From assembly GCA_025451535.1 (NCBI GenBank), contig JANWKE010000123.1, positions 1-54,533 on the forward strand: a stretch of 54,533 nt of DNA, written 5' to 3'. The notes under the pieces were generated by a model. The model was given only the letters and a program-made list of their open reading frames with translations, had not been told where the DNA came from and did no database searches. Both the position numbers and the translations under genes were made by a program. Positions 1 to 54,533 of this stretch are shown here, one piece after another. This DNA comes from Verrucomicrobiia bacterium (GTDB taxonomy: Bacteria > Verrucomicrobiota > Verrucomicrobiia > Limisphaerales > UBA11358). How positions within the stretch are numbered: position 1 is the stretch's first letter; every line of letters begins with the position of its first letter.

Positions 1-2
1 CG

Positions 3-254
3 CGTCGGGCGGGCCTTAGTCCCGCGCGCCTGAGCCGTTTATTCAAGCAACAAACCGGCGTGGCGCTGGTCGATTTCCGAAACCGTCAGCGCATCGAGCG
101 GTTCCTGCAGCTTTACGGGACCGGCCAGCGGCTGACCATGCTTGACGCGGCGTTGGAAGCCGGTTTTGGCAGCTACCCGCAATTCCATCGCGTCTTCAAA
201 CGCGTGCTCGGCTGTTCGCCCGACAGTTATCGCAAACGGCAGGACTCCGGTTGA
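3..254 (+). CDS. AraC-family transcriptional regulator, C-terminal fragment
   Basis: Partial gene cut by the left edge. The open frame runs from the first complete codon to a TGA at 252-254 and gives about 83 residues. The start reads SPARLSRLFKQQTG, a typical AraC/XylS helix-turn-helix segment. A second helix-turn-helix follows (ALEAGFGSYPQFHRVFK, then GCSPDSYRK), which is the canonical C-terminal AraC signature. The ligand-binding domain lies outside the window. The gene converges on the sugar isomerase at 275-1126, 20 bp away. AraC regulators often control adjacent sugar loci, so it may regulate the uronate cluster, but nothing here proves that. Confidence 0.85.
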   Translation, partial: RRAGLSPARLSRLFKQQTGVALVDFRNRQRIERFLQLYGTGQRLTMLDAALEAGFGSYPQFHRVFKRVLGCSPDSYRKRQDSG

Positions 255-274
255 GCTATTACCTGGCCGCCGCC

Positions 275-1126
275 TCACATCGGCGGCCAGGCAGTCAGTT
301 TCTTCCAAAGATTATCTATTTCGCCATGCAGGATTTTGGCTTCCTCCCAACTGTTCGGAAATGTCGAAAGCGCATAGCCGCCGGCCACCGGCCCCATCTC
401 CGGACAGATGAAAATCTCACGGTCGGTATTGCGGTTGCCGTCCAGCCAGCACCGGAGCAAAGCCTCAGCAAAGGGTAGCCAGTCTTTGACTTCCTGCGTC
501 AGATTGCCTTTCCCATCGGTGACGGGCACCTGGGCGTGATGGCCGTTGAAGGGACGAAAATGGAATTGCTGCGCATGCTGAATCAGGTCGGGACGCATAA
601 TCATCCGCTCGGCGTAATTTCCGGGGTGGAGATGTTTGACGACGGAGATATGCGAAAAATCCCAGGAGATCGGCAACAATTCGCCGGTCGCCTGCTGATA
701 GGCGTCGGCCAGCGCGTAGGTTTTCTCCGGGGTCTCGGTGCAGGTGTCGCGGTGCACTTCCACCGCCGGTTCGAGCCCGAGTTTGCGGCCTTCCCGCATG
801 AGCGACTGTGCCAGATGCAGAGCCTCCGGCGTCAGGGTATCTTCGTCCGCCAACTGTACATTGACGTGATGTGCGCCTGCGTCCTTCTGCTCCTGAAACA
901 GGCGCGGGAATTCAGCCGCCTTGCCGGACGACATGCCGCCGATGAAAATCAACCCGAGCTTTTTTACACCTTCGCCCAATTCCGGGCTCCCGGCCCAGCA
1001 CGCGCCATCAAAGCCGGCCTCCTTGACCGCGCGCAGCTTTTGATCCAGCGACCATTCACTTTCCGGCGAGGGATGCCCCAGGAACGTCCAGAGGTTGGCA
1101 ATGTGGCGTAAAACCGGTGTTTTCAT
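275..1126 (-). CDS. TIM-barrel sugar phosphate isomerase/epimerase-like protein
   Basis: The product has 283 residues and no signal peptide, so it is cytoplasmic. It resembles the xylose isomerase-like / AP endonuclease 2 TIM-barrel superfamily. Likely metal ligands sit in VEVHRD (Glu on a mid-barrel strand), ISWDFSHIS (Asp and His), HFRPF and CPEMGP (late Glu). Members isomerise or epimerise keto-sugars or inosose-type compounds using a divalent metal. It is the last gene of the minus-strand uronate operon. An 83-bp inverted-repeat element separates it from the SDR gene upstream. The substrate cannot be read from sequence; a ketouronate or keto-acid sugar from pectin would fit the context. 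Confidence 0.7.
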   Translation of the reverse strand: MKTPVLRHIANLWTFLGHPSPESEWSLDQKLRAVKEAGFDGACWAGSPELGEGVKKLGLIFIGGMSSGKAAEFPRLFQEQKDAGAHHVNVQLADEDTLTPEALHLAQSLMREGRKLGLEPAVEVHRDTCTETPEKTYALADAYQQATGELLPISWDFSHISVVKHLHPGNYAERMIMRPDLIQHAQQFHFRPFNGHHAQVPVTDGKGNLTQEVKDWLPFAEALLRCWLDGNRNTDREIFICPEMGPVAGGYALSTFPNSWEEAKILHGEIDNLWKKLTAWPPM

Positions 1127-1137
1127 AACGGAGTTTT

Positions 1138-1220
1138 AACCGCAAAGAACGCAAAGAATACAAAGGAGGGCCTAACAGGCATCTTAAGAAATCTTTGTGC
1201 TCTTTGCGTTCTCTGCGGTT
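1138..1220. repeat. Arms-only copy of the R1 inverted repeat (MITE-like)
   Basis: The left arm (1138-1165) begins aaccgcaaagaacgcaaag. The right arm (1193-1220) is its reverse complement with about 3 mismatches in 28. The 27-bp spacer contains no gene. The same arms flank the GxxExxY gene near 3.6-4.1 kb, a decayed copy near 5.3-5.5 kb, and occur singly near 6.15 kb. The element fits exactly between the sugar isomerase start and the SDR stop. Confidence 0.85.
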
Positions 1221-1228
1221 GATAATTC

Positions 1229-2002
1229 TTAAAATCCAATCGCCGCGCCGCCATCCACCGGCAGCACCACGCCGTTGACATATTTGGCGGCGGGCGAGGC
1301 GAGATAGACCGCCGCCCAGCCGATGTCATCCGGCTCGCCGAATTTTTCCATCGGAATCCGGCCGAAGATTTTCGCCTTGCGGGCGGGGTCACCGCGGAGC
1401 GCCTGGTCCAGCATGTCGGACGCGATCCAGCCGGGCGCAATGGCGTTGACGCGCACGCCCTGTGGACCCCATTCGGCGGCCAGCGTGCGGACCATGCCGA
1501 CATACGCCGACTTGGCGGCGGAATAGGCGACGATGAGTGGAATGCCGATGAAGGAGGCCATGGAAGCGGTGAAGAGGATGCAACCCGAGCCGCGCGCCAC
1601 CATCCGGCGGCCGGCCTCACGCGTCAGCGCAAACGCGCCGAACACGTGGGTTTGCAGCACCGCGGCAAAGTCGGCATCGCTCGTTTCCGTCGCCGGCTTT
1701 TTCAGATGCACGCCGGCGTTGTTGATAAGAATGGAGACCGGCCCGGCAATTTTTTCGGCCTTGTCCACCAGGCCGGCCGTGGTTTCAAGTCTGGTCACGT
1801 CGCCCACCAGCGGGAACGCGCCTTGACTCAGTGCGGCGCACGCTTTTTCCAATTCTTTCTGGCGTCGCCCCACCAGAACCACCTTGGCTCCTGCCGCGAC
1901 GAGACATCGCGCCATGCCGAAACCCAGTCCGGTACCGCCGCCGGTGATCAAGGCCGTCTGGCCGGTCAAATCGAATGCGGAACTGGAAGTTGCTTTTTTC
2001 AT
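1229..2002 (-). CDS. Short-chain dehydrogenase/reductase (SDR)
   Basis: The 257-residue protein is a classical SDR. It has the NAD(P)-binding motif TGGGTGLG (residues 20-27), NNAG at 94-97, catalytic Ser147, and YSAAK with Tyr160 and Lys164. It ends with the usual substrate-loop and VDGG segment. Similar proteins include gluconate 5-dehydrogenase and 2-keto-3-deoxy-gluconate dehydrogenase-type enzymes. It therefore probably oxidises or reduces an acid sugar in the cytoplasm. Its ATG overlaps the TGA of the altronate dehydratase large subunit in an ATGA, which fixes the start and implies coupled translation. It may supply a tagaturonate/altronate or keto-deoxy acid step. The exact substrate is inference. 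Confidence 0.85.
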
Positions 2003-3291
2003 GCGCGGCAGCCGGCTTCAAGCGTCGGGGTGTTTTGATGTTTGTACATGATAAAATATTCACGGTGGCCGAGTTGTTCCGGTTTGCTGGGCTCGCCGGC
2101 GGCGACGCGCGTAACGAGACCGGCCAGCTCGCGGCCGGCCTGGGCGAGCGTGAGCTCACCCGTGAGCACACGGCCGGCATCGAAATCCATGTCGTCGGCC
2201 ATCGCGCGAAACGTGGTGCTGTTGCCGGTGATCTTGATGAGCGGCGCTACGGGACTGCCGATGACACTACCGCGTCCCGTCACGAACAAAACAATTTGCG
2301 AACCAGCACTGATCAAATCCATGATGCCTTCGGTGTCGTTCGGATTGGTATAGCCGAACTGCATGAAATGTTCGTCCGGCACGCTGTCGAGAACCCACAA
2401 GCCCGGCCCGCGCGGCGCTTCGGCTACCCGGATGACTCCTTGGATCGGTCGGGTGCCGCTCTTGGCAAAGGCGCCGAGGCTTTTTTCCTCGATGGTCGTG
2501 AGGCCGCCGGCAAAGTTGCCGGGTGAAACGGAATACTGCCGGACCGACTGGCAATAGCGCTCCGCTTTATCGTAGGCAGCCGCGAGTTGTTGTTTCGCTT
2601 CCGGGTTCGCTGCGCGCGATTGCATCGTTTCCCGCAAGCCGATCAGCTCCGCCGTTTCCTCGAAAATCGCGCGGCCACCGGCGTCCACCAGCAGATCAAA
2701 AAAGGCGCCGACCGTCGGATTTCCGGCGAGGCCGGAAGTTCCATCCGAGCCGCCGCACTCGCAGCCGACGGTTAAATCGGCCAGCGTCATGGGCACGCGC
2801 GGGGTTTCGCGGCGGATTTTTTCCCGGAGCCGGGCAGCGATTTCCTTTCCTTTGGCCACCGAGTTGCGTGTGCCGCCGTTTTGTTGAATGAAAAACCATT
2901 CAGCGGGCCGGCCCGAAACGCGCACCGCGTCGGCAATCCTTTCCGGTTGTGTGTATTCGCAACCAAGTCCGACGGACAGAACCGCGCCGACATTCGGATG
3001 GCGCGCGAGCGCGAGCATGAGACGGATGGCGTAGGCGTTGTCGTAGCAACCCGGAAAACCGATGACGTGGATATCTTCTTCGTTCGTCGCGATGGCGTGG
3101 GCAACGTGTTGCGCACATTCGACGGTATAAACAATGAGTACAAGGTTGCGAACCCCCTTGCGGCCATCGGGGCGCAAAAATCCCGACCAGGAGGTCGTAG
3201 CAACCGACGCAAGGAGGCTTTGGTCAATGACCGTCTTTTCAGTCAGAGCCTCGTTACCTCGGCTGCTACGCGAAAGGATATTATCAGGCAT
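1999..3291 (-). CDS. uxaA: Altronate dehydratase large subunit (UxaA C-terminal domain)
   Basis: The 430-residue protein has the UxaA/GarD catalytic fold. Conserved cysteines lie in GFPGCYDN (Cys82), GLGCEYT (Cys111) and VGCECGGSD (Cys177, Cys179), with the family start signature [10 protein letters not shown] at 40-49. UxaA dehydrates D-altronate to 2-keto-3-deoxygluconate in galacturonate catabolism. I chose the ATG at 3291 because it overlaps the stop of the small subunit by 8 nt; a longer frame would run through that gene. Residues about 8-32 are encoded by a palindromic repeat (3197-3269) and look foreign to the family. The substrate may be a related acid sugar. Confidence 0.88.
3197..3269. 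repeat. R2-family palindromic element inside uxaA large subunit
   Basis: Left arm 3197-3222 (starts gtagcaaccgacgcaagga) and right arm 3244-3269 (ends ctcggctgctac) are inverted repeats with about 21 of 26 positions matching. The element is translated as roughly residues 8-32 of the altronate dehydratase large subunit, ahead of the conserved RPDGR motif. Related copies lie at 40732-40795 and 48619-48683. Confidence 0.8.
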
Positions 3292-3613
3292 AGGCAGAAC
3301 TGGTATCCGTGGGCGCGCCGGAATGCAGGTCCAGCGTGCTGGAGCGGTCATCCACGTCGCTGGCGAGATTGTGCAGATGCACCCACGCGCCGCGCGCGAT
3401 GGGCTTTGTGACATGACCAATCCGGGCGCCGAATTTTATCACCGCGTCGCCGCCGACAAAATCCTTGAGTGCGACCTTGTGACCCCGCGAGATCTTTTCC
3501 AGCAACCGAATCTCCTGCGGTTGCGAACCGAGGATTTGAATTTGTCCGTCTGCGTCATCGAGCAGCGTCGCGACGTTGTCCTGCGGTTGAATCTGGAAAC
3601 AGCGTGGTTGCAT
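3284..3613 (-). CDS. Altronate dehydratase small subunit (UxaA N-terminal SAF domain)
   Basis: The 109-residue protein matches the SAF-type N-terminal domain of altronate/galactarate dehydratases. The segments ISRGHKVAL and AWVHLHNL are characteristic, and the His residues there are the likely catalytic or metal-contacting ones. I chose the ATG at 3613, giving [15 protein letters not shown] longer frame continues upstream only by translating the arm of a repeat. The stop overlaps the large-subunit start by 8 nt, so the two polypeptides are probably made as a pair. In many bacteria both domains form one chain; here they are split. Confidence 0.85.
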
Positions 3614-3617
3614 GGAA

Positions 3618-4064
3618 TTATTTGACCGCAAAGAACGCAAAGAACACAGAGAGCAAGGCAGAAAAACCAACAGCTGTGTTCCGCTGGACATTTTCTGACC
3701 AGGCGAACTTGCGAATTTCGAATTTGTAGGAACCGAAATTGATTAAGAGACCATCTTCCAAACGTGAAGATTTCAAATATCCGAGAACTTGCGCCTCGTG
3801 TTCTGGAGCGAGCGCTTTGGCGGTTTTGAGTTCGACGATTAAAGAATCCTCGATCAGCAAATCGGCAAGATATTCGCCAATTAGAGTTCCATCCTCGTCA
3901 AACACGTTGATGGGATGTTGTTGCTTCACGATCAGGCCGGCTTTGGACAGCCGGTGGGCCAGGGCATTTTCATATGCTTTTTCAAGATGGCCGTGCCCGT
4001 GATAAACATGAATGTCATAAGCAACCTGGCGGACCCGGTCGCACAAAGTCTTCATATCTTTCAT
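3618..4064 (-). CDS. GxxExxY protein, PD-(D/E)XK nuclease-like
   Basis: The 148-residue protein carries the family-defining GxxExxY motif as GHLEKAY (residues 25-31). It also has a nuclease-like core: Asp68 in EYLADLL, then Glu78-x-Lys80 in IVELK, matching the PD-(D/E)XK pattern. I know this family as one of uncharacterised small proteins, often multi-copy per genome, grouped with the PDDEXK superfamily. Its last eight residues (FFAFFAVK) are encoded by the repeat arm itself. It lies between a dehydratase gene and uxaA, 4 bp from the latter's start, flanked by inverted R1 arms. It is therefore better read as a passenger of a mobile repeat unit than as a pathway enzyme. Nuclease activity is inferred. 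Confidence 0.85.
   Translation of the reverse strand: MKDMKTLCDRVRQVAYDIHVYHGHGHLEKAYENALAHRLSKAGLIVKQQHPINVFDEDGTLIGEYLADLLIEDSLIVELKTAKALAPEHEAQVLGYLKSSRLEDGLLINFGSYKFEIRKFAWSENVQRNTAVGFSALLSVFFAFFAVK
3621..3654. repeat. R1 arm, downstream side of the GxxExxY gene
   Basis: Starts tttgaccgcaaagaacgcaa and continues with gaacacagagag. It encodes the C-terminal FFAFFAVK of the GxxExxY protein on the minus strand. It is the inverted partner of the arm at 4076-4108. Confidence 0.85.
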
Positions 4065-4075
4065 GACGTTTCCTT

Positions 4076-4108
4076 TCTTTGATTTCTCTGCGTTCTCTGC
4101 GGTTAAAT
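4076..4108. repeat. R1 arm, upstream side of the GxxExxY gene
   Basis: Contains ctctgcgttctctgcggtt. Read on the minus strand it is aaccgcagagaacgcagag, the inverted counterpart of 3621-3654. It lies between the dehydratase stop (4113) and the GxxExxY start (4064). Confidence 0.85.
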
Positions 4109-4112
4109 CATA

Positions 4113-5249
4113 TTATTTGGCTTTGGTCAATTTATGCTCCACGCAGGTGTTATCAATGGCGTGCCAATCCAATTCCACGCCAATGCCCGGTTTTTGCGGG
4201 ACATGCGCGACGCCATTTCTATCAATTGGATATTTGTCCTTCATCGGAAAACGGAACGGCTCTTCCGGAACGAGCAACTCGAAGTATTCGCAATTTTTAA
4301 TGGCGCAACTGACATGCAGGTTCGCCATGTCCATAAAACCCATCGTCGTGCAATGGACTTCGCAGCGCAAGCCGTGGGCCTCGGCGAGGTGGGCGATTTT
4401 CAATGCGCCGGTGACGCCGGGTTTCCAGGAAACATCCGCGCGCACGATGTCCACCGCGCCGAAGACAATCGCCTGGGCCACGCCCCATGGACCGCCGCGG
4501 GTGGTCTCCGTCGCGGCGATGGGGATGTCCAGCGTGGCGGAAAGCCTAGCGTATTTCGCGAGTTCAAAATCGCGGAACGGCTCTTCAAACCAGTGGTAAT
4601 TTAGCCTCTCCAGATCGCGCCCGACCCGAATCGCTTCTTCCAGCGAATACTCGGCGACCGGATCACTCATCAAAACGTAATCGTCACCCGCCGCTTCACG
4701 GAGCGCGCGGTGGATTTCCATGTCCTTGCGCCAGGGGCCGGGCGGATGGACTTTGTAGGCCCGGAAGCCGCGTTTTTTATAGGCACGCATTTCCTTCAGG
4801 TAATTTTCGGTCTCCGGCATGAACAGGCTGCTGGCGTACGTCGGCAGGCTCGTGCGGCATTCGCCGATGAATTGGTAGAGCGGCAAGCCGGCGGCTTGCG
4901 CGGCGATGTCCCACAGCGCCACGTCCACCGGGCCGGGCAGATAAACCGGGAAAAAGGTGATGTGCCGGTCAATCGTCCACAACTCGTGATAAATCGCCTC
5001 GCGCTCGCTGACGCGCCGGCCGAGCACGACCGGCGCAATGGTTTCCTGCAAATACGCCTGGGTGACGATGCTCGAACGCGCCGCAATTGCCGTCGCGTGG
5101 CCGAAAATTCCGGCATCCGTGTGCAATCGCAGGACGACCACGTCCCAGTTCATCGGGCTGCGGCCCATGCGCGCGGCGTCGAACAATTTTTCTTTGCGTT
5201 GACAGCGCCAGGTTTCGAATGCCGTAACGGTCGGATTGGAATTTTTCAT
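4113..5249 (-). CDS. Mandelate racemase/muconate lactonizing-type acid-sugar dehydratase
   Basis: The 378-residue cytoplasmic enzyme belongs to the enolase superfamily. Likely Mg2+ ligands are Asp196 (LMSDP), Glu222 (WFEEP) and Glu248 (AATE). A Lys166-x-His168 pair (AYKVHP) occupies the usual second-strand KxK position, with Asp272 (ADVSW) and His299 (EVHC) on the opposite side of the barrel. This layout abstracts the alpha-proton of an acid sugar and usually drives dehydration to a 2-keto-3-deoxy acid. A second acid-sugar dehydratase (uxaA) and an RraA-type aldolase are neighbours. Galactonate, rhamnonate or another uronate-derived acid is plausible; the KxH variant prevents a firm assignment. 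Repeat units bound the gene on both sides. Confidence 0.82.
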   Translation of the reverse strand: MKNSNPTVTAFETWRCQRKEKLFDAARMGRSPMNWDVVVLRLHTDAGIFGHATAIAARSSIVTQAYLQETIAPVVLGRRVSEREAIYHELWTIDRHITFFPVYLPGPVDVALWDIAAQAAGLPLYQFIGECRTSLPTYASSLFMPETENYLKEMRAYKKRGFRAYKVHPPGPWRKDMEIHRALREAAGDDYVLMSDPVAEYSLEEAIRVGRDLERLNYHWFEEPFRDFELAKYARLSATLDIPIAATETTRGGPWGVAQAIVFGAVDIVRADVSWKPGVTGALKIAHLAEAHGLRCEVHCTTMGFMDMANLHVSCAIKNCEYFELLVPEEPFRFPMKDKYPIDRNGVAHVPQKPGIGVELDWHAIDNTCVEHKLTKAK

Positions 5250-5433
5250 AATTTAACCGCAGAGAACGCAGAGAGCGCAGAGATGAAAATGGAAACAAGG
5301 CCCGCCTTGGATTCTTGCAGCTGTTCCGACCACGCGAACTTTCGGATTTCAAATTTGCAGCAGCCAAAGTTCATGAGAAGGTCATCCTCCAGCTGGGAAG
5401 ATTTCCGGTATCCGATGATTTGATGTCTTTCAT
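5246..5433 (-). pseudogene. Internally deleted remnant of a GxxExxY gene
   Basis: On the minus strand an ATG at 5433 begins MKDI, matching the intact gene's MKDM. The next bases already correspond to residues about 94 onward of the intact protein. A frame that does not connect to that ATG reads RKSSQLEDDLLMNFG, then CKFEIRKFAWSEQLQ, then ALSAFSAVK. The intact copy at 3618-4064 has KSSRLEDGLLINFG and YKFEIRKFAWSENVQ. About 90 codons are missing, including the motif and the putative nuclease residues, and the join is out of frame. It is a deletion derivative between two R1 arms. Confidence 0.85.
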
Positions 5434-5475
5434 GATTTGCCTTTCTTTGTGGTCCCTGCGTTCTTTGCGGTCAAA
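5252..5475. repeat. R1 repeat unit carrying the deleted GxxExxY remnant
   Basis: The left arm (5252-5282) contains ttaaccgcagagaacgcaga. The right arm (5446-5475) ends gcgttctttgcggtcaaa. The unit fills the whole gap between the dehydratase start (5249) and the RraA stop (5476), touching both genes within a few bases. It is about half the size of the intact GxxExxY unit. Confidence 0.85.
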
Positions 5476-6141
5476 TCACAATATTCCGTATTTCTTGAAG
5501 GCCGCGGTGCTGGTCATGCCGGCCTCGATTTCTTTGCGGACGAGTTTCTCACCGCGTGCTTTTGCCAGCGCGCGTTCGATAACTTCGGCTTCCACCTTTT
5601 TCGGCACCACGACCACGCCGTCGAGATCGCCGAAAACCAGATCACCCGGCTGTACCGCAACCGGTCCGATTTCAATCGGGCAGCGGAAATCCACGACCTG
5701 GGTGCGGACGGCGGAGTCCTGGGCAAAGCGTCCGCGCGAGAACACCGGCCAGTTCTGCTCCAAGACTTTCGGCGTGTCGCGATGAAAACCGTTGATCACC
5801 GCGCCCGCGGCGCCACGTTTCTTCGCCGTGGCCGTAAGGATTTCGCCCCAATAGGCACAGCGCATTTCGCCGCCGCTGGCGAGATAGATTTCGTCCGGCT
5901 GAAGCTGGTCGAGCGCTTCGGTGAGCAGCCCGAACGGTTTTTTCTGTTTGCCAAAAACGTCAATCATCACGACGGGCATCGCGCGGCCGGCCAGTCTCAT
6001 TTCCTCGCGCAGCGGCTGGAGGGGTTGCGGCAGGAACTGGTGCGTAAAACCGAGGTCGTCGAGGATGTCACCGACCACCGGCGTGAAAAGTTCGCGCGTG
6101 CAGAGGGCGCAGAGTTCGTGGTCAGTTTTCCATTCGGACAT
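5476..6141 (-). CDS. RraA/HMG-aldolase family protein
   Basis: The 221-residue protein fits the RraA-like fold shared by 4-hydroxy-4-methyl-2-oxoglutarate/oxaloacetate aldolases. The family signature appears as [12 protein letters not shown], with the conserved Arg121-Asp122 pair, followed by [15 protein letters not shown]. Members cleave or decarboxylate 2-keto acids with a divalent metal in the cytoplasm. Next to two acid-sugar dehydratases, it could perform a retro-aldol step on a keto-deoxy sugar acid. It lies between the ExuT-like transporter and the dehydratase. The RNase E-regulator role of E. coli RraA is unlikely here. Confidence 0.82.
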
Positions 6142-6150
6142 AAATCAATT

Positions 6151-6180
6151 AAACCGCAAAGAACGCACAGAACACAGAGA
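6151..6180. repeat. Solitary R1 arm (half element)
   Basis: The tract aaaccgcaaagaacgcacag plus aacacagaga matches the left arm of the other R1 copies. I find no matching right arm before the MFS stop at 6276. It lies 10 bp upstream of the RraA start. It looks like a truncated or solo copy. Confidence 0.75.
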
Positions 6181-6200
6181 AATTTCGCCGGCAAGACGAC

Positions 6201-6271
6201 AGCCTGGAAGGCAACCGGCGTTCGTTTTCGGGGCTGGCCTCTGCTTTTCTCATCTTTATGTTTTCCAGGCT
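6201..6271. repeat. 71-bp intergenic segment with 9-bp perfect terminal inverted repeats
   Basis: It begins agcctggaa (6201-6209) and ends ttccaggct (6263-6271), a perfect 9-bp inverted repeat. It directly follows the solo R1 arm and ends 5 bp before the MFS stop. It may be the remnant of another small element. No second copy is visible in this window. Confidence 0.4.
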
Positions 6272-6275
6272 GAGT

Positions 6276-7574
6276 TTAAAATATTTTCGCGGGCTGCAAC
6301 CGTGGTGACAGCCAGTGAATAATGGCCAGCGCCGCCAGATACGCCGACGGGGCAATGGCGAACAAACTCCAGTAGCTTCCGGTCTTTTCCAAGATGAAAC
6401 CGGCGGATTCCGAAAAGGCCATCGCCGTTAGCGCGCCGGCCATGCCCCCGAGACCGACGACGGACGCGACGGCTTGTGTCGGAAAAAGGTCGGACGCCAG
6501 CGCAAAAAGATTGGCCGCCCAACCTTGATGTGCGCTGGCGGCAAGGCCGATTAACAACGTCGCGGCCCATAGATTCGACGCGTGCGCCGCGAACACGACC
6601 GGGATCACGCAAAGGGCACATAACAGCATGGCGGTCTTTCGACTCGCGTTCAGCGACCAGCCGCGACGCAACAACACTGACGACAGCCAGCCGCCGCCAA
6701 TGCTGCCGACGCTCGTCATCGAATAAATCACCACGAGTGGCGCGCCGAGACTTGCCAAGCCCAGACCATATTGCCGGTTCAAAAATGAGGGGAGCCAATA
6801 AAGATAGAACCACCAAATCGGTGCGGAAAAGCCGTAGCCAACCACGAACGCCCACGCTTGGCGGTGCGCCAGCAGTTTCCTCCACCGAATTTCGGGCTGG
6901 AGTACTGTGGGCGAATCGCTGCGAATGTAAGCCAGCTCATCCGGTGAGACACCCCGGGATTTTTCCGGCGAGTCATAAAAAATCAACCACGCCGCCAGCC
7001 ATACAAATCCCAGCACGCCGAGCACGAGGAACGGCGCAGGCCAGCCCCACCGCAAGGCCATCCAGGGTACCGACAGCGGCGCGAGCACCGCGCCGACGTT
7101 GCAGCCGGAATTAAATATCCCGTTGGCCAGCGCGCGTTCGCGGCGCGGAAACCATTCCGCCACCGCTTTAACCGCTGCCGGGAAATTTCCGGCTTCGCCC
7201 AGTCCCAGCGCAAATCGCGCCGTGCCGAAACCAAACACCGTCCGGACCAGCGCGTGCGCCGCCGCCGCGACGCTCCAGGAAGCCACCGCAATCGAATAAC
7301 CCTTGCGCGTGCCAATGGAGTCAATCCAGCGTCCGAACGTGACCAGTCCGATGGCGTAAGCCGCTTGAAACGCGACAATGATGTTCGCGTATTCCGTTTC
7401 GCTCCAGCCGATGTCGCGCTGCAAGGTCGGTGCGAGGAGGCCGAGGACCTGACGGTCCATGTAATTGATGGAGGTGGCGAAAAAGAGCAACGCGCAGATG
7501 CGCCAACGATACGAACCGGGGCTGCCGATTCCTGGTATCGGCGAAGGATTTGATTGTGGGGATTTACCCTTCAT
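6276..7574 (-). CDS. MFS hexuronate transporter-like (ACS family)
   Basis: The 432-residue protein has about 12 hydrophobic segments. It carries ACS-family (ExuT/GudP-like) features: SINYMDRQVLGLLAP in TM1, the loop motif GRWIDSIGTRKGY, and GLGEAGNFPAAVKAVAEWFP around TM4-TM5. Homologues import hexuronates or aldarates with protons across the inner membrane. It lies in a block with uxaA, an acid-sugar dehydratase and an aldolase, so galacturonate or a related uronate is the likely cargo. The gene is 76 bp from the DUF3826 gene upstream. A second, more distant ACS-type transporter is at 19915-21198. Confidence 0.85.
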   Translation of the reverse strand: MKGKSPQSNPSPIPGIGSPGSYRWRICALLFFATSINYMDRQVLGLLAPTLQRDIGWSETEYANIIVAFQAAYAIGLVTFGRWIDSIGTRKGYSIAVASWSVAAAAHALVRTVFGFGTARFALGLGEAGNFPAAVKAVAEWFPRRERALANGIFNSGCNVGAVLAPLSVPWMALRWGWPAPFLVLGVLGFVWLAAWLIFYDSPEKSRGVSPDELAYIRSDSPTVLQPEIRWRKLLAHRQAWAFVVGYGFSAPIWWFYLYWLPSFLNRQYGLGLASLGAPLVVIYSMTSVGSIGGGWLSSVLLRRGWSLNASRKTAMLLCALCVIPVVFAAHASNLWAATLLIGLAASAHQGWAANLFALASDLFPTQAVASVVGLGGMAGALTAMAFSESAGFILEKTGSYWSLFAIAPSAYLAALAIIHWLSPRLQPAKIF

Positions 7575-7650
7575 CCGTCATGCCACCGTGCAACCGGGTC
7601 GGCGGCCTCCGTTGAAACCGGTGGTACCAACGCCGGATGTTTTCCTGGAA

Positions 7651-8382
7651 TCATCTGGCTGGAGCCGGCGCGGAATTCTCCCCGGCTTTCAGTTTCTGTT
7701 TTTCGCCCCATTCCTTGTAGGCCTTGCTCACGTTATGGCCTTGCGCATTCAGGTAATTGTTGATTTTGCCCTTGTACTTTTTGAAAACGGCCGACTTTTC
7801 ATCCGCGCTGCCGCAGTCCATGGCCTCCTCGCGCGCCTGTTTGAGCAACACCAGGATTGCGGCTTTTTCGGTTTCAGTGAGATTCGGGACGATCTGGCAA
7901 TAAGCGTTATAAGTCACCTCAGCCTTGTTGTAGGTCATCCGATCCTTGACCGTGTCCACCTGTGAAGGGGCCAGGTTCGCTGACAGTTCGGAAACAAACC
8001 GATCGTGCAGCGATTTCAATGAAGTCCGGATTTGCGCGACGGCATTTGAGTCGCCCGCCTTGACGGCTTGTTTCAGTTTTGCGTCGTTCGCGTCATGCCA
8101 CGCCCGCAACGCGCGCCATTGCGCCATGATGATATCGTGCACCCTGGCGACCTGATTGGTATCGCTGAGCGCCAGCGCCTTCAGGATATTGGCCGTGCGA
8201 CCTTCGATAGCTTTGGTGTAATTGGCTTCCATTGGTTCCGACACCAGATTAGAGATCCCCGGCGTTCTTTCCTCTGTCGCAAACGCAGGCATGGCGAAAA
8301 TCAGGTTTCCCGCGCCAAGAACCGTGATGATGAACAGCGAATATTTAATTGGATTAAACCTAACAGTTTCAAGACATTTCAT
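7651..8382 (-). CDS. DUF3826-type secreted protein
   Basis: The 243-residue protein has an N-terminal hydrophobic stretch (YSLFIITVLGAGNLIFA, about residues 14-30) ending near MPAFA, consistent with a signal peptide. The rest is helical and rich in Lys, Ala and Glu. The C-terminal part NVSKAYKEWGEKQK recalls DUF3826, a family I know from pectin and glycan utilisation loci with no established function. It sits between the pectate lyase-like gene and the uronate transporter, so a periplasmic role in oligosaccharide handling is plausible. Family match is by motif memory only. Confidence 0.65.
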   Translation of the reverse strand: MKCLETVRFNPIKYSLFIITVLGAGNLIFAMPAFATEERTPGISNLVSEPMEANYTKAIEGRTANILKALALSDTNQVARVHDIIMAQWRALRAWHDANDAKLKQAVKAGDSNAVAQIRTSLKSLHDRFVSELSANLAPSQVDTVKDRMTYNKAEVTYNAYCQIVPNLTETEKAAILVLLKQAREEAMDCGSADEKSAVFKKYKGKINNYLNAQGHNVSKAYKEWGEKQKLKAGENSAPAPAR

Positions 8383-8465
8383 AATTTGAAAATTGCCAGA
8401 TGAGTTTTGAATTGTGACAAATCATTTGGTGGTGGCAGCGGGCGGTGTTGACTGGCTCTCCAATT

Positions 8466-11400
8466 TCACTGTACGGAAACCGCGCGATAAAATCGCACGG
8501 ATGAACCTGGAAACCCGGGCGGCGTAAAGGTCTGGCTTGAGGCGGTGGCGGTGGTATTGGTCCAGGTCGTCCAGCCGGCCAAATCGTCGGAGTATTGGAG
8601 CAGGAAGTAAAAACCGGATTCGCCGCCGAACTGCAACTGCGGCACGCCGCCCGAAACCGAAAACGTCAGGTGCGACTGAGGATTGGCCCGGACATGAACC
8701 CCGACCACGTTCGTGTAGGAAAATCCGGAAGCGTCAGTCACTTCAAACTGAAATCCGCCTGTCCCGTAAAAACCTGTCGCTGGCGTGAAACGGGCAATTG
8801 TTCCGCCGGCGAGCAACGCGACGGTACCGTTCGTCGGATTGGAAACCGCGTAGACCGGCGAGTCGTTTGTGAACCCGCGTGTGAACTGCGTCAAATCCAC
8901 GTCCACGTAGGCATTGCGTATACAGTCCAGGTGAGGGGCGGCCAGCCAGTTCAAGTAATCTTCCAGGTTCGAATAGCCGTCTCCATCCGGGTCGCCGTTG
9001 CTGTCGGAAAAATCACCGGCAGCAGAATCGGGATTCAGTCCTTTTGCCAGTTCCCACCAGTCGGGCAGCCCATCATGGTCGGAATCCGTCGGCACATTGG
9101 CCGTGGCGTAGGCCGGCCAGGGGTAATTGGACGAACCCGCGGCATCATGGACGTCGGTCTGTGAATCGATGAAGCCGGGATTATCCGGACCTGCGGTATC
9201 CTGCAAAACTCCGTTGATGGTATAGGTCGGACCGTTCATGCCCTCGTAATGAGTCGTGCCATCCAGCACTTCACCAATAATCCGCTGGTCAATCACGTCG
9301 GGCGCCGGTTCGTTGCAGCCGACGTCCGACAGTACGACCTCGTAGGCGTTGCTGGCCGTCTGGGTGGTGACGTAAGACGGAAAAAGCTCACCGTTCGTCA
9401 CGACCAGTCCAGCCAGGGGCAAACCGTTGACGAACGACCCGCTCATCCAATTGTTTGTGTAATAGGATTTGCCCTGCATCACATTGCCGTTCATGTAAAT
9501 GTACTCGGTGCCCCAGTTCGTATTGATGGAATCCAACTTCAACAACCAGGTCACCGGGTTGTTAGGGGCATAGGGCTCGTAATAATTGTTCACGTAATCC
9601 AGCCGTGCAACGCCGCCGTCGGTGGTCCGGGCCAGCCAGTTGTAAACGACGTTGTTGCGGATATCGAGCGAGCCGGCGTAATGCGCGCTTTGATCCAGGC
9701 CGCCGGCCAGCGACCAGTTCCGATCCGTCGAGTGCGCGATGAGGTTGTGATGGTAGCTGCCGATTTCCCCGCTGATGGAAGCCGCAAAGGCATGCGGCTG
9801 ATAACAATTGGTGCAGCCGGTCGCCGCCCGCTCGGCATCGTTGTAGTGATACGAATAACGCAACGGCTCGGAGATGATGTTATGCTGGTAGGTGGTCATG
9901 GCCGACTGGCTGCCCACGCTGCCGCTTTGCAGGGAATTGCAGGCCACGTCCAGCGACCAGCTTGACGAGCAATGGTCCACAATCGTCTGTGTCGCACTTC
10001 CCGGACTCATCGCGTCCATGGACTGCTGTTCGGCATCGCCAATGCGGAAGCGCAGGAAACGCATGATGACGTCGTTGGGTCCCGACATGCCGGCGCGAAA
10101 GTTAGCGATGCAAATGCCGTCGCCCGGCGCCGTCTGCCCGGCGATGGTGAGAAAACCGTTGCCGATCACACACGGCGATTGGAGCCGGATCAGGCCCGAA
10201 ACGCGAAAGACCACCGTGCGTGGCCCACTGGCGGCGATGGCGGCCCGGTAGCTGCCCGGCCCGCTGTCGTTCAGGTTCGTGACTTCAACGACTACGCCAC
10301 CGCGCCCGCCACGCGCCCAGCGTCCATAGCCCTCCGCTCCGGGAAAAGCCAGATGCCGCGTACGGAATTCCCAGACTTTGCCTTTCGCCAGGTTGGTTGC
10401 GCCGTTTTCAATGTCCAACTGATCCACGCGCCAATAATAAGTCAGGGCGCTGTTAAGGTTCGTGACGATGAACGAGTTGGTGGCGTAGACCAGCGCGGCA
10501 TTGTTGGTCTTGAATTCCGGGGAAGCGATCGTGGCGTTCGCCACGGTGTTGCTGCTTGTGCCGAAGTAAAGGTAGTTGGAAACCGCAAAGCCCGCTGGCA
10601 GCCATTGCAGGGTGAGGTACCCGGCGTTGGCCGTGCCCGGCAACGGCGCATCATTGTTGGCGAACACGTGCTCGTCATTCTGGGGTGGAAAAACCGTGGT
10701 GGCGGTCGTTCCCGGTGCGCTTGGACGATCAATTTCAAACCCGTTGAGCACCACAAAATCAAGGGCACCGCTGTGGTCGGGATCAAAATTCAACACCACC
10801 GGCTGGCCGTCGTAACTGTTGCTGACGGTGAAAAAGGCGAACCCGCATTTACTGTCGTTCGTCGAAAAAAACGACGGGACGTTGGTGAAAACTGGAGTTC
10901 CGTTCGCGCTGACAATGCAACGGCTCAAGAACGGGCTGGCCGGGTTGATCCACGTCTGCCCGGCATTCGTGCCCCACAGGTCATTGTGATAGGTGGTGAT
11001 AGTGTGTACGCCGGCGGACAGATTGGAAATGGTCAAAGACAGCGCGCCACCGTTGGTGTAAGGGTGACCGGTGCTGGTATCATTGACCCATACTCCGTCA
11101 CCGCACAGCCGGTAACCGGCGTTCGGGTCCGTGCTGGTGGTATTGCCGTTTTTATTCAACCAGTTGGCCAGTAGCGACGAATTGGTATCGCCGATGGCGG
11201 GAACCGTTTGCGCAAGCGTACAGGAAATGACACTGAAATTGGTGGCGGTCGGCAGCCCGGTGATGGGATCCAGTACCAGGGTAACATTGGTGAATAAATG
11301 CGTCGCCGTCTGGCCGGTTCCCACATCATACCATCCGACAAATCCCGGAGCGGTGTCGTCTGGTCGCGGCGATTGACTCTTGTTGATGTCCACGCTCAAT

Positions 11401-11474
11401 AATTGCGCATGGGAGAGCTGCGCCGTCAGCGGGATCAGCAACCTCAATATAACGGCCTGGGCTTTTGGTCTCAT
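8466..11474 (-). CDS. Secreted PL1-type pectate lyase-like protein with Ca-repeat and Ig-like C-terminus
   Basis: The 1002-residue protein starts at the ATG at 11474, which overlaps the upstream stop in an ATGA. A longer frame would start inside that gene. A signal peptide (VILRLLIPLTAQLSHA) is followed by a carbohydrate-binding-like domain and a fibronectin-like segment ending in TYYWRVDQLD. The parallel beta-helix then begins FPGAEGYGRWARGGRGG and contains TIAGQTAPGDGICIANF and DHCSSSWS. A Ca-binding thrombospondin-3-like repeat (DSDHDGLPDWWELAKGLNPD) follows. The protein ends with a tandem Ig-like domain and FYRAVSVQ. It should cleave pectate outside the cell. It is a paralogue of 22893-25184 with an extra C-terminal domain. 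Confidence 0.82.
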   Translation of the reverse strand: MRPKAQAVILRLLIPLTAQLSHAQLLSVDINKSQSPRPDDTAPGFVGWYDVGTGQTATHLFTNVTLVLDPITGLPTATNFSVISCTLAQTVPAIGDTNSSLLANWLNKNGNTTSTDPNAGYRLCGDGVWVNDTSTGHPYTNGGALSLTISNLSAGVHTITTYHNDLWGTNAGQTWINPASPFLSRCIVSANGTPVFTNVPSFFSTNDSKCGFAFFTVSNSYDGQPVVLNFDPDHSGALDFVVLNGFEIDRPSAPGTTATTVFPPQNDEHVFANNDAPLPGTANAGYLTLQWLPAGFAVSNYLYFGTSSNTVANATIASPEFKTNNAALVYATNSFIVTNLNSALTYYWRVDQLDIENGATNLAKGKVWEFRTRHLAFPGAEGYGRWARGGRGGVVVEVTNLNDSGPGSYRAAIAASGPRTVVFRVSGLIRLQSPCVIGNGFLTIAGQTAPGDGICIANFRAGMSGPNDVIMRFLRFRIGDAEQQSMDAMSPGSATQTIVDHCSSSWSLDVACNSLQSGSVGSQSAMTTYQHNIISEPLRYSYHYNDAERAATGCTNCYQPHAFAASISGEIGSYHHNLIAHSTDRNWSLAGGLDQSAHYAGSLDIRNNVVYNWLARTTDGGVARLDYVNNYYEPYAPNNPVTWLLKLDSINTNWGTEYIYMNGNVMQGKSYYTNNWMSGSFVNGLPLAGLVVTNGELFPSYVTTQTASNAYEVVLSDVGCNEPAPDVIDQRIIGEVLDGTTHYEGMNGPTYTINGVLQDTAGPDNPGFIDSQTDVHDAAGSSNYPWPAYATANVPTDSDHDGLPDWWELAKGLNPDSAAGDFSDSNGDPDGDGYSNLEDYLNWLAAPHLDCIRNAYVDVDLTQFTRGFTNDSPVYAVSNPTNGTVALLAGGTIARFTPATGFYGTGGFQFEVTDASGFSYTNVVGVHVRANPQSHLTFSVSGGVPQLQFGGESGFYFLLQYSDDLAGWTTWTNTTATASSQTFTPPGFPGSSVRFYRAVSVQ

Positions 11475-14248
11475 TTCGCACCAAGGTTTGCGTTCCGTTT
11501 GTCCAGAGTGACCGATTGCGGCACGACGCCCAGCACTACAAAGCTGCCTTTGCCGATCAGTTCCAGCTTCTGCCGGCCCGCGTCGTAGCGGAACGCGTGA
11601 ACGTCCACGTTTGGGCAGCCGGAAATCGTGGACGCGTTTTCGAGAACTGTATCCACGCCGCCACGCTCGTCGGCCTGCGCCGCGGTTTCCAGGTCCGGCA
11701 CCTGGAGCCATTCCCGGTCATGGCTGTTGAAATAACCCACCAGCACCTGAACCGGCCGGGAGACTTCAAATTCGATTGGCTGGTAACGCCCTTTCCTGGC
11801 GGCTCCGTGCGAAAACCGGATGCCGGTCAAGCCCTTCAGCTCCGGCGCGATACTTTGAATCGCGAAGTTCCGGTCGGTAAACACCCGCGCGCCGACCTCG
11901 ACCTTGTAGGTTTCGGCATTGGTGCTGATCAATTTGAAGTCTGCCGCCGGCCAGGGTTTGAGATTGGCATCGCCAACCACCGGCAAATGGCCGCCGTGGC
12001 TTTTCAAGGCGGCGGCCCTGGCCCGGAAGTCATCCAGCTCCTTCCGGTAGAGGGGCACAAGTTGGGACCAGAGGTAGTTGGTGCCAACTCCGTTGATACC
12101 GCCGTTGAATGGAATTTTCCGTTGCGACGTCTGCATGCCGTTGGCGAACCGGTAGGTTTTTTCGGTGAGCGCGGCCAGTATTTGATAATCCTCGAAGCTT
12201 TCGGCAAGATATTTTTCCGCCTGCTCCATGTCGGCAACGTCATGGCTGTAGCCATAATGCAAAACCAGCTCCGCGGCCTTCACCTTCGCCGAATAATTTT
12301 CGGCCATGGCACGGATGCAATACACGTCGTTGCGCAGCCGCTCAAACTCATCGCGGTTTTTGAGGCCGCGTAATGGGACGGATGCGATGGATGCGACTGC
12401 ATTGCTGGAATAGTCCAACACTTCGTGAATGATGGACTCCGGCGTTTCGCCCGCGTGCGGTTCGTGGTTCCATTCCTTCTTCACGTATTCATCCGGGCGT
12501 TCACCCGGCGGTGCCTGCGAGAGCCACAGTCCATCATATGCCTTGTATTTTTTGGGGTTTACCAGCTCATCCAGCGTCATGCCGAGGGAAAGCGTCTCGC
12601 GATTGCCCTCGGTGATGCCAAACCGGCGGATGAGGCGCGGGGCGACCTCGCCGGATTCATTATACGCACCGAGGATTTTTACTGCTGCATTGGTATTGCC
12701 GTAGTGGTCTGCCAGCTGCGAAATCCAGTAAGCCCGGTCTGCCTGCGCCGGAATATCGGGATTCCAGGTATAACGCGCCCAGGCTGTGAACCAAATCCAG
12801 TCGCGTCGCCATTGGAGCAGGGGCGGGTTGGCGATGTCGGGCGAGTAAGGCCAGTTCCAATACGACAGAGGATAAAGATGAAGGCCCGTTGCCCCCAGCC
12901 GGTCGCGCGCCGCCTGGACACATTTCTGGATAAACTGCTGGTCGCCGTAACGGAACGGTTCGAGATTGGACAAAAGATGAATGTTGACCATGTGCGGCGA
13001 GAGTTTGCTCATGGCCACGTGGATGGCCGCTTCCTTGCCGCGCGGTTCCCACGTCGTCAGGGATTCGCCGTTGTATTTCGATTCGGTCCAGATGTTGGTA
13101 TAAACCTTGAGGGCGGCGGGAATGATCGCGTAGGCGTCCATCGCGTGGGTGCGGATGACGACCGGCGGTTCCTCCTGCAAGCCGGCCTCCTTCATGCCAT
13201 CCAGCACGCCGGGCAGAATCACATTGGTGCACCACTCCAGTTGATTCGGTGTGCCGCGCAACGCCTCACCGAGGCAGACCATGAGGCCGACATGGGGATA
13301 ATCTTTCACAAATTCCGCGATGGACTTGCGCGTGTAATCCTCCGTGAGTGGCGTGGGCGCAGCCAGCTGGGTGGAAATCCCGTTGGTCTCGGCAAACGGT
13401 TTCGAGACGAGAATGTTGTAAAACATCTGCACCAGCCAGATACCCCGCTTGTCGCACTCCTGGGTCAACCAGCGGAACATCTCCTGATTCTTTTGGAATA
13501 CGTCATCCGGCACTTCCACCGCATACGGATAATCCTTAAGCCGCACCAGCGAAGCAAACGGATGGCCGCTCCAGAGGTAAAGCGTGTTCATGCGGTTCTC
13601 GACCAGGAAATCCAGATACTCGCTCCACATTTGTTTGTCGTAGAACCACGGGAACAATTCCGGCGTGTAAGGATATTCATAAACATGGCGTCCCGGCAGG
13701 ATGTAGGTTTTCTGCATCCCGATGCAGGTGCCGCGCAGGGTGAACGCGGGCTGGTCGGCAAAGTTGGCGATCACCGGCAGCTTGCCTTCGTCGCGAATTT
13801 GCCGGGCCAGTTCCAAACAGCCGTAGAGCGTGCCCGAATCGTCTCCCGACGTGACCACCAGATCATCATTGCCCGTCGAATCAATGCGGAACCCCTCATG
13901 TCCCGCGGCCGGATCATGGGGCGCCTCCAAATGAATCTTCCGGCCGGAAACGTTTTCTGAATGAACAATCACTGCATCCTTTTTCACTCCCTTGAGCGCC
14001 TCCGCCAGTCTTTCCGCGCCAAATTCCACCCGCGGCGCGGCGTTGGAGCGGATGACGATGGAAATGGTTTCGGCCTTGACCGCGAAGGCAAGCGTCAAGG
14101 TTGATGCGACCAACACGCGGAGGGGAGCGCGGACAACCATGTCCGCGAGTTTTTGGAAACCGCGACGCGCGGACAAAGCTGTCCGCGCTCCAACGGCCCC
14201 GGCGAATTTTCTGTTTTGGGCCATAAAAGTTTTCGACCTCCGGTTCAT
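11471..14248 (-). CDS. Secreted GH67/GH20-like glycoside hydrolase of uncertain family
   Basis: The 925-residue protein has a signal-like hydrophobic stretch at about residues 43-58 (LRVLVASTLTLAFAVKA). It is preceded by an unusual N-terminal extension made partly from a palindromic repeat (residues 20-42). Residues about 60-160 form an alpha/beta domain like those before GH20, GH67 and GH84 barrels (GAERLAEALKG; SGDDSGTLYGCLELARQI). A TIM-barrel-like part follows (FLVENRMNTLYLWSGHPFAS; MVCLGEALRGT), then a helical and a beta-rich C-terminus. This suggests exo-action on a uronic acid or hexosamine, and a galacturonidase or glucuronidase would fit. Both its start and stop overlap neighbours in ATGA. 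I do not recognise the exact family. Confidence 0.65.
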   Translation of the reverse strand: MNRRSKTFMAQNRKFAGAVGARTALSARRGFQKLADMVVRAPLRVLVASTLTLAFAVKAETISIVIRSNAAPRVEFGAERLAEALKGVKKDAVIVHSENVSGRKIHLEAPHDPAAGHEGFRIDSTGNDDLVVTSGDDSGTLYGCLELARQIRDEGKLPVIANFADQPAFTLRGTCIGMQKTYILPGRHVYEYPYTPELFPWFYDKQMWSEYLDFLVENRMNTLYLWSGHPFASLVRLKDYPYAVEVPDDVFQKNQEMFRWLTQECDKRGIWLVQMFYNILVSKPFAETNGISTQLAAPTPLTEDYTRKSIAEFVKDYPHVGLMVCLGEALRGTPNQLEWCTNVILPGVLDGMKEAGLQEEPPVVIRTHAMDAYAIIPAALKVYTNIWTESKYNGESLTTWEPRGKEAAIHVAMSKLSPHMVNIHLLSNLEPFRYGDQQFIQKCVQAARDRLGATGLHLYPLSYWNWPYSPDIANPPLLQWRRDWIWFTAWARYTWNPDIPAQADRAYWISQLADHYGNTNAAVKILGAYNESGEVAPRLIRRFGITEGNRETLSLGMTLDELVNPKKYKAYDGLWLSQAPPGERPDEYVKKEWNHEPHAGETPESIIHEVLDYSSNAVASIASVPLRGLKNRDEFERLRNDVYCIRAMAENYSAKVKAAELVLHYGYSHDVADMEQAEKYLAESFEDYQILAALTEKTYRFANGMQTSQRKIPFNGGINGVGTNYLWSQLVPLYRKELDDFRARAAALKSHGGHLPVVGDANLKPWPAADFKLISTNAETYKVEVGARVFTDRNFAIQSIAPELKGLTGIRFSHGAARKGRYQPIEFEVSRPVQVLVGYFNSHDREWLQVPDLETAAQADERGGVDTVLENASTISGCPNVDVHAFRYDAGRQKLELIGKGSFVVLGVVPQSVTLDKRNANLGAK
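14124..14191. repeat. R3 palindromic element in the N-terminal coding region of the hydrolase
   Basis: The 68-bp element begins ggagcgcggaca and ends tgtccgcgctcc, nearly perfect inverted ends. Each arm is itself a small hairpin (gcggacaaccatgtccgc and gcggacaaagctgtccgc). It encodes residues 20-42 of the 11471-14248 protein (GARTALSARRG then FQKLADMVVRAP), just before the signal-peptide core. No second copy is seen in this window. Confidence 0.8.
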
Positions 14249-17200
14249 TCTCTCGTCAGCCAGACCACGCCCACTGGCAAATTGATGGTTCTTCCGGCGC
14301 GAATTGTTTCCGACCGGGTTGTCACCTGACCCGTCTGTGCGTCCACCGCGTGCAACTGGAACGAGCCGGATTCCGCCGACAAATCCAGTTCCGATTTATC
14401 TGACGAATAAACGAGGTATTGCCGGCCCGGTTCGCGCAGAACCCAACGGTCCCTTCCGGAAGCCTCCGGCCAGGGTTGCATGTTCGGAATCGCCGCCAGC
14501 AATCGCGCGTCCGTTGTGCGTGGCAGATTCGGCATCGAACCGCCGGCGCAAACAAATGCCCAGGAGCCACGGGTCATGTCCGCGTCTTCACCGGAGGCAA
14601 TGACGGCCTTGGCTGGATACTTCGGACGATATTTCGCGGCCATGGCCGCTAAATCCGTGTCGGTGGGTGTTCCGCCATGCCATTGACGTTCAAACTGGCG
14701 CGGTGAAAGATTCTGACCGCCTTTCGGCGCGAACAACCCCTTGTCCGTCTGCCACCAGTAGCGGAAACAGATCACGTCCACCACCGCGGCGCGCGCTGCA
14801 TCAGCCAGGATTGCGTCCTGCACGTCTTTCGGGCAGCTCAAGGCGACGAGTTCCTTGCACCCGGATTGGCGTTCCCAATCCGCGATGGTGTCCAGCCAGA
14901 ATTGCTCGAAGGCCAGCGGCCCGGTGAACTCGGCGCTGGAGAACTGGATGACATTCGGCTCGTTCGTAAAATTATTCAGATTTTGCCGGATGAAATTCTC
15001 GTGCAACTTGCGCCGGGCCGGGTTGCTTACGTCATAAAACTGTTCAGCCATGAAGATGCGCTTGTCGCCGGCGAACGGCGGCGGTTCCGGAAAGCCGGTG
15101 TGATTGATATTGTTCGCCGTGCGCCACGGGCAATCCACCCAATGCGCGCCGGCTTCGAGGATGTTGTGCTGAAAATAATTCTCATTGAACAACACCAGCC
15201 CGCGCTCGTCACAAATGTCGGCGAATTGCTTTAACCGCGACCAATACCACGGGTTGAATCGGGTAAGAGCATATTTGCTCAGTCCATCCCAGGCGGTTCC
15301 CCGGCCGCTGCGCGCGAACGGCTGTTCGTAAAACGGTGCCCAGACATCGCCGTTCTCGCGCCGGACGCGCTCGTGGTCCTCGCGGCGGCGGTCATACCAC
15401 AGGCCGTAATGATGATCGAGCGCGACTTGATTTTTGGAAATCATTCCATCGGCTACGGCGTTCAAGTCGTCGGTGAATCCCGGCCCGATGCGGCCCGGTG
15501 CGAATCGTGTCAGGTTGATTCCATAATTTTTTGCTTCGCTGGGACGCATGTTGCCGCGCCACCAATTGATGCTCGCCGTGGTGCCGACCAGCAATTTGCC
15601 GTTGCAGACCAGCCAGCCATTCGTCAGCGACAATTCGGAGTTCGGAGTTCGGAGTTCGGAGTTCGGAGTTGGAATGTCGTCCACCCGCTTTGCCTTTCCG
15701 GGTTCAACCGGAACCGGATCCCGCATGGCGGCCGTGGCGATGAAATTGGAGAGTTGCGGCGCGGGTCTGCGGGCGGCCGCAATCAAGTCCGCCGCCTGCT
15801 CTGCGGTCGGGTTGCTGTATTCCTCCATCGAACGCGGCATCAATTTGATTTTTGCCGCGGCCGCCGTGCCCAGCCGGTCGGCGACCTGGGCCACGAACAG
15901 GCTCTCCGGCCGGACGTGGTCATTCGAGCTGCGCCAGAGGCCATTGCCCTCAAATTCGCCCCAGGCGCCGAACGCCCAATTTTGGGCGCCGGGCGGATTC
16001 TCGCAGGAAATTTTCGACGCGTCACACTGCCACAGGACGGAGTTGGCCGCCGACCAGCCTGCGCCCTCGCCGGCGCTGCCACGGTTCGCCAGGCTCAGGC
16101 CGTTGCCATCAATCCGCACGTTGTCATAGAGCACGCCGGAAGCCCAGCTCGCGAGCGGCCCGCTGTCACCGAAGGGCAGGGTGGCTTCGCATTGCACAAA
16201 GGCATTCGGACCGGCGGCGCAAAATCCGGTGGCAAAATCGTGGTTGCCGTGTTCGGCCCAACAGCGCAGAAACAGCGTCAATTGGCCCATCGTGAAAAAG
16301 GTGTCCCGCCGCCAGCCGCCCATTTCCGACACCGGCGCCAGCGACAGACAATCCTCGACCGTCACCCATTTGCAGCTTTCATAAATCGCCACTGCCGAAC
16401 CGGCAAAATGCTCGAACGTGACCTGCCGGACCCAGGTGTTCTCCGCATTTTCCATGGTGATGGCCATCCACGAGTGATTTTCGTCTTTGGGATTTTCCGC
16501 ATCGAAGGCGGATTCGAGCCGGAGATTTTCCACGCCGATATGGCTGATGCGCCCCGGCCAGGAACAGGTTTCCAGCCGTCCGCCGCCGAATTTTGATTCG
16601 AGAGCGGTGGTAATCGGCGCATCGATCGTCACGCGGTTGCCGTCAATTTGTTTGATGACGCGGTCCCAGGCGAGGTCATAACCGCCGGCGTGCCAGACCA
16701 GCCGCCAGTCGCCGATACCACCTCCAAATTCCGTCATGCCCAACTGTTCAATCCATTCCTTCGTGCTGGGGCGGATAACGCGGACGAGACTGCCTGCTTT
16801 CAGGCTGCTGGCGTCGGCAACGCGAAAATCGGCTGCGCCGACGGGAACATAATCATCCGGGATTTGCCAGCCAGGGTTGGTTTGGACCACCATATCGTCG
16901 CGCCCGGCAATCCGGATCGGGGTGCGGCGATCCAGACCGGCGGCCACCAGAACCGTCCCGTGTGTGCCCATACCCTGACCACGCAACACTATGCCGGAGT
17001 TGGTAATTTGCAGACTGCCAAACACTTCGTGGCGGCCTCCGAGCAACAAAACCGCGCCGCGGATGCCATCGGCGTTCGCGGGTAACGAGGCCACGTAATC
17101 AATTGCTTTCTGGATGTGTGCGGTTTCATCGCCGTCAACCGGAGCCACCACCACCTGCACGGGGGCATTGGGAATGGGTTGGTCGCCGCCAGTGTAACCG

Positions 17201-17379
17201 CAGTTGGAGAAATCCGGGACGCGGTTACCGCGTGCGTCAGGGTGATAGAGCAGACGCCCGTCTTTACCCATGGAAATCAGGGGAGACAGTTTTGCCGGCG
17301 CAGCGTGGACAAATGGGAGGTAGAGGAGGCAGGCGACGAGAATTGCCGCCGCTTGATACGTTGCGCGCGCGCTGTTCAT
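14245..17379 (-). CDS. Secreted beta-helix / TIM-barrel-like fusion protein
   Basis: The 1044-residue protein has a signal peptide (QAAAILVACLLYLPFVHA). Residues about 30-565 form a right-handed beta-helix of the pectate-lyase superfamily (AHIQKAIDYVASLPANADG; GGRHEVFGSLQI; VRQVTFEHFAGSAVAIYESC). Residues about 585-1044 look like a hydrolase barrel followed by a small beta domain (GINLTRFAPGRIG; GLVLFNENYFQHN). I associate this second part with DUF6298-type proteins, from memory only. A heptanucleotide tandem repeat encodes residues about 570-583, exactly between the two parts. Both gene ends overlap neighbours by ATGA. It may pair a lyase or epimerase-like helix with a glycosidase; function is not established. 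Confidence 0.65.
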   Translation of the reverse strand: MNSARATYQAAAILVACLLYLPFVHAAPAKLSPLISMGKDGRLLYHPDARGNRVPDFSNCGYTGGDQPIPNAPVQVVVAPVDGDETAHIQKAIDYVASLPANADGIRGAVLLLGGRHEVFGSLQITNSGIVLRGQGMGTHGTVLVAAGLDRRTPIRIAGRDDMVVQTNPGWQIPDDYVPVGAADFRVADASSLKAGSLVRVIRPSTKEWIEQLGMTEFGGGIGDWRLVWHAGGYDLAWDRVIKQIDGNRVTIDAPITTALESKFGGGRLETCSWPGRISHIGVENLRLESAFDAENPKDENHSWMAITMENAENTWVRQVTFEHFAGSAVAIYESCKWVTVEDCLSLAPVSEMGGWRRDTFFTMGQLTLFLRCWAEHGNHDFATGFCAAGPNAFVQCEATLPFGDSGPLASWASGVLYDNVRIDGNGLSLANRGSAGEGAGWSAANSVLWQCDASKISCENPPGAQNWAFGAWGEFEGNGLWRSSNDHVRPESLFVAQVADRLGTAAAAKIKLMPRSMEEYSNPTAEQAADLIAAARRPAPQLSNFIATAAMRDPVPVEPGKAKRVDDIPTPNSELRTPNSELSLTNGWLVCNGKLLVGTTASINWWRGNMRPSEAKNYGINLTRFAPGRIGPGFTDDLNAVADGMISKNQVALDHHYGLWYDRRREDHERVRRENGDVWAPFYEQPFARSGRGTAWDGLSKYALTRFNPWYWSRLKQFADICDERGLVLFNENYFQHNILEAGAHWVDCPWRTANNINHTGFPEPPPFAGDKRIFMAEQFYDVSNPARRKLHENFIRQNLNNFTNEPNVIQFSSAEFTGPLAFEQFWLDTIADWERQSGCKELVALSCPKDVQDAILADAARAAVVDVICFRYWWQTDKGLFAPKGGQNLSPRQFERQWHGGTPTDTDLAAMAAKYRPKYPAKAVIASGEDADMTRGSWAFVCAGGSMPNLPRTTDARLLAAIPNMQPWPEASGRDRWVLREPGRQYLVYSSDKSELDLSAESGSFQLHAVDAQTGQVTTRSETIRAGRTINLPVGVVWLTRE
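15634..15668. repeat. Five exact tandem copies of TTCGGAG at a domain boundary
   Basis: Five contiguous ttcggag units, followed by a partial ttgg. Because 21 bp is seven codons, the tract encodes a repeating peptide on the minus strand (TPNSELRTPNSELS). It falls between the beta-helix and the barrel-like part of the 14245-17379 protein. Confidence 0.9.
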
Positions 17380-19004
17380 GGTAACCTCCCACTGACTCGC
17401 TCCAGCCTGTCAGCTTTGGCGATTTGCTTTCCACCGGCCCACACCGTCAAACCCTGGCCGCGCTGGAAGTGTTCGCCGGTTTTGTCCCAAATAATTGTGA
17501 GCACGTGGCCGTGATACTTCACACCGTCGAGACAGAACCAATCCCAGGTGCCGTCCGGCAGCAACGGCCATACCTCCACCGTGTCGTCCGCCCGCGGAAC
17601 CAGACCGATGACGCCGGTGATGAGCAGATCTGCGAACGTGGAGTGGTTGTAGTAACGGCTGCGCCCGGCCTTGCCATTGATCCATTGGCCGGTCGTTTCG
17701 TCGAGATATTCGCCGATGTAAGGTTTGCCGTCGGCGTGCTGGCTGTGGACGTAGGTGAGGAACGCATCGAAATAATCGCGGGCAGTGACGACGTTTTGCG
17801 GATAATCACGCAGCACATTGGCCAGCGCGTCCAGGGTCTGGGACGTGGCGAACGGCCAGACGGCGCCATCCCATTCGCAATGACCGTAGCCATGCGACCG
17901 GAACTCCGGGCTGCGCCGCTCGGCGGTTGTGATGCCGTATGGCGCGCTAAATCCTTGTGGGTCAGCCAACTGTGCCCACGCCGTTTCATATCCCTTCCCC
18001 GGCTCCGGCAGGTCAAACATCCACGGGATGAAGCCGATCTCCTCACGCACGCCGGAGAATTTTCCGTCGTCGCGAAGCACTTCAAAAAACTCCGCGTCGG
18101 GGTTCCACAACTTTTCCTCGACCAGCATTTTCAAGCGCGCGGCTTTGACATCAAACTCGCCGGCGATTTTCCGGTCTCCGGCCAGCCGGGCGATGGCAGC
18201 GAGGGCGCGGGCGTTGGCAAACATGTAGCTGTTGATGGTCGGGCGCAGGTTCTGGTTCGTGCGCGACCCGCTGATGGATTCCTCCATTGCGTCGCGGACG
18301 TCATATTGCCAGAACAGGCCGTTAGTGGTCAGGCGTTCCTGTTCCCATTGCCGGTAGTCGCGTGTCAAATCATCGAGCAATGAAAGCAGGAAGCGCTTGT
18401 CGCCGGTGACCAGATAACGCTGGTAGAGCGCGTCTGCCAGCCAACTGCTGTATTTGTGCAGTTGCTGCCGGCTGGCCGGGCTGCGCAGCCAGTAGCGGAC
18501 ATAGTCATCGAGGTATTTCTGGTCGTGCCACCAGCGGCCTTCCCTGAGTTGATGGCCGAGCGCGCTGCTGACGGGCTGTGGCCGGGTGAGAAATTCGGTG
18601 AGCACAAAACCATCCGGCGTCTTCTCGATGTGTTTCCGCAATGACCACCAGCGGTAATAATACATCTGTTCCACCTCGCGGTCGGGACACGCCAGGAATG
18701 GAATTTCCTGCTTCAGCCAGTCCCACGAGACCGCGTTGGAGATATAGTTGGTGACGTTTTCGTCCTCCATCGAGTTGAAGTCCGAAATATAGTGCGCGAA
18801 CGAATCCGGGTTCAGCACGGCCAATTCCACGGCGAAAGTGTTCAGGGAAACCGTGCAGTATACGAGACCCACGAAAACTGCCGCCCGGGCAGGGTGCGTC
18901 ACCCGGTGTGCGCCGCGGTTCGCCGAACGGCCGGCCGCGCGCAGGGGACTGTCCGTCCGGCCTGTGTTTTCAGTGCGACTCGCGTTTTCTGCGGTTTGCA
19001 TCAC
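17376..19004 (-). CDS. Alpha/alpha-barrel glycosidase (MGH1/GH63-like)
   Basis: The 542-residue protein looks like an (alpha/alpha)6-barrel glycosidase of the trehalase/GH63/MGH1-like group. Features include YYYRWWSLRKHI, LFWQYDVRDAMEESISGSR (likely catalytic Asp region), NSYMFANARALAAIARLAGD and HCEWDGAVWPFATSQ, plus a final beta segment. The N-terminus is odd: a hydrophobic signal-like stretch (AAVFVGLVYCTVSLNTFAVE) begins only near residue 43. About 40 Arg-rich residues precede it, encoded by GC-rich, palindrome-containing DNA. No internal ATG gives a better start, and the annotated ATG overlaps the aldolase stop by ATGA. It probably trims an oligosaccharide from pectin. Confidence 0.7.
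   Translation of the reverse strand: MMQTAENASRTENTGRTDSPLRAAGRSANRGAHRVTHPARAAVFVGLVYCTVSLNTFAVELAVLNPDSFAHYISDFNSMEDENVTNYISNAVSWDWLKQEIPFLACPDREVEQMYYYRWWSLRKHIEKTPDGFVLTEFLTRPQPVSSALGHQLREGRWWHDQKYLDDYVRYWLRSPASRQQLHKYSSWLADALYQRYLVTGDKRFLLSLLDDLTRDYRQWEQERLTTNGLFWQYDVRDAMEESISGSRTNQNLRPTINSYMFANARALAAIARLAGDRKIAGEFDVKAARLKMLVEEKLWNPDAEFFEVLRDDGKFSGVREEIGFIPWMFDLPEPGKGYETAWAQLADPQGFSAPYGITTAERRSPEFRSHGYGHCEWDGAVWPFATSQTLDALANVLRDYPQNVVTARDYFDAFLTYVHSQHADGKPYIGEYLDETTGQWINGKAGRSRYYNHSTFADLLITGVIGLVPRADDTVEVWPLLPDGTWDWFCLDGVKYHGHVLTIIWDKTGEHFQRGQGLTVWAGGKQIAKADRLERVSGRLP
18890..18960. repeat. Possible GC-rich palindromic element in the N-terminal coding region
   Basis: The stretch contains two nested hairpins, gggtgcgtcaccc (about 18892-18904) and gttcgccgaac, within very GC-rich DNA. 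It encodes the Arg-rich residues just upstream of the signal-like segment in the 17376-19004 protein. It resembles the in-frame palindromes elsewhere in the window but I see no second copy. Confidence 0.35.
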
Positions 19005-19918
19005 AGATTTAATTTCGCCAATTCCTCTTTAATTTCCTCTACTCGTTTTTCGACCAGATCGCGCTCTTTGCTGCGGAACCGGTGAAAGGGTTCAGCCAGG
19101 AAATCGTTGCAAATCCCGAGGCAAGCGAGCGCGCATTTGATGCCTTTGATGACCGCAGATGGATGCTTGCCAATGCGATACAGCGAATCGCCGACGCGCC
19201 GGATTTGTTCCTGCAGAGCCTGCGCCCGGGCGTGGTCGCCCGAGTGGAACGCCTCGCACAGCCGGACGTAAAGTTTGGGGAACAGGTTCGCGCCGCCGTT
19301 CACGCCGCCGCCGCCGCCGAGCTGGAGGGATTCCAGCAGTTTTCCTTCCGGCCCGATGAGGATCGACCAGTCCGGGCGCTGTTTCCGGAACGCGACCACG
19401 TTTTTAAAATAATCCAGATCGCCGGAGCTGTCTTTGAGTCCAATGATGCGCGGATTGTCCAGGGCGTGGCGGACGGTTTCAAGTTCGTAGGCGACCTTGG
19501 TCAGCGGCGGCATGTTGTAAAGAAAAAGCGGCAGCGGCAGTTCGGGAACCAGGTGGTCAAGCCACTCCTGCAATTCCGGCTGGCCTTCGGGCATATAATA
19601 CGGCGGCGCGGCGACCACCGCTCCCGCGCCGCAGTTTGCCGCGTAGCGGGCGAGGTTGACGGACTCGGCAAAGGCCGTGTCCGTGATACCGACCAGGACC
19701 GGTACGCGGCGTTTTACCTGCCGGCAAACCCGCTCGACCAGTTCGCGACGGAGGCGCGCGCTCAAGCCCGGGCCCTCACCGGTCGTGCCCAAAATAAAAA
19801 TTCCGCTGATACCGCCGGCCAGGATGTGTTCCAGCAATTTTTCGAGTCCGGGCACGTCCAAATCGTCGCTCGCCCGGAGCGGCGTGACCATTGGCGGAAT
19901 GATTCCCTGCAATTTCAT
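19001..19918 (-). CDS. DHDPS/NAL-superfamily aldolase, possibly KDG aldolase
   Basis: The 305-residue protein is a class I pyruvate-type aldolase of the dihydrodipicolinate synthase / N-acetylneuraminate lyase superfamily. It has GTTGE (44-48), the catalytic Tyr134 in LYNMPP and the Schiff-base Lys162 in IIGLKDSSGD. In a uronate cluster it may cleave 2-keto-3-deoxygluconate to pyruvate and glyceraldehyde, or act on a related keto-deoxy acid. No KDG kinase is seen nearby, which favours a non-phosphorylative route. It is translationally coupled by ATGA to both the MFS upstream and the glycosidase downstream. A true DapA function is less likely given context. Confidence 0.8.
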   Translation of the reverse strand: MKLQGIIPPMVTPLRASDDLDVPGLEKLLEHILAGGISGIFILGTTGEGPGLSARLRRELVERVCRQVKRRVPVLVGITDTAFAESVNLARYAANCGAGAVVAAPPYYMPEGQPELQEWLDHLVPELPLPLFLYNMPPLTKVAYELETVRHALDNPRIIGLKDSSGDLDYFKNVVAFRKQRPDWSILIGPEGKLLESLQLGGGGGVNGGANLFPKLYVRLCEAFHSGDHARAQALQEQIRRVGDSLYRIGKHPSAVIKGIKCALACLGICNDFLAEPFHRFRSKERDLVEKRVEEIKEELAKLNL

Positions 19919-21198
19919 CCTGGTTCAGTGAGTGGATGTTGTCTGGCAAAATACAGCATGGCAAAAACAATCAGGCCGGCCGCGACCAGGTAAATGACGC
20001 CGCCAAAGGCAATGGCGTCGCCCATATTTTCGATGGCGGTTGGTTTGCGTCCATATTTTGCGGCGGCGCCAACGAAAATCGGGCCCAGTGCGCCGCCGCC
20101 CCAACCTACCGTGTTCATCAAACCCGCCGCCGTACCGCGGGCGCGCGGTTCAATGGTGTCGTAAAGCGAGGCAAAAATACCCGAATCGTAAAAACCTTTG
20201 CAGAGGCCGAAACCGGTCATCGCCAGAATCAAAATACGGATGCTGGCGGTCTTGCCGACCAGGAAAACGAAAGTCGCACCCACCAACAGGCCGAGCAATT
20301 GGACCAACATCCGGCCGCCGGAAAAACGGCGGACCCATTTGTCGGCGAGCAGGCCGGCCAAGGGCACGCTCACCGCGCTGGCGAGATTGATGAAGATCGC
20401 GCCGGTCAGGCCGGCCGCCCCGAGGGAGTAATGAAACTTGTCGAAGAGGAAGGCCGGCGTCCAGGTCAGGAAAATGAAGGCGACAAAATTGGCACAGAGA
20501 AAAGCGGCCATGAGCAGAACCGCGGTGCGCGAACGGAGGATGACCTTCAAGGTTTCGGAGAGGGAAAGCGGGGTTTGGACAACGGCCGGTTCCGCCGCGC
20601 CGCGCTTTGGTTCGCGCAGGAACCGGGAAATGAAAACTGCCAGCAAAATTCCAATCGGGCCGAACAGAAGGAACGGGAAATTCCAACCGGATTTTTCGGC
20701 CAAAACAGCGGCCAGCCAGCTTCCCAGAATCGTTCCGGCATAGACCGCGGATTGATGCAGCGACATCGCGCGCGAGCGGGTGGCGGGCGCATGAAAATCA
20801 CTGAGGAGTGCCATGGCTGCCGGAAAGTAAAATGTCTCGGCCAGGCCGGTCAGGGCCCGAACGGATACGAATGAGGAAAAGTTACTGCACCAGGCGGTGG
20901 CCAGTGTGAAGAAACTCCAGATGACGCACGCGGCGATGATGATGTTTTTCCGCGCGATACGGTCGGCGATCAATCCGGCGAATGGCGCGGCGCCGGCGTA
21001 AATCCAGGCAAAGGCCGAGCCGATGAGTCCGAGCTGGAGATCGTCGAAGCCGAAATTTTTTGAGAGCAGCGGCAAGACGGAACTGATGGCCTGCCGATCG
21101 GCGTAATTGAAGAAACAGACACACCACAGCATGAGCACGACCCCCCACTTGGAACTGGCGGGGAGAGTCGCATTCACTGACCGGGTGTCTGCGTTCAC
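19915..21198 (-). CDS. MFS transporter (ACS-like)
   Basis: About 427 residues with 12 predicted membrane segments. TM1 reads FFNYADRQAISSVLPLL, followed by the loop GLIADRIARKN, typical of ACS/anion:cation symporters for organic acids and uronates. I chose a GTG start at 21198 because it forms a GTGA overlap with the stop of the pectate lyase-like gene, in line with the ATGA overlaps along this operon. An ATG 36 nt further upstream is possible. The stop overlaps the aldolase start by ATGA. It likely imports an oligouronide product or monomer for the adjacent aldolase pathway. Confidence 0.8.
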   Translation of the reverse strand: MNADTRSVNATLPASSKWGVVLMLWCVCFFNYADRQAISSVLPLLSKNFGFDDLQLGLIGSAFAWIYAGAAPFAGLIADRIARKNIIIAACVIWSFFTLATAWCSNFSSFVSVRALTGLAETFYFPAAMALLSDFHAPATRSRAMSLHQSAVYAGTILGSWLAAVLAEKSGWNFPFLLFGPIGILLAVFISRFLREPKRGAAEPAVVQTPLSLSETLKVILRSRTAVLLMAAFLCANFVAFIFLTWTPAFLFDKFHYSLGAAGLTGAIFINLASAVSVPLAGLLADKWVRRFSGGRMLVQLLGLLVGATFVFLVGKTASIRILILAMTGFGLCKGFYDSGIFASLYDTIEPRARGTAAGLMNTVGWGGGALGPIFVGAAAKYGRKPTAIENMGDAIAFGGVIYLVAAGLIVFAMLYFARQHPLTEPG

Positions 21199-22889
21199 TT
21201 CAAAGTGTTGACGTTGCTCTGCGGACTGGTCCAATCGATTTTTTTCGTCGGATCGAGGCCGTCGAGATATTTATCCATGACGGTATAGCCGTCACCCTGC
21301 AAATCCTTCTGCCCGAGTTCAACGTCATTTGTGTCGAGGTGAAATTTCACCTTCCACGAAAGCGGAATGCCATCGGGACACAAGTCTTTGATCGGCTCAC
21401 CCTTGTAATCAGGATAGCCGCCAACCTGCGATGGATCTGTGATGATGCCATTGCCGGCTTCGCCAATATTATTTCTGGCCAGGCCTTTCATCGGCTTTGG
21501 TGTAAACCACTTCCCTTCGCTCCAGACTTTCCCGGTTTTGACCTCCCGAATGATGCGCTCATCCACGGTGTCGCGCCGCGGCAGCGTCGCGCCCGCACCG
21601 TTTAAAACCACCTCAAATGCTTCCTTCGCCGAAGTGATGGTCATCGGTGGCATCGGAAACGGGTGGTCCACTCGCACTTCGGTGATCAGTTTTTTCACAG
21701 CCGCGTTGGGGCTCGTGGTCGGGTCGTCCTTCGATCCGCCGTCGGAAAATTGCACGCCCCCCGCCCAGTTGTCGGCGGAAACTTTTTCGTTTCCTTCGAC
21801 AATGTTTCCCGCGACGTAAGCCTTGCCAAAATAGGGAATCAGGTCCGGCTTCTTCTGCGTGGCCGAGGGCAACAGGATGCGATACGCCACCGGGCCGGGA
21901 TTCACCGCCGGGCCGGCCTTAAAATAATTATTGATGATGTTGTAGCGGCTGTTCCTGTCGCCGCCGTCCACCGAGCGATGCCGCCAATTGAAGAGCACGT
22001 TGTTGACGAAATTGAAATCGTAGGTCATCGCGACGCTCGGATTGCGGCCAGTGTTGCAGGCAAAAAGATTGTGGTGAAAGCCGGTGTTGCGACCGCCCCA
22101 GTCGCCGCCGAACGCGTGGTTGTAAGTGTTGAGCGCTTCGCTGGTGATGCACCACTGGATGGTGACATTGACGGCGGGGAGCTTGAGTGCCGGACCGCCG
22201 TTGGTCGGCTGATACATGTGGCGGTAGGTATCGAGGTTCTGGTCCTGGCCCCAGCTCGCCGAGAGATGATCCAGGATGATATTGCCGACCGGATTGCCGT
22301 AATGAACGCCGTGACGGTTGAACACGTCCAGGTTGCCACGCCGCAAACGCAGATACCGGATAACGACGTCGTGGGCGTTGTCCACCAGGCCATTGTCGGC
22401 GATGCAAACACCGTCACCCGGCGCGGTATGACCGTCAATCGTGATGTAGGGTGCCTCGATGTAAACCGGCTTTTCCAGATGAATGATGCCGGCGACGTTA
22501 AAAACCACGATGCGTGGGCCGGCGGCCTCGCAGGCTTCGCGCAAAGTACCCGGTCCGTTGTCGGCCAGGTTCGTTACGACAAATACTTTTCCGCCGCGTC
22601 CGCCGAAGGAAAATTTTCCACCGCCCTCGGCCCCGGGGAAGGCCGGTACCTTCGCCTGTGGCAAATCCTCCGGTTTGGACGCCCCTGGAATGAACGGCTT
22701 GCCCTTCTGCGCCCACGCGGCAATTTGAGGCGCGTCTTTGGCGATGACGTTCTGCTCATATTGGTTCCAGGCGGCGTCACGCTGACGGATGGCGGCGTCG
22801 GGAATCGGCCAATTTTCGCGGGCAAAACCGGCTGGCACGGCAAGAGAAAGCAGAGTGGCGAAGAGAATAGTATATTTCATGCGTTTCAT
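21195..22889 (-). CDS. Secreted PL1-like pectate lyase family protein
   Basis: The 564-residue protein has a signal peptide (YTILFATLLSLAVPAGFA). The beta-helix starts FPGAEGGGKFSFGGRGGKVF, contains TIDGHTAPGDGVCIADNG and ILDHLSASWGQDQNLD, and matches PL1-like proteins from Bacteroidetes and Verrucomicrobia. Unlike its two neighbours it lacks N-terminal binding domains, but it ends with a dockerin-like tail (GDGYTVMDKYLDGLDPTKK). It would cleave polygalacturonate outside the cytoplasm. It begins 3 bp after the upstream lyase stop and its own stop overlaps the MFS start. Confidence 0.8.
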   Translation of the reverse strand: MKRMKYTILFATLLSLAVPAGFARENWPIPDAAIRQRDAAWNQYEQNVIAKDAPQIAAWAQKGKPFIPGASKPEDLPQAKVPAFPGAEGGGKFSFGGRGGKVFVVTNLADNGPGTLREACEAAGPRIVVFNVAGIIHLEKPVYIEAPYITIDGHTAPGDGVCIADNGLVDNAHDVVIRYLRLRRGNLDVFNRHGVHYGNPVGNIILDHLSASWGQDQNLDTYRHMYQPTNGGPALKLPAVNVTIQWCITSEALNTYNHAFGGDWGGRNTGFHHNLFACNTGRNPSVAMTYDFNFVNNVLFNWRHRSVDGGDRNSRYNIINNYFKAGPAVNPGPVAYRILLPSATQKKPDLIPYFGKAYVAGNIVEGNEKVSADNWAGGVQFSDGGSKDDPTTSPNAAVKKLITEVRVDHPFPMPPMTITSAKEAFEVVLNGAGATLPRRDTVDERIIREVKTGKVWSEGKWFTPKPMKGLARNNIGEAGNGIITDPSQVGGYPDYKGEPIKDLCPDGIPLSWKVKFHLDTNDVELGQKDLQGDGYTVMDKYLDGLDPTKKIDWTSPQSNVNTLK

Positions 22890-22892
22890 TTT

Positions 22893-25184
22893 TTAGATTG
22901 AATACTCGCCCACCAGCCAGTTGAGATATTTTTCCAGATTTGTGTAGCCGTCCCCGTTGGCATCGGCGTTGGCGTCATTCGGATCGTTCGGGTTCAAACC
23001 ATGGGCCTTTTCCCAGTCGTCCGGGATGCCGTCGTGATCGGTGTCCGCCGGCACGTTGTAAGTCTTGTATTCCGGCCAGGGAAAATCAGGCGAGTCAGGT
23101 GCGCTTTTGTCGTCGGTCTGGGTGTCAATAATGCCGGGATAATTCGGGCCAGGCCGGTCCCCATACGTCGGCCCGCGGGTGCCGATAAATTCCGCCGTGC
23201 CGTCACGCACGTCCGCAATAATGTGGTGGTCAATCGCGTCCTGCCTGGGGAAATTTGCGCCGACGTTTGCAAGCACGTTGGTGAACGCTTCACGGGCAGA
23301 TTGGGTGGTGACGTAGGATGGATAGAGCGGGTGATCCACGCGCACCTGTTTTTCCACCTGCGGCCCGTTCCAGAACGCCGACCAATTGTTGGTCTCGTTC
23401 ACGAAGCCTTCCAGAACATTCCCGGTCATGTAATAACTTTCCGTGCCCCAGTTGGGATTAAGGGGATCCAGCTTCAACAGCCATTTCACGAATGGGTTTT
23501 GGGGATACGGCTTGTAGTAGTTGTTGACATAATTGAGCTCCGCCACGCCGCCGTCCGTGCTGCGCGCCGTCCAGTTATAGACGACATTGTTGCGGATGTC
23601 CAAATAACCGGCGTAATGCCCGCCCTGGGTCAGGCCGCCGGCCAGGCTCCAGTTCCGGTCCGTGCAATCCGCGAGAAGGTTGTGGTGATAGCTGCCGACG
23701 TCCCCGCTGATGGAACCGGCAAAGGCGTGCGTTTCCAGCTTCGTCCGGTCGTTGGCGCGGTAATGCGGGCCGTGATGCAATGCCTCGGCGACGATGTTAC
23801 GCTGGAAGGTGATGTTCTTCGCGCCGCGTGAACTGGTGCCCTCATCCGAACTCCAACTGATGGAACAATGGTCAATGATACAGTTGTCGCAACTGCCCAA
23901 ACCCGCGCCGTCCATCGCCTTCCTGGCAAAATCCCCAATCCGGAAACGCAGGTAGCGGATAATGACGTCGTGCGTGCCGTAGGCGCCGCCGGAAAAATTT
24001 GCCAGACAGATACCGTCCCCGTGCGCGGTCTGTCCAGCAATGGTGCAATAGGGGTTGTGGACGGCACACGGCGCCTTGAGCCGGATGAGGCCGGAGACCC
24101 GGAAAACAATCGTGCGCGGACCTTCGGCTTCGACCGCCGCGCGGAAACTTCCCGGAATCACCGCTTCGCCTTTGCCCCGGTCATAATCCTGCAGGTTGGT
24201 CACTTCAATCACCCGGCCGCCCCGGCCGCCCATGGCAAAGCGTCCGTATCCTTCCGCCGTTGGGAACGCGAGGTGTCGGACGCGAAAACGCCAGACCTCG
24301 CCGCGTGTAATCCTGCCCGCGGTGTCTGCCTCGTCCACGCGCCAGAAATAATTCTGCATCAAGTCCAGTTTCGGCAACGCATAGCTTGCTGCATTCAAAT
24401 TCCCCTTGAATTCCGGCGACCGGGTGGTCGCGTTGGCCACGGTGTTGGAATCGGGCCCGAAAAAGAATTGGTGGGAAACAGCGTCGGCAGGGGATTTCCA
24501 GGTCAATGGCTTTTCATTCGGCCAGTGTTCCTCGTCGTTGGCGGGTACCGGCTCGATGGCCTGATGATGCGGGTCAGGCACGTCAATGGCAAAACCGTTG
24601 AGGATCAGACTGCGATTGCTGCCGGACGCTTCCGGAAGAAAATGGAGCACCACGTCCTTCCCGGCGGTCGCGCCCACTTCCAGAAAAGTGCTGGCGACTT
24701 CGTCATCGTTGGTGGCGCGATGGGTCGGCGTGAAATCCTTGATTCGCGGAGTTCCGTCCACCAACACGTCGAACCGGGCCGGCGCCAGGTTGCGCACTTC
24801 GTTGTGATACGTGACGATGGTGTGTTGGCCGGGCGTCAATCCGCTGATCACCATGTCAAAACCATCCTCGCCAGAGGAATTCCCGGTCACCATGCCGTCG
24901 CAGCCCATATGGGCGCCATAATCCAGCAGGCCCTTGAACAAGACCGGCGCCAGGCTGCCTTCCGGTGTGCGGAAAGTGACGGTGACGCTGCCAAAGGACT
25001 GCGAGCCGGACTTGCCTTCGTGCCACGCCCAGTTTTCCCAATGCGGCGTGAGCAGGTCCGTGCGCCGTTCAGGTGGATTCAAATCCACCCTTAACCTGGC
25101 TGCCTGACAGGTCACGCCGCAAACCAGCAACGCCCACATCATGGCCGGGACAAATCTGCACTTATAACCCAATAAGAAGCTCAT
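22893..25184 (-). CDS. Secreted PL1-like pectate lyase with N-terminal binding module
   Basis: The 763-residue protein has a signal peptide ending near VCGVTCQA. An N-terminal beta-sandwich follows (GLTPGQHTIVTYHNEVRN; LILNGFAIDVPDP), then a linker domain (FFGPDSNTVANATTRSPEFK). The PL1-like beta-helix has FPTAEGYGRFAMGGRGG, TIAGQTAHGDGICLANF and DHCSISWSSDEG. It ends with a Ca-binding segment (DTDHDGIPDDWEKAHGLNPN). It is clearly paralogous to 8466-11474. It is the first gene of the long minus-strand operon, and a terminator-like hairpin lies just upstream, so a promoter probably lies between 25185 and 25265, although I cannot identify one. Confidence 0.82.
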   Translation of the reverse strand: MSFLLGYKCRFVPAMMWALLVCGVTCQAARLRVDLNPPERRTDLLTPHWENWAWHEGKSGSQSFGSVTVTFRTPEGSLAPVLFKGLLDYGAHMGCDGMVTGNSSGEDGFDMVISGLTPGQHTIVTYHNEVRNLAPARFDVLVDGTPRIKDFTPTHRATNDDEVASTFLEVGATAGKDVVLHFLPEASGSNRSLILNGFAIDVPDPHHQAIEPVPANDEEHWPNEKPLTWKSPADAVSHQFFFGPDSNTVANATTRSPEFKGNLNAASYALPKLDLMQNYFWRVDEADTAGRITRGEVWRFRVRHLAFPTAEGYGRFAMGGRGGRVIEVTNLQDYDRGKGEAVIPGSFRAAVEAEGPRTIVFRVSGLIRLKAPCAVHNPYCTIAGQTAHGDGICLANFSGGAYGTHDVIIRYLRFRIGDFARKAMDGAGLGSCDNCIIDHCSISWSSDEGTSSRGAKNITFQRNIVAEALHHGPHYRANDRTKLETHAFAGSISGDVGSYHHNLLADCTDRNWSLAGGLTQGGHYAGYLDIRNNVVYNWTARSTDGGVAELNYVNNYYKPYPQNPFVKWLLKLDPLNPNWGTESYYMTGNVLEGFVNETNNWSAFWNGPQVEKQVRVDHPLYPSYVTTQSAREAFTNVLANVGANFPRQDAIDHHIIADVRDGTAEFIGTRGPTYGDRPGPNYPGIIDTQTDDKSAPDSPDFPWPEYKTYNVPADTDHDGIPDDWEKAHGLNPNDPNDANADANGDGYTNLEKYLNWLVGEYSI

Positions 25185-25265
25185 ACCAAAATCAATCCAT
25201 GCTCACCAGCTTCCGGTGCGGCTGCATAACGCCATCACCGCCAACCACCCTTACCTCAAGTAAAA

Positions 25266-25310
25266 GCCGGGGCCAATCCCGCACCGCGGGATCAACCCCG
25301 GCTTTGCAAA
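25266..25310 (-). terminator. Rho-independent-type terminator after the beta-strand repeat gene
   Basis: On the minus strand aaagccggggttgatcccgc pairs with gcgggattggccccggcttt, giving a nested stem of aagccgggg/ccccggctt with an inner gcggga-type hairpin. It is followed by a short T-rich end (cttttac). It lies 35 bp beyond the stop of 25345-28827 and separates that gene from the lyase operon. Confidence 0.75.
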
Positions 25311-25344
25311 CCAAATCCAAGGCCGACGATTCCCTCCGCTGATT

Positions 25345-28300
25345 TTACGGATCGACCAGCCGGTAAAGGACAATGCCGTTGGTTATGGAGTTCGTTATTA
25401 CCCGGGTCTGGTAACCCGCCGCGATGTCGGCGGCGGTGTTTGTCCATGACCCTGCAATTCGCGTCCAGTTGGTGCTCAGGCCGACCGAAACCGGATTGAC
25501 CTGTGTTTCGAGCACCCAACCCGGTTGAGCTCTCGGCCAGGTGAATGTTCCCACGACATTCGTGCCCGAAACGATCGCGAAACTGTTCGTCAGATGCTGC
25601 ACCGGCGTGGTCATGACCCCGATGTAACCATTCGGCCACAACTGGCTGAAATCCCAGGACAGTCCCGGACCAGGCGTGGCCGGCACAATGATGGGGTAAG
25701 AATTGGTGGACGTTCCGGTGGGAATCACATTGTCGCCGCCGAAGGAATTGCCAAAGATGTTGAACATTTGTCCCGCTGCGAATGAAGTCACGCCGACGTT
25801 CGTGATGTCGAGCGTGCAACCGTTTTGTGACTGGCCACTCTGACTCGGGCCGTAGTCCTGGAAACCGGCCCAGATCATCGTGCTGTTTGGCGAACTGGCC
25901 GGATCCACCTCCAACCGGGTCGTGGAACCGGCAAAGAGATCCAACCGGCCGGGGTTGGCCCCGTTGCCGTTGGAATAAATCCACGAGCCGTTGAGTCCGC
26001 CGCTGCCGGGGATGAACAGGGCGCCCGAGTTGATGTTCAGCCGGGTCAGGGTGAAACCAGTAGCGCCACTGTTGTCTTCCAGCGTGCCATTAACGTTTAA
26101 CAGGTCACCGTTGAACGCGCCGATATTCAGCAGGGTGGCACCGGCATTGACGGTGGCCGTAGCGCCGATGGGATAGTTGACAGTGCCGGAGTTATCCAGG
26201 AACGAATTGGTTTCCAGGGTGAGCGGGCCATTGATGGTATTCAAGTTGGTGAATACCCCGCCGGCCTGCACGTCCACGGAACCGTTGATGGTGCCGGAGC
26301 TGGTACCCGTGCCGGCGCACGTGACGCCGGCGCTGGTGGTGCCTGAGAAGAGCATCGTTGCGCCGGACGAAATGACGGCCGAGTTGATGCTACCGCTGCC
26401 GGTTAACAAACCTTGCTCCAAGGCCACCGACAGGGTGGTGGTGCTTTCGATATCCAGGAAGCCCGTGCCTGTCTTGGCTAATGTGGCACTTCCGGAAATG
26501 GAACCCGTCCCGCTGATAATGTAGTTGTTGGCGGTATTGGTCATGCTCGCCGCGCCCACGATGAGGGACCCGGCCAGATTGATGTTGGTGGGAATACCGG
26601 TGGTGTCGTCAAAGGAAACAGCATCGAGATTGGCAAAGTTGGTGTGCAATCCCGTGTTCAGATCCAGCCAGTTTTTCGTGGTGGTGTCCCAATTATTGTT
26701 CACGTAGCCGCGCCACACCACGGATTTGGGCGCTCCGGTTGTAATAAAAGCATCTATCGTGTTGCCGGCGCCATTGTTGAGGAGGGTGCCGCTGTATCCC
26801 CCCGGCAGGCTGAGGGCCAGGGTGGGTGTGCCGGCGTCATATTGAATGAGCTTTACCTGCGCCGGCGTCGTCAAACTCGCGATGCCACCGATGGCGATGG
26901 TCGCGGTGCCGGAAGTCACCAGGTTGGTGACAAAAACATAGGGCGTCGTGTTGGCGCCATTGATGAAGAGTGTCAATGTGCCACCGTTCACCGTCAGGGA
27001 ATCCACCTTCTTGGCGGGGCTGGCGATGGTATTGGAGACAACCAGGTCAGCGCCGCCATTGATCGTCAGGGTGTTGTTGGCGGATAAACCGGCCGGACCA
27101 CCCACGGCAATGTTGTTTGCGATCAAGGTGCCGCCGGGACCGACGGTGACCTGGCCCCGGTTGTTTTGCGGGGTGGTGATGATATTGGTTTCCGCGTTGT
27201 AGCCCAGGGTCAGCGTATCGTTCACCTTGAAGGTCATGGTGTTGCTGACGATCAGGGCGCCCTGGCAATATTGGACGTTGGTGTGGCCAAATTCAGTCTG
27301 GTAACCGATGAAGGCGTTGTTCACGTCAAAGTTGCCGTGAGCCAGAATCAACGTGGACTGTGCGTTGCCGCCGCCTAATGAATTAATCCGGTCGCGCGAA
27401 AGGGCCAGTGTGTCCACCAGCGCGTCCACGGTTCCCTTGCTCAGGTCCACGGTAGTCTTGTCATTGCTGCCGGAGCCTTGCGTGGCGTCGCCCTGGCCCA
27501 AATCCGACTCGGCCCACATGCTCATCCGGTCGCCGTTGGTGCCGCGGAAAACGGCCACGGGATTGGAGGTTATGTTTGTGACGGCGGTGTTAAACTGGAC
27601 CAGCGACGACAAGCTGGCGTGCGCGAAACAAACGCTGTCCACGAAAAATGCGTTCGTCGCGCCCAGGTTCAGGGTGTAAACGGGGGTGCTGGAGGTGCCG
27701 CCGAGCAGGTTGTTGCCCAAAGTAAGCGAATAATCCCGCGTCGCTGAATTGGTGTAGTCGTTGGGATCGGCATAGATGGCCTTGATAACATTGGTTTCGG
27801 CCAGGTTGACGAACGCAAAGAAATTTCTCGGGAACTGGGAGGCGCCGTAGCCGTTATCCAGCAGATTGTTGTAATTGGGATAGAGTTGGTAGTCGCCCAG
27901 ACCAATCCGGTTCACGTCGGCGATGAAAGTCCCCAGGCCGGACATGTCCAGGGTCTCCTGGTTGTTGTTGTCGGACAGCATGGCAATATTGGCGTTTTCA
28001 TTGCTGACAATGAGTGTTCCGCCGTTACCCGTGATATTGCCATTCATTTTTTTGGCGATGCCGAACAGGCCATCAATGTAATCACGAAGGAAACTCAACC
28101 CGTTGGTGCCGGTGACGGAAAGCGTCACCCCGGGATTAATCAGAAGCGTTTGAAACTGGGCGTTGGTTTGGGCAAAGCGCAACGAGCCGATGGTGGTATT
28201 CACATTAACGATGCTGTTGGTAATGGCACTGTTTGTCGCGCCGGCTTCGGTGAATATTACATCGTCACCCGATCCGGGGACCGCGCCGCCCTGCCATTGC

Positions 28301-28827
28301 GATGTGTCCGACCAATTGCCTCCCACAGTCGTTCCGGCCCAGATCACGCCGACTTCCAGTGTGAATAGGAGGCTGTTGGACGCGCCGCCGGAGCCGTCCA
28401 GGCTGAACGTGTAGATTCCCTTGGCTACATTCGCCAGATTCAACGTTACCCAAAGATTGGTTGTCTGCGAGGTGGACGTCAACGGATTCAGGTTGTTGTC
28501 CGTGAGCGTTGCGGTGGCACCAGTCGGCAAGCCGGACACGCTCAGATTGACCGGCGACGAATTGTTAGTGTTGACAGTCACCACGTTGGTGATGACCACC
28601 GCGCCGGTGAAATTGGGCGGCACGGTCACCCGGACCCGGTTCGCCTGGAAGCGTACTTGTGCCTGCGCCGAGGTCGCCAGCACTGCCAGCAGCAGCAGGC
28701 CGCAGGCGGCGTGACTCACGAATCTCGCCGGGGCAATAGTGATTGGCTTAAGACACGCCGTCAATCCGGTGCCAACGCCGGGGTTGATGCGAAGTTTGTT
28801 CACGGGAATGGTTGGGGTCGTTTTCAT
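25345..28827 (-). CDS. Large secreted beta-strand-repeat (autotransporter-like passenger) protein
   Basis: About 1160 residues from the ATG at 28827, chosen because the signal peptide (CGLLLLAVLATSAQAQ) then lies near residues 40-58. A longer frame extends to 28941 but overlaps the prepilin stop. After an early Ig-like part, the body is Asn-, Thr- and Gly-rich. Repeated PATR-like strands (TGSGSINSAVISSGATMLFSG; ATLAKTGTGFLDIESTTTL) indicate a long beta-helix. I see no C-terminal beta-barrel or clear PEP-CTERM tail; it ends NGIVLYRLVDP, like other Verrucomicrobial surface proteins. It probably acts at the cell surface in adhesion or binding. No enzymatic motif is recognised. A terminator isolates it from the lyase operon. 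Confidence 0.7.
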   Translation of the reverse strand: MKTTPTIPVNKLRINPGVGTGLTACLKPITIAPARFVSHAACGLLLLAVLATSAQAQVRFQANRVRVTVPPNFTGAVVITNVVTVNTNNSSPVNLSVSGLPTGATATLTDNNLNPLTSTSQTTNLWVTLNLANVAKGIYTFSLDGSGGASNSLLFTLEVGVIWAGTTVGGNWSDTSQWQGGAVPGSGDDVIFTEAGATNSAITNSIVNVNTTIGSLRFAQTNAQFQTLLINPGVTLSVTGTNGLSFLRDYIDGLFGIAKKMNGNITGNGGTLIVSNENANIAMLSDNNNQETLDMSGLGTFIADVNRIGLGDYQLYPNYNNLLDNGYGASQFPRNFFAFVNLAETNVIKAIYADPNDYTNSATRDYSLTLGNNLLGGTSSTPVYTLNLGATNAFFVDSVCFAHASLSSLVQFNTAVTNITSNPVAVFRGTNGDRMSMWAESDLGQGDATQGSGSNDKTTVDLSKGTVDALVDTLALSRDRINSLGGGNAQSTLILAHGNFDVNNAFIGYQTEFGHTNVQYCQGALIVSNTMTFKVNDTLTLGYNAETNIITTPQNNRGQVTVGPGGTLIANNIAVGGPAGLSANNTLTINGGADLVVSNTIASPAKKVDSLTVNGGTLTLFINGANTTPYVFVTNLVTSGTATIAIGGIASLTTPAQVKLIQYDAGTPTLALSLPGGYSGTLLNNGAGNTIDAFITTGAPKSVVWRGYVNNNWDTTTKNWLDLNTGLHTNFANLDAVSFDDTTGIPTNINLAGSLIVGAASMTNTANNYIISGTGSISGSATLAKTGTGFLDIESTTTLSVALEQGLLTGSGSINSAVISSGATMLFSGTTSAGVTCAGTGTSSGTINGSVDVQAGGVFTNLNTINGPLTLETNSFLDNSGTVNYPIGATATVNAGATLLNIGAFNGDLLNVNGTLEDNSGATGFTLTRLNINSGALFIPGSGGLNGSWIYSNGNGANPGRLDLFAGSTTRLEVDPASSPNSTMIWAGFQDYGPSQSGQSQNGCTLDITNVGVTSFAAGQMFNIFGNSFGGDNVIPTGTSTNSYPIIVPATPGPGLSWDFSQLWPNGYIGVMTTPVQHLTNSFAIVSGTNVVGTFTWPRAQPGWVLETQVNPVSVGLSTNWTRIAGSWTNTAADIAAGYQTRVITNSITNGIVLYRLVDP

Positions 28828-28918
28828 TTTCGGTTTTGGGTTATTCGCGGATGGACTTGATTGCAATGCGGTGTTCAATTGGCCTGACGTTTTCTCATCT
28901 GATCTGTACAAACGGTGT

Positions 28919-29821
28919 TTACTGGTAGGGCATGTGGTCATCCATCCACTCGTAGTCCGGGCTGATGCCCAGATTTATCATGCCCCACGGTGAGTTGGCG
29001 CTGTTGGCGTAATTTTGATAAATGACCGGATAAACCGTCTTGAATTTGCCGCTGGTCACCACCCAACGATGAATCTCGGAGTGGCCGTCGGCATAAGAAA
29101 AATTGCATCCGTTATTGTGGTAACTGCCGGGACAGTCCTGCCAATGCTCCGAGCCTTGCGCGTAACCGGGTTTGAACATGAACTTTCCGTCGTTGATGCT
29201 GTCGCCCTGTTCGTCCAGTATCACAAAAATCATGGAAGGGCGGCGCAAGTCCGACGTTCGAATAGCATTGCTGTTTAAAGTTCCGCCACTTCCATAATAA
29301 TTTCGGTTCCCGGGGGCGGTGCCCTGGACGGCAGGACCGGAGGTATTACCCAATGCGCCGTTCATGGCATAACTGCGTACTCGCGGACCAGGGGGATTTT
29401 GAGGAGAATGGTAAGTATCTGAGGGGCATTTATAGACATGGTAGTTCTTTTCATATTTCCCCAGTAAGGCTGTGGGGCCAACCAGAAACGCGGTGTTGAT
29501 GTTGTCCGGTGTCGCCAACCAATCCAGTTTGCCACCCACCCAATCGCCCGAGGACACCAGATTCTCGTGGTTATCGCCGCTATATATTGCCCAGGCCAGC
29601 ATCAACTGCCTCGTGTTGGACAGGCATTCAACGGCCTTCGCCCTTTCCTTGGCCGCCGCCAGTGCCGGCAGCAGCATGGCCGCCAGAATGGCAATGATGG
29701 CGATCACCACCAACAACTCAATCAGGGTAAAACCGTGACCACGGGGCTCCAGCCCACGGCCCGGCTGCGCACTGGCGCCAGCACCGCTCGAACGTAACCA
29801 TCCACTTCGGGATTTATGCAT
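28919..29821 (-). CDS. Prepilin-type H-X9-DG domain protein, copy 1
   Basis: The 300-residue protein has a type IV pilin-like N-terminus ([21 protein letters not shown]), with cleavage after Gly by prepilin peptidase. The C-terminal half contains the H-X9-DG signature (His, nine residues, then Asp-Gly in [11 protein letters not shown]). It ends [11 protein letters not shown] chose the ATG at 29821 (MHKSRSG) because the second copy has MHQPRSE at the same place; an ATG 24 nt upstream is possible. Such proteins are hugely expanded in Verrucomicrobia and Planctomycetes, with roles in secretion pseudopili or surface display suspected but unproven. It is a tandem duplicate of 30078-30998. Confidence 0.85.
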
Positions 29822-30077
29822 ATTTGTAATGCTAGGATTAGTCAAAACCTAGCACACCGGTTGGAAAGGCAGAATGCAAAAATTGTCAAATCATTTGCTA
29901 AAAATGATAAGTGCCGGAAACGGTGCGGGGCCAGCGATGGAACCGGTGAGGGTGAAACTGCGGCAGTCGGGGCAATCACACACCCGTCACGGAGTCAACA
30001 TCTTACCGGATCAGGACGAGGCGTAGATGCGCCCTGCTCTCATGCGCGGGGACGTGCCTCAGATGGCCGCCTGCCGG
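29822..30077. other. Intergenic region with conserved upstream sequence shared with copy 2
   Basis: The 256 bp before copy 1 contain no gene. The segment 29802-29916 aligns in patches with 30982-31113 upstream of copy 2: cacttcggg, tgcat, aggatta, tgcaaaaa and caaatcat are shared in order. The duplication therefore includes the promoter region. A TTGACA-like hexamer exists on the minus strand at 29884-29889 but no convincing -10 follows, so I assign no promoter. Confidence 0.6.
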
Positions 30078-30998
30078 TTATTGGTAAGGCATGCGGTCGT
30101 TCATCCATTCGTAATCCCGGCTGCCATAGATGCCGTCGAACAATTTGTGATTTCCCCACGGCGCATTGGCGCTATTGGCGTAATTTTGATAGGTGACGGG
30201 ATAAATCGCGGTTTTTTGGGGGTCTCTTTCCACCCAGTGGCGAATCTCCGAATGGCCATCGGCGAAAGAAAAGCAACAGCCGCGGCTGTGGTAACTGGCC
30301 GGCAGGTTGCGCCAGATCTCATTCGCGGGAATAGCTCCGGGGCTGAACTGATACACCGCATCGTCAATGCTGTCGGCGTGTTCGTCCAGCATCACAAAGA
30401 CCATGGCGGGATGGCGCAGATCTGACATTTTATTGGCGTCCGTTTTCAGAGGTGAACTACTGCTTGACCCATAATACTTTCGATGTTCCGGGTAGACGCC
30501 CAGGACGTTGGGGCCGGAACCGCCGCCGCCCAGCGCGCCGTTCATGGCATAACTGCGGACCCGCGGACCGGGACTTTGAGAATTCCGGTAAGTATCCGAC
30601 GGGCACTTATAAAGAGCCGCCGACTTGACATAGTCTGCCATCAGGTTCGTGCCAACCAGCATCGACGTGTTGGTATTGTCGGTCGAGCCAGCCGCCCATT
30701 TCATCTGGCCGAAAACCCATTTATGATAGTCCATCAATTGTTCCTGACTATCGACGGTGTACATAATCCAGCCCAGCATCAATTGCCGGGTGTTGGACAT
30801 GCAGCGAATCGCCTTCGCCCGTTCTTTCGCCGCCGCCAGCGCCGGCAACAGCATGGCCGCCAGGATGGCAATGATGGCAATCACCACCAGCAACTCAATC
30901 AGGGTAAAACCGTGACCGCGGAGACATTTCCCGCGACGTTTTTCCGCGCCAACGCCAGCGCCCGCCAGCAGTGAAGATTCACTTCGGGGTTGGTGCAT
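30078..30998 (-). CDS. Prepilin-type H-X9-DG domain protein, copy 2
   Basis: The 306-residue protein has the N-terminal segment [19 protein letters not shown] and the run [20 protein letters not shown] shared with copy 1. The H-X9-DG motif is [14 protein letters not shown], with the His nine residues before Asp-Gly. It ends [10 protein letters not shown]. The start at 30998 (MHQPRSE) is set by alignment with copy 1; an alternative ATG lies at 31052. It follows the BNR gene, whose 3' end carries the tail of a third copy, so this locus once held at least three such genes in tandem. Confidence 0.85.
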
Positions 30999-31238
30999 AT
31001 AATCAATAGCAGGATTAATAAATGCCAACACGCTTTTCACCAATGCTAACACGCATCAGTTCAGGAGCAATCTGCAAAAACGGCAAATCATCATCAAAAA
31101 TGAGAATTGCCCGAAGGGGCGTATGATCAACGCGGGTTGGGAAAGGTGAAAGGAGGCGGGTGGTGACCGTGCTTGGTGTATTCGCAAACCGGCGCAGCCA
31201 ACTCGCGCCGGTTATTGTCAGGGCATGTGGTCGTCCGT
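30999..31238. other. Intergenic region upstream of prepilin copy 2
   Basis: The 240 bp hold the upstream box homologous to that of copy 1 (30999-31113), then a purine-rich stretch, then part of the decayed third prepilin tail at 31217-31275. I see no further gene or clear hairpin. Confidence 0.5.
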
Positions 31239-31275
31239 CTATTCGTAGTTCCGGCTGATGCCCGGATTTAGAGTT
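31217..31275 (-). pseudogene. 3' remnant of a third prepilin-type H-X9-DG gene
   Basis: Read on the minus strand in one frame the segment gives LNPGISRNYE, stop, TDDHMP, stop, Q, stop. Copy 1 ends [10 protein letters not shown] then WMDDHMPYQ. The Trp codon became TAG, Met became Thr and Tyr became TGA, while the final Gln plus stop is kept. Its first part now forms the last residues of the BNR gene. Confidence 0.85.
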
Positions 31276-32363
31276 GTCCACGGATGATTGTTTGGCCAGA
31301 CCCCGTTCACGATGGGCCGCAACCTGAGCTTTTCCGGGTCCAGCACCACGTGTTTGATCCGCTTGCGTTCCCAGGTGTAGGTGATGTGAACAAGTCCATC
31401 GCGGGTCTGAATCACCGCCGGATAAGGAAAGCCGTTGGGCGCGTTTGGGTCATCTTCCAACACCAGGGCGGCGAACCAGGTCTGGCCATCCCTGGAAATT
31501 GCCACGTTGAGCGGGCTGCGGCCCTTGTTCTTCGAACCGGTCCGGGTGTTGTGGTTGTAAACCAAAAGCTGGCGCCCGTCCTGCAATGTCACCGCATCAA
31601 TGCCGGAATCCGGATTCGGCAACCCGGTCAATTTAATCTGACTCCAAGCCCTGCCGCCATCCAAGGACCAGGTTTCAAAAATCTTTCCCACTTTCGTCCG
31701 GCCCAGCGCCTGCAGCTTGCCGTCCGGGTAAAATAGAATGCAGGGTTGAATCGGCCCGATATCCGGGTCGCAAGGAACCGGCGGCGTGGCCTGCCACGTT
31801 TTCCCCAAATCACTGGACCGTTCGAAATGGATTGTGCGTCCATGGGATTCGTCGCTGCTGGCGGACAGGATATCGCCATTGGCCAGTTGCACCGGTTTGT
31901 CTTTGATTGGACCCAGGATACCTTCCGGCAACCGATGCGGTTTCGACCATGTTTTGCCCGCATTCTCCGAAGTCATCATCATGCCCCACCAGGTTGCGGG
32001 ACTGGGACCGACTTTGTAGAACAACATCAACGGACCCGTTTGCGGCTGGAACAACACCGGGTTCCAACACGGGTAGCGATTCGTCGTCGACACCACGCCA
32101 TCGGCCACTTCCACCGGGGGCGTCCATTGACCGTTGACATCGCGCGACAGCCAGATGCCCACGTCCGGGTTCCGTTCCCGCGTGCCGCCGAACCACGCTG
32201 CCACCAGACCCTCCTTTGCCTCCGCGATGGTCGAGGCGTGGCAGGACGGGAACGGCGCGTTGGTAAAAATGAATTCCGATTTCACCAGACCCGGTTCGGC
32301 GGGAAAACCGATAAATGAAGCCGACATAAGACCGGAAAACGCCAGGGTCAGTTTGATGTTCAT
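31239..32363 (-). CDS. Secreted BNR/sialidase-like hydrolase
   Basis: The 374-residue protein has an N-terminal signal (LAFSGLMSASFIGFPAEP) and a six-bladed sialidase-type propeller. Asp-box motifs are visible: SENAGKTW, SSDLGKTW and SLDGGRAW, plus a degenerate SRDGQTW. FGGTRERNPDVGIWLSRD resembles the start of the BNR_2 family. GH33-like enzymes release sialic acid or Kdo-type keto acids. In a locus with rhamnosidases and pectinases a keto-deoxy sugar or another pectin side-chain residue is possible. The last 12 residues derive from a broken prepilin gene, so the native C-terminus has been replaced. Substrate is not known. Confidence 0.75.
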   Translation of the reverse strand: MNIKLTLAFSGLMSASFIGFPAEPGLVKSEFIFTNAPFPSCHASTIAEAKEGLVAAWFGGTRERNPDVGIWLSRDVNGQWTPPVEVADGVVSTTNRYPCWNPVLFQPQTGPLMLFYKVGPSPATWWGMMMTSENAGKTWSKPHRLPEGILGPIKDKPVQLANGDILSASSDESHGRTIHFERSSDLGKTWQATPPVPCDPDIGPIQPCILFYPDGKLQALGRTKVGKIFETWSLDGGRAWSQIKLTGLPNPDSGIDAVTLQDGRQLLVYNHNTRTGSKNKGRSPLNVAISRDGQTWFAALVLEDDPNAPNGFPYPAVIQTRDGLVHITYTWERKRIKHVVLDPEKLRLRPIVNGVWPNNHPWTTLNPGISRNYE

Positions 32364-32388
32364 GGTTTTAATCGCCGGGAATTCTCAG

Positions 32389-34425
32389 TTACTGCCGTTG
32401 CAGCCAGACGCTCATTTCGGACTCGCCGCGGTTGTCCCAGACACAGTACGGAATCAACCGGGTTTTGACGGGGCGGGCTTGAACGTCGGTCGCGTCGCGA
32501 TAAAGTTGCCCATCCCAATCGCTCGCGGGTTGCGTCCGCAGCGTGCAGTCCAATGCCACCACGCCGCCAAGCAGCCGCCGATCATAACGGGCCGCGAATT
32601 TAACATCCGTCGGCACGCGGATTTGCATGACGCCGACGTTGCGTGGCAAGTCCGTGGATTCCAGGCAATAGACCACCGGTCCGCGTTTGACCGCCACCTG
32701 ATGCAAATCATCTTCGACCAGCGGGTTCGCCTCAATTACCTCCACCGGCATCGGGAGGTCGAGGTCAACGAAGTCACCCGGTTGCCATGTTCGCCGAATT
32801 TCAAAATACGTCCCCGGCGCAGGGGAATTGTCCGCCGGTCCGTCGTTAATCCGGACCGACGCGCTTCCCGCCCAGCCGGGGACGCGCAATTTCAACGCCA
32901 GCGGCATTTCGTCACACTGATTGATGGTGATTCGCACACGGCCATTCCACGGATAGTCGGTTTCCTGGGTCAGTTTGATTTTCCGTCCGTTCGCCATCGT
33001 CGTATCAAGCACACTGCCGCCATAGAGATTCACCAGGATGGTATCGCCGGATTTGGCGTAAATATAATTCGCCGACTCGGCGATGGTGCGGACCAGGTTG
33101 GGCGGGCAACAGAACGAATTGAGGAACGGCACGCGCGTCCGCGGCCAGCGTAATGCCGTCGGCATCGTATCAAGCTGCCGCAACGGGTTGACGTAAAAAT
33201 AATTCGTCCCATCGAGGCCGCCGCCGGACAACACGCTGTTATCCAGCGCGAGTTCGACCACATCCATGAACTTCGCCTGGCCGGTGGCCAGGAACATTCG
33301 CCAGTTCCACATCACATTGCCAATGTTGGCACAGGTTTCACAGTAGGCGGTGAGATTGGGCAGTTGATAATTCCGTCCGTACGCCTGATGAACCCGCGTG
33401 ATCGTCTTCTGGTCTTTCGCGCCGTCCGGTGATGCGCCGTCCCACAAGGCGCCACAGCCGCCGGTGATGTACATTTTTTTTTCGACCACGTTCGTCCAGA
33501 TCAATTCCAGCGGCTTCCACAACGCCGGATCGCCGGTTTCCAGGAACAAATCCGCCGCGCCGGCGTAGAGGTAATTGGCGCGGACCGCATGTCCCACGGC
33601 TTCGTCCTGATCGGGAAAGGGAACACGGTCCTGATTATCATCACCGCCGTCGGTCACCAGATCGCGCATGGCGAAGAGCCGCCTGGCGAGGGCCAGATAA
33701 CGCGGATTATGTGTCGTACGATACAGCTCGACGATGCCCATGTAATGCGATGGACAAACCAGGTTACGCGCCAGCTCCGGTGTCGGATGCTGGAAGGTCC
33801 GATCAAGGAAATCCGCCGCTTTGCAGGCGATGGCGAGCAGGTTGGTCTGCCCGGTAGCCCGATAATTGACGCACGCCGCCGTCATCAAATGGCCCAGGTT
33901 GTACATTTCAAAATCATTCGGGTTCTGAAACGGCACGGCATTCGTGTCACCGTCACGCTCGCGAATCAGCGTGCCCGTTTGAAGATAACCATCCGCACGC
34001 TGGGCCTTGCCGATGACTTCAACGATTTGTTCGATGGTCGCGCCCAGCCTGGGATCGTGGGTCTGGGCGTACATCGCCGACGCGCCTTCGAGCCATTTGT
34101 AGAAATCGCCGTCATTGAACGGCGCGCCGTGATGGCGGCCCGGTTCCAGGCCGGCGGCGATGCGGAAGTTTTGATAGAATTGGGTGTAATGGGTGCCTTC
34201 CATCAGTTGCCACATCGCGGGAATCATCCGCTGACGGCACAGCGCGAAGCGCTCCGCCCATAGACCCTGCGTCCAACGGGCTTCGTCCAAACCCACACTC
34301 CGAACCTGTGCGTCCGGACTCAGACGGTCGTCCGCCACGCCGGGCTCAACCGCGGCCACGCGGTTGAGTAATAAAACGGTCGCGGCGAGAATGGCTCCCG
34401 AAAAAATATTTGGCAACCGGCGCAT
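32389..34425 (-). CDS. GH127-family glycosidase (beta-L-arabinofuranosidase type)
   Basis: The 678-residue protein has a signal-like N-terminus (FSGAILAATVLLLNRVAA) if the ATG at 34425 is used; 34440 is an alternative. It has the (alpha/alpha)6 barrel of GH127/DUF1680. Conserved residues appear as YCETCANIG (Glu and Cys near 360-362) and FCCPPNL (adjacent Cys near 438-439). These match the Zn ligands and Cys nucleophile of HypBA1, with the same 77-residue spacing. At the position of HypBA1's acid/base Glu322 this protein has Gln (VHQAYGR). It removes L-arabinofuranose or a related sugar such as aceric acid from pectin. It is divergent from the GH78 gene at 34580. Confidence 0.85.
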   Translation of the reverse strand: MRRLPNIFSGAILAATVLLLNRVAAVEPGVADDRLSPDAQVRSVGLDEARWTQGLWAERFALCRQRMIPAMWQLMEGTHYTQFYQNFRIAAGLEPGRHHGAPFNDGDFYKWLEGASAMYAQTHDPRLGATIEQIVEVIGKAQRADGYLQTGTLIRERDGDTNAVPFQNPNDFEMYNLGHLMTAACVNYRATGQTNLLAIACKAADFLDRTFQHPTPELARNLVCPSHYMGIVELYRTTHNPRYLALARRLFAMRDLVTDGGDDNQDRVPFPDQDEAVGHAVRANYLYAGAADLFLETGDPALWKPLELIWTNVVEKKMYITGGCGALWDGASPDGAKDQKTITRVHQAYGRNYQLPNLTAYCETCANIGNVMWNWRMFLATGQAKFMDVVELALDNSVLSGGGLDGTNYFYVNPLRQLDTMPTALRWPRTRVPFLNSFCCPPNLVRTIAESANYIYAKSGDTILVNLYGGSVLDTTMANGRKIKLTQETDYPWNGRVRITINQCDEMPLALKLRVPGWAGSASVRINDGPADNSPAPGTYFEIRRTWQPGDFVDLDLPMPVEVIEANPLVEDDLHQVAVKRGPVVYCLESTDLPRNVGVMQIRVPTDVKFAARYDRRLLGGVVALDCTLRTQPASDWDGQLYRDATDVQARPVKTRLIPYCVWDNRGESEMSVWLQRQ

Positions 34426-34579
34426 GACAAAAATATCCATTCTTCGATCCAAATCGGGCCTCATGATAGGCCGGATTGCCTCGGCGTAAAAACATTTCGT
34501 GCCGGCTGTCAAAAAAGACAAAATTTCTGTTGGATATCGCATTCTCGACACCCCGGGCCTGTGGACATATTTTGGTCAG
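34426..34579. promoter_or_regulatory. Divergent intergenic region between GH127 and GH78
   Basis: These 154 bp separate two head-to-head glycosidase genes and must hold both promoters. I see AT-rich tracts (aaaaaagacaaaatttctg on the plus strand) but no confident -35/-10 pair or operator palindrome. Confidence 0.4.
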
Positions 34580-37500
34580 ATGCATTGGTGCGACAGGATC
34601 TTGGGCGCTGGGTTGAAAACCATCCGCAGGTTTCCGGCGGCCATCGCCCTCGCTTTCGTGTCCTCCGCCTTGGCCAATGCCACCGTCACGGACTTGCGCT
34701 GTGAATCTCTGGAAAACCCGCTGGGTATTGATTCCAGGCAGCCGCGGCTGGCTTGGATTCTGAATTCCGACGGGCGCAACCAGCGGCAAACAGCCTATCA
34801 AATCCTCGTGGCCGGCAGCGCGGCCAGGCTCAACGCGAACGTCGGCGATTTGTGGGACAGCGGCAAAGTGGATTCCGACCAATCCATCCAGGTGCTGTAC
34901 ACCGGCAAGACACTCGTGTCGGACGAACCGTGTTTCTGGAAGGTTCGCGTTTGGGACAAAGAGGGCAAGGCGTCGGCATGGAGCAGGCCGGCAGAATGGA
35001 GCATGGGATTGCTCCAGCCTTCCGACTGGCACGCCCAATGGATCGGACTGGATGGCGAAGCGGTCACCGATTACCTCGCCGGTACGGGCTGGATATGGTT
35101 CCCGGAAGGCGAGCCGGAAAAATCCGCACCGCCCGGTGAACGGTATTTCCGCCGCGTGATCGTGATCCCGTCGGATCGTGAAGTTCAACGCGCCAGCTTC
35201 GTATACACCGGTGACAACCTGTGCCGGGGCTGGTTGAACGGCCGGGATCTCGGCGCCCGCGCCAGTTATCACGTCGTCAAGGACAATGACATCACGTATC
35301 TCCTTCAGCCGGGAACCAACGTTATCGCGCTCACGGGCTACAACCGGGGAACGAATGCAAAACCGGCGGGAGTCGTCGGTTTGCTGACGGTTGACTTTGA
35401 CCATGGCCCGCCGTTGATCATTCCCACCGACGACCAGTGGAAGGTCTCCGACCAGGACCCGGCCAACTGGAACATGCCTGGTTTCGATGACTCGACGTGG
35501 GTGTCGGCCAAAACACTTGGCCCGGTCGGCATGCAACCCTGGGGCAACGTCCGCACTTCCGAATCACGCCGGCAACCGGCCCGGTGGCTGCGAAAGCAGT
35601 TCACCGACGACAAGAAGATCAAGCACGCGACGGTTTCTTTCTGTGGGTTGGGCTGGTCAGAGTTGTATCTGAACGGTCGAAAGGTGGGCGACGCGGTTCT
35701 GTCACCAGCTTTTGCTCAATACAACCGGCGTGTGTTCTACATTACCTATGATGTGACCAAACAGTTGCGGCGCGGCGCCAATGCCATGGGCGTGGTGCTG
35801 GGCAACGGACGATATTATGCCGATCGCAGCAAGGTTTATACGGGCACGGCGACTTTTGGCTGGCCCAAATTGTTGCTGCAACTCCGCGTGGAATATGCGG
35901 ATGGTTCAGTTTCGAACATCGTCAGTGATGTATCGTGGAAATTGACGACCAACGGGCCGATTGTGGCCAACAACGATTATGACGGCGAAGAATATGATGC
36001 CCGGAAGGAATTTCCCGGCTGGAGCCAGCCGGGCTTTGATGATTCAAGTTGGCAGCCGGCACGAATCGTTGCCGCGCCACCGGGTGTCGTTGTTGCCCAA
36101 ATGATTGAACCCATGCGCGTCACGGGCACGTTCAAGCCGGTGACACTGACCGAGCCAGAACCGGGCATCTATATTTACGATCTGGGCCAAAACATGGTCG
36201 GTTGGGCGCGCTTGAAGGTCTCCGGTCCAGCCGGCGCGCGGGTGAGGCTTCGCTTCGCCGAAGTGCTCAAGCCCGACGGCACGCTTTACGTGGCGAACCT
36301 GCGCGGCGCGCTGGCCACCGACACGTACACGCTCAAAGGGCAGGGGGCCGAAGTCTGGGAACCGCGCTTTACTTCCCACGGATTCCGCTATGTCGAGGTC
36401 ACCGGTTATCCCGGCCAACCCGGCCTGGATGCCATCGAAGGCCGGATCGTGAACGACGATTTGCCGACCAACGGTGAGTTCGAGTGTTCCAATCCGCTGC
36501 TGAACCGGATTTATCGTGCGGTCGTCTGGGGCGTGCGCGGCAATTATCGCAGCATCCCGACCGACTGCCCGCAGCGGGACGAGCGCCAGGGCTGGCTCGG
36601 CGACCGCTCGGAGGAATCCCGGGGCGAAACTTATTTATTCGACAACGCAGCGCTTTACGCCAAATGGCTGCAGGACATGGCCGACGCCCAACGGCCCAAC
36701 GGCAGCGTGCCGGATATTGCCCCGACCTTCTGGCCCATTTACTCCGACGACGTCGTCTGGCCGAGTACATCCATCATCATTCCGGAAATGCTGCGGGAAC
36801 AATACGCCGATACGGAAATCATCGCGCACCATTACGACAGCGCCAAAAAATGGATGGAGTTCATGGGCGGTTTCGTCGCCAATGGCCTCATCTCGAAAGA
36901 CAGCTACGGTGACTGGTGCGCGCCGCCGGAGGACCCGACGCTGATACATTCCCGGGACCCGAATCGAGAGACGGACCGGACGCTGCTGGCGACCTCGTTT
37001 TTTTACCACGATCTCCGGTTGATGGAACAGTATGCGCAGATGCTTGGAAAAACCGACGCCGCCCGGCAGTTTCACGACCAGGCGGAAAAGATGAAGATTG
37101 CGTTCAACGACCGGTTTCTCAACCGGGAGCTGGGCCAATACGACAACGGCTCCCAAACGTCGTGCGTGCTGCCGCTCGCATTTGGCCTGGTACCAGACGA
37201 CCTGCGTCAGCGGATTTTCAATCATCTGGTGGACAAGATCGTGAACGAAAGTCACGGCCACATCGGCACGGGCCTGGTAGGCGGCCAATATTTGATGCGA
37301 GTGCTGACCGACAATGGCCGGCCCGATGTGGCCTATATCATTGCCACGCAAAAGAATTATCCGAGCTGGGGCTACATGATCGAACAGGGGGCAACCACCA
37401 TCTGGGAACTCTGGAACGGCAACACTGCGGACCCCGAAATGAATTCCCGCAACCATGTCATGCTGGTCGGTGACCTCGTCATCTGGCTTTACGAAGACCT

Positions 37501-37867
37501 CGCCGGTATCAAACCCGATGCGGCTGCGCCCGGTTTCAAGCACATCATCATGAAACCGCATCCGGTCGGCGGCTTAACCTTCGTCAAGGCCGCGCACCGC
37601 TCGCCTTACGGTCCGATTGTGAGCGATTGGAAAAAGAACGGTGAAACATTCGATTGGCAGATTGAGATTCCTGCGAACACCACGGCCTCGGTTTATGTGC
37701 CGGCAAAAAATATTGATCAAGTCTTTGAAGCGGGCAGGTCTGCCGCTGATGTCCGCGACCTGAAATTCCTTGGCATGAATAGCGGCTACGCCGTGTTCGA
37801 TGTCGGCAGCGGTAAATACCGTTTCACCAGTGAACGCTATTCGGCCGGTGAATCAACTTCACGGTGA
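34580..37867 (+). CDS. Secreted alpha-L-rhamnosidase, GH78
   Basis: The 1095-residue protein starts at the ATG at 34580 (MHWCDRIL), which places a signal peptide (FPAAIALAFVSSALANA) near the N-terminus. Domain order is typical of GH78: a beta domain (ENPLGIDSRQPRLAW), two jelly-roll domains, the (alpha/alpha)6 barrel and a C-terminal beta-sandwich. Signature motifs are DCPQRDERQGWLGD, which carries the likely catalytic acid, and QGATTIWELWNG near the barrel end. It releases terminal alpha-L-rhamnose from rhamnogalacturonan or other side chains, probably in the periplasm. It is one of three GH78 genes here. It runs opposite to its flanking genes and its stop overlaps the next gene's stop by 9 nt. 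Confidence 0.92.
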   Translation: MHWCDRILGAGLKTIRRFPAAIALAFVSSALANATVTDLRCESLENPLGIDSRQPRLAWILNSDGRNQRQTAYQILVAGSAARLNANVGDLWDSGKVDSDQSIQVLYTGKTLVSDEPCFWKVRVWDKEGKASAWSRPAEWSMGLLQPSDWHAQWIGLDGEAVTDYLAGTGWIWFPEGEPEKSAPPGERYFRRVIVIPSDREVQRASFVYTGDNLCRGWLNGRDLGARASYHVVKDNDITYLLQPGTNVIALTGYNRGTNAKPAGVVGLLTVDFDHGPPLIIPTDDQWKVSDQDPANWNMPGFDDSTWVSAKTLGPVGMQPWGNVRTSESRRQPARWLRKQFTDDKKIKHATVSFCGLGWSELYLNGRKVGDAVLSPAFAQYNRRVFYITYDVTKQLRRGANAMGVVLGNGRYYADRSKVYTGTATFGWPKLLLQLRVEYADGSVSNIVSDVSWKLTTNGPIVANNDYDGEEYDARKEFPGWSQPGFDDSSWQPARIVAAPPGVVVAQMIEPMRVTGTFKPVTLTEPEPGIYIYDLGQNMVGWARLKVSGPAGARVRLRFAEVLKPDGTLYVANLRGALATDTYTLKGQGAEVWEPRFTSHGFRYVEVTGYPGQPGLDAIEGRIVNDDLPTNGEFECSNPLLNRIYRAVVWGVRGNYRSIPTDCPQRDERQGWLGDRSEESRGETYLFDNAALYAKWLQDMADAQRPNGSVPDIAPTFWPIYSDDVVWPSTSIIIPEMLREQYADTEIIAHHYDSAKKWMEFMGGFVANGLISKDSYGDWCAPPEDPTLIHSRDPNRETDRTLLATSFFYHDLRLMEQYAQMLGKTDAARQFHDQAEKMKIAFNDRFLNRELGQYDNGSQTSCVLPLAFGLVPDDLRQRIFNHLVDKIVNESHGHIGTGLVGGQYLMRVLTDNGRPDVAYIIATQKNYPSWGYMIEQGATTIWELWNGNTADPEMNSRNHVMLVGDLVIWLYEDLAGIKPDAAAPGFKHIIMKPHPVGGLTFVKAAHRSPYGPIVSDWKKNGETFDWQIEIPANTTASVYVPAKNIDQVFEAGRSAADVRDLKFLGMNSGYAVFDVGSGKYRFTSERYSAGESTSR

Positions 37868-39001
37868 AACATCCGTCAGCGGTTTGCTGGTGAGCAAGCC
37901 GATGCCGCGCCCGCCAGTGATGACGCCTTTCTTGCCGGGTACAGCGCAGTAAAATAGATAAAACGTGTCGTTCCTCGGATTGTACACCAGGGAAACCTTG
38001 TGGGCGTACTGCTTGTCCAGCCCACTGGGATTGCCGCCGCCCTTGTAAAGCGGGTCCGGGTCGGCCGTCCAGTGCATCAGGTCGCGCGAAAACGCAATCA
38101 TGATGCTCGCCGTGCCGTGGCCTACCCCGAAATAAAACATCATCCAGTGGTCGCCATCCCGATAAACCTTCGGGTCGGAACAAAATCCCGCGTCAAAGCC
38201 GCCGGGCCGGTTGCGAACGATCGGGTTCGCCGGGTAATGAATCCAATGGGTCAGGTCGGTTGAAAACGCGACGCCCGTTTGCTCGTGGCGTTGGTGCGCC
38301 GCGTTGTAGAAGTCGAAAAAGCGCCCGTGGAATTCCATGAGCCACGGCATGTAAATGCGATCGCTTTCCCAATCGCCACAGTCGGGGTCGCGGATGGAAA
38401 GCACCGAGGAGTCCTGCGCCGGACGCCAGGTCAAACCGTCGTCACTGACGGCCAGGCCTTGCCCGTCGGGGTGAAGTTCGTAACCGCCTTGCTGCACATA
38501 CGCACCGTAAAGCGTCCAGAATTTTCCATCGCGTTTCTTCAGCACGCGCGGCGCTTTCAGGTCGTAGGACTCCAGCAGAAAACCGCCGAGGGTCCGGCCG
38601 CCATGGTCAAATTCACCCTCCGGCCCATAGCCCATCGCCAGCCGGTAGTTGCCCCAATGCAACAAATCCGTGCTCTCGGCGACATACGACTGGTAACCCT
38701 TGCCATCGAACGCGACAAAGCTCATATACCATTTGTCGTCGCCGGGAATCTGATAGACCGTCGGAATGTCCGTGCCGATGATATTGGTCGCGCCGGGCAG
38801 CGGCGGGTTCGCCGGAATCACGTGCGTGGGCCAGTAATGCCAGTGACGGAACGGCGCCGACCATTGCGCGAGCGTCGCCGCGCTCAAAGGCTGGCACGGG
38901 TCGGTCGTCACATTGGTTTCGGCACCGTGCCCGATTGCCGGGACCGCCAAAGCCATCAGCATCGCCAGCCCGGCCTTGAAATATTTACCCGGAAGTTTCA
39001 T
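37859..39001 (-). CDS. Secreted five-bladed beta-propeller glycosidase-like protein (GH43/GH32-like)
   Basis: The 380-residue protein has a signal peptide (KAGLAMLMALAVPAIGHGAE). Repeated blade motifs such as KWYMSFVAFDGKGYQSYVAE, FWTLYGAY and HWMMFYFGVG, with DLLHW, DLTHW and DLMHW turns, indicate a five-bladed propeller as in GH43, GH32 or GH117-type enzymes. Acid residues in GTDIPTVYQ and FCSDPKV may be catalytic, but I cannot assign the family. In this locus an arabinosidase, galactosidase or xylosidase acting on pectin side chains is likely. It is the last gene of the minus-strand operon that begins with the RuBisCO-like protein. Confidence 0.7.
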   Translation of the reverse strand: MKLPGKYFKAGLAMLMALAVPAIGHGAETNVTTDPCQPLSAATLAQWSAPFRHWHYWPTHVIPANPPLPGATNIIGTDIPTVYQIPGDDKWYMSFVAFDGKGYQSYVAESTDLLHWGNYRLAMGYGPEGEFDHGGRTLGGFLLESYDLKAPRVLKKRDGKFWTLYGAYVQQGGYELHPDGQGLAVSDDGLTWRPAQDSSVLSIRDPDCGDWESDRIYMPWLMEFHGRFFDFYNAAHQRHEQTGVAFSTDLTHWIHYPANPIVRNRPGGFDAGFCSDPKVYRDGDHWMMFYFGVGHGTASIMIAFSRDLMHWTADPDPLYKGGGNPSGLDKQYAHKVSLVYNPRNDTFYLFYCAVPGKKGVITGGRGIGLLTSKPLTDVSP

Positions 39002-39051
39002 TTGTAATGTGCCCGCCGCGTGAAATCAGACTGATGATGGTACGCTAAAAG

Positions 39052-40716
39052 TTAAGGGACAATCGGTGTCGGGACCGGTACCGGTTTGGGCCCGCCGGCA
39101 TACTTGATTCGCAATGCCATGTAAGGTTTGCCAGGTAATTCGACTGACCGTCCGTCGCGGTCCACAAACGAGTAGCGATCCTCCCGTTTCATTGTGAAAA
39201 GCCCCTCCACCGGCGTGATGGTCATGTTCCAGGTGTCAATGACATCCACATGAAACTCCATGCCGTTGGTGAGACCTTCTTGCGGCAGCACGAACTTCCA
39301 GGACGCAGGATCCGCTTTGCCGAAATATTTCAGATAATATTCCCCGGGCGTTCCGCCCATCCCCGAGTCGTGATCTTTGTCAATCGGATCAAGTCCGTAG
39401 CCGGGCGCGGCTTCAATAATTTTGCGCAGGAACGCGATGCGCGGCGGGCTTTGACCGCGCAGGACACCGCCGTAAGAAAGCCACGTATCGTTGGTGTTCA
39501 AATAACATTCGCCATGTCCGACGTAGGTTCCGGCGATGAACCCGTTCCAGATCCGGAAAACCATCTCCTGGGCGGAGAGATGTCCCCAGCGCGCGGGTTC
39601 ATCTCCTTCGGACCCAACCTCGACAAACACCACCGGCTTGCGCCAGACGTCCCGATACAGCAGGGCCCGGCTCGGGTCCTCCACCGCTGAATCCATCTGA
39701 ATGCTGGCGTGCGTGATCCAGGGTTGGCTGTTGTTGTAGATGAAATAACCGTTGTGAACCGAGCGGAGGTGATGGCAGGGATCGGCGCTTTGCACGATTT
39801 GGAAATACCGGTCCCAATCGGCTGAAGTCTTGGTGCGCAGAAAATCATATTCGTTGGCCATGGACCACCAGACGTTGCGGTAGGCTGAGAGGCGGGCCAC
39901 GATGTAGCGGAGGTAACGTTCGTCTCCCTCCCGATCCATCGTGTCGAACCCCCACCGCTTGCCGTAGGGATTGAACAGGATGATATCGGCCTCGACGCCG
40001 AGGTCGCGCAGCTGGCCGACGCGTTGTTCCATTTTCTGGAAGAAGGCGGGGTTGAAGCGCGTGTAATCCCAATCGTCCGGCGGCGTGCCGGCGAACGGGA
40101 AGAGCGCAGGCGGCGCTGATTTCTTGAAATCGACGTTTTGCGGGAAGACGAGAAAACGCACTTTGTTGAACGGCGAATTCGCCAGCGTCTTGAGCGTCAG
40201 TTCCTGCCAGTCATCCGACGCCTGCAGCCAGTTGTAGCACGTCGTGCCAAATGGATAATACGGCGACCCATCGGCGTATGCGAAGTGATACGTGTCGTGG
40301 ACGCGCACCGGGCCGTGATTGTTGCCCGCGGCGGAACTCACGGTAAACGTGCCGAGATGCTTGGTCAGCGGCCAGCGGTTGGCACGCGTTTCGTAATGCC
40401 AGACGCCGGGCGCGTCGGGCATGAACCGCACGCGATAGATGCCGTCGCCGTCGTAAAAACCCGGCACTTCGACCGTCTTTGAACCGTTGCTGAACGCCGC
40501 GGAAAATCGCACGTCGAGAAACGGGTTTCCGTTGGTCGGGCCATTCAAGGCAACTTCGTAAATACCCCATTGCTCCACCGTGCTCGCCGCGCCGAAGCCG
40601 GAAGGCGAAGGCGGGTCGGCGGCGGCGGCCAATGAAACGAGGAGGGAGGATAGAAGATAGAGCATGGCGGAATACGCCAGGGCGGGGACACCGAACGCTG
40701 AAAAAAGCGTTTTCAT
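39052..40716 (-). CDS. DUF5060/DUF4038-like secreted glycosidase (apiosidase-like)
   Basis: The 554-residue protein begins at the ATG at 40716 (MKTLFSAF), with a signal peptide ending near SLAAAADP. A longer frame would translate a palindromic repeat. An N-terminal beta-sandwich (VEQWGIYEVALNG; FYDGDGIYRVRFMPD) resembles DUF5060. A TIM barrel resembling DUF4038 follows, with GTTCYNWLQ, a likely acid/base in WWSMANEYDF and a likely nucleophile in VFVEVGSEG. A DUF5605-like beta tail ends it. DUF4038 includes GH140 apiosidases of rhamnogalacturonan II. Here it shares an operon with a DUF1537 kinase and a RuBisCO-like protein, the pair known from apionate catabolism, so apiose release is a reasonable but untested guess. 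Confidence 0.7.
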   Translation of the reverse strand: MKTLFSAFGVPALAYSAMLYLLSSLLVSLAAAADPPSPSGFGAASTVEQWGIYEVALNGPTNGNPFLDVRFSAAFSNGSKTVEVPGFYDGDGIYRVRFMPDAPGVWHYETRANRWPLTKHLGTFTVSSAAGNNHGPVRVHDTYHFAYADGSPYYPFGTTCYNWLQASDDWQELTLKTLANSPFNKVRFLVFPQNVDFKKSAPPALFPFAGTPPDDWDYTRFNPAFFQKMEQRVGQLRDLGVEADIILFNPYGKRWGFDTMDREGDERYLRYIVARLSAYRNVWWSMANEYDFLRTKTSADWDRYFQIVQSADPCHHLRSVHNGYFIYNNSQPWITHASIQMDSAVEDPSRALLYRDVWRKPVVFVEVGSEGDEPARWGHLSAQEMVFRIWNGFIAGTYVGHGECYLNTNDTWLSYGGVLRGQSPPRIAFLRKIIEAAPGYGLDPIDKDHDSGMGGTPGEYYLKYFGKADPASWKFVLPQEGLTNGMEFHVDVIDTWNMTITPVEGLFTMKREDRYSFVDRDGRSVELPGKPYMALRIKYAGGPKPVPVPTPIVP

Positions 40717-40731
40717 GGGAATTCTTTTACA

Positions 40732-40795
40732 GTAGCGGCGGACGTCAGTCCGCTCTGATTCCGTTGGAGAATGGAGCCGACTCACGTCGGCTGCT
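40732..40795. repeat. R2-family palindromic element upstream of the apiosidase-like gene
   Basis: Left arm starts gtagcggcggacgtcagtcc; right arm gagccgactcacgtcggctg. It differs from the copy at 48619-48683 at only a few arm positions. It sits between the GH78 stop (40843) and the apiosidase-like start (40716), so it is intergenic, although an open frame passes through it. Confidence 0.85.
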
Positions 40796-40842
40796 TTCGA
40801 ATTTTTCTCTGGTTTCATAAAAACGATTTTCTTTTGTTGGGT

Positions 40843-43626
40843 TTAATCTTTCCAGCTACTTTCGAATTGGTAGGTTCCCGATTCCGCTTCACAGACCAGG
40901 AACTTGTCTTCGCGACTGATAACGCGCAAACCTTCGGCTTCTTCAACCGGCGTGCGGTTTTCGGTCACAGCCGTTCCCGGTTCGCTGGGCACGTAGACGC
41001 GGGCGGTGGTATTGGCCGGAATACGGATGGTCCAAACTAGTTTCTTCCCGGCGCATTTCCAATGGCTGGCAATTTCCCCGTGCATCGAGCGATAACCGGC
41101 ACGGGCGAAACTGAGGCCCGGCCCAATGAAAGGACGCAGCACGAACCGCTGGAAGCCGGGCACGTCGGGATCGAGTTCAATGCCGGCAACGTGCCGGAAC
41201 AACCATTCGCCCACCGAACCCAGTGAGTAATGATTGAACGAATTCATCTGCGGATTGAAAAAACCGTTTTCCTCCGTCCAGCCGTTCCAGCGTTCCCAGA
41301 TGGTCGTCGCGCCATGTTTCATCGGATACAACCATGACGGATAATCGTCGCGCAACAGCAACCGGTAGGCGACGTCGGCCCGGCCCGCCAGCGTCAGTTG
41401 CGGGTTGAGATGACTGACGCCGATGAACCCGGTGCTCAAATGCCAGTCCCGCGCCTTGATATTTTCGACGAGCCGTTCGGCAGCGCGGGGGCGAACGTTT
41501 TCGGGCAGCAGGTCGGCCGCGAGCGCCAGCAGGTAAGCGGTCTGGGTCTCGACGGTCAACCGGCCGTCTTCGCAGAGGAATTCCTTCTGAAACGCCGCGC
41601 GCACTTTCTCGAACATCGCCTGAAACCGCTTCGCCTCCGCCTCACGACCAAGCTCGCGCGCCATGCGGGCCATTTTCGCCGCATCATCGGCCCAGTAAGC
41701 GGTCGCCAGCAGATTTTTCATTGGCGAATGGGTGCGGAAGGTGGTGTCGCTCGGAATGCAGAGCCAGTCGCCGTAATTGTTGCCGAGTTCGCGCGTGCGC
41801 AAGCCGTCGGGGTTGTGCCGTTCCACCCAGTCCAGCCACGACGTCATCGCTTGCCAGTGACGCTCGATAATCCGCTTGTCGCCGTAGACCCGCCAAATCG
41901 TCCAGGGCACGATGATGCCGGCATCGGCCCAGCCGGCGGCGCCGCCCAGGCCATCCAGCCCCGTAAAGTTCTTGCCTTCGCGCAGGCGCGGCGCGGTGTC
42001 GGGAAAAATGCCGTCGGCAGTCTGCGCGTCTTCCACGTCAACCATCCACTTGGTGAAAAACGCGGCGACGTCCATGTTGTAACTCGCCGTGCGGAGAAAC
42101 ACTTGGGCATCGCCCATCCAGCCGAGGCGCTCATCGCGTTGCGGGCAGTCCGTGGGCACCGATAGAAAATTGTCGCGTTGCGACCAAAGCCCGTTCAGCC
42201 AAACCCGGTTCACGCCGGCGTGGGAACTTTCAAAACAGCCGGCGGGCGTCGTCGCGGAGTGAGCCACGCAGCCGGTGACGGCGTCCTGGCCGGGCGCGGA
42301 CGGCCCGCCTCCGCCACTCGGCTTCGGCGCGGCAGGCAATCCGGTCAACTCGACGTATTGGAATCCGTGAAAGGTGAAGTGCGGTTCCCAGATTTCCTGG
42401 CGGCCGCCTTTGCAAATGTAAACGTCGGTGGCCTTCGCCCGGCGCAGGTTCCCGGTGTAAAGTGTGCCGTCGGGATTGAGCCGTTCGCCGTGCCGAAGCT
42501 GGATGCGCGTGCCGGCCGGCGCTTTGACCCGAAGTCGCACCCAACCGGTAATATTCTGTCCGAGATCGTAGATGAAAACGCCGGACTGAATTTTTGTTAC
42601 CGAAACGGGCGTGATGGTTTCGGTGATGCGCACCGGTTCGGAACGCTGGGCAACCAGCAGCGCACGAGGGGCAACCGTTTCCCGGGCCGGAATCCAGTCT
42701 TTACCCGCAAATTTGATGCTGTCCCAACCATTGCGTTCGCGCCGGGCGTCGTAGGTTTCACCCATCATGAAATCGGAACTGAGAATCGGTCCGGTGTTGC
42801 ACGTCCAGGTCTCGCCGGTGCCGACGAAAACAAGTTTGCCGTTGGCCAATGCCACTTCCAGTTGGACCAACAGGCTGTTTTCCAGATTGCCGTAGCGCCC
42901 GCGCGTTTCCTGCCAGCCGACGTAACCGCTCCACCAGCCGTCGCCGAGGACGGCGCCAATGACGTTGCTGCCACGAGAGACCAGATTCGTGACATCATAA
43001 GTGCGGTAGTGGATCCGCCTGTCGTAGTCGGTCCATTCCGGGGCAAAGACGTCTTTGCCAACTTGCCACCCGTTGAGGCGCAACTCGAATAAACCGCGCG
43101 CGCTGGCATAGAGCCTGGCGTGTTTGACGGCGCCGGCGACTTTGAATTTCTTGCGGAAACAAACCGGCGTGCCTGGGTCCGTCCGCGTCGGCGCAATAGC
43201 GTCCCGGTCGCGCTTGATGATTTCAGGGTTCGCGGCAATCCAGCGGGCGCGCCAATCGGTTTTTTTCAACAACCCCATCGTCCAGAAGGAGGGCTGGGAG
43301 CGGGCGGTCTTGCCGGTTTCGTCCCAAATCTGAACGCACCAGTGGCACACGTCGCGCGAACGCAATTTCCGGCCGGCATAAACGATATGGGTCGTTTGAT
43401 TGCTCTCCACGCGGCCGCTGTCCCATAAGTCACATTGGTCCCTGGCCAACTTTTCGCCGGTACTGGCGACGCGCACGCGCCAGGCAACCTGCCGGGCGCC
43501 GCGGCGACCGGACTCGATGGCCCAACTCAGGCGCGGCTGGCACTCGTCAATGCCCAGCGGCGCGACGAGGTATTCGCAGCGCAGGTGAGCGATGCGGATG
43601 CGATTGAGCCGGGCGGACGAACTCAT
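40843..43626 (-). CDS. Alpha-L-rhamnosidase, GH78, cytoplasmic form
   Basis: The 927-residue protein lacks a signal peptide (MSSSARLNRIRIAHLRCEY), unlike the plus-strand GH78 gene. It therefore probably acts on imported oligosaccharides. It has the full GH78 layout: YLVAPLGIDECQPRLSW at the start, DCPQRDERLGWMGDAQ in the barrel, KHGATTIWERWNGW near its end and a C-terminal sandwich. Its ATG overlaps the stop of the MFS gene by ATGA, so import and hydrolysis are translationally coupled. It releases rhamnose inside the cell. An R2 palindrome separates it from the next gene. Confidence 0.9.
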   Translation of the reverse strand: MSSSARLNRIRIAHLRCEYLVAPLGIDECQPRLSWAIESGRRGARQVAWRVRVASTGEKLARDQCDLWDSGRVESNQTTHIVYAGRKLRSRDVCHWCVQIWDETGKTARSQPSFWTMGLLKKTDWRARWIAANPEIIKRDRDAIAPTRTDPGTPVCFRKKFKVAGAVKHARLYASARGLFELRLNGWQVGKDVFAPEWTDYDRRIHYRTYDVTNLVSRGSNVIGAVLGDGWWSGYVGWQETRGRYGNLENSLLVQLEVALANGKLVFVGTGETWTCNTGPILSSDFMMGETYDARRERNGWDSIKFAGKDWIPARETVAPRALLVAQRSEPVRITETITPVSVTKIQSGVFIYDLGQNITGWVRLRVKAPAGTRIQLRHGERLNPDGTLYTGNLRRAKATDVYICKGGRQEIWEPHFTFHGFQYVELTGLPAAPKPSGGGGPSAPGQDAVTGCVAHSATTPAGCFESSHAGVNRVWLNGLWSQRDNFLSVPTDCPQRDERLGWMGDAQVFLRTASYNMDVAAFFTKWMVDVEDAQTADGIFPDTAPRLREGKNFTGLDGLGGAAGWADAGIIVPWTIWRVYGDKRIIERHWQAMTSWLDWVERHNPDGLRTRELGNNYGDWLCIPSDTTFRTHSPMKNLLATAYWADDAAKMARMARELGREAEAKRFQAMFEKVRAAFQKEFLCEDGRLTVETQTAYLLALAADLLPENVRPRAAERLVENIKARDWHLSTGFIGVSHLNPQLTLAGRADVAYRLLLRDDYPSWLYPMKHGATTIWERWNGWTEENGFFNPQMNSFNHYSLGSVGEWLFRHVAGIELDPDVPGFQRFVLRPFIGPGLSFARAGYRSMHGEIASHWKCAGKKLVWTIRIPANTTARVYVPSEPGTAVTENRTPVEEAEGLRVISREDKFLVCEAESGTYQFESSWKD

Positions 43627-44906
43627 GGGCGGGCGCGCTCCACTTCGATTTGCTCCAGGGTTTTGCCGGAGGTGTCAGGCATGAAAAAGAACCCAACAGT
43701 ACCGCTGATAACCAGGAACAACGTCAGCAGCACGGCGACTGGACCGATGCCGGCCTTTGCCAGCGTTGGCACGAAGAAGCTCCAGACGCCCAGCAAGGTC
43801 CGGGCAACGCCAAAGGTAATGCCCTGCGCCGTCCCGCGCAGCATCGTGGGGAAGAGTTCCTGGCTGAAGACCTTGTAGAACGCCTCGCCTGCCAATGCGC
43901 CACCGGCGGCGAACAACAGGATATTGGCGATGATCGTCGGGATATTAAACGGCAGGACGAGAAACAGTCCGTAAGCGATAATTTGCATGACGGCACCCAC
44001 GCCCCATAACCATCTCCGCGTTGCGTAATTGCGATCGGAATAAGGCATGAAGACGGTCACGGCGACGATCATAGCGATGACAAACGCCGAGCTGTACATT
44101 CCGACGCTCGCAGCCTGGCTGCCGGCGTGGAGTGTGTTGATAAAGTAAGGATTGAAAATTCCAGCGGTGCCGGCGGCCAGGTTCCAGAACAGGTAAATGG
44201 TGGCGGTCCACGCCAGCGCCCGCAGGTTGGCGCCTGAAAAGAGCGCGCGCACGTTTTGGCGTGCCGCCGTCGATGCGGCCACCCAGCGGGTGGATTCGGC
44301 GAGACCGCGCCGCAGCGCCCAGGTGACGAGGGCGACAACGAGCAGGTGCAGAAAAATAATGCGGATGCCAAGCAAGCCCAGCGGCGCCAGCAACACGGCA
44401 AGCCACAGCACGATGGTCGGCCCCAGACACCAGGCCACTTGCGTGAAGCCGAGTAATTTGCCGCGCGCTTTGGCCGGCGCCAGTTCACCGACCAGCGCGA
44501 GCGAGGTCGGCACATCGGCACCGACCGCCACGCCGACAACGAAAGTTCCGATGAACAGCATGGCCGCCTTCACCGCCAGGGCAATGCAGAGAATGCCGGC
44601 AGCATAGACGAGGAGATCATATTGATAGATGCGCTTGCGACCCAATTTATCACCCAGCCAACCGCCGGCAAAGGCGCCGAGGGCGCAACCGATGGCGTTG
44701 GGGCCGAGGGCCGCCAGCGCGCCGACGGCGCCGCTGCTTAAATTGAGTTGGCTTTGAAACAAGGCCAGCCCGGCGCCGAGGGCGACGATCGAACCGGCAT
44801 CCAGGTACGAAGCCATGCCGGCGAGAGCGGACCATTTCCATTGTTGCCGGGTGACGGTGGCAGCATCGGAGTCAGGCTTAATCGAAGGGTGAGCTTGGGT
44901 TGACAT
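43623..44906 (-). CDS. MFS transporter (sugar-porter-like)
   Basis: About 427 residues from the ATG at 44906 (MSTQAHPS), chosen because it lies 2 bp after the BASS stop; a longer frame would start inside that gene. It has 12 membrane segments with sugar-porter/AAHS-type motifs: GGWLGDKLGRKRIYQYD after TM2, and a late EAFYKVFSQELFPTMLRGTA. It differs from the two ACS-type MFS proteins in the first cluster. Coupled by ATGA to a cytoplasmic rhamnosidase, it probably imports rhamnose-containing oligosaccharides or a related glycoside. Confidence 0.82.
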   Translation of the reverse strand: MSTQAHPSIKPDSDAATVTRQQWKWSALAGMASYLDAGSIVALGAGLALFQSQLNLSSGAVGALAALGPNAIGCALGAFAGGWLGDKLGRKRIYQYDLLVYAAGILCIALAVKAAMLFIGTFVVGVAVGADVPTSLALVGELAPAKARGKLLGFTQVAWCLGPTIVLWLAVLLAPLGLLGIRIIFLHLLVVALVTWALRRGLAESTRWVAASTAARQNVRALFSGANLRALAWTATIYLFWNLAAGTAGIFNPYFINTLHAGSQAASVGMYSSAFVIAMIVAVTVFMPYSDRNYATRRWLWGVGAVMQIIAYGLFLVLPFNIPTIIANILLFAAGGALAGEAFYKVFSQELFPTMLRGTAQGITFGVARTLLGVWSFFVPTLAKAGIGPVAVLLTLFLVISGTVGFFFMPDTSGKTLEQIEVERARP

Positions 44907-44908
44907 GT

Positions 44909-46138
44909 TTATGCAGGGTTTTGAGGGGCCAGCTGTGCCTGAACCGCAGCGACAGCCGGTTTTTTCCACCAATAATTGGCCAGCACTGAGCCGGAGACAT
45001 TCATCCACGGACTGAAAATCGCCGCCGCGAGCCCGACTGTGCCCAGCTTGCCCATGGTTCCGGCCAGGCCCGACGCCATGCCACCGTTCTGCAGTCCGAC
45101 TTCAAATGCCACCGAACGCGCGGAATTCTTGTCCAGACCGGCTGCGCGGCTCAACCAGTAACCAAAAACGTAGCCCGCCGTGTTGTGCAGTATCGCCACG
45201 ATGAACAGGAGTACGCCGATCTGGAGCAGATTGTCCCGGCCGGCGGCGGTGGTCACCGCCGTGAAATAAACAATTCCGGCCATCGACGCCAGTGGCATCC
45301 AACGGTCCAGGCGCGGAAACCGGCGCGTCAGACTGTGATAAACCACGCCGATAACGGATGCGCTCAACAAAAAACCGGCCACGCCAACCAGTTGAAGCGG
45401 CGTTTCCGCGAGGTTGGCACTCAAGAGCGACCAACCACCTGCCGCCAGAAATATCAGCCAGGCGGCGCCCGTGGTGGCAATGAGCAGTACCGTCTTCCGG
45501 CCCGTGGACGAGGCGTGCTTGAGGTAATCGTGCAACAGCGCCGCGCCGATCGGCACGAGGACAATCTTGATGATGTCCGTCATCATTTTGAAGGCGCTGA
45601 TTTGAACCAGCGTGCCGGCCAGCAGTTTCATCCAGAACGGAGTCATTACCGGCGCCAGCAGCGTGGTGACCGCCGTGATCGTGACCGACAAGGCCAGGTT
45701 GGCCTGGGCCAGATACGCCATTACATTCGAGGCCAGCCCGCTGGAGCACGAGCCGATCAGGATGACGCCCGCGGCGATCTCGGCGGGGAAATGAAATAGT
45801 TTAATCAGCGCCCAGCCCGCCAGCGGCATCACGGTAAAGCGGCCGACAGTGCCGATCAGGACGCCGCGCGGCGAACGGGCGATGCCGGCGAAATCCCGAA
45901 GACTCATCTGTGTGCCCATCCCGAACATCACCATCTGCACCACCAGCAGGATCAGCCATTGGTTGTTCAAGTCCAGGCTGCCCCATCTCAGAAACGCCGC
46001 CGGATAAATCATCGCCGCCGTTACCGCCGCGATGATCCAGGCCGTGAACTGGTAGCCGCGCAATCCGGCAACGAAACGCAGCCCAATCGCCAGAGCGACG
46101 GTGAGGACGACCAGAATGGGCTGCCAGACTGAGTTCAT
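44909..46138 (-). CDS. Bile acid:sodium symporter (BASS) family transporter
   Basis: The 409-residue membrane protein has about ten hydrophobic segments. BASS-like features include FGMGTQMSLRDFAGIARSPRG and GSCSSGLASNVMAYLAQANLALSV, the crossing-helix Na+ site region, and FEVGLQNGGMASGLA. Family members import organic acids such as pyruvate, pantothenate or keto acids with sodium. In this operon it may bring in an acid sugar for the DUF1537 kinase. It lies 14 bp from the racemase-fold gene and 2 bp from the MFS gene. Confidence 0.85.
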   Translation of the reverse strand: MNSVWQPILVVLTVALAIGLRFVAGLRGYQFTAWIIAAVTAAMIYPAAFLRWGSLDLNNQWLILLVVQMVMFGMGTQMSLRDFAGIARSPRGVLIGTVGRFTVMPLAGWALIKLFHFPAEIAAGVILIGSCSSGLASNVMAYLAQANLALSVTITAVTTLLAPVMTPFWMKLLAGTLVQISAFKMMTDIIKIVLVPIGAALLHDYLKHASSTGRKTVLLIATTGAAWLIFLAAGGWSLLSANLAETPLQLVGVAGFLLSASVIGVVYHSLTRRFPRLDRWMPLASMAGIVYFTAVTTAAGRDNLLQIGVLLFIVAILHNTAGYVFGYWLSRAAGLDKNSARSVAFEVGLQNGGMASGLAGTMGKLGTVGLAAAIFSPWMNVSGSVLANYWWKKPAVAAVQAQLAPQNPA

Positions 46139-46152
46139 TTTAATTTCGTGTT

Positions 46153-46812
46153 TCAGAGTATTGTTGCCAGGTAATCCACCGCGATTCCCGGGCTGGCCAG
46201 AATCGGCACGCTTTTGTCCGTGTCGGCCAGGCCCTCCACCACCCGCGCCATCGAAGCCTGCGCCAACACGATCACGTCCACCCGCCGTGACAACTCCTTC
46301 AAGGCGATAGCCACCATGGCATCGTGTTTGGCCGCATCACCACTCATCAACGCCTCGAACGCGCCTTCGCACAGCTGCGACGTGAGTTCGATTTTCTTTC
46401 CGGCTTTGTCCGCGCGGCGTTCGATCAAATCCGCCGTGGGTTCAAGCGTGGTCCGCAAGGTGGCGAGGACGCCGATGCGTTTCCCCCTCTGGACCGCCTG
46501 GTCTGCCATCGGCTGGTCCACACGCAACACCGGCACGCCGAGGGACGACGCGGCGGCTTCCACCGCCGGTCCGATGGACGAGCACGTCACCAGGATTTGA
46601 TCCGCGCCGGCGGATTCTGCGGATTTCAAATAGTTCGCCACCCGCGCGGAGATTTGCGGTGTGATGCGGCCCGCGGCCATGATGCCTTTCACGAGGCTGT
46701 CGTCCACGATGTTGAACATCTCCACGTCCGGCAGTTTCGCCTTGCACAATTGCGCGAACACCGGCACCAGCGTGGCCGAGGTATGGACCAGACCCAGTTT
46801 CTTTTGTTTCAT
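46153..46812 (-). CDS. Asp/Glu racemase-superfamily protein with one active-site Cys
   Basis: The 219-residue protein starts at the ATG at 46812 (MKQKKLGLVHTSA); a longer frame would translate a repeat. It fits the Asp/Glu/hydantoin racemase and maleate isomerase fold. The first catalytic cysteine is present as Cys77 in LVTCSSIGP. The second, usually in a GCAGM-type segment, is replaced in IVLAQASMARV (about 182-192) by non-Cys residues. Two-base racemisation is therefore unlikely. Single-Cys relatives include arylmalonate decarboxylase. In an operon with an acid-sugar kinase and a RuBisCO-like protein it could be a decarboxylase or isomerase of a branched acid. Function unknown. Confidence 0.72.
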   Translation of the reverse strand: MKQKKLGLVHTSATLVPVFAQLCKAKLPDVEMFNIVDDSLVKGIMAAGRITPQISARVANYLKSAESAGADQILVTCSSIGPAVEAAASSLGVPVLRVDQPMADQAVQRGKRIGVLATLRTTLEPTADLIERRADKAGKKIELTSQLCEGAFEALMSGDAAKHDAMVAIALKELSRRVDVIVLAQASMARVVEGLADTDKSVPILASPGIAVDYLATIL

Positions 46813-46822
46813 AATTTTTCGA

Positions 46823-46885
46823 AAAGGCGGAACAGCAGCTCCGCCCTGCCACAATCGGTAGGGCTGCGCTGCCGCGCGGCCACCT
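46823..46885. repeat. R7 imperfect palindromic repeat between kinase and racemase-fold genes
   Basis: A hairpin ggcggaacagcagctccgcc is followed by ccctgcc. About 10 bp on, ggtagggctgcgctgccgcg continues into cggcc, an imperfect inverted match. It fills the gap before the racemase-fold start. Read through, it would give a Gly/Ala/Pro-rich leader, which I do not include in the gene. Confidence 0.6.
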
Positions 46886-48235
46886 TCACAATTTTCCACG
46901 TTTCACGATTTCAATATAATTTTCAGCGCCGACCTGTCCGCCCTTGAACACGATTTCGCAACCATCCACTGGCGAATTTGGCGCGTGAGCCCGGCACAAC
47001 GGCGCACCCGGGGTAAGCGGCATAATCATTTCCAACGCCTCAATTCCCATGGCGCGGGCCGCGTAGCTCGACGTGTCGCCGCCGGCGACGCAAAGCCGGC
47101 GTACCGGCTTTTGCGCCAGCGCATTCCGCAGAATGGTACCCAGCGCCGTGCCCAGCACCGGCGCGGTCCGGCCTTTCAATTTCGCTGCGATTTGCCCGAC
47201 AGAACCCGCGGAGATTGTGTGAACTATGACGCTGCTGCCGGTTTGCAGGAATTTTGCCGCTGCTTCGCTGGCGCGTCGGATTTCCGCTCCAGCTTTTTTG
47301 CGCGACGCCAGTGCCGCCGCGTTCAGTGCGATCTCGGCGAAACCATGCTTCCGTGCCCAGGCGATTTGACTTTTCGTCACCGGCGAGCAACTGCCGGAGC
47401 CGATGAGGATTTGTGTGGCAGGGTCGGCGCGCTGCGCCGACCGGACGCCGCGGCGCCGCGTCCCGACCTTTATCCAACGCGCGCCCAGGGCCATGTCGAT
47501 TCCGGACGAGCCAACTGAGAACAAAGGGCGACTGGCACTGGCAAAGCTGTCGACCAGTCCGCCGATGGTTCCGAGATGTTCCGGATGAAATGCGTCAAAT
47601 AAGACGATATCCGGTTTTTCGGTGAGAATTTGCCGGAGCGCCGTGCGGGCTTCCTTCGCCGGCAATGTGACTTTCAAAATATCGAACAGTGCAACTTTCC
47701 TTTTCGTCTGTTTGGCCAGGTGCAACCGCAGATCCGCCTCGGTCATTGGCGTGACGGGATGCCGGCTGGCGGATGGATGCCGGTCGAGCCGGTGAATGGC
47801 CCCGTCGCTGCCAATACCGAAGCGGGCAAACAGATTTCCGAAAACGCAATAGCGTCCGAGCGATGGAGCGGCCACGAGCAGAGGCACGAATGGCGGATGA
47901 AAAACTTCCATCCCCACGTCAATCGCGCACCCAATGCTGCCCACTGCGGGCGACGAATCGAACGTGGAACAAACCTTGTAATGAATATGCCGTGACTCCA
48001 GGGCTTTGAGCCTTTTGAACGCCGGCCGCAATTCCCTTTCCATGGCAGCGGGAGGCAGCGACCGGGTAAAGCCGGCCACGCCGACCGCCTGGAGCTTCGG
48101 GAAACGTTTCAATTGCGCGGGCGTCGGCGGTTCGGTGAACAGAGCCGTGCGAACGCCAGCCAGCGTGAGTTGTTCCAGCGCATCGGTCGAGCCGGTGAAA
48201 TCATCGCCGTAGAAAGTGAGAAGGAGTTTGTTCAT
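46886..48235 (-). CDS. DUF1537 acid-sugar kinase (four-carbon/oxo-isoapionate kinase type)
   Basis: The 449-residue protein starts at the ATG at 48235 (MNKLLLTFYGDD); a longer frame would enter a repeat. It has the DUF1537 substrate motif FYGDDFTGSTDALEQL near residues 9-23, and the C-terminal nucleotide-domain motif VAGGDTSSYAARAMG. The family phosphorylates threonate, erythronate and, in D-apiose catabolism, 3-oxo-isoapionate (OiaK). A RuBisCO-like protein follows the same role pairing in that pathway. Residues about 257-272 (RRRGVRSAQRAD) are encoded by an in-frame palindromic element that falls between the N- and C-terminal domains. Confidence 0.85.
   Translation of the reverse strand: MNKLLLTFYGDDFTGSTDALEQLTLAGVRTALFTEPPTPAQLKRFPKLQAVGVAGFTRSLPPAAMERELRPAFKRLKALESRHIHYKVCSTFDSSPAVGSIGCAIDVGMEVFHPPFVPLLVAAPSLGRYCVFGNLFARFGIGSDGAIHRLDRHPSASRHPVTPMTEADLRLHLAKQTKRKVALFDILKVTLPAKEARTALRQILTEKPDIVLFDAFHPEHLGTIGGLVDSFASASRPLFSVGSSGIDMALGARWIKVGTRRRGVRSAQRADPATQILIGSGSCSPVTKSQIAWARKHGFAEIALNAAALASRKKAGAEIRRASEAAAKFLQTGSSVIVHTISAGSVGQIAAKLKGRTAPVLGTALGTILRNALAQKPVRRLCVAGGDTSSYAARAMGIEALEMIMPLTPGAPLCRAHAPNSPVDGCEIVFKGGQVGAENYIEIVKRGKL
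47421..47468. repeat. R4 palindromic element in frame in the DUF1537 kinase gene
   Basis: Two adjacent perfect palindromes, gtcggcgcgctgcgccgac (47423-47441) and gacgccgcggcgccgcgtc (47444-47462), are bracketed by ggtcgg and ccgacc. At 48 bp it is exactly 16 codons and keeps the frame. Confidence 0.85.
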
Positions 48236-48273
48236 GGCGCGAACCGGGAACCTTCCATCCCACCTGGCAGGAC

Positions 48274-48352
48274 CCAACGTTCAACGTTCAATGAACAGCG
48301 AGCGCAGCCGGCGTTGGATGTTCGGCGTTGAACGTTGAATGTTGAATGTTTC
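48274..48352. repeat. R6 inverted repeat between the RuBisCO-like and DUF1537 genes
   Basis: The left part reads caacgttcaacgttcaatg and the right part gttgaacgttgaatgttgaa, an inverted and internally tandem arrangement around a GC-rich core (agcgagcgcagccggcg). It fills most of the 115-bp gap and abuts the RuBisCO-like stop. Confidence 0.8.
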
Positions 48353-49679
48353 ATACCGCTTTCCCGAATTTCTCCAGCGACTTTTTCAACTCCGGATATT
48401 TCGCCACGGCCTGCTCCATCGTCAGTCCTTCCGCCGCTGCCTCCCACCACCGCCGCAGCGAACGCACGCCCGCGGCCGCTCCGTCGGGATGGGCCATGAT
48501 GCCGCCGCCGGCCAGGTAAAGCAGATCCACAGTTTTTGTCCGGCGATAGGTTTCCAGCGCCTGGCCGCCCCATTGACCGGAGGAAACAACCGGGAGAACA
48601 GAAAAACCGCCGATGGTTGTAGCAGCGGACGTGAGTCCGCTCTGACTCTCGCGAAGTTTGAGCCGACTCACGTCGGTTGCCACGGTATCTGGAAACAATG
48701 GTTTCAGGCATGACTCGATGGAGCGCGCCACCGAATCGTTGCTTTCCCAGAATTTGTTCCCGATGCCGTTGACGTGGATCTGGTCCACCCCGGCCAGCCG
48801 CCAGAGTTTTTGATAAGCCGGAAATTCGATGCCGAGCACCGGATGCCGGTTTAACATGCCCCAGCCGTTGCGATGCCCGTGAATTGCCAGCGCGCCGAGG
48901 TCGCAGATTTTTTTTACGCCGGCGAGGCCGACGCTGTTCAGGCTCACCATGGCCGCCGTGCCTCCGGCGGAAACGATTTTCTCGTAGTGTCGCAGCATTG
49001 GCTCCAGCTCATCGCTGAGGTTGAATGCGTACATCACCTTCTTGCCGGTGCGATCGGCGTGCGCGTTGATAACGCGCATAACGGCGTCCACGCGCTCGTC
49101 GAAGGGGGAGTGCGGCGGATCGGCCATCAATTCGTCGTCTTTGATGAAATCGATACCCGCCTCGGCCAGTGTGCCGACCAGCTCCGCGGTTTGTGCCGGC
49201 GTCAGGCCGATGCTGGGCTTGATGATGGTGCCAATGAGCGGCCGGCCTTCCACACCGGTCAATTGTCGCGTGCCGGCGATGCCGAATTTCGGGCCGCGAA
49301 AATGTTGCGCAAACGAGGGCGGCAATTCCAAATCCATCAGCTTCAACCCGGAAAACTGGGACAGTTCGTACAGGTTGCCCTGATTGGTTGAGACCAGCGT
49401 CGGCAGATTGTAACCCATGTTTTCGACCGGCCACGACACGACGAGTTCTGCCCTCTGAAATGTTCCGCTGTTCGAGTGGCAGCCGGGCAGGGCGGGGGAG
49501 TTCACCGTTTCCAGCAGTGTGATTTTTTCGACCCGCGCGGCGAAACGTTGCTTCAACTCCTCAGTCTCACCCGGCACGGCGATGAACGTGCCCGACGATT
49601 GTTCGCCCGCCAGGCTGGCGGCCGCCAGTTCAACCGGCAGCGGTGTTTCGATGAGGTAAGTGGCCGAGATGCGATCCAT
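48351..49679 (-). CDS. RuBisCO-like protein (RLP), candidate oxo-isoapionate-phosphate decarboxylase
   Basis: The 442-residue protein has the RuBisCO large-subunit fold. Expected active-site residues are kept: Lys154 in GTIIKPSIGLTP, Lys180-Asp-Asp182-Glu183 in FIKDDELMADP (carbamylated Lys and Mg ligands), His269-Arg270 in IHGHRNGWGM, and Lys309 in GIGNKFWESND. Ser366 lies in VVSSGQWGGQ and the phosphate-binding glycines in YLAGGGIMAHPDG. It is therefore probably an active enolase-type enzyme, though loop 6 differs from true RuBisCO. Clustered with a DUF1537 kinase, it resembles the OiaX/OiaT enzymes of D-apionate catabolism. Residues 333-354 come from an R2 palindrome. It is the first gene of its operon. 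Confidence 0.88.
   Translation of the reverse strand: MDRISATYLIETPLPVELAAASLAGEQSSGTFIAVPGETEELKQRFAARVEKITLLETVNSPALPGCHSNSGTFQRAELVVSWPVENMGYNLPTLVSTNQGNLYELSQFSGLKLMDLELPPSFAQHFRGPKFGIAGTRQLTGVEGRPLIGTIIKPSIGLTPAQTAELVGTLAEAGIDFIKDDELMADPPHSPFDERVDAVMRVINAHADRTGKKVMYAFNLSDELEPMLRHYEKIVSAGGTAAMVSLNSVGLAGVKKICDLGALAIHGHRNGWGMLNRHPVLGIEFPAYQKLWRLAGVDQIHVNGIGNKFWESNDSVARSIESCLKPLFPDTVATDVSRLKLRESQSGLTSAATTIGGFSVLPVVSSGQWGGQALETYRRTKTVDLLYLAGGGIMAHPDGAAAGVRSLRRWWEAAAEGLTMEQAVAKYPELKKSLEKFGKAV
48619..48683. repeat. R2-family palindromic element in frame in the RuBisCO-like gene
   Basis: Left arm starts gtagcagcggacgtgagtcc; right arm gagccgactcacgtcggttg. It encodes about 22 residues (VATDVSRLKLRES then QSGLTSAATT) between the loop-6 lysine region and the Ser-Gly phosphate site. 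It is nearly identical in both arms to 40732-40795. Confidence 0.9.
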
Positions 49680-49841
49680 TATGGTGCGTTGTCAGCGTAG
49701 GTTTCCTCCCTGCCAGCGCACAATAAAAAAACTGATTCCCGATTTGTGTTTTTTGCCGAAAGACTTGCGAGTTATGGCCGGGCGATGATGCCGGCTTGAT
49801 CTTTACGCCCTCCGCCTCAACACTCCGGCTCCACATTGCCT
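49680..49841. promoter_or_regulatory. Divergent intergenic region between RLP and GH2
   Basis: These 162 bp lie between two head-to-head genes and must contain both promoters. There is an AT-rich tract (cacaataaaaaaactgatt) near 49718-49738 and a second one around tttgtgttttttgcc, but I cannot define a reliable -35/-10 pair. Confidence 0.4.
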
Positions 49842-52691
49842 ATGAGGAAATCATTCCGTCGAGCAATGACCTTCGCGCTGGCGTTCGCGTTAGGCCGGGC
49901 TCTTTTGGCGTTCGCCGGCACCGACACCGAGCGTCTTTACCTTTCCGGCCATGGCAAGGACGATGCCGTGCCATGGCAATTCATGTGCACGTCCGGCGCG
50001 CAATCCGGTTACTGGACCAATCTGGTCGTGCCGTCGCAGTGGGAACTGCACGGTTTCGGCACGCTGCATTACTTCAAGGACCTGCCGGAGGCCTGGAATG
50101 AAAAGGGCCTTTATCGGCATGATTTCAGCGTACCCGCCGACTGGGCGGACCGCCGTGTCTTTCTCGTTTTTGACGGCGTCATGACGGACACCAGTGCCGA
50201 ACTGAATGGCCAATCAGCCGGGCCGATGCACCAGGGCGGCTATTACCAATTCCAATACGATGTGACCAAATTGGTAAAGTTCGGGGAGACCAACGACCTC
50301 GAAGTTACCGTTGCCAAGCATTCGACCAACGAATCGGTGAACCGCGCGGAACGCGACGCGGATTACTGGATGTATGGCGGCATTTACCGTCCCGTCTATC
50401 TCCAGGCGGTGCCGCAGCAATTCATCAAACGCGTGGCGATTGATGCGGAAGCCGATGGGAATTTTAACATGGACGTTTATTTGGACGGCGTCACCCGTGC
50501 CGATAGAATCGAGGCGCAAATCCAGACGCTTGATGGGAAAAATGTGGGCAAGACGTTTGGAGTTCCGGCTTTAGCCGGCGCGAACCGCCTGAAGGCGGAA
50601 CTCCAAACGAAGATCGTTTCGCCCCGCGATTGGTCGGCGGAAACGCCGAATCTATACCTCGTTCAAGTCTGGCTTAAAGACGGCGACCGGGTGCTGCACC
50701 ATGTCCAGCAACGGTTCGGCTTTCGCACCATGGAAGTTCGCGATGGTGACGGACTTTATGTCAACGGTCACCGAGTGGTTCTCAAAGGTGTGTGCCGGCA
50801 CTCGTTTTGGCCGGATTCAGGCCGGTGCCTGAGCGAAGCCGTGCAGCGTCTCGACGTGGAAACAATCAAGGACGCGAACATGAACGCCGTCCGGATGTCG
50901 CATTACCCGCCGGACAAGCAGTTCCTCGAGTTGTGCGATGAAAAAGGTCTTTATGTCCTCGATGAGCTGGCCGGCTGGCACCATTACTACGACAACACCG
51001 TTGGTCCCCCGCTTGTCCAGGAAATGGTTACGCACGACGTCAATCATCCCTGCATTCTCTTTTGGGACAACGGCAATGAAGGCGGCTTCAATACCAACTT
51101 CGATCGCTTGTTCGGGCAATATGATCCGCAACATCGCCGGGTGTTGCATCCGTGGGCTTCGTTTGACGGACTCTGCACCGCGCATTATCTGGCGTATGAC
51201 AAGGCTGAAATCGCCTGCACGGGCAAGTCTGTCTATTACCACAAGAATCAGGAACTCGTCGCTACCAACGACCTGACGCAATACATTTATATGCCCACGG
51301 AATTTCAACACAGCCTCTTTGACGGCGGCGGGGGCGCGGGTCTGGCGGATTTCTGGAACCTGATGAGCGCCAGCAAACACATCGGCGGCGGTTTCATTTG
51401 GGCTTACCTCGACGAAGGCGTGAAACATCCCGATACCGGTCAGGTTGACGTCGCCGGCAATCAGGCGCCGGACGGCATTGTCGGCCCCTATCGGCAGCGC
51501 GAAGCAAGCTTTTATGCCATCAAGGAAATCTGGTCGCCGATTGTCATCACGCGGGATTCGGCCGATACGTTCCGGATCGAGAATCATTACAGCTTTTTGA
51601 ACGCCAACCAATGCAGGTTCACCTGGCAGTTGCGACAGTTTCCTCAACCCGACCAGAACACCACCAACTTTGTCGTTGTCCGCGAAGGCGTCGTCGAATC
51701 ACCTTCGATCCTGCCGGGTGGCCGGGGCACGCTCAAATTCGATCTGCCGAAAACCAATGGGCGCGTGGATGCCTTGGCCCTGCGCGTGGACGATCCGTAC
51801 GGGCGCCGGCTGTGGACCTGGGTTTGGCCGACCACGAGCGGGAATCGGTTTGGGTTTGGTTCCCTTCTCGACGCGCCTACAACCGTCCAGGTTGAGTCCA
51901 TAGCAACTCCGGATGCCATTGAACTGAAGGCCGGCGATCTGACTGTCGGTATCAGCAAACAAACGGGTTTTCTGACGGATGTGCAACGCGGAACGCAACA
52001 TTTCTCGCTGGCGGACGGTCCGCGGCCGGTGCCGGGTAATGCCAAGCTTGTGAAATTGAGTCTGAAACAGGAAGGATCCGATCGGGTAGTAATTGCAAAA
52101 TACGATGGCGACTTAAAATCGGCCACTTGGCGCCTGCACGCCAACGGCTGGCTGCAATGCGATTACACCTGTACTGCAACCGGTCCGCAGGATTATTACG
52201 GTGTGGCCTTTGATTACCCGGAGAAACTAGTGCAAGGAAAGAAATGGCTCGGCGCCGGTCCCTACCGCGTGTGGAAAAACCGTCAACAAGGCGTGACCTT
52301 CGGCGTTTGGGAGAATAATTACAACGACACCATCACCGGCTGGCGCGGCTGGATTTATCCGGAGTTCAAAGGTTGCTTCACCGGCGTGCGTTGGCTGCAA
52401 CTCGACACAGCGGAAGGGACAATCACCGTTGTGCCGGAAAACGTTCCGTTCACACAAGTGCTCACGCCTGAATTTCCGCCGGCCAATCTGGCGGGCGACA
52501 CCGCTCCGCCGGTGCCGCGTGCCGGGCTGGCTTTTTTGGAAGCGATCCCGCCGATGGGCAGCAAATTCAAACCTGCCTCGGCCCTGGGCCCCCGGAGCCA
52601 GACCAACCTTGCCACCGGCCAATACTCCGGTTCGGTGAGTTTTTATTTTGGCGAACTGCCTCAAACCCATCCCTCTCGACTAAATGAATAA
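49842..52691 (+). CDS. Secreted GH2 family beta-glycosidase
   Basis: About 949 residues, starting at the ATG at 49842 (MRKSFRR); a TTG 6 nt upstream is also in frame. A signal peptide (AMTFALAFALGRALLAFA) precedes the GH2 layout. A sugar-binding sandwich (GLYRHDFSVPADW; YGGIYRPVYL) is followed by an Ig-like domain, then the TIM barrel (NGHRVVLKGVCRHSFWPDSG; MNAVRMSHYPPDKQFLELCDE). The acid/base is expected in FWDNGNEGG and the nucleophile near MPTEFQHS. Substrate could be beta-galactose, beta-glucuronate or beta-galacturonate in pectin. Residues about 239-256 in the Ig-like domain come from an in-frame palindrome. It lies 33 bp before GH28, probably in one operon. Confidence 0.85.
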   Translation: MRKSFRRAMTFALAFALGRALLAFAGTDTERLYLSGHGKDDAVPWQFMCTSGAQSGYWTNLVVPSQWELHGFGTLHYFKDLPEAWNEKGLYRHDFSVPADWADRRVFLVFDGVMTDTSAELNGQSAGPMHQGGYYQFQYDVTKLVKFGETNDLEVTVAKHSTNESVNRAERDADYWMYGGIYRPVYLQAVPQQFIKRVAIDAEADGNFNMDVYLDGVTRADRIEAQIQTLDGKNVGKTFGVPALAGANRLKAELQTKIVSPRDWSAETPNLYLVQVWLKDGDRVLHHVQQRFGFRTMEVRDGDGLYVNGHRVVLKGVCRHSFWPDSGRCLSEAVQRLDVETIKDANMNAVRMSHYPPDKQFLELCDEKGLYVLDELAGWHHYYDNTVGPPLVQEMVTHDVNHPCILFWDNGNEGGFNTNFDRLFGQYDPQHRRVLHPWASFDGLCTAHYLAYDKAEIACTGKSVYYHKNQELVATNDLTQYIYMPTEFQHSLFDGGGGAGLADFWNLMSASKHIGGGFIWAYLDEGVKHPDTGQVDVAGNQAPDGIVGPYRQREASFYAIKEIWSPIVITRDSADTFRIENHYSFLNANQCRFTWQLRQFPQPDQNTTNFVVVREGVVESPSILPGGRGTLKFDLPKTNGRVDALALRVDDPYGRRLWTWVWPTTSGNRFGFGSLLDAPTTVQVESIATPDAIELKAGDLTVGISKQTGFLTDVQRGTQHFSLADGPRPVPGNAKLVKLSLKQEGSDRVVIAKYDGDLKSATWRLHANGWLQCDYTCTATGPQDYYGVAFDYPEKLVQGKKWLGAGPYRVWKNRQQGVTFGVWENNYNDTITGWRGWIYPEFKGCFTGVRWLQLDTAEGTITVVPENVPFTQVLTPEFPPANLAGDTAPPVPRAGLAFLEAIPPMGSKFKPASALGPRSQTNLATGQYSGSVSFYFGELPQTHPSRLNE
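50555..50608. repeat. R5 palindromic element in frame in the GH2 gene
   Basis: Perfect 13-bp ends gtttggagttccg (50555-50567) and cggaactccaaac (50596-50608) enclose two inner hairpins, ccggctttagccgg and cgcctgaaggcg. At 54 bp it is exactly 18 codons and encodes FGVPALAGANRLKAELQT in the Ig-like domain. Confidence 0.92.
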
Positions 52692-52724
52692 TCCCATCAA
52701 AACCAAAACAACTGACTTCCTCGT

Positions 52725-53996
52725 ATGAACACAAGGTATTTGCTTTCAGGTATTTTGTTCCTGGCTGGTTTCATTTCTGCCGGCGCTTTGGCTGCGCCGA
52801 TGGAGGCGCCACCACTGCCGGTCATTCCCCACGCAACCTTCGACATCACCCGCTACGGCGCCGCCGGTGATGGCAAGACCATGGACACCGCGGCCATTCA
52901 AAAAGCCGTTGACGCGGCCTCGGCGGCCGGTGGCGGCATCGTGCGGGTGCCGTCGGGAAAATTTCTCACCGGTCCGTTCAGGCTGACCAGCCGTATCAAC
53001 CTGCATCTGGACGCCGGCGCGGTGATTTTGATCAGCGATGACATGGCGCATTACCCGATGGTGGCCAACCGCTATCAGGACAGCATTACGGTTTCGGATG
53101 CGCAGGATGTCGAGATTAGCGGCGACGGAACCATTGACGGCCAGGGGGCGGTCTGGTGGTCGGCCTTTCGCTCCAACCCGGCCATAACGCACCGGCCGTA
53201 CATGATCAAATTGGCCAACTGTACCCGTGTGCTCGTCACCGGCGTGACGCTGCAAAATTCACCCATGTTTCATCTGGTCCCTCAGAATTGCACCGACGTG
53301 ACCATCCGGGGAATTCACATTCAAGCACCCGCCAAAGCACCCAATACTGACGGGATTGATCCCTCCGGCTGGAATTTCCTCATCACCGGCTGCGCGATTG
53401 ACACGGGCGACGATAACATTGCCATCAAACCCGTCGCCACGCGCGTACCGGGAAACAAAAACTACCTGATCCAGGACTGCACGTTCGGGCACGGCCACGG
53501 CTGTTCGATCGGCTCGGGCACCGTCGGCGGGATCGAGGACGTGACGGTGCGCAATTGCACGTTTGATCAGACGGATTCGGGCATTCGCATCAAAAGCGGG
53601 CGCGACCGCGGGGGGTTGCTGCAAAACATCACCTATGAAAATCTCAAAATGACGGCGGTCAAAAACCCGATTTACATCATTGATTTTTATCCCGAACGAA
53701 CCGCGCCCAAGGACCCGGCCACGGAACAGCCTGAACCGGTGACGCAACGAACGCCCATTAACAAAAACATCATCATCCGCAACGTGACGGCGACGGATTG
53801 TCCGACGGCCGGCACCATTCGCGGCGTGCCGGAAATGCCCATTGACGGCATGACGCTCTCGAACGTGAACCTCTCGGCGGAGACAGGCTTGAAAATTTAT
53901 CACGCCCGCAACATCCGGTTTGAGGATTCAAAAATTACCGTTCAGAAGGGAAAGTCGTTGATCCCCTACGATGCCCAAGTGATCGGGCTGGAGTAG
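52725..53996 (+). CDS. Secreted polygalacturonase, GH28
   Basis: The 423-residue protein has a signal peptide (LSGILFLAGFISAGALA). It carries all four GH28 catalytic motifs: NTD at 207-209 (NTDGID), DD at 229-230 (GDDNIAIK), GHG at 257-259 (GHGHGCSIGS) and RIK at 288-290 (RIKSG). The rest is a right-handed beta-helix. It hydrolyses alpha-1,4 galacturonic acid bonds in polygalacturonan or, as an exo- or rhamnogalacturonase form, related pectin backbones. It follows the GH2 gene by 33 bp and converges on a GH78 fragment. Confidence 0.95.
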   Translation: MNTRYLLSGILFLAGFISAGALAAPMEAPPLPVIPHATFDITRYGAAGDGKTMDTAAIQKAVDAASAAGGGIVRVPSGKFLTGPFRLTSRINLHLDAGAVILISDDMAHYPMVANRYQDSITVSDAQDVEISGDGTIDGQGAVWWSAFRSNPAITHRPYMIKLANCTRVLVTGVTLQNSPMFHLVPQNCTDVTIRGIHIQAPAKAPNTDGIDPSGWNFLITGCAIDTGDDNIAIKPVATRVPGNKNYLIQDCTFGHGHGCSIGSGTVGGIEDVTVRNCTFDQTDSGIRIKSGRDRGGLLQNITYENLKMTAVKNPIYIIDFYPERTAPKDPATEQPEPVTQRTPINKNIIIRNVTATDCPTAGTIRGVPEMPIDGMTLSNVNLSAETGLKIYHARNIRFEDSKITVQKGKSLIPYDAQVIGLE

Positions 53997-54042
53997 TCCG
54001 CGCCTGCGCTACGCTGCGGCCGGTATAATACACGCCGTCGGG

Positions 54043-54533
54043 TCACAACGCGGATTTAAATTCGTACCGGCCTGATTGCACTGCGAACACGGCGCAGCCG
54101 TTAGTCATCCGCAGGAATTGCACATTCTTGCGTTGCGTCGCGGTCCGGCCGTTTTCCGTGACTGACTCCGCTGATTTTGCCGGAAGATAGATCGTTGCGG
54201 TAGTGTTCGCAGGAATCGCCACCCGCAAAGTGAACTTGCCGTCGCGGCTTTTCCAGTCGCTGACAATCCTGCCCCGGATGGAATTATAGCTGACCGTCAC
54301 CGACGTCACGTCACCAACCGGCTGCGGGCGGATGATGATTTTCTTAAAACCCGGCCCGGCGGGGTCGCACCCGATGCCGGCCAGGTCGTGATAAAACCAT
54401 TCCTGAATCTGGCCGAGCATGAAATGATCTTGCGAGTGAGATCCATCCCAGCCTTCGGTCAGGCTGGTTGCACCTTTGGCCAACTGGTACCCATACCCGG
54501 GTTTGTTGGTCTGATTGTTCATGTCAAAAATCA
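54043..54533 (-). CDS. GH78 alpha-L-rhamnosidase, C-terminal fragment
   Basis: Partial gene cut by the right edge. The frame is open to the last full codon of the window and reads IFDMNNQTNKPGYGYQLAKG before SLTEGWDG. The GATSLTE segment occupies the place of the GH78 GATTIWE motif. The C-terminal beta-sandwich follows, with IQEWFYHDLAGIGCDPAGPG, IPANTTATIYLP and a GRYEFKSAL end, as in the two complete GH78 proteins here. It would be the third rhamnosidase of the locus. Catalytic-core residues lie outside the window. Confidence 0.85.
   Translation of the reverse strand, partial: IFDMNNQTNKPGYGYQLAKGATSLTEGWDGSHSQDHFMLGQIQEWFYHDLAGIGCDPAGPGFKKIIIRPQPVGDVTSVTVSYNSIRGRIVSDWKSRDGKFTLRVAIPANTTATIYLPAKSAESVTENGRTATQRKNVQFLRMTNGCAVFAVQSGRYEFKSAL

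Follow-up and report, generated by a model that had tools for sequence, protein, structure and literature searches.

GxxExxY genes between clade-matched iteron arms: a candidate RAYT/REPIN-like element with a putative PD-(D/E)XK nuclease

The MITEs that accompany DDE transposons illustrate a well-known organization of small mobile DNA, namely an autonomous gene together with deletion derivatives that have common terminal inverted repeats. A second organization emerges from the work on REPINs, where, in the excerpts of that account used here, gene-less hairpin doublets are scattered in the genome and a repeat group is tied to a specific enzyme (PMC3116915). The PD-(D/E)XK nucleases also enter this picture via the Rpn/YhgA-like proteins (PF04754), which were named transposase_31 and are described, in the part of the paper drawn upon, as promoting RecA-independent recombination (PMC5350276); excerpts of a preprint describe Rpn as anti-phage toxin–antitoxin systems (PMC10327210). 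The GxxExxY family is a common annotation, present in at least 69 of the 145 genomes of the phylum that were sampled. The passages of the open-licence literature naming it mention it in passing, with neither a function nor flanking arms being brought up in those passages.

Here, we describe a GxxExxY locus from a Verrucomicrobiia bacterium, lying in a stretch of 54,533 nucleotides (the window) that constitutes contig C123 of a 4.4 Mb assembly in 188 contigs. Uncultured Verrucomicrobia are its nearest matches bearing a name. The gene (3618–4064, minus strand) codes for a PD-(D/E)XK nuclease-like protein of 148 residues, as judged from profiles, residues and an AlphaFold2 model. An earlier note on this DNA had placed it between inverted arms of a repeat, R1, and both of these were located: one at the 3' end of the gene (3620–3652) and the other, inverted with respect to it, upstream (4076–4111). 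The note had further held that the arm encodes the last eight residues of the protein; the tail does lie within the 3' arm, with the translation giving a length of 9–10 residues, SVFFAFFAV(K), rather than eight. The whole element can be bounded at 3601–4111 by the empty site of a congener (G022), with 511 bp here corresponding to 9 bp there.

The window protein matches TIGR04256 with an E-value of 1.2e-33 (115.9 bits; cut-off 35) and PF13366, PDDEXK_3, with one of 7.4e-32 (110.6 bits; cut-off 22). GxxExxY and PDDEXK_3 are the only profiles to exceed their cut-offs, and a Pfam scan to E 1 adds to the latter just a sub-threshold PhiKZ_gp244. Both the GxxExxY motif and the D...ExK residues of the PD-(D/E)XK core are present. 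Across 19 aligned proteins (that of the window and those of 18 of 31 loci, nine having been dropped for stops and L064, L069, L092 and L093 left out), G25, E28, D68, K80 and H89 are invariant and E78 and Y31 nearly so; at L068 an Ala replaces the near-invariant E78. A sequence search found no solved structure. The AlphaFold2 model of the window protein (pLDDT 88) was matched by Foldseek to the Cas4-like SSO0001 (4ic1; E 1.2e-4, probability 1.00), and a structural alignment of the two gave a Z of 9.8 and an rmsd of 6.3 with 107 aligned. The predicted fold is that of a PD-(D/E)XK nuclease, nearest to the Cas4/lambda-exonuclease type. Carriage by phages was considered and rejected, tblastn with the window protein giving no match in 50,697 phage records, as was a known defence gene, the protein having no PADLOC match.

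The R1 repeat recurs nearby in several forms. About 1.2 kb from the gene, inverted R1 arms (5251–5283 and 5444–5476) surround an internally deleted derivative (5251–5476) that retains the first four codons and a C-terminal remnant. Its coding remnant (5324–5433, minus strand, start codon at 5433) begins with MKDI, as against MKDM in the intact gene, and picks up again at about codon 94 (LGYLKSS); with codons ~5–93 are gone E28, D68, E78, K80 and H89, bearing out the earlier description of a deleted copy bereft of the putative catalytic residues. A gene-less R1 hairpin occupies 1135–1221, with facing arms at 1138–1165 and 1193–1220. The pairing of the arms was borne out at the gene and the derivative; R1 arms occur singly too, as at 6148–6182. 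Between the R1 elements of the gene and the derivative lies a racemase-like gene (4113–5249); G028 lacks it at the corresponding place, which holds a GxxExxY element instead.

Genome-wide, the R1 20-mer AACCGCAAAGAACGCAAAGA has 29 matches with up to 3 mismatches in the 4.4 Mb, as opposed to none for a reversed-pattern control; thus, the R1 repeats are not a product of chance. They include gene-less hairpins of 56–87 bp, in the window (~1139–1219) and on contigs C34, C39 and C103, and numerous arms that stand singly. Counting by eye among the matches listed, at least 24 facing R1 pairs are found in seven genomes: two hold a GxxExxY gene, one is the window derivative and the other 21 are 38–228 bp in extent, where the gene would not fit.

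R1 is one arm family among many. A similarity search with the window protein gave 31 genes, of which 25 have an R1-like arm no more than 600 bp away; the reversed control pattern had two matches in the full set of 64 loci that were scanned. The genes lacking such an arm, six in number, are the most distant, with at most 46% identity. We then compared the left and right flanks of genes for inverted repeats with no preset sequence, against 100 dinucleotide shuffles. The sample comprised 135 GxxExxY genes from 59 related genomes, 132 of them testable; outside it are about nine weak or fragmentary matches above the cut-off, those below the cut-off and a further tail of matches. Inverted arms beating all 100 shuffles were found at 111 of the 132 genes (119 at p < 0.05). 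Among genes with full flanks, 106/126 have such arms, as against 4/177 random segments, 0/45 neighbouring ORFs and 2/32 window ORFs, one of these two being the gene between both R1 elements. A second phylum sample, 29 of 30 loci that were among the best-scoring of many matches, yielded inverted arms at 25 and an iteron score (see below) of at least 15 at 21 of the 29. Further afield, in 16 loci of a cross-phylum set (plasmid records and other MAGs), the arms reached p 0.005 at 11, Bacteroides, Sphingomonas, Gemmatirosa and Nevskia being among the significant ones, and 0.04 at one, and were non-significant at 0.05 in four. In the window genome itself two of three testable genes pass, L002 being the one that fails. 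The failures in the main sample (21/132) include genes of ordinary length and five long members (L185, L187, L189, L191 and L192). These last have frames of 266–302 aa with non-significant arms, three of them carrying two domain matches per frame, and perhaps represent another use of the domain. The earlier question of whether every GxxExxY gene is bounded by R1 hence needs recasting: R1 is limited to one clade, and other genes bear arm families of their own, which strengthens the idea of a gene–arm unit. The claim that gene and repeat form one unit stands, and we regard the linkage itself as practically certain from these comparisons.

The arms possess a characteristic internal structure. In the 91 loci with an arm score of at least 34, which were used for both the iteron and the target-site duplication tests, three similar 7-mers (at least 17/21 matches) are present in 162/182 arms, against 1–7/182 in ten shuffle sets and 0/124 in random 42-mers. 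At a score of at least 15 the counts are 174/182 arms and 16–28/182 in single shuffles; the mean of three shuffles (6/182) is too lenient a control at that level, and level 17 is the one reported. The iterons are mostly spaced by 8–11 bp, approximately one helical turn, and their units include CGCAAAG, CACAGAG, CGCCAAG, CACGGAT, CACAGAT, CGCTAAT and GCGAAGG, with a consensus of about CRCNRAK. The left and right arms of a locus are 82% identical; left and right arms from loci with unlike proteins average 43%.

Comparing arms with proteins over 107 genes (p < 0.01 and score at least 30), we found that arms are more alike where the proteins are more nearly identical (Mantel rho 0.257, with 0.075 as the highest value in 500 permutations). 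Across genomes the mean arm score goes from 9–10 below 40% protein identity to 29 above 80%, while paralogues in the same genome average 11, near background; when the closest protein from a different genome is taken, its arm falls within the top 10% for 97 of the 107 genes. On the protein tree, the last-base class of the iteron requires five changes (shuffled minimum 31) and iteron spacing 24 (shuffled minimum 49), with labels covering 92 and 90 of the 107 rows. By these measures, iteron sequence tracks the protein clade and not the host, part of the match being due to inheritance of the unit as a whole. Between close relatives the arms are 82% identical, yet 68% of synonymous sites differ, and a median dN/dS of 0.059 (36 unsaturated of 57 pairs) indicates strong purifying selection on the protein; both halves of the unit are thus being maintained. 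Protein columns separating the iteron classes were dropped as evidence, being confounded by phylogeny.

Orthologous sites devoid of the element, which the earlier note had suggested looking for, do exist. At window 3601–4111 the congeners G022, G027 and G066 have 4–13 bp instead, with flanks 71–87% identical; as G068 carries there ~100 bp of a different sequence, one end of which resembles an arm, and the gene is present in G028, a more distant genome, gain is indistinguishable from loss at this site. G022 also has the hairpin at 1135–1221, which is missing from the orthologous position of both G027 and G066. A further empty site comes from the relatives of Sphingomonas parapaucimobilis, where the element separates fabD from fabG. 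These genes adjoin in S. paeninsulae, Methylobacterium, Rhizobium and Sinorhizobium, and gene order in these genomes clearly points to insertion as the direction. In Bacteroides finegoldii the element sits between radA and a FAD gene, a gap of 13 bp in Parabacteroides distasonis and the place of another ORF in Phocaeicola massiliensis, which is consistent with insertion. Further, one gene junction holds five different elements in five congeners: three GxxExxY units (two of their proteins confirmed by profile, the third among the matches of the main search) with the arms CACGGAT, CGCGAATT and CACGAATT, and two gene-less hairpins with the arms CGCAAAG and CACAGAT. Another junction has a GxxExxY unit in G000, 189 bp with CACGGAT-type arms in G022 and CACGGAT arms around a DUF7683 ORF in G027. 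The elements examined are placed tightly at gene ends.

Movement, when it occurs, appears to be infrequent. Among 56 close pairs with sufficient flanks, both flanks are homologous in 30, one in 6 and neither in 20; the 30 imply that the gene often remains at one locus. The earlier proposal of an autonomous element with a deleted derivative is accordingly borne out as to the derivative and the gene-less hairpins, with movement being rarer than it implied. No excess of target-site duplications was detectable at the 91 loci (mean shared k-mer 3.58 versus 3.52 ± 0.09 permuted); wider windows give 4.95 versus 4.77 ± 0.12, under the permutation maximum, and old insertions may have lost the duplication. 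The picture suggested by these genome comparisons is one of genes mostly resident and occasionally moving, plus gene-less hairpins, which resembles that of the REPIN work (PMC3116915), and the gene with its arms very likely constitutes a mobile unit. The window also has other dispersed repeats: one of ~92 bp at 3193–3283 (GTAGCAACCGACGCAAGG...CCTCGGCTGCTACG) recurs in many congeners among the matches listed, its place being taken by only 12–16 bp in G027, G066 and G068. Copies of a short repeat that trails the GxxExxY locus L179 (2045–2115) lie at 40729–40794 and 48619–48685, with many copies in G000 and G027 among the matches listed.

The abundance of arms relates to the presence of the gene. 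Genomes with an R1-clade gene (identity of 60% or more; n = 9) have a mean of 17.7 R1 arms versus 2.1 in those without (n = 50; p 2.7e-5), and an R1 match occurs in 30/59 genomes overall and in 0/9 of those lacking GxxExxY (P 0.0008). G030, G031 and G043 have 14–16 R1 arms each and no R1-clade gene, and G004 has eight CACAGAT-type arms and no GxxExxY gene. The corresponding count test for CACAGAT gave p 0.013 with the clade found in two genomes and was non-significant with a wider clade (p 0.15). Among 20 places inspected in G040 (L286–L304), 11 hold a paired CACAGAT hairpin, and no fewer than six of the 11 are inside a larger, unrelated repeat of ~170–200 bp, which has an end like TTAAATCCGGCAGTTGAAAG and was apparently spread by another system. 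Since the larger repeat carries the hairpins, some copy numbers are not due to GxxExxY. G193 (contig C1, L321), which belongs to the same class and is assembled as a single contig, has at least 11 GxxExxY matches among those listed.

Taken together, we favor the reading that GxxExxY genes and their arms form a mobile RAYT/REPIN-like system whose operator is an unrelated nuclease recognizing its own arms, a reading to which we assign a probability of roughly 0.62. The G040 hairpins lend themselves to a different account, in which GxxExxY is a passenger between arms moved by another enzyme, be it a RAYT, a DDE transposase or host recombination. In the same vein, the CACGGAT-armed element of G027 holds in place of the nuclease the DUF7683 ORF (PF24731, E 5.9e-8; L267:1727–2152), a possible cargo of a GxxExxY-type element. 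That arm sequence tracks the GxxExxY clade is at odds with a passenger, and the RAYT-type genes seem not to fill the role of the mover: in five R1-bearing genomes, 12 of 13 testable PF01797 genes come with separate hairpin-like inverted repeats, and among 17 loci examined, drawn from 32 matches, an R1 match lies within 1500 bp of such a gene at one. We therefore reject RAYT as the mover of R1 for now and consider passenger status as a whole unlikely.

A vertically kept host function, with arms being cut or controlled in repair, recombination or regulation and their dispersal a rare by-product, would sit well with the retention of both flanks in 30/56 close pairs, the strong purifying selection and the tight placement at gene ends. 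It accommodates poorly the 20/56 pairs with neither flank in common, the lineage-specific insertion within the conserved fabD/fabG operon and the single site with five different elements in five species, and we judge it rather improbable. The terminal inverted repeats, deletion derivative and gene-less copies would likewise be expected of an ordinary IS–MITE pair, that is, a conventional transposon with an oddly named transposase; however, only the GxxExxY and PDDEXK_3 profiles exceed their cut-offs, the predicted fold is a nuclease of the Cas4/lambda-exonuclease type, each arm has three iterons and an excess of target duplications was not seen, making this account highly implausible.

Returning to the RAYT/REPIN-like reading, we advance the following mechanism. 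A class of small mobile elements in bacteria would have GxxExxY as its dedicated nuclease. The elements would end in inverted arms, each made of three short iterons, and the iteron sequence recognized would be particular to the protein clade. Binding to the arms would probably be oligomeric, with about one subunit contact per helical turn. The nuclease might then cleave the arms around its own gene and act in trans on copies with matching arms, be they hairpins that lack the gene or deletion derivatives, and would thereby spread or maintain arm copies at gene junctions, as is thought for RAYT transposases and REPINs. That GxxExxY is the mobilizing enzyme is, on the comparative data, somewhat better than an even bet. 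We see an even chance that the GxxExxY proteins define a novel enzymatic class among autonomous mobile elements, in which a lone small PD-(D/E)XK nuclease reads clade-matched inverted triple-iteron ends and spreads itself, its derivatives, hairpins and occasional cargo in several phyla. To our knowledge, no case is known of a nuclease with this fold driving a mobile element by itself. A mobile unit of such a kind looks to be absent from the open-licence literature searched, and earlier work elsewhere is possible. The kind would be new if the nuclease is the mover; were it cargo, the repeats would stay new and the kind would be ordinary. The GxxExxY family gains a specific and testable candidate substrate in its own arms. 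If the mechanism is true, it would account for hairpin repeats with iterons, themselves a large class, and many natural protein–arm pairs would let the evolution of DNA specificity be studied.

In terms of known systems, the protein is a member of the TIGR04256/PF13366 family by profile, motif and predicted fold, and is, like Rpn, of the PD-(D/E)XK nuclease type by prediction. It had no match to PF04754 (Transposase_31) to E 1, in a search whose filters can drop weak ones. The term "inverted repeat" is absent from the main text of the Rpn paper (PMC5350276). With MITEs and DDE transposons the element shares terminal inverted repeats and a deletion derivative, and differs in having iterated ends, an undetected target duplication and no DDE domain match in the Pfam scan. 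From RAYTs, with their Y1_Tnp domain (PF01797), which we take to be of the HUH type, it is set apart by its PD-(D/E)XK match and the absence of a PF01797 match; in addition, its arms hold three iterons, unlike those of RAYT/REPIN systems, and where RAYT-type and GxxExxY genes share genomes their repeats differ. As the enzyme class differs, this is not a member of the RAYT/REPIN systems despite the similar working. The likeness is one of organization: a nuclease-type gene beside inverted short repeats with gene-less doublets elsewhere, and, as in the excerpts of the REPIN account, a repeat group paired with a particular enzyme (PMC3116915).
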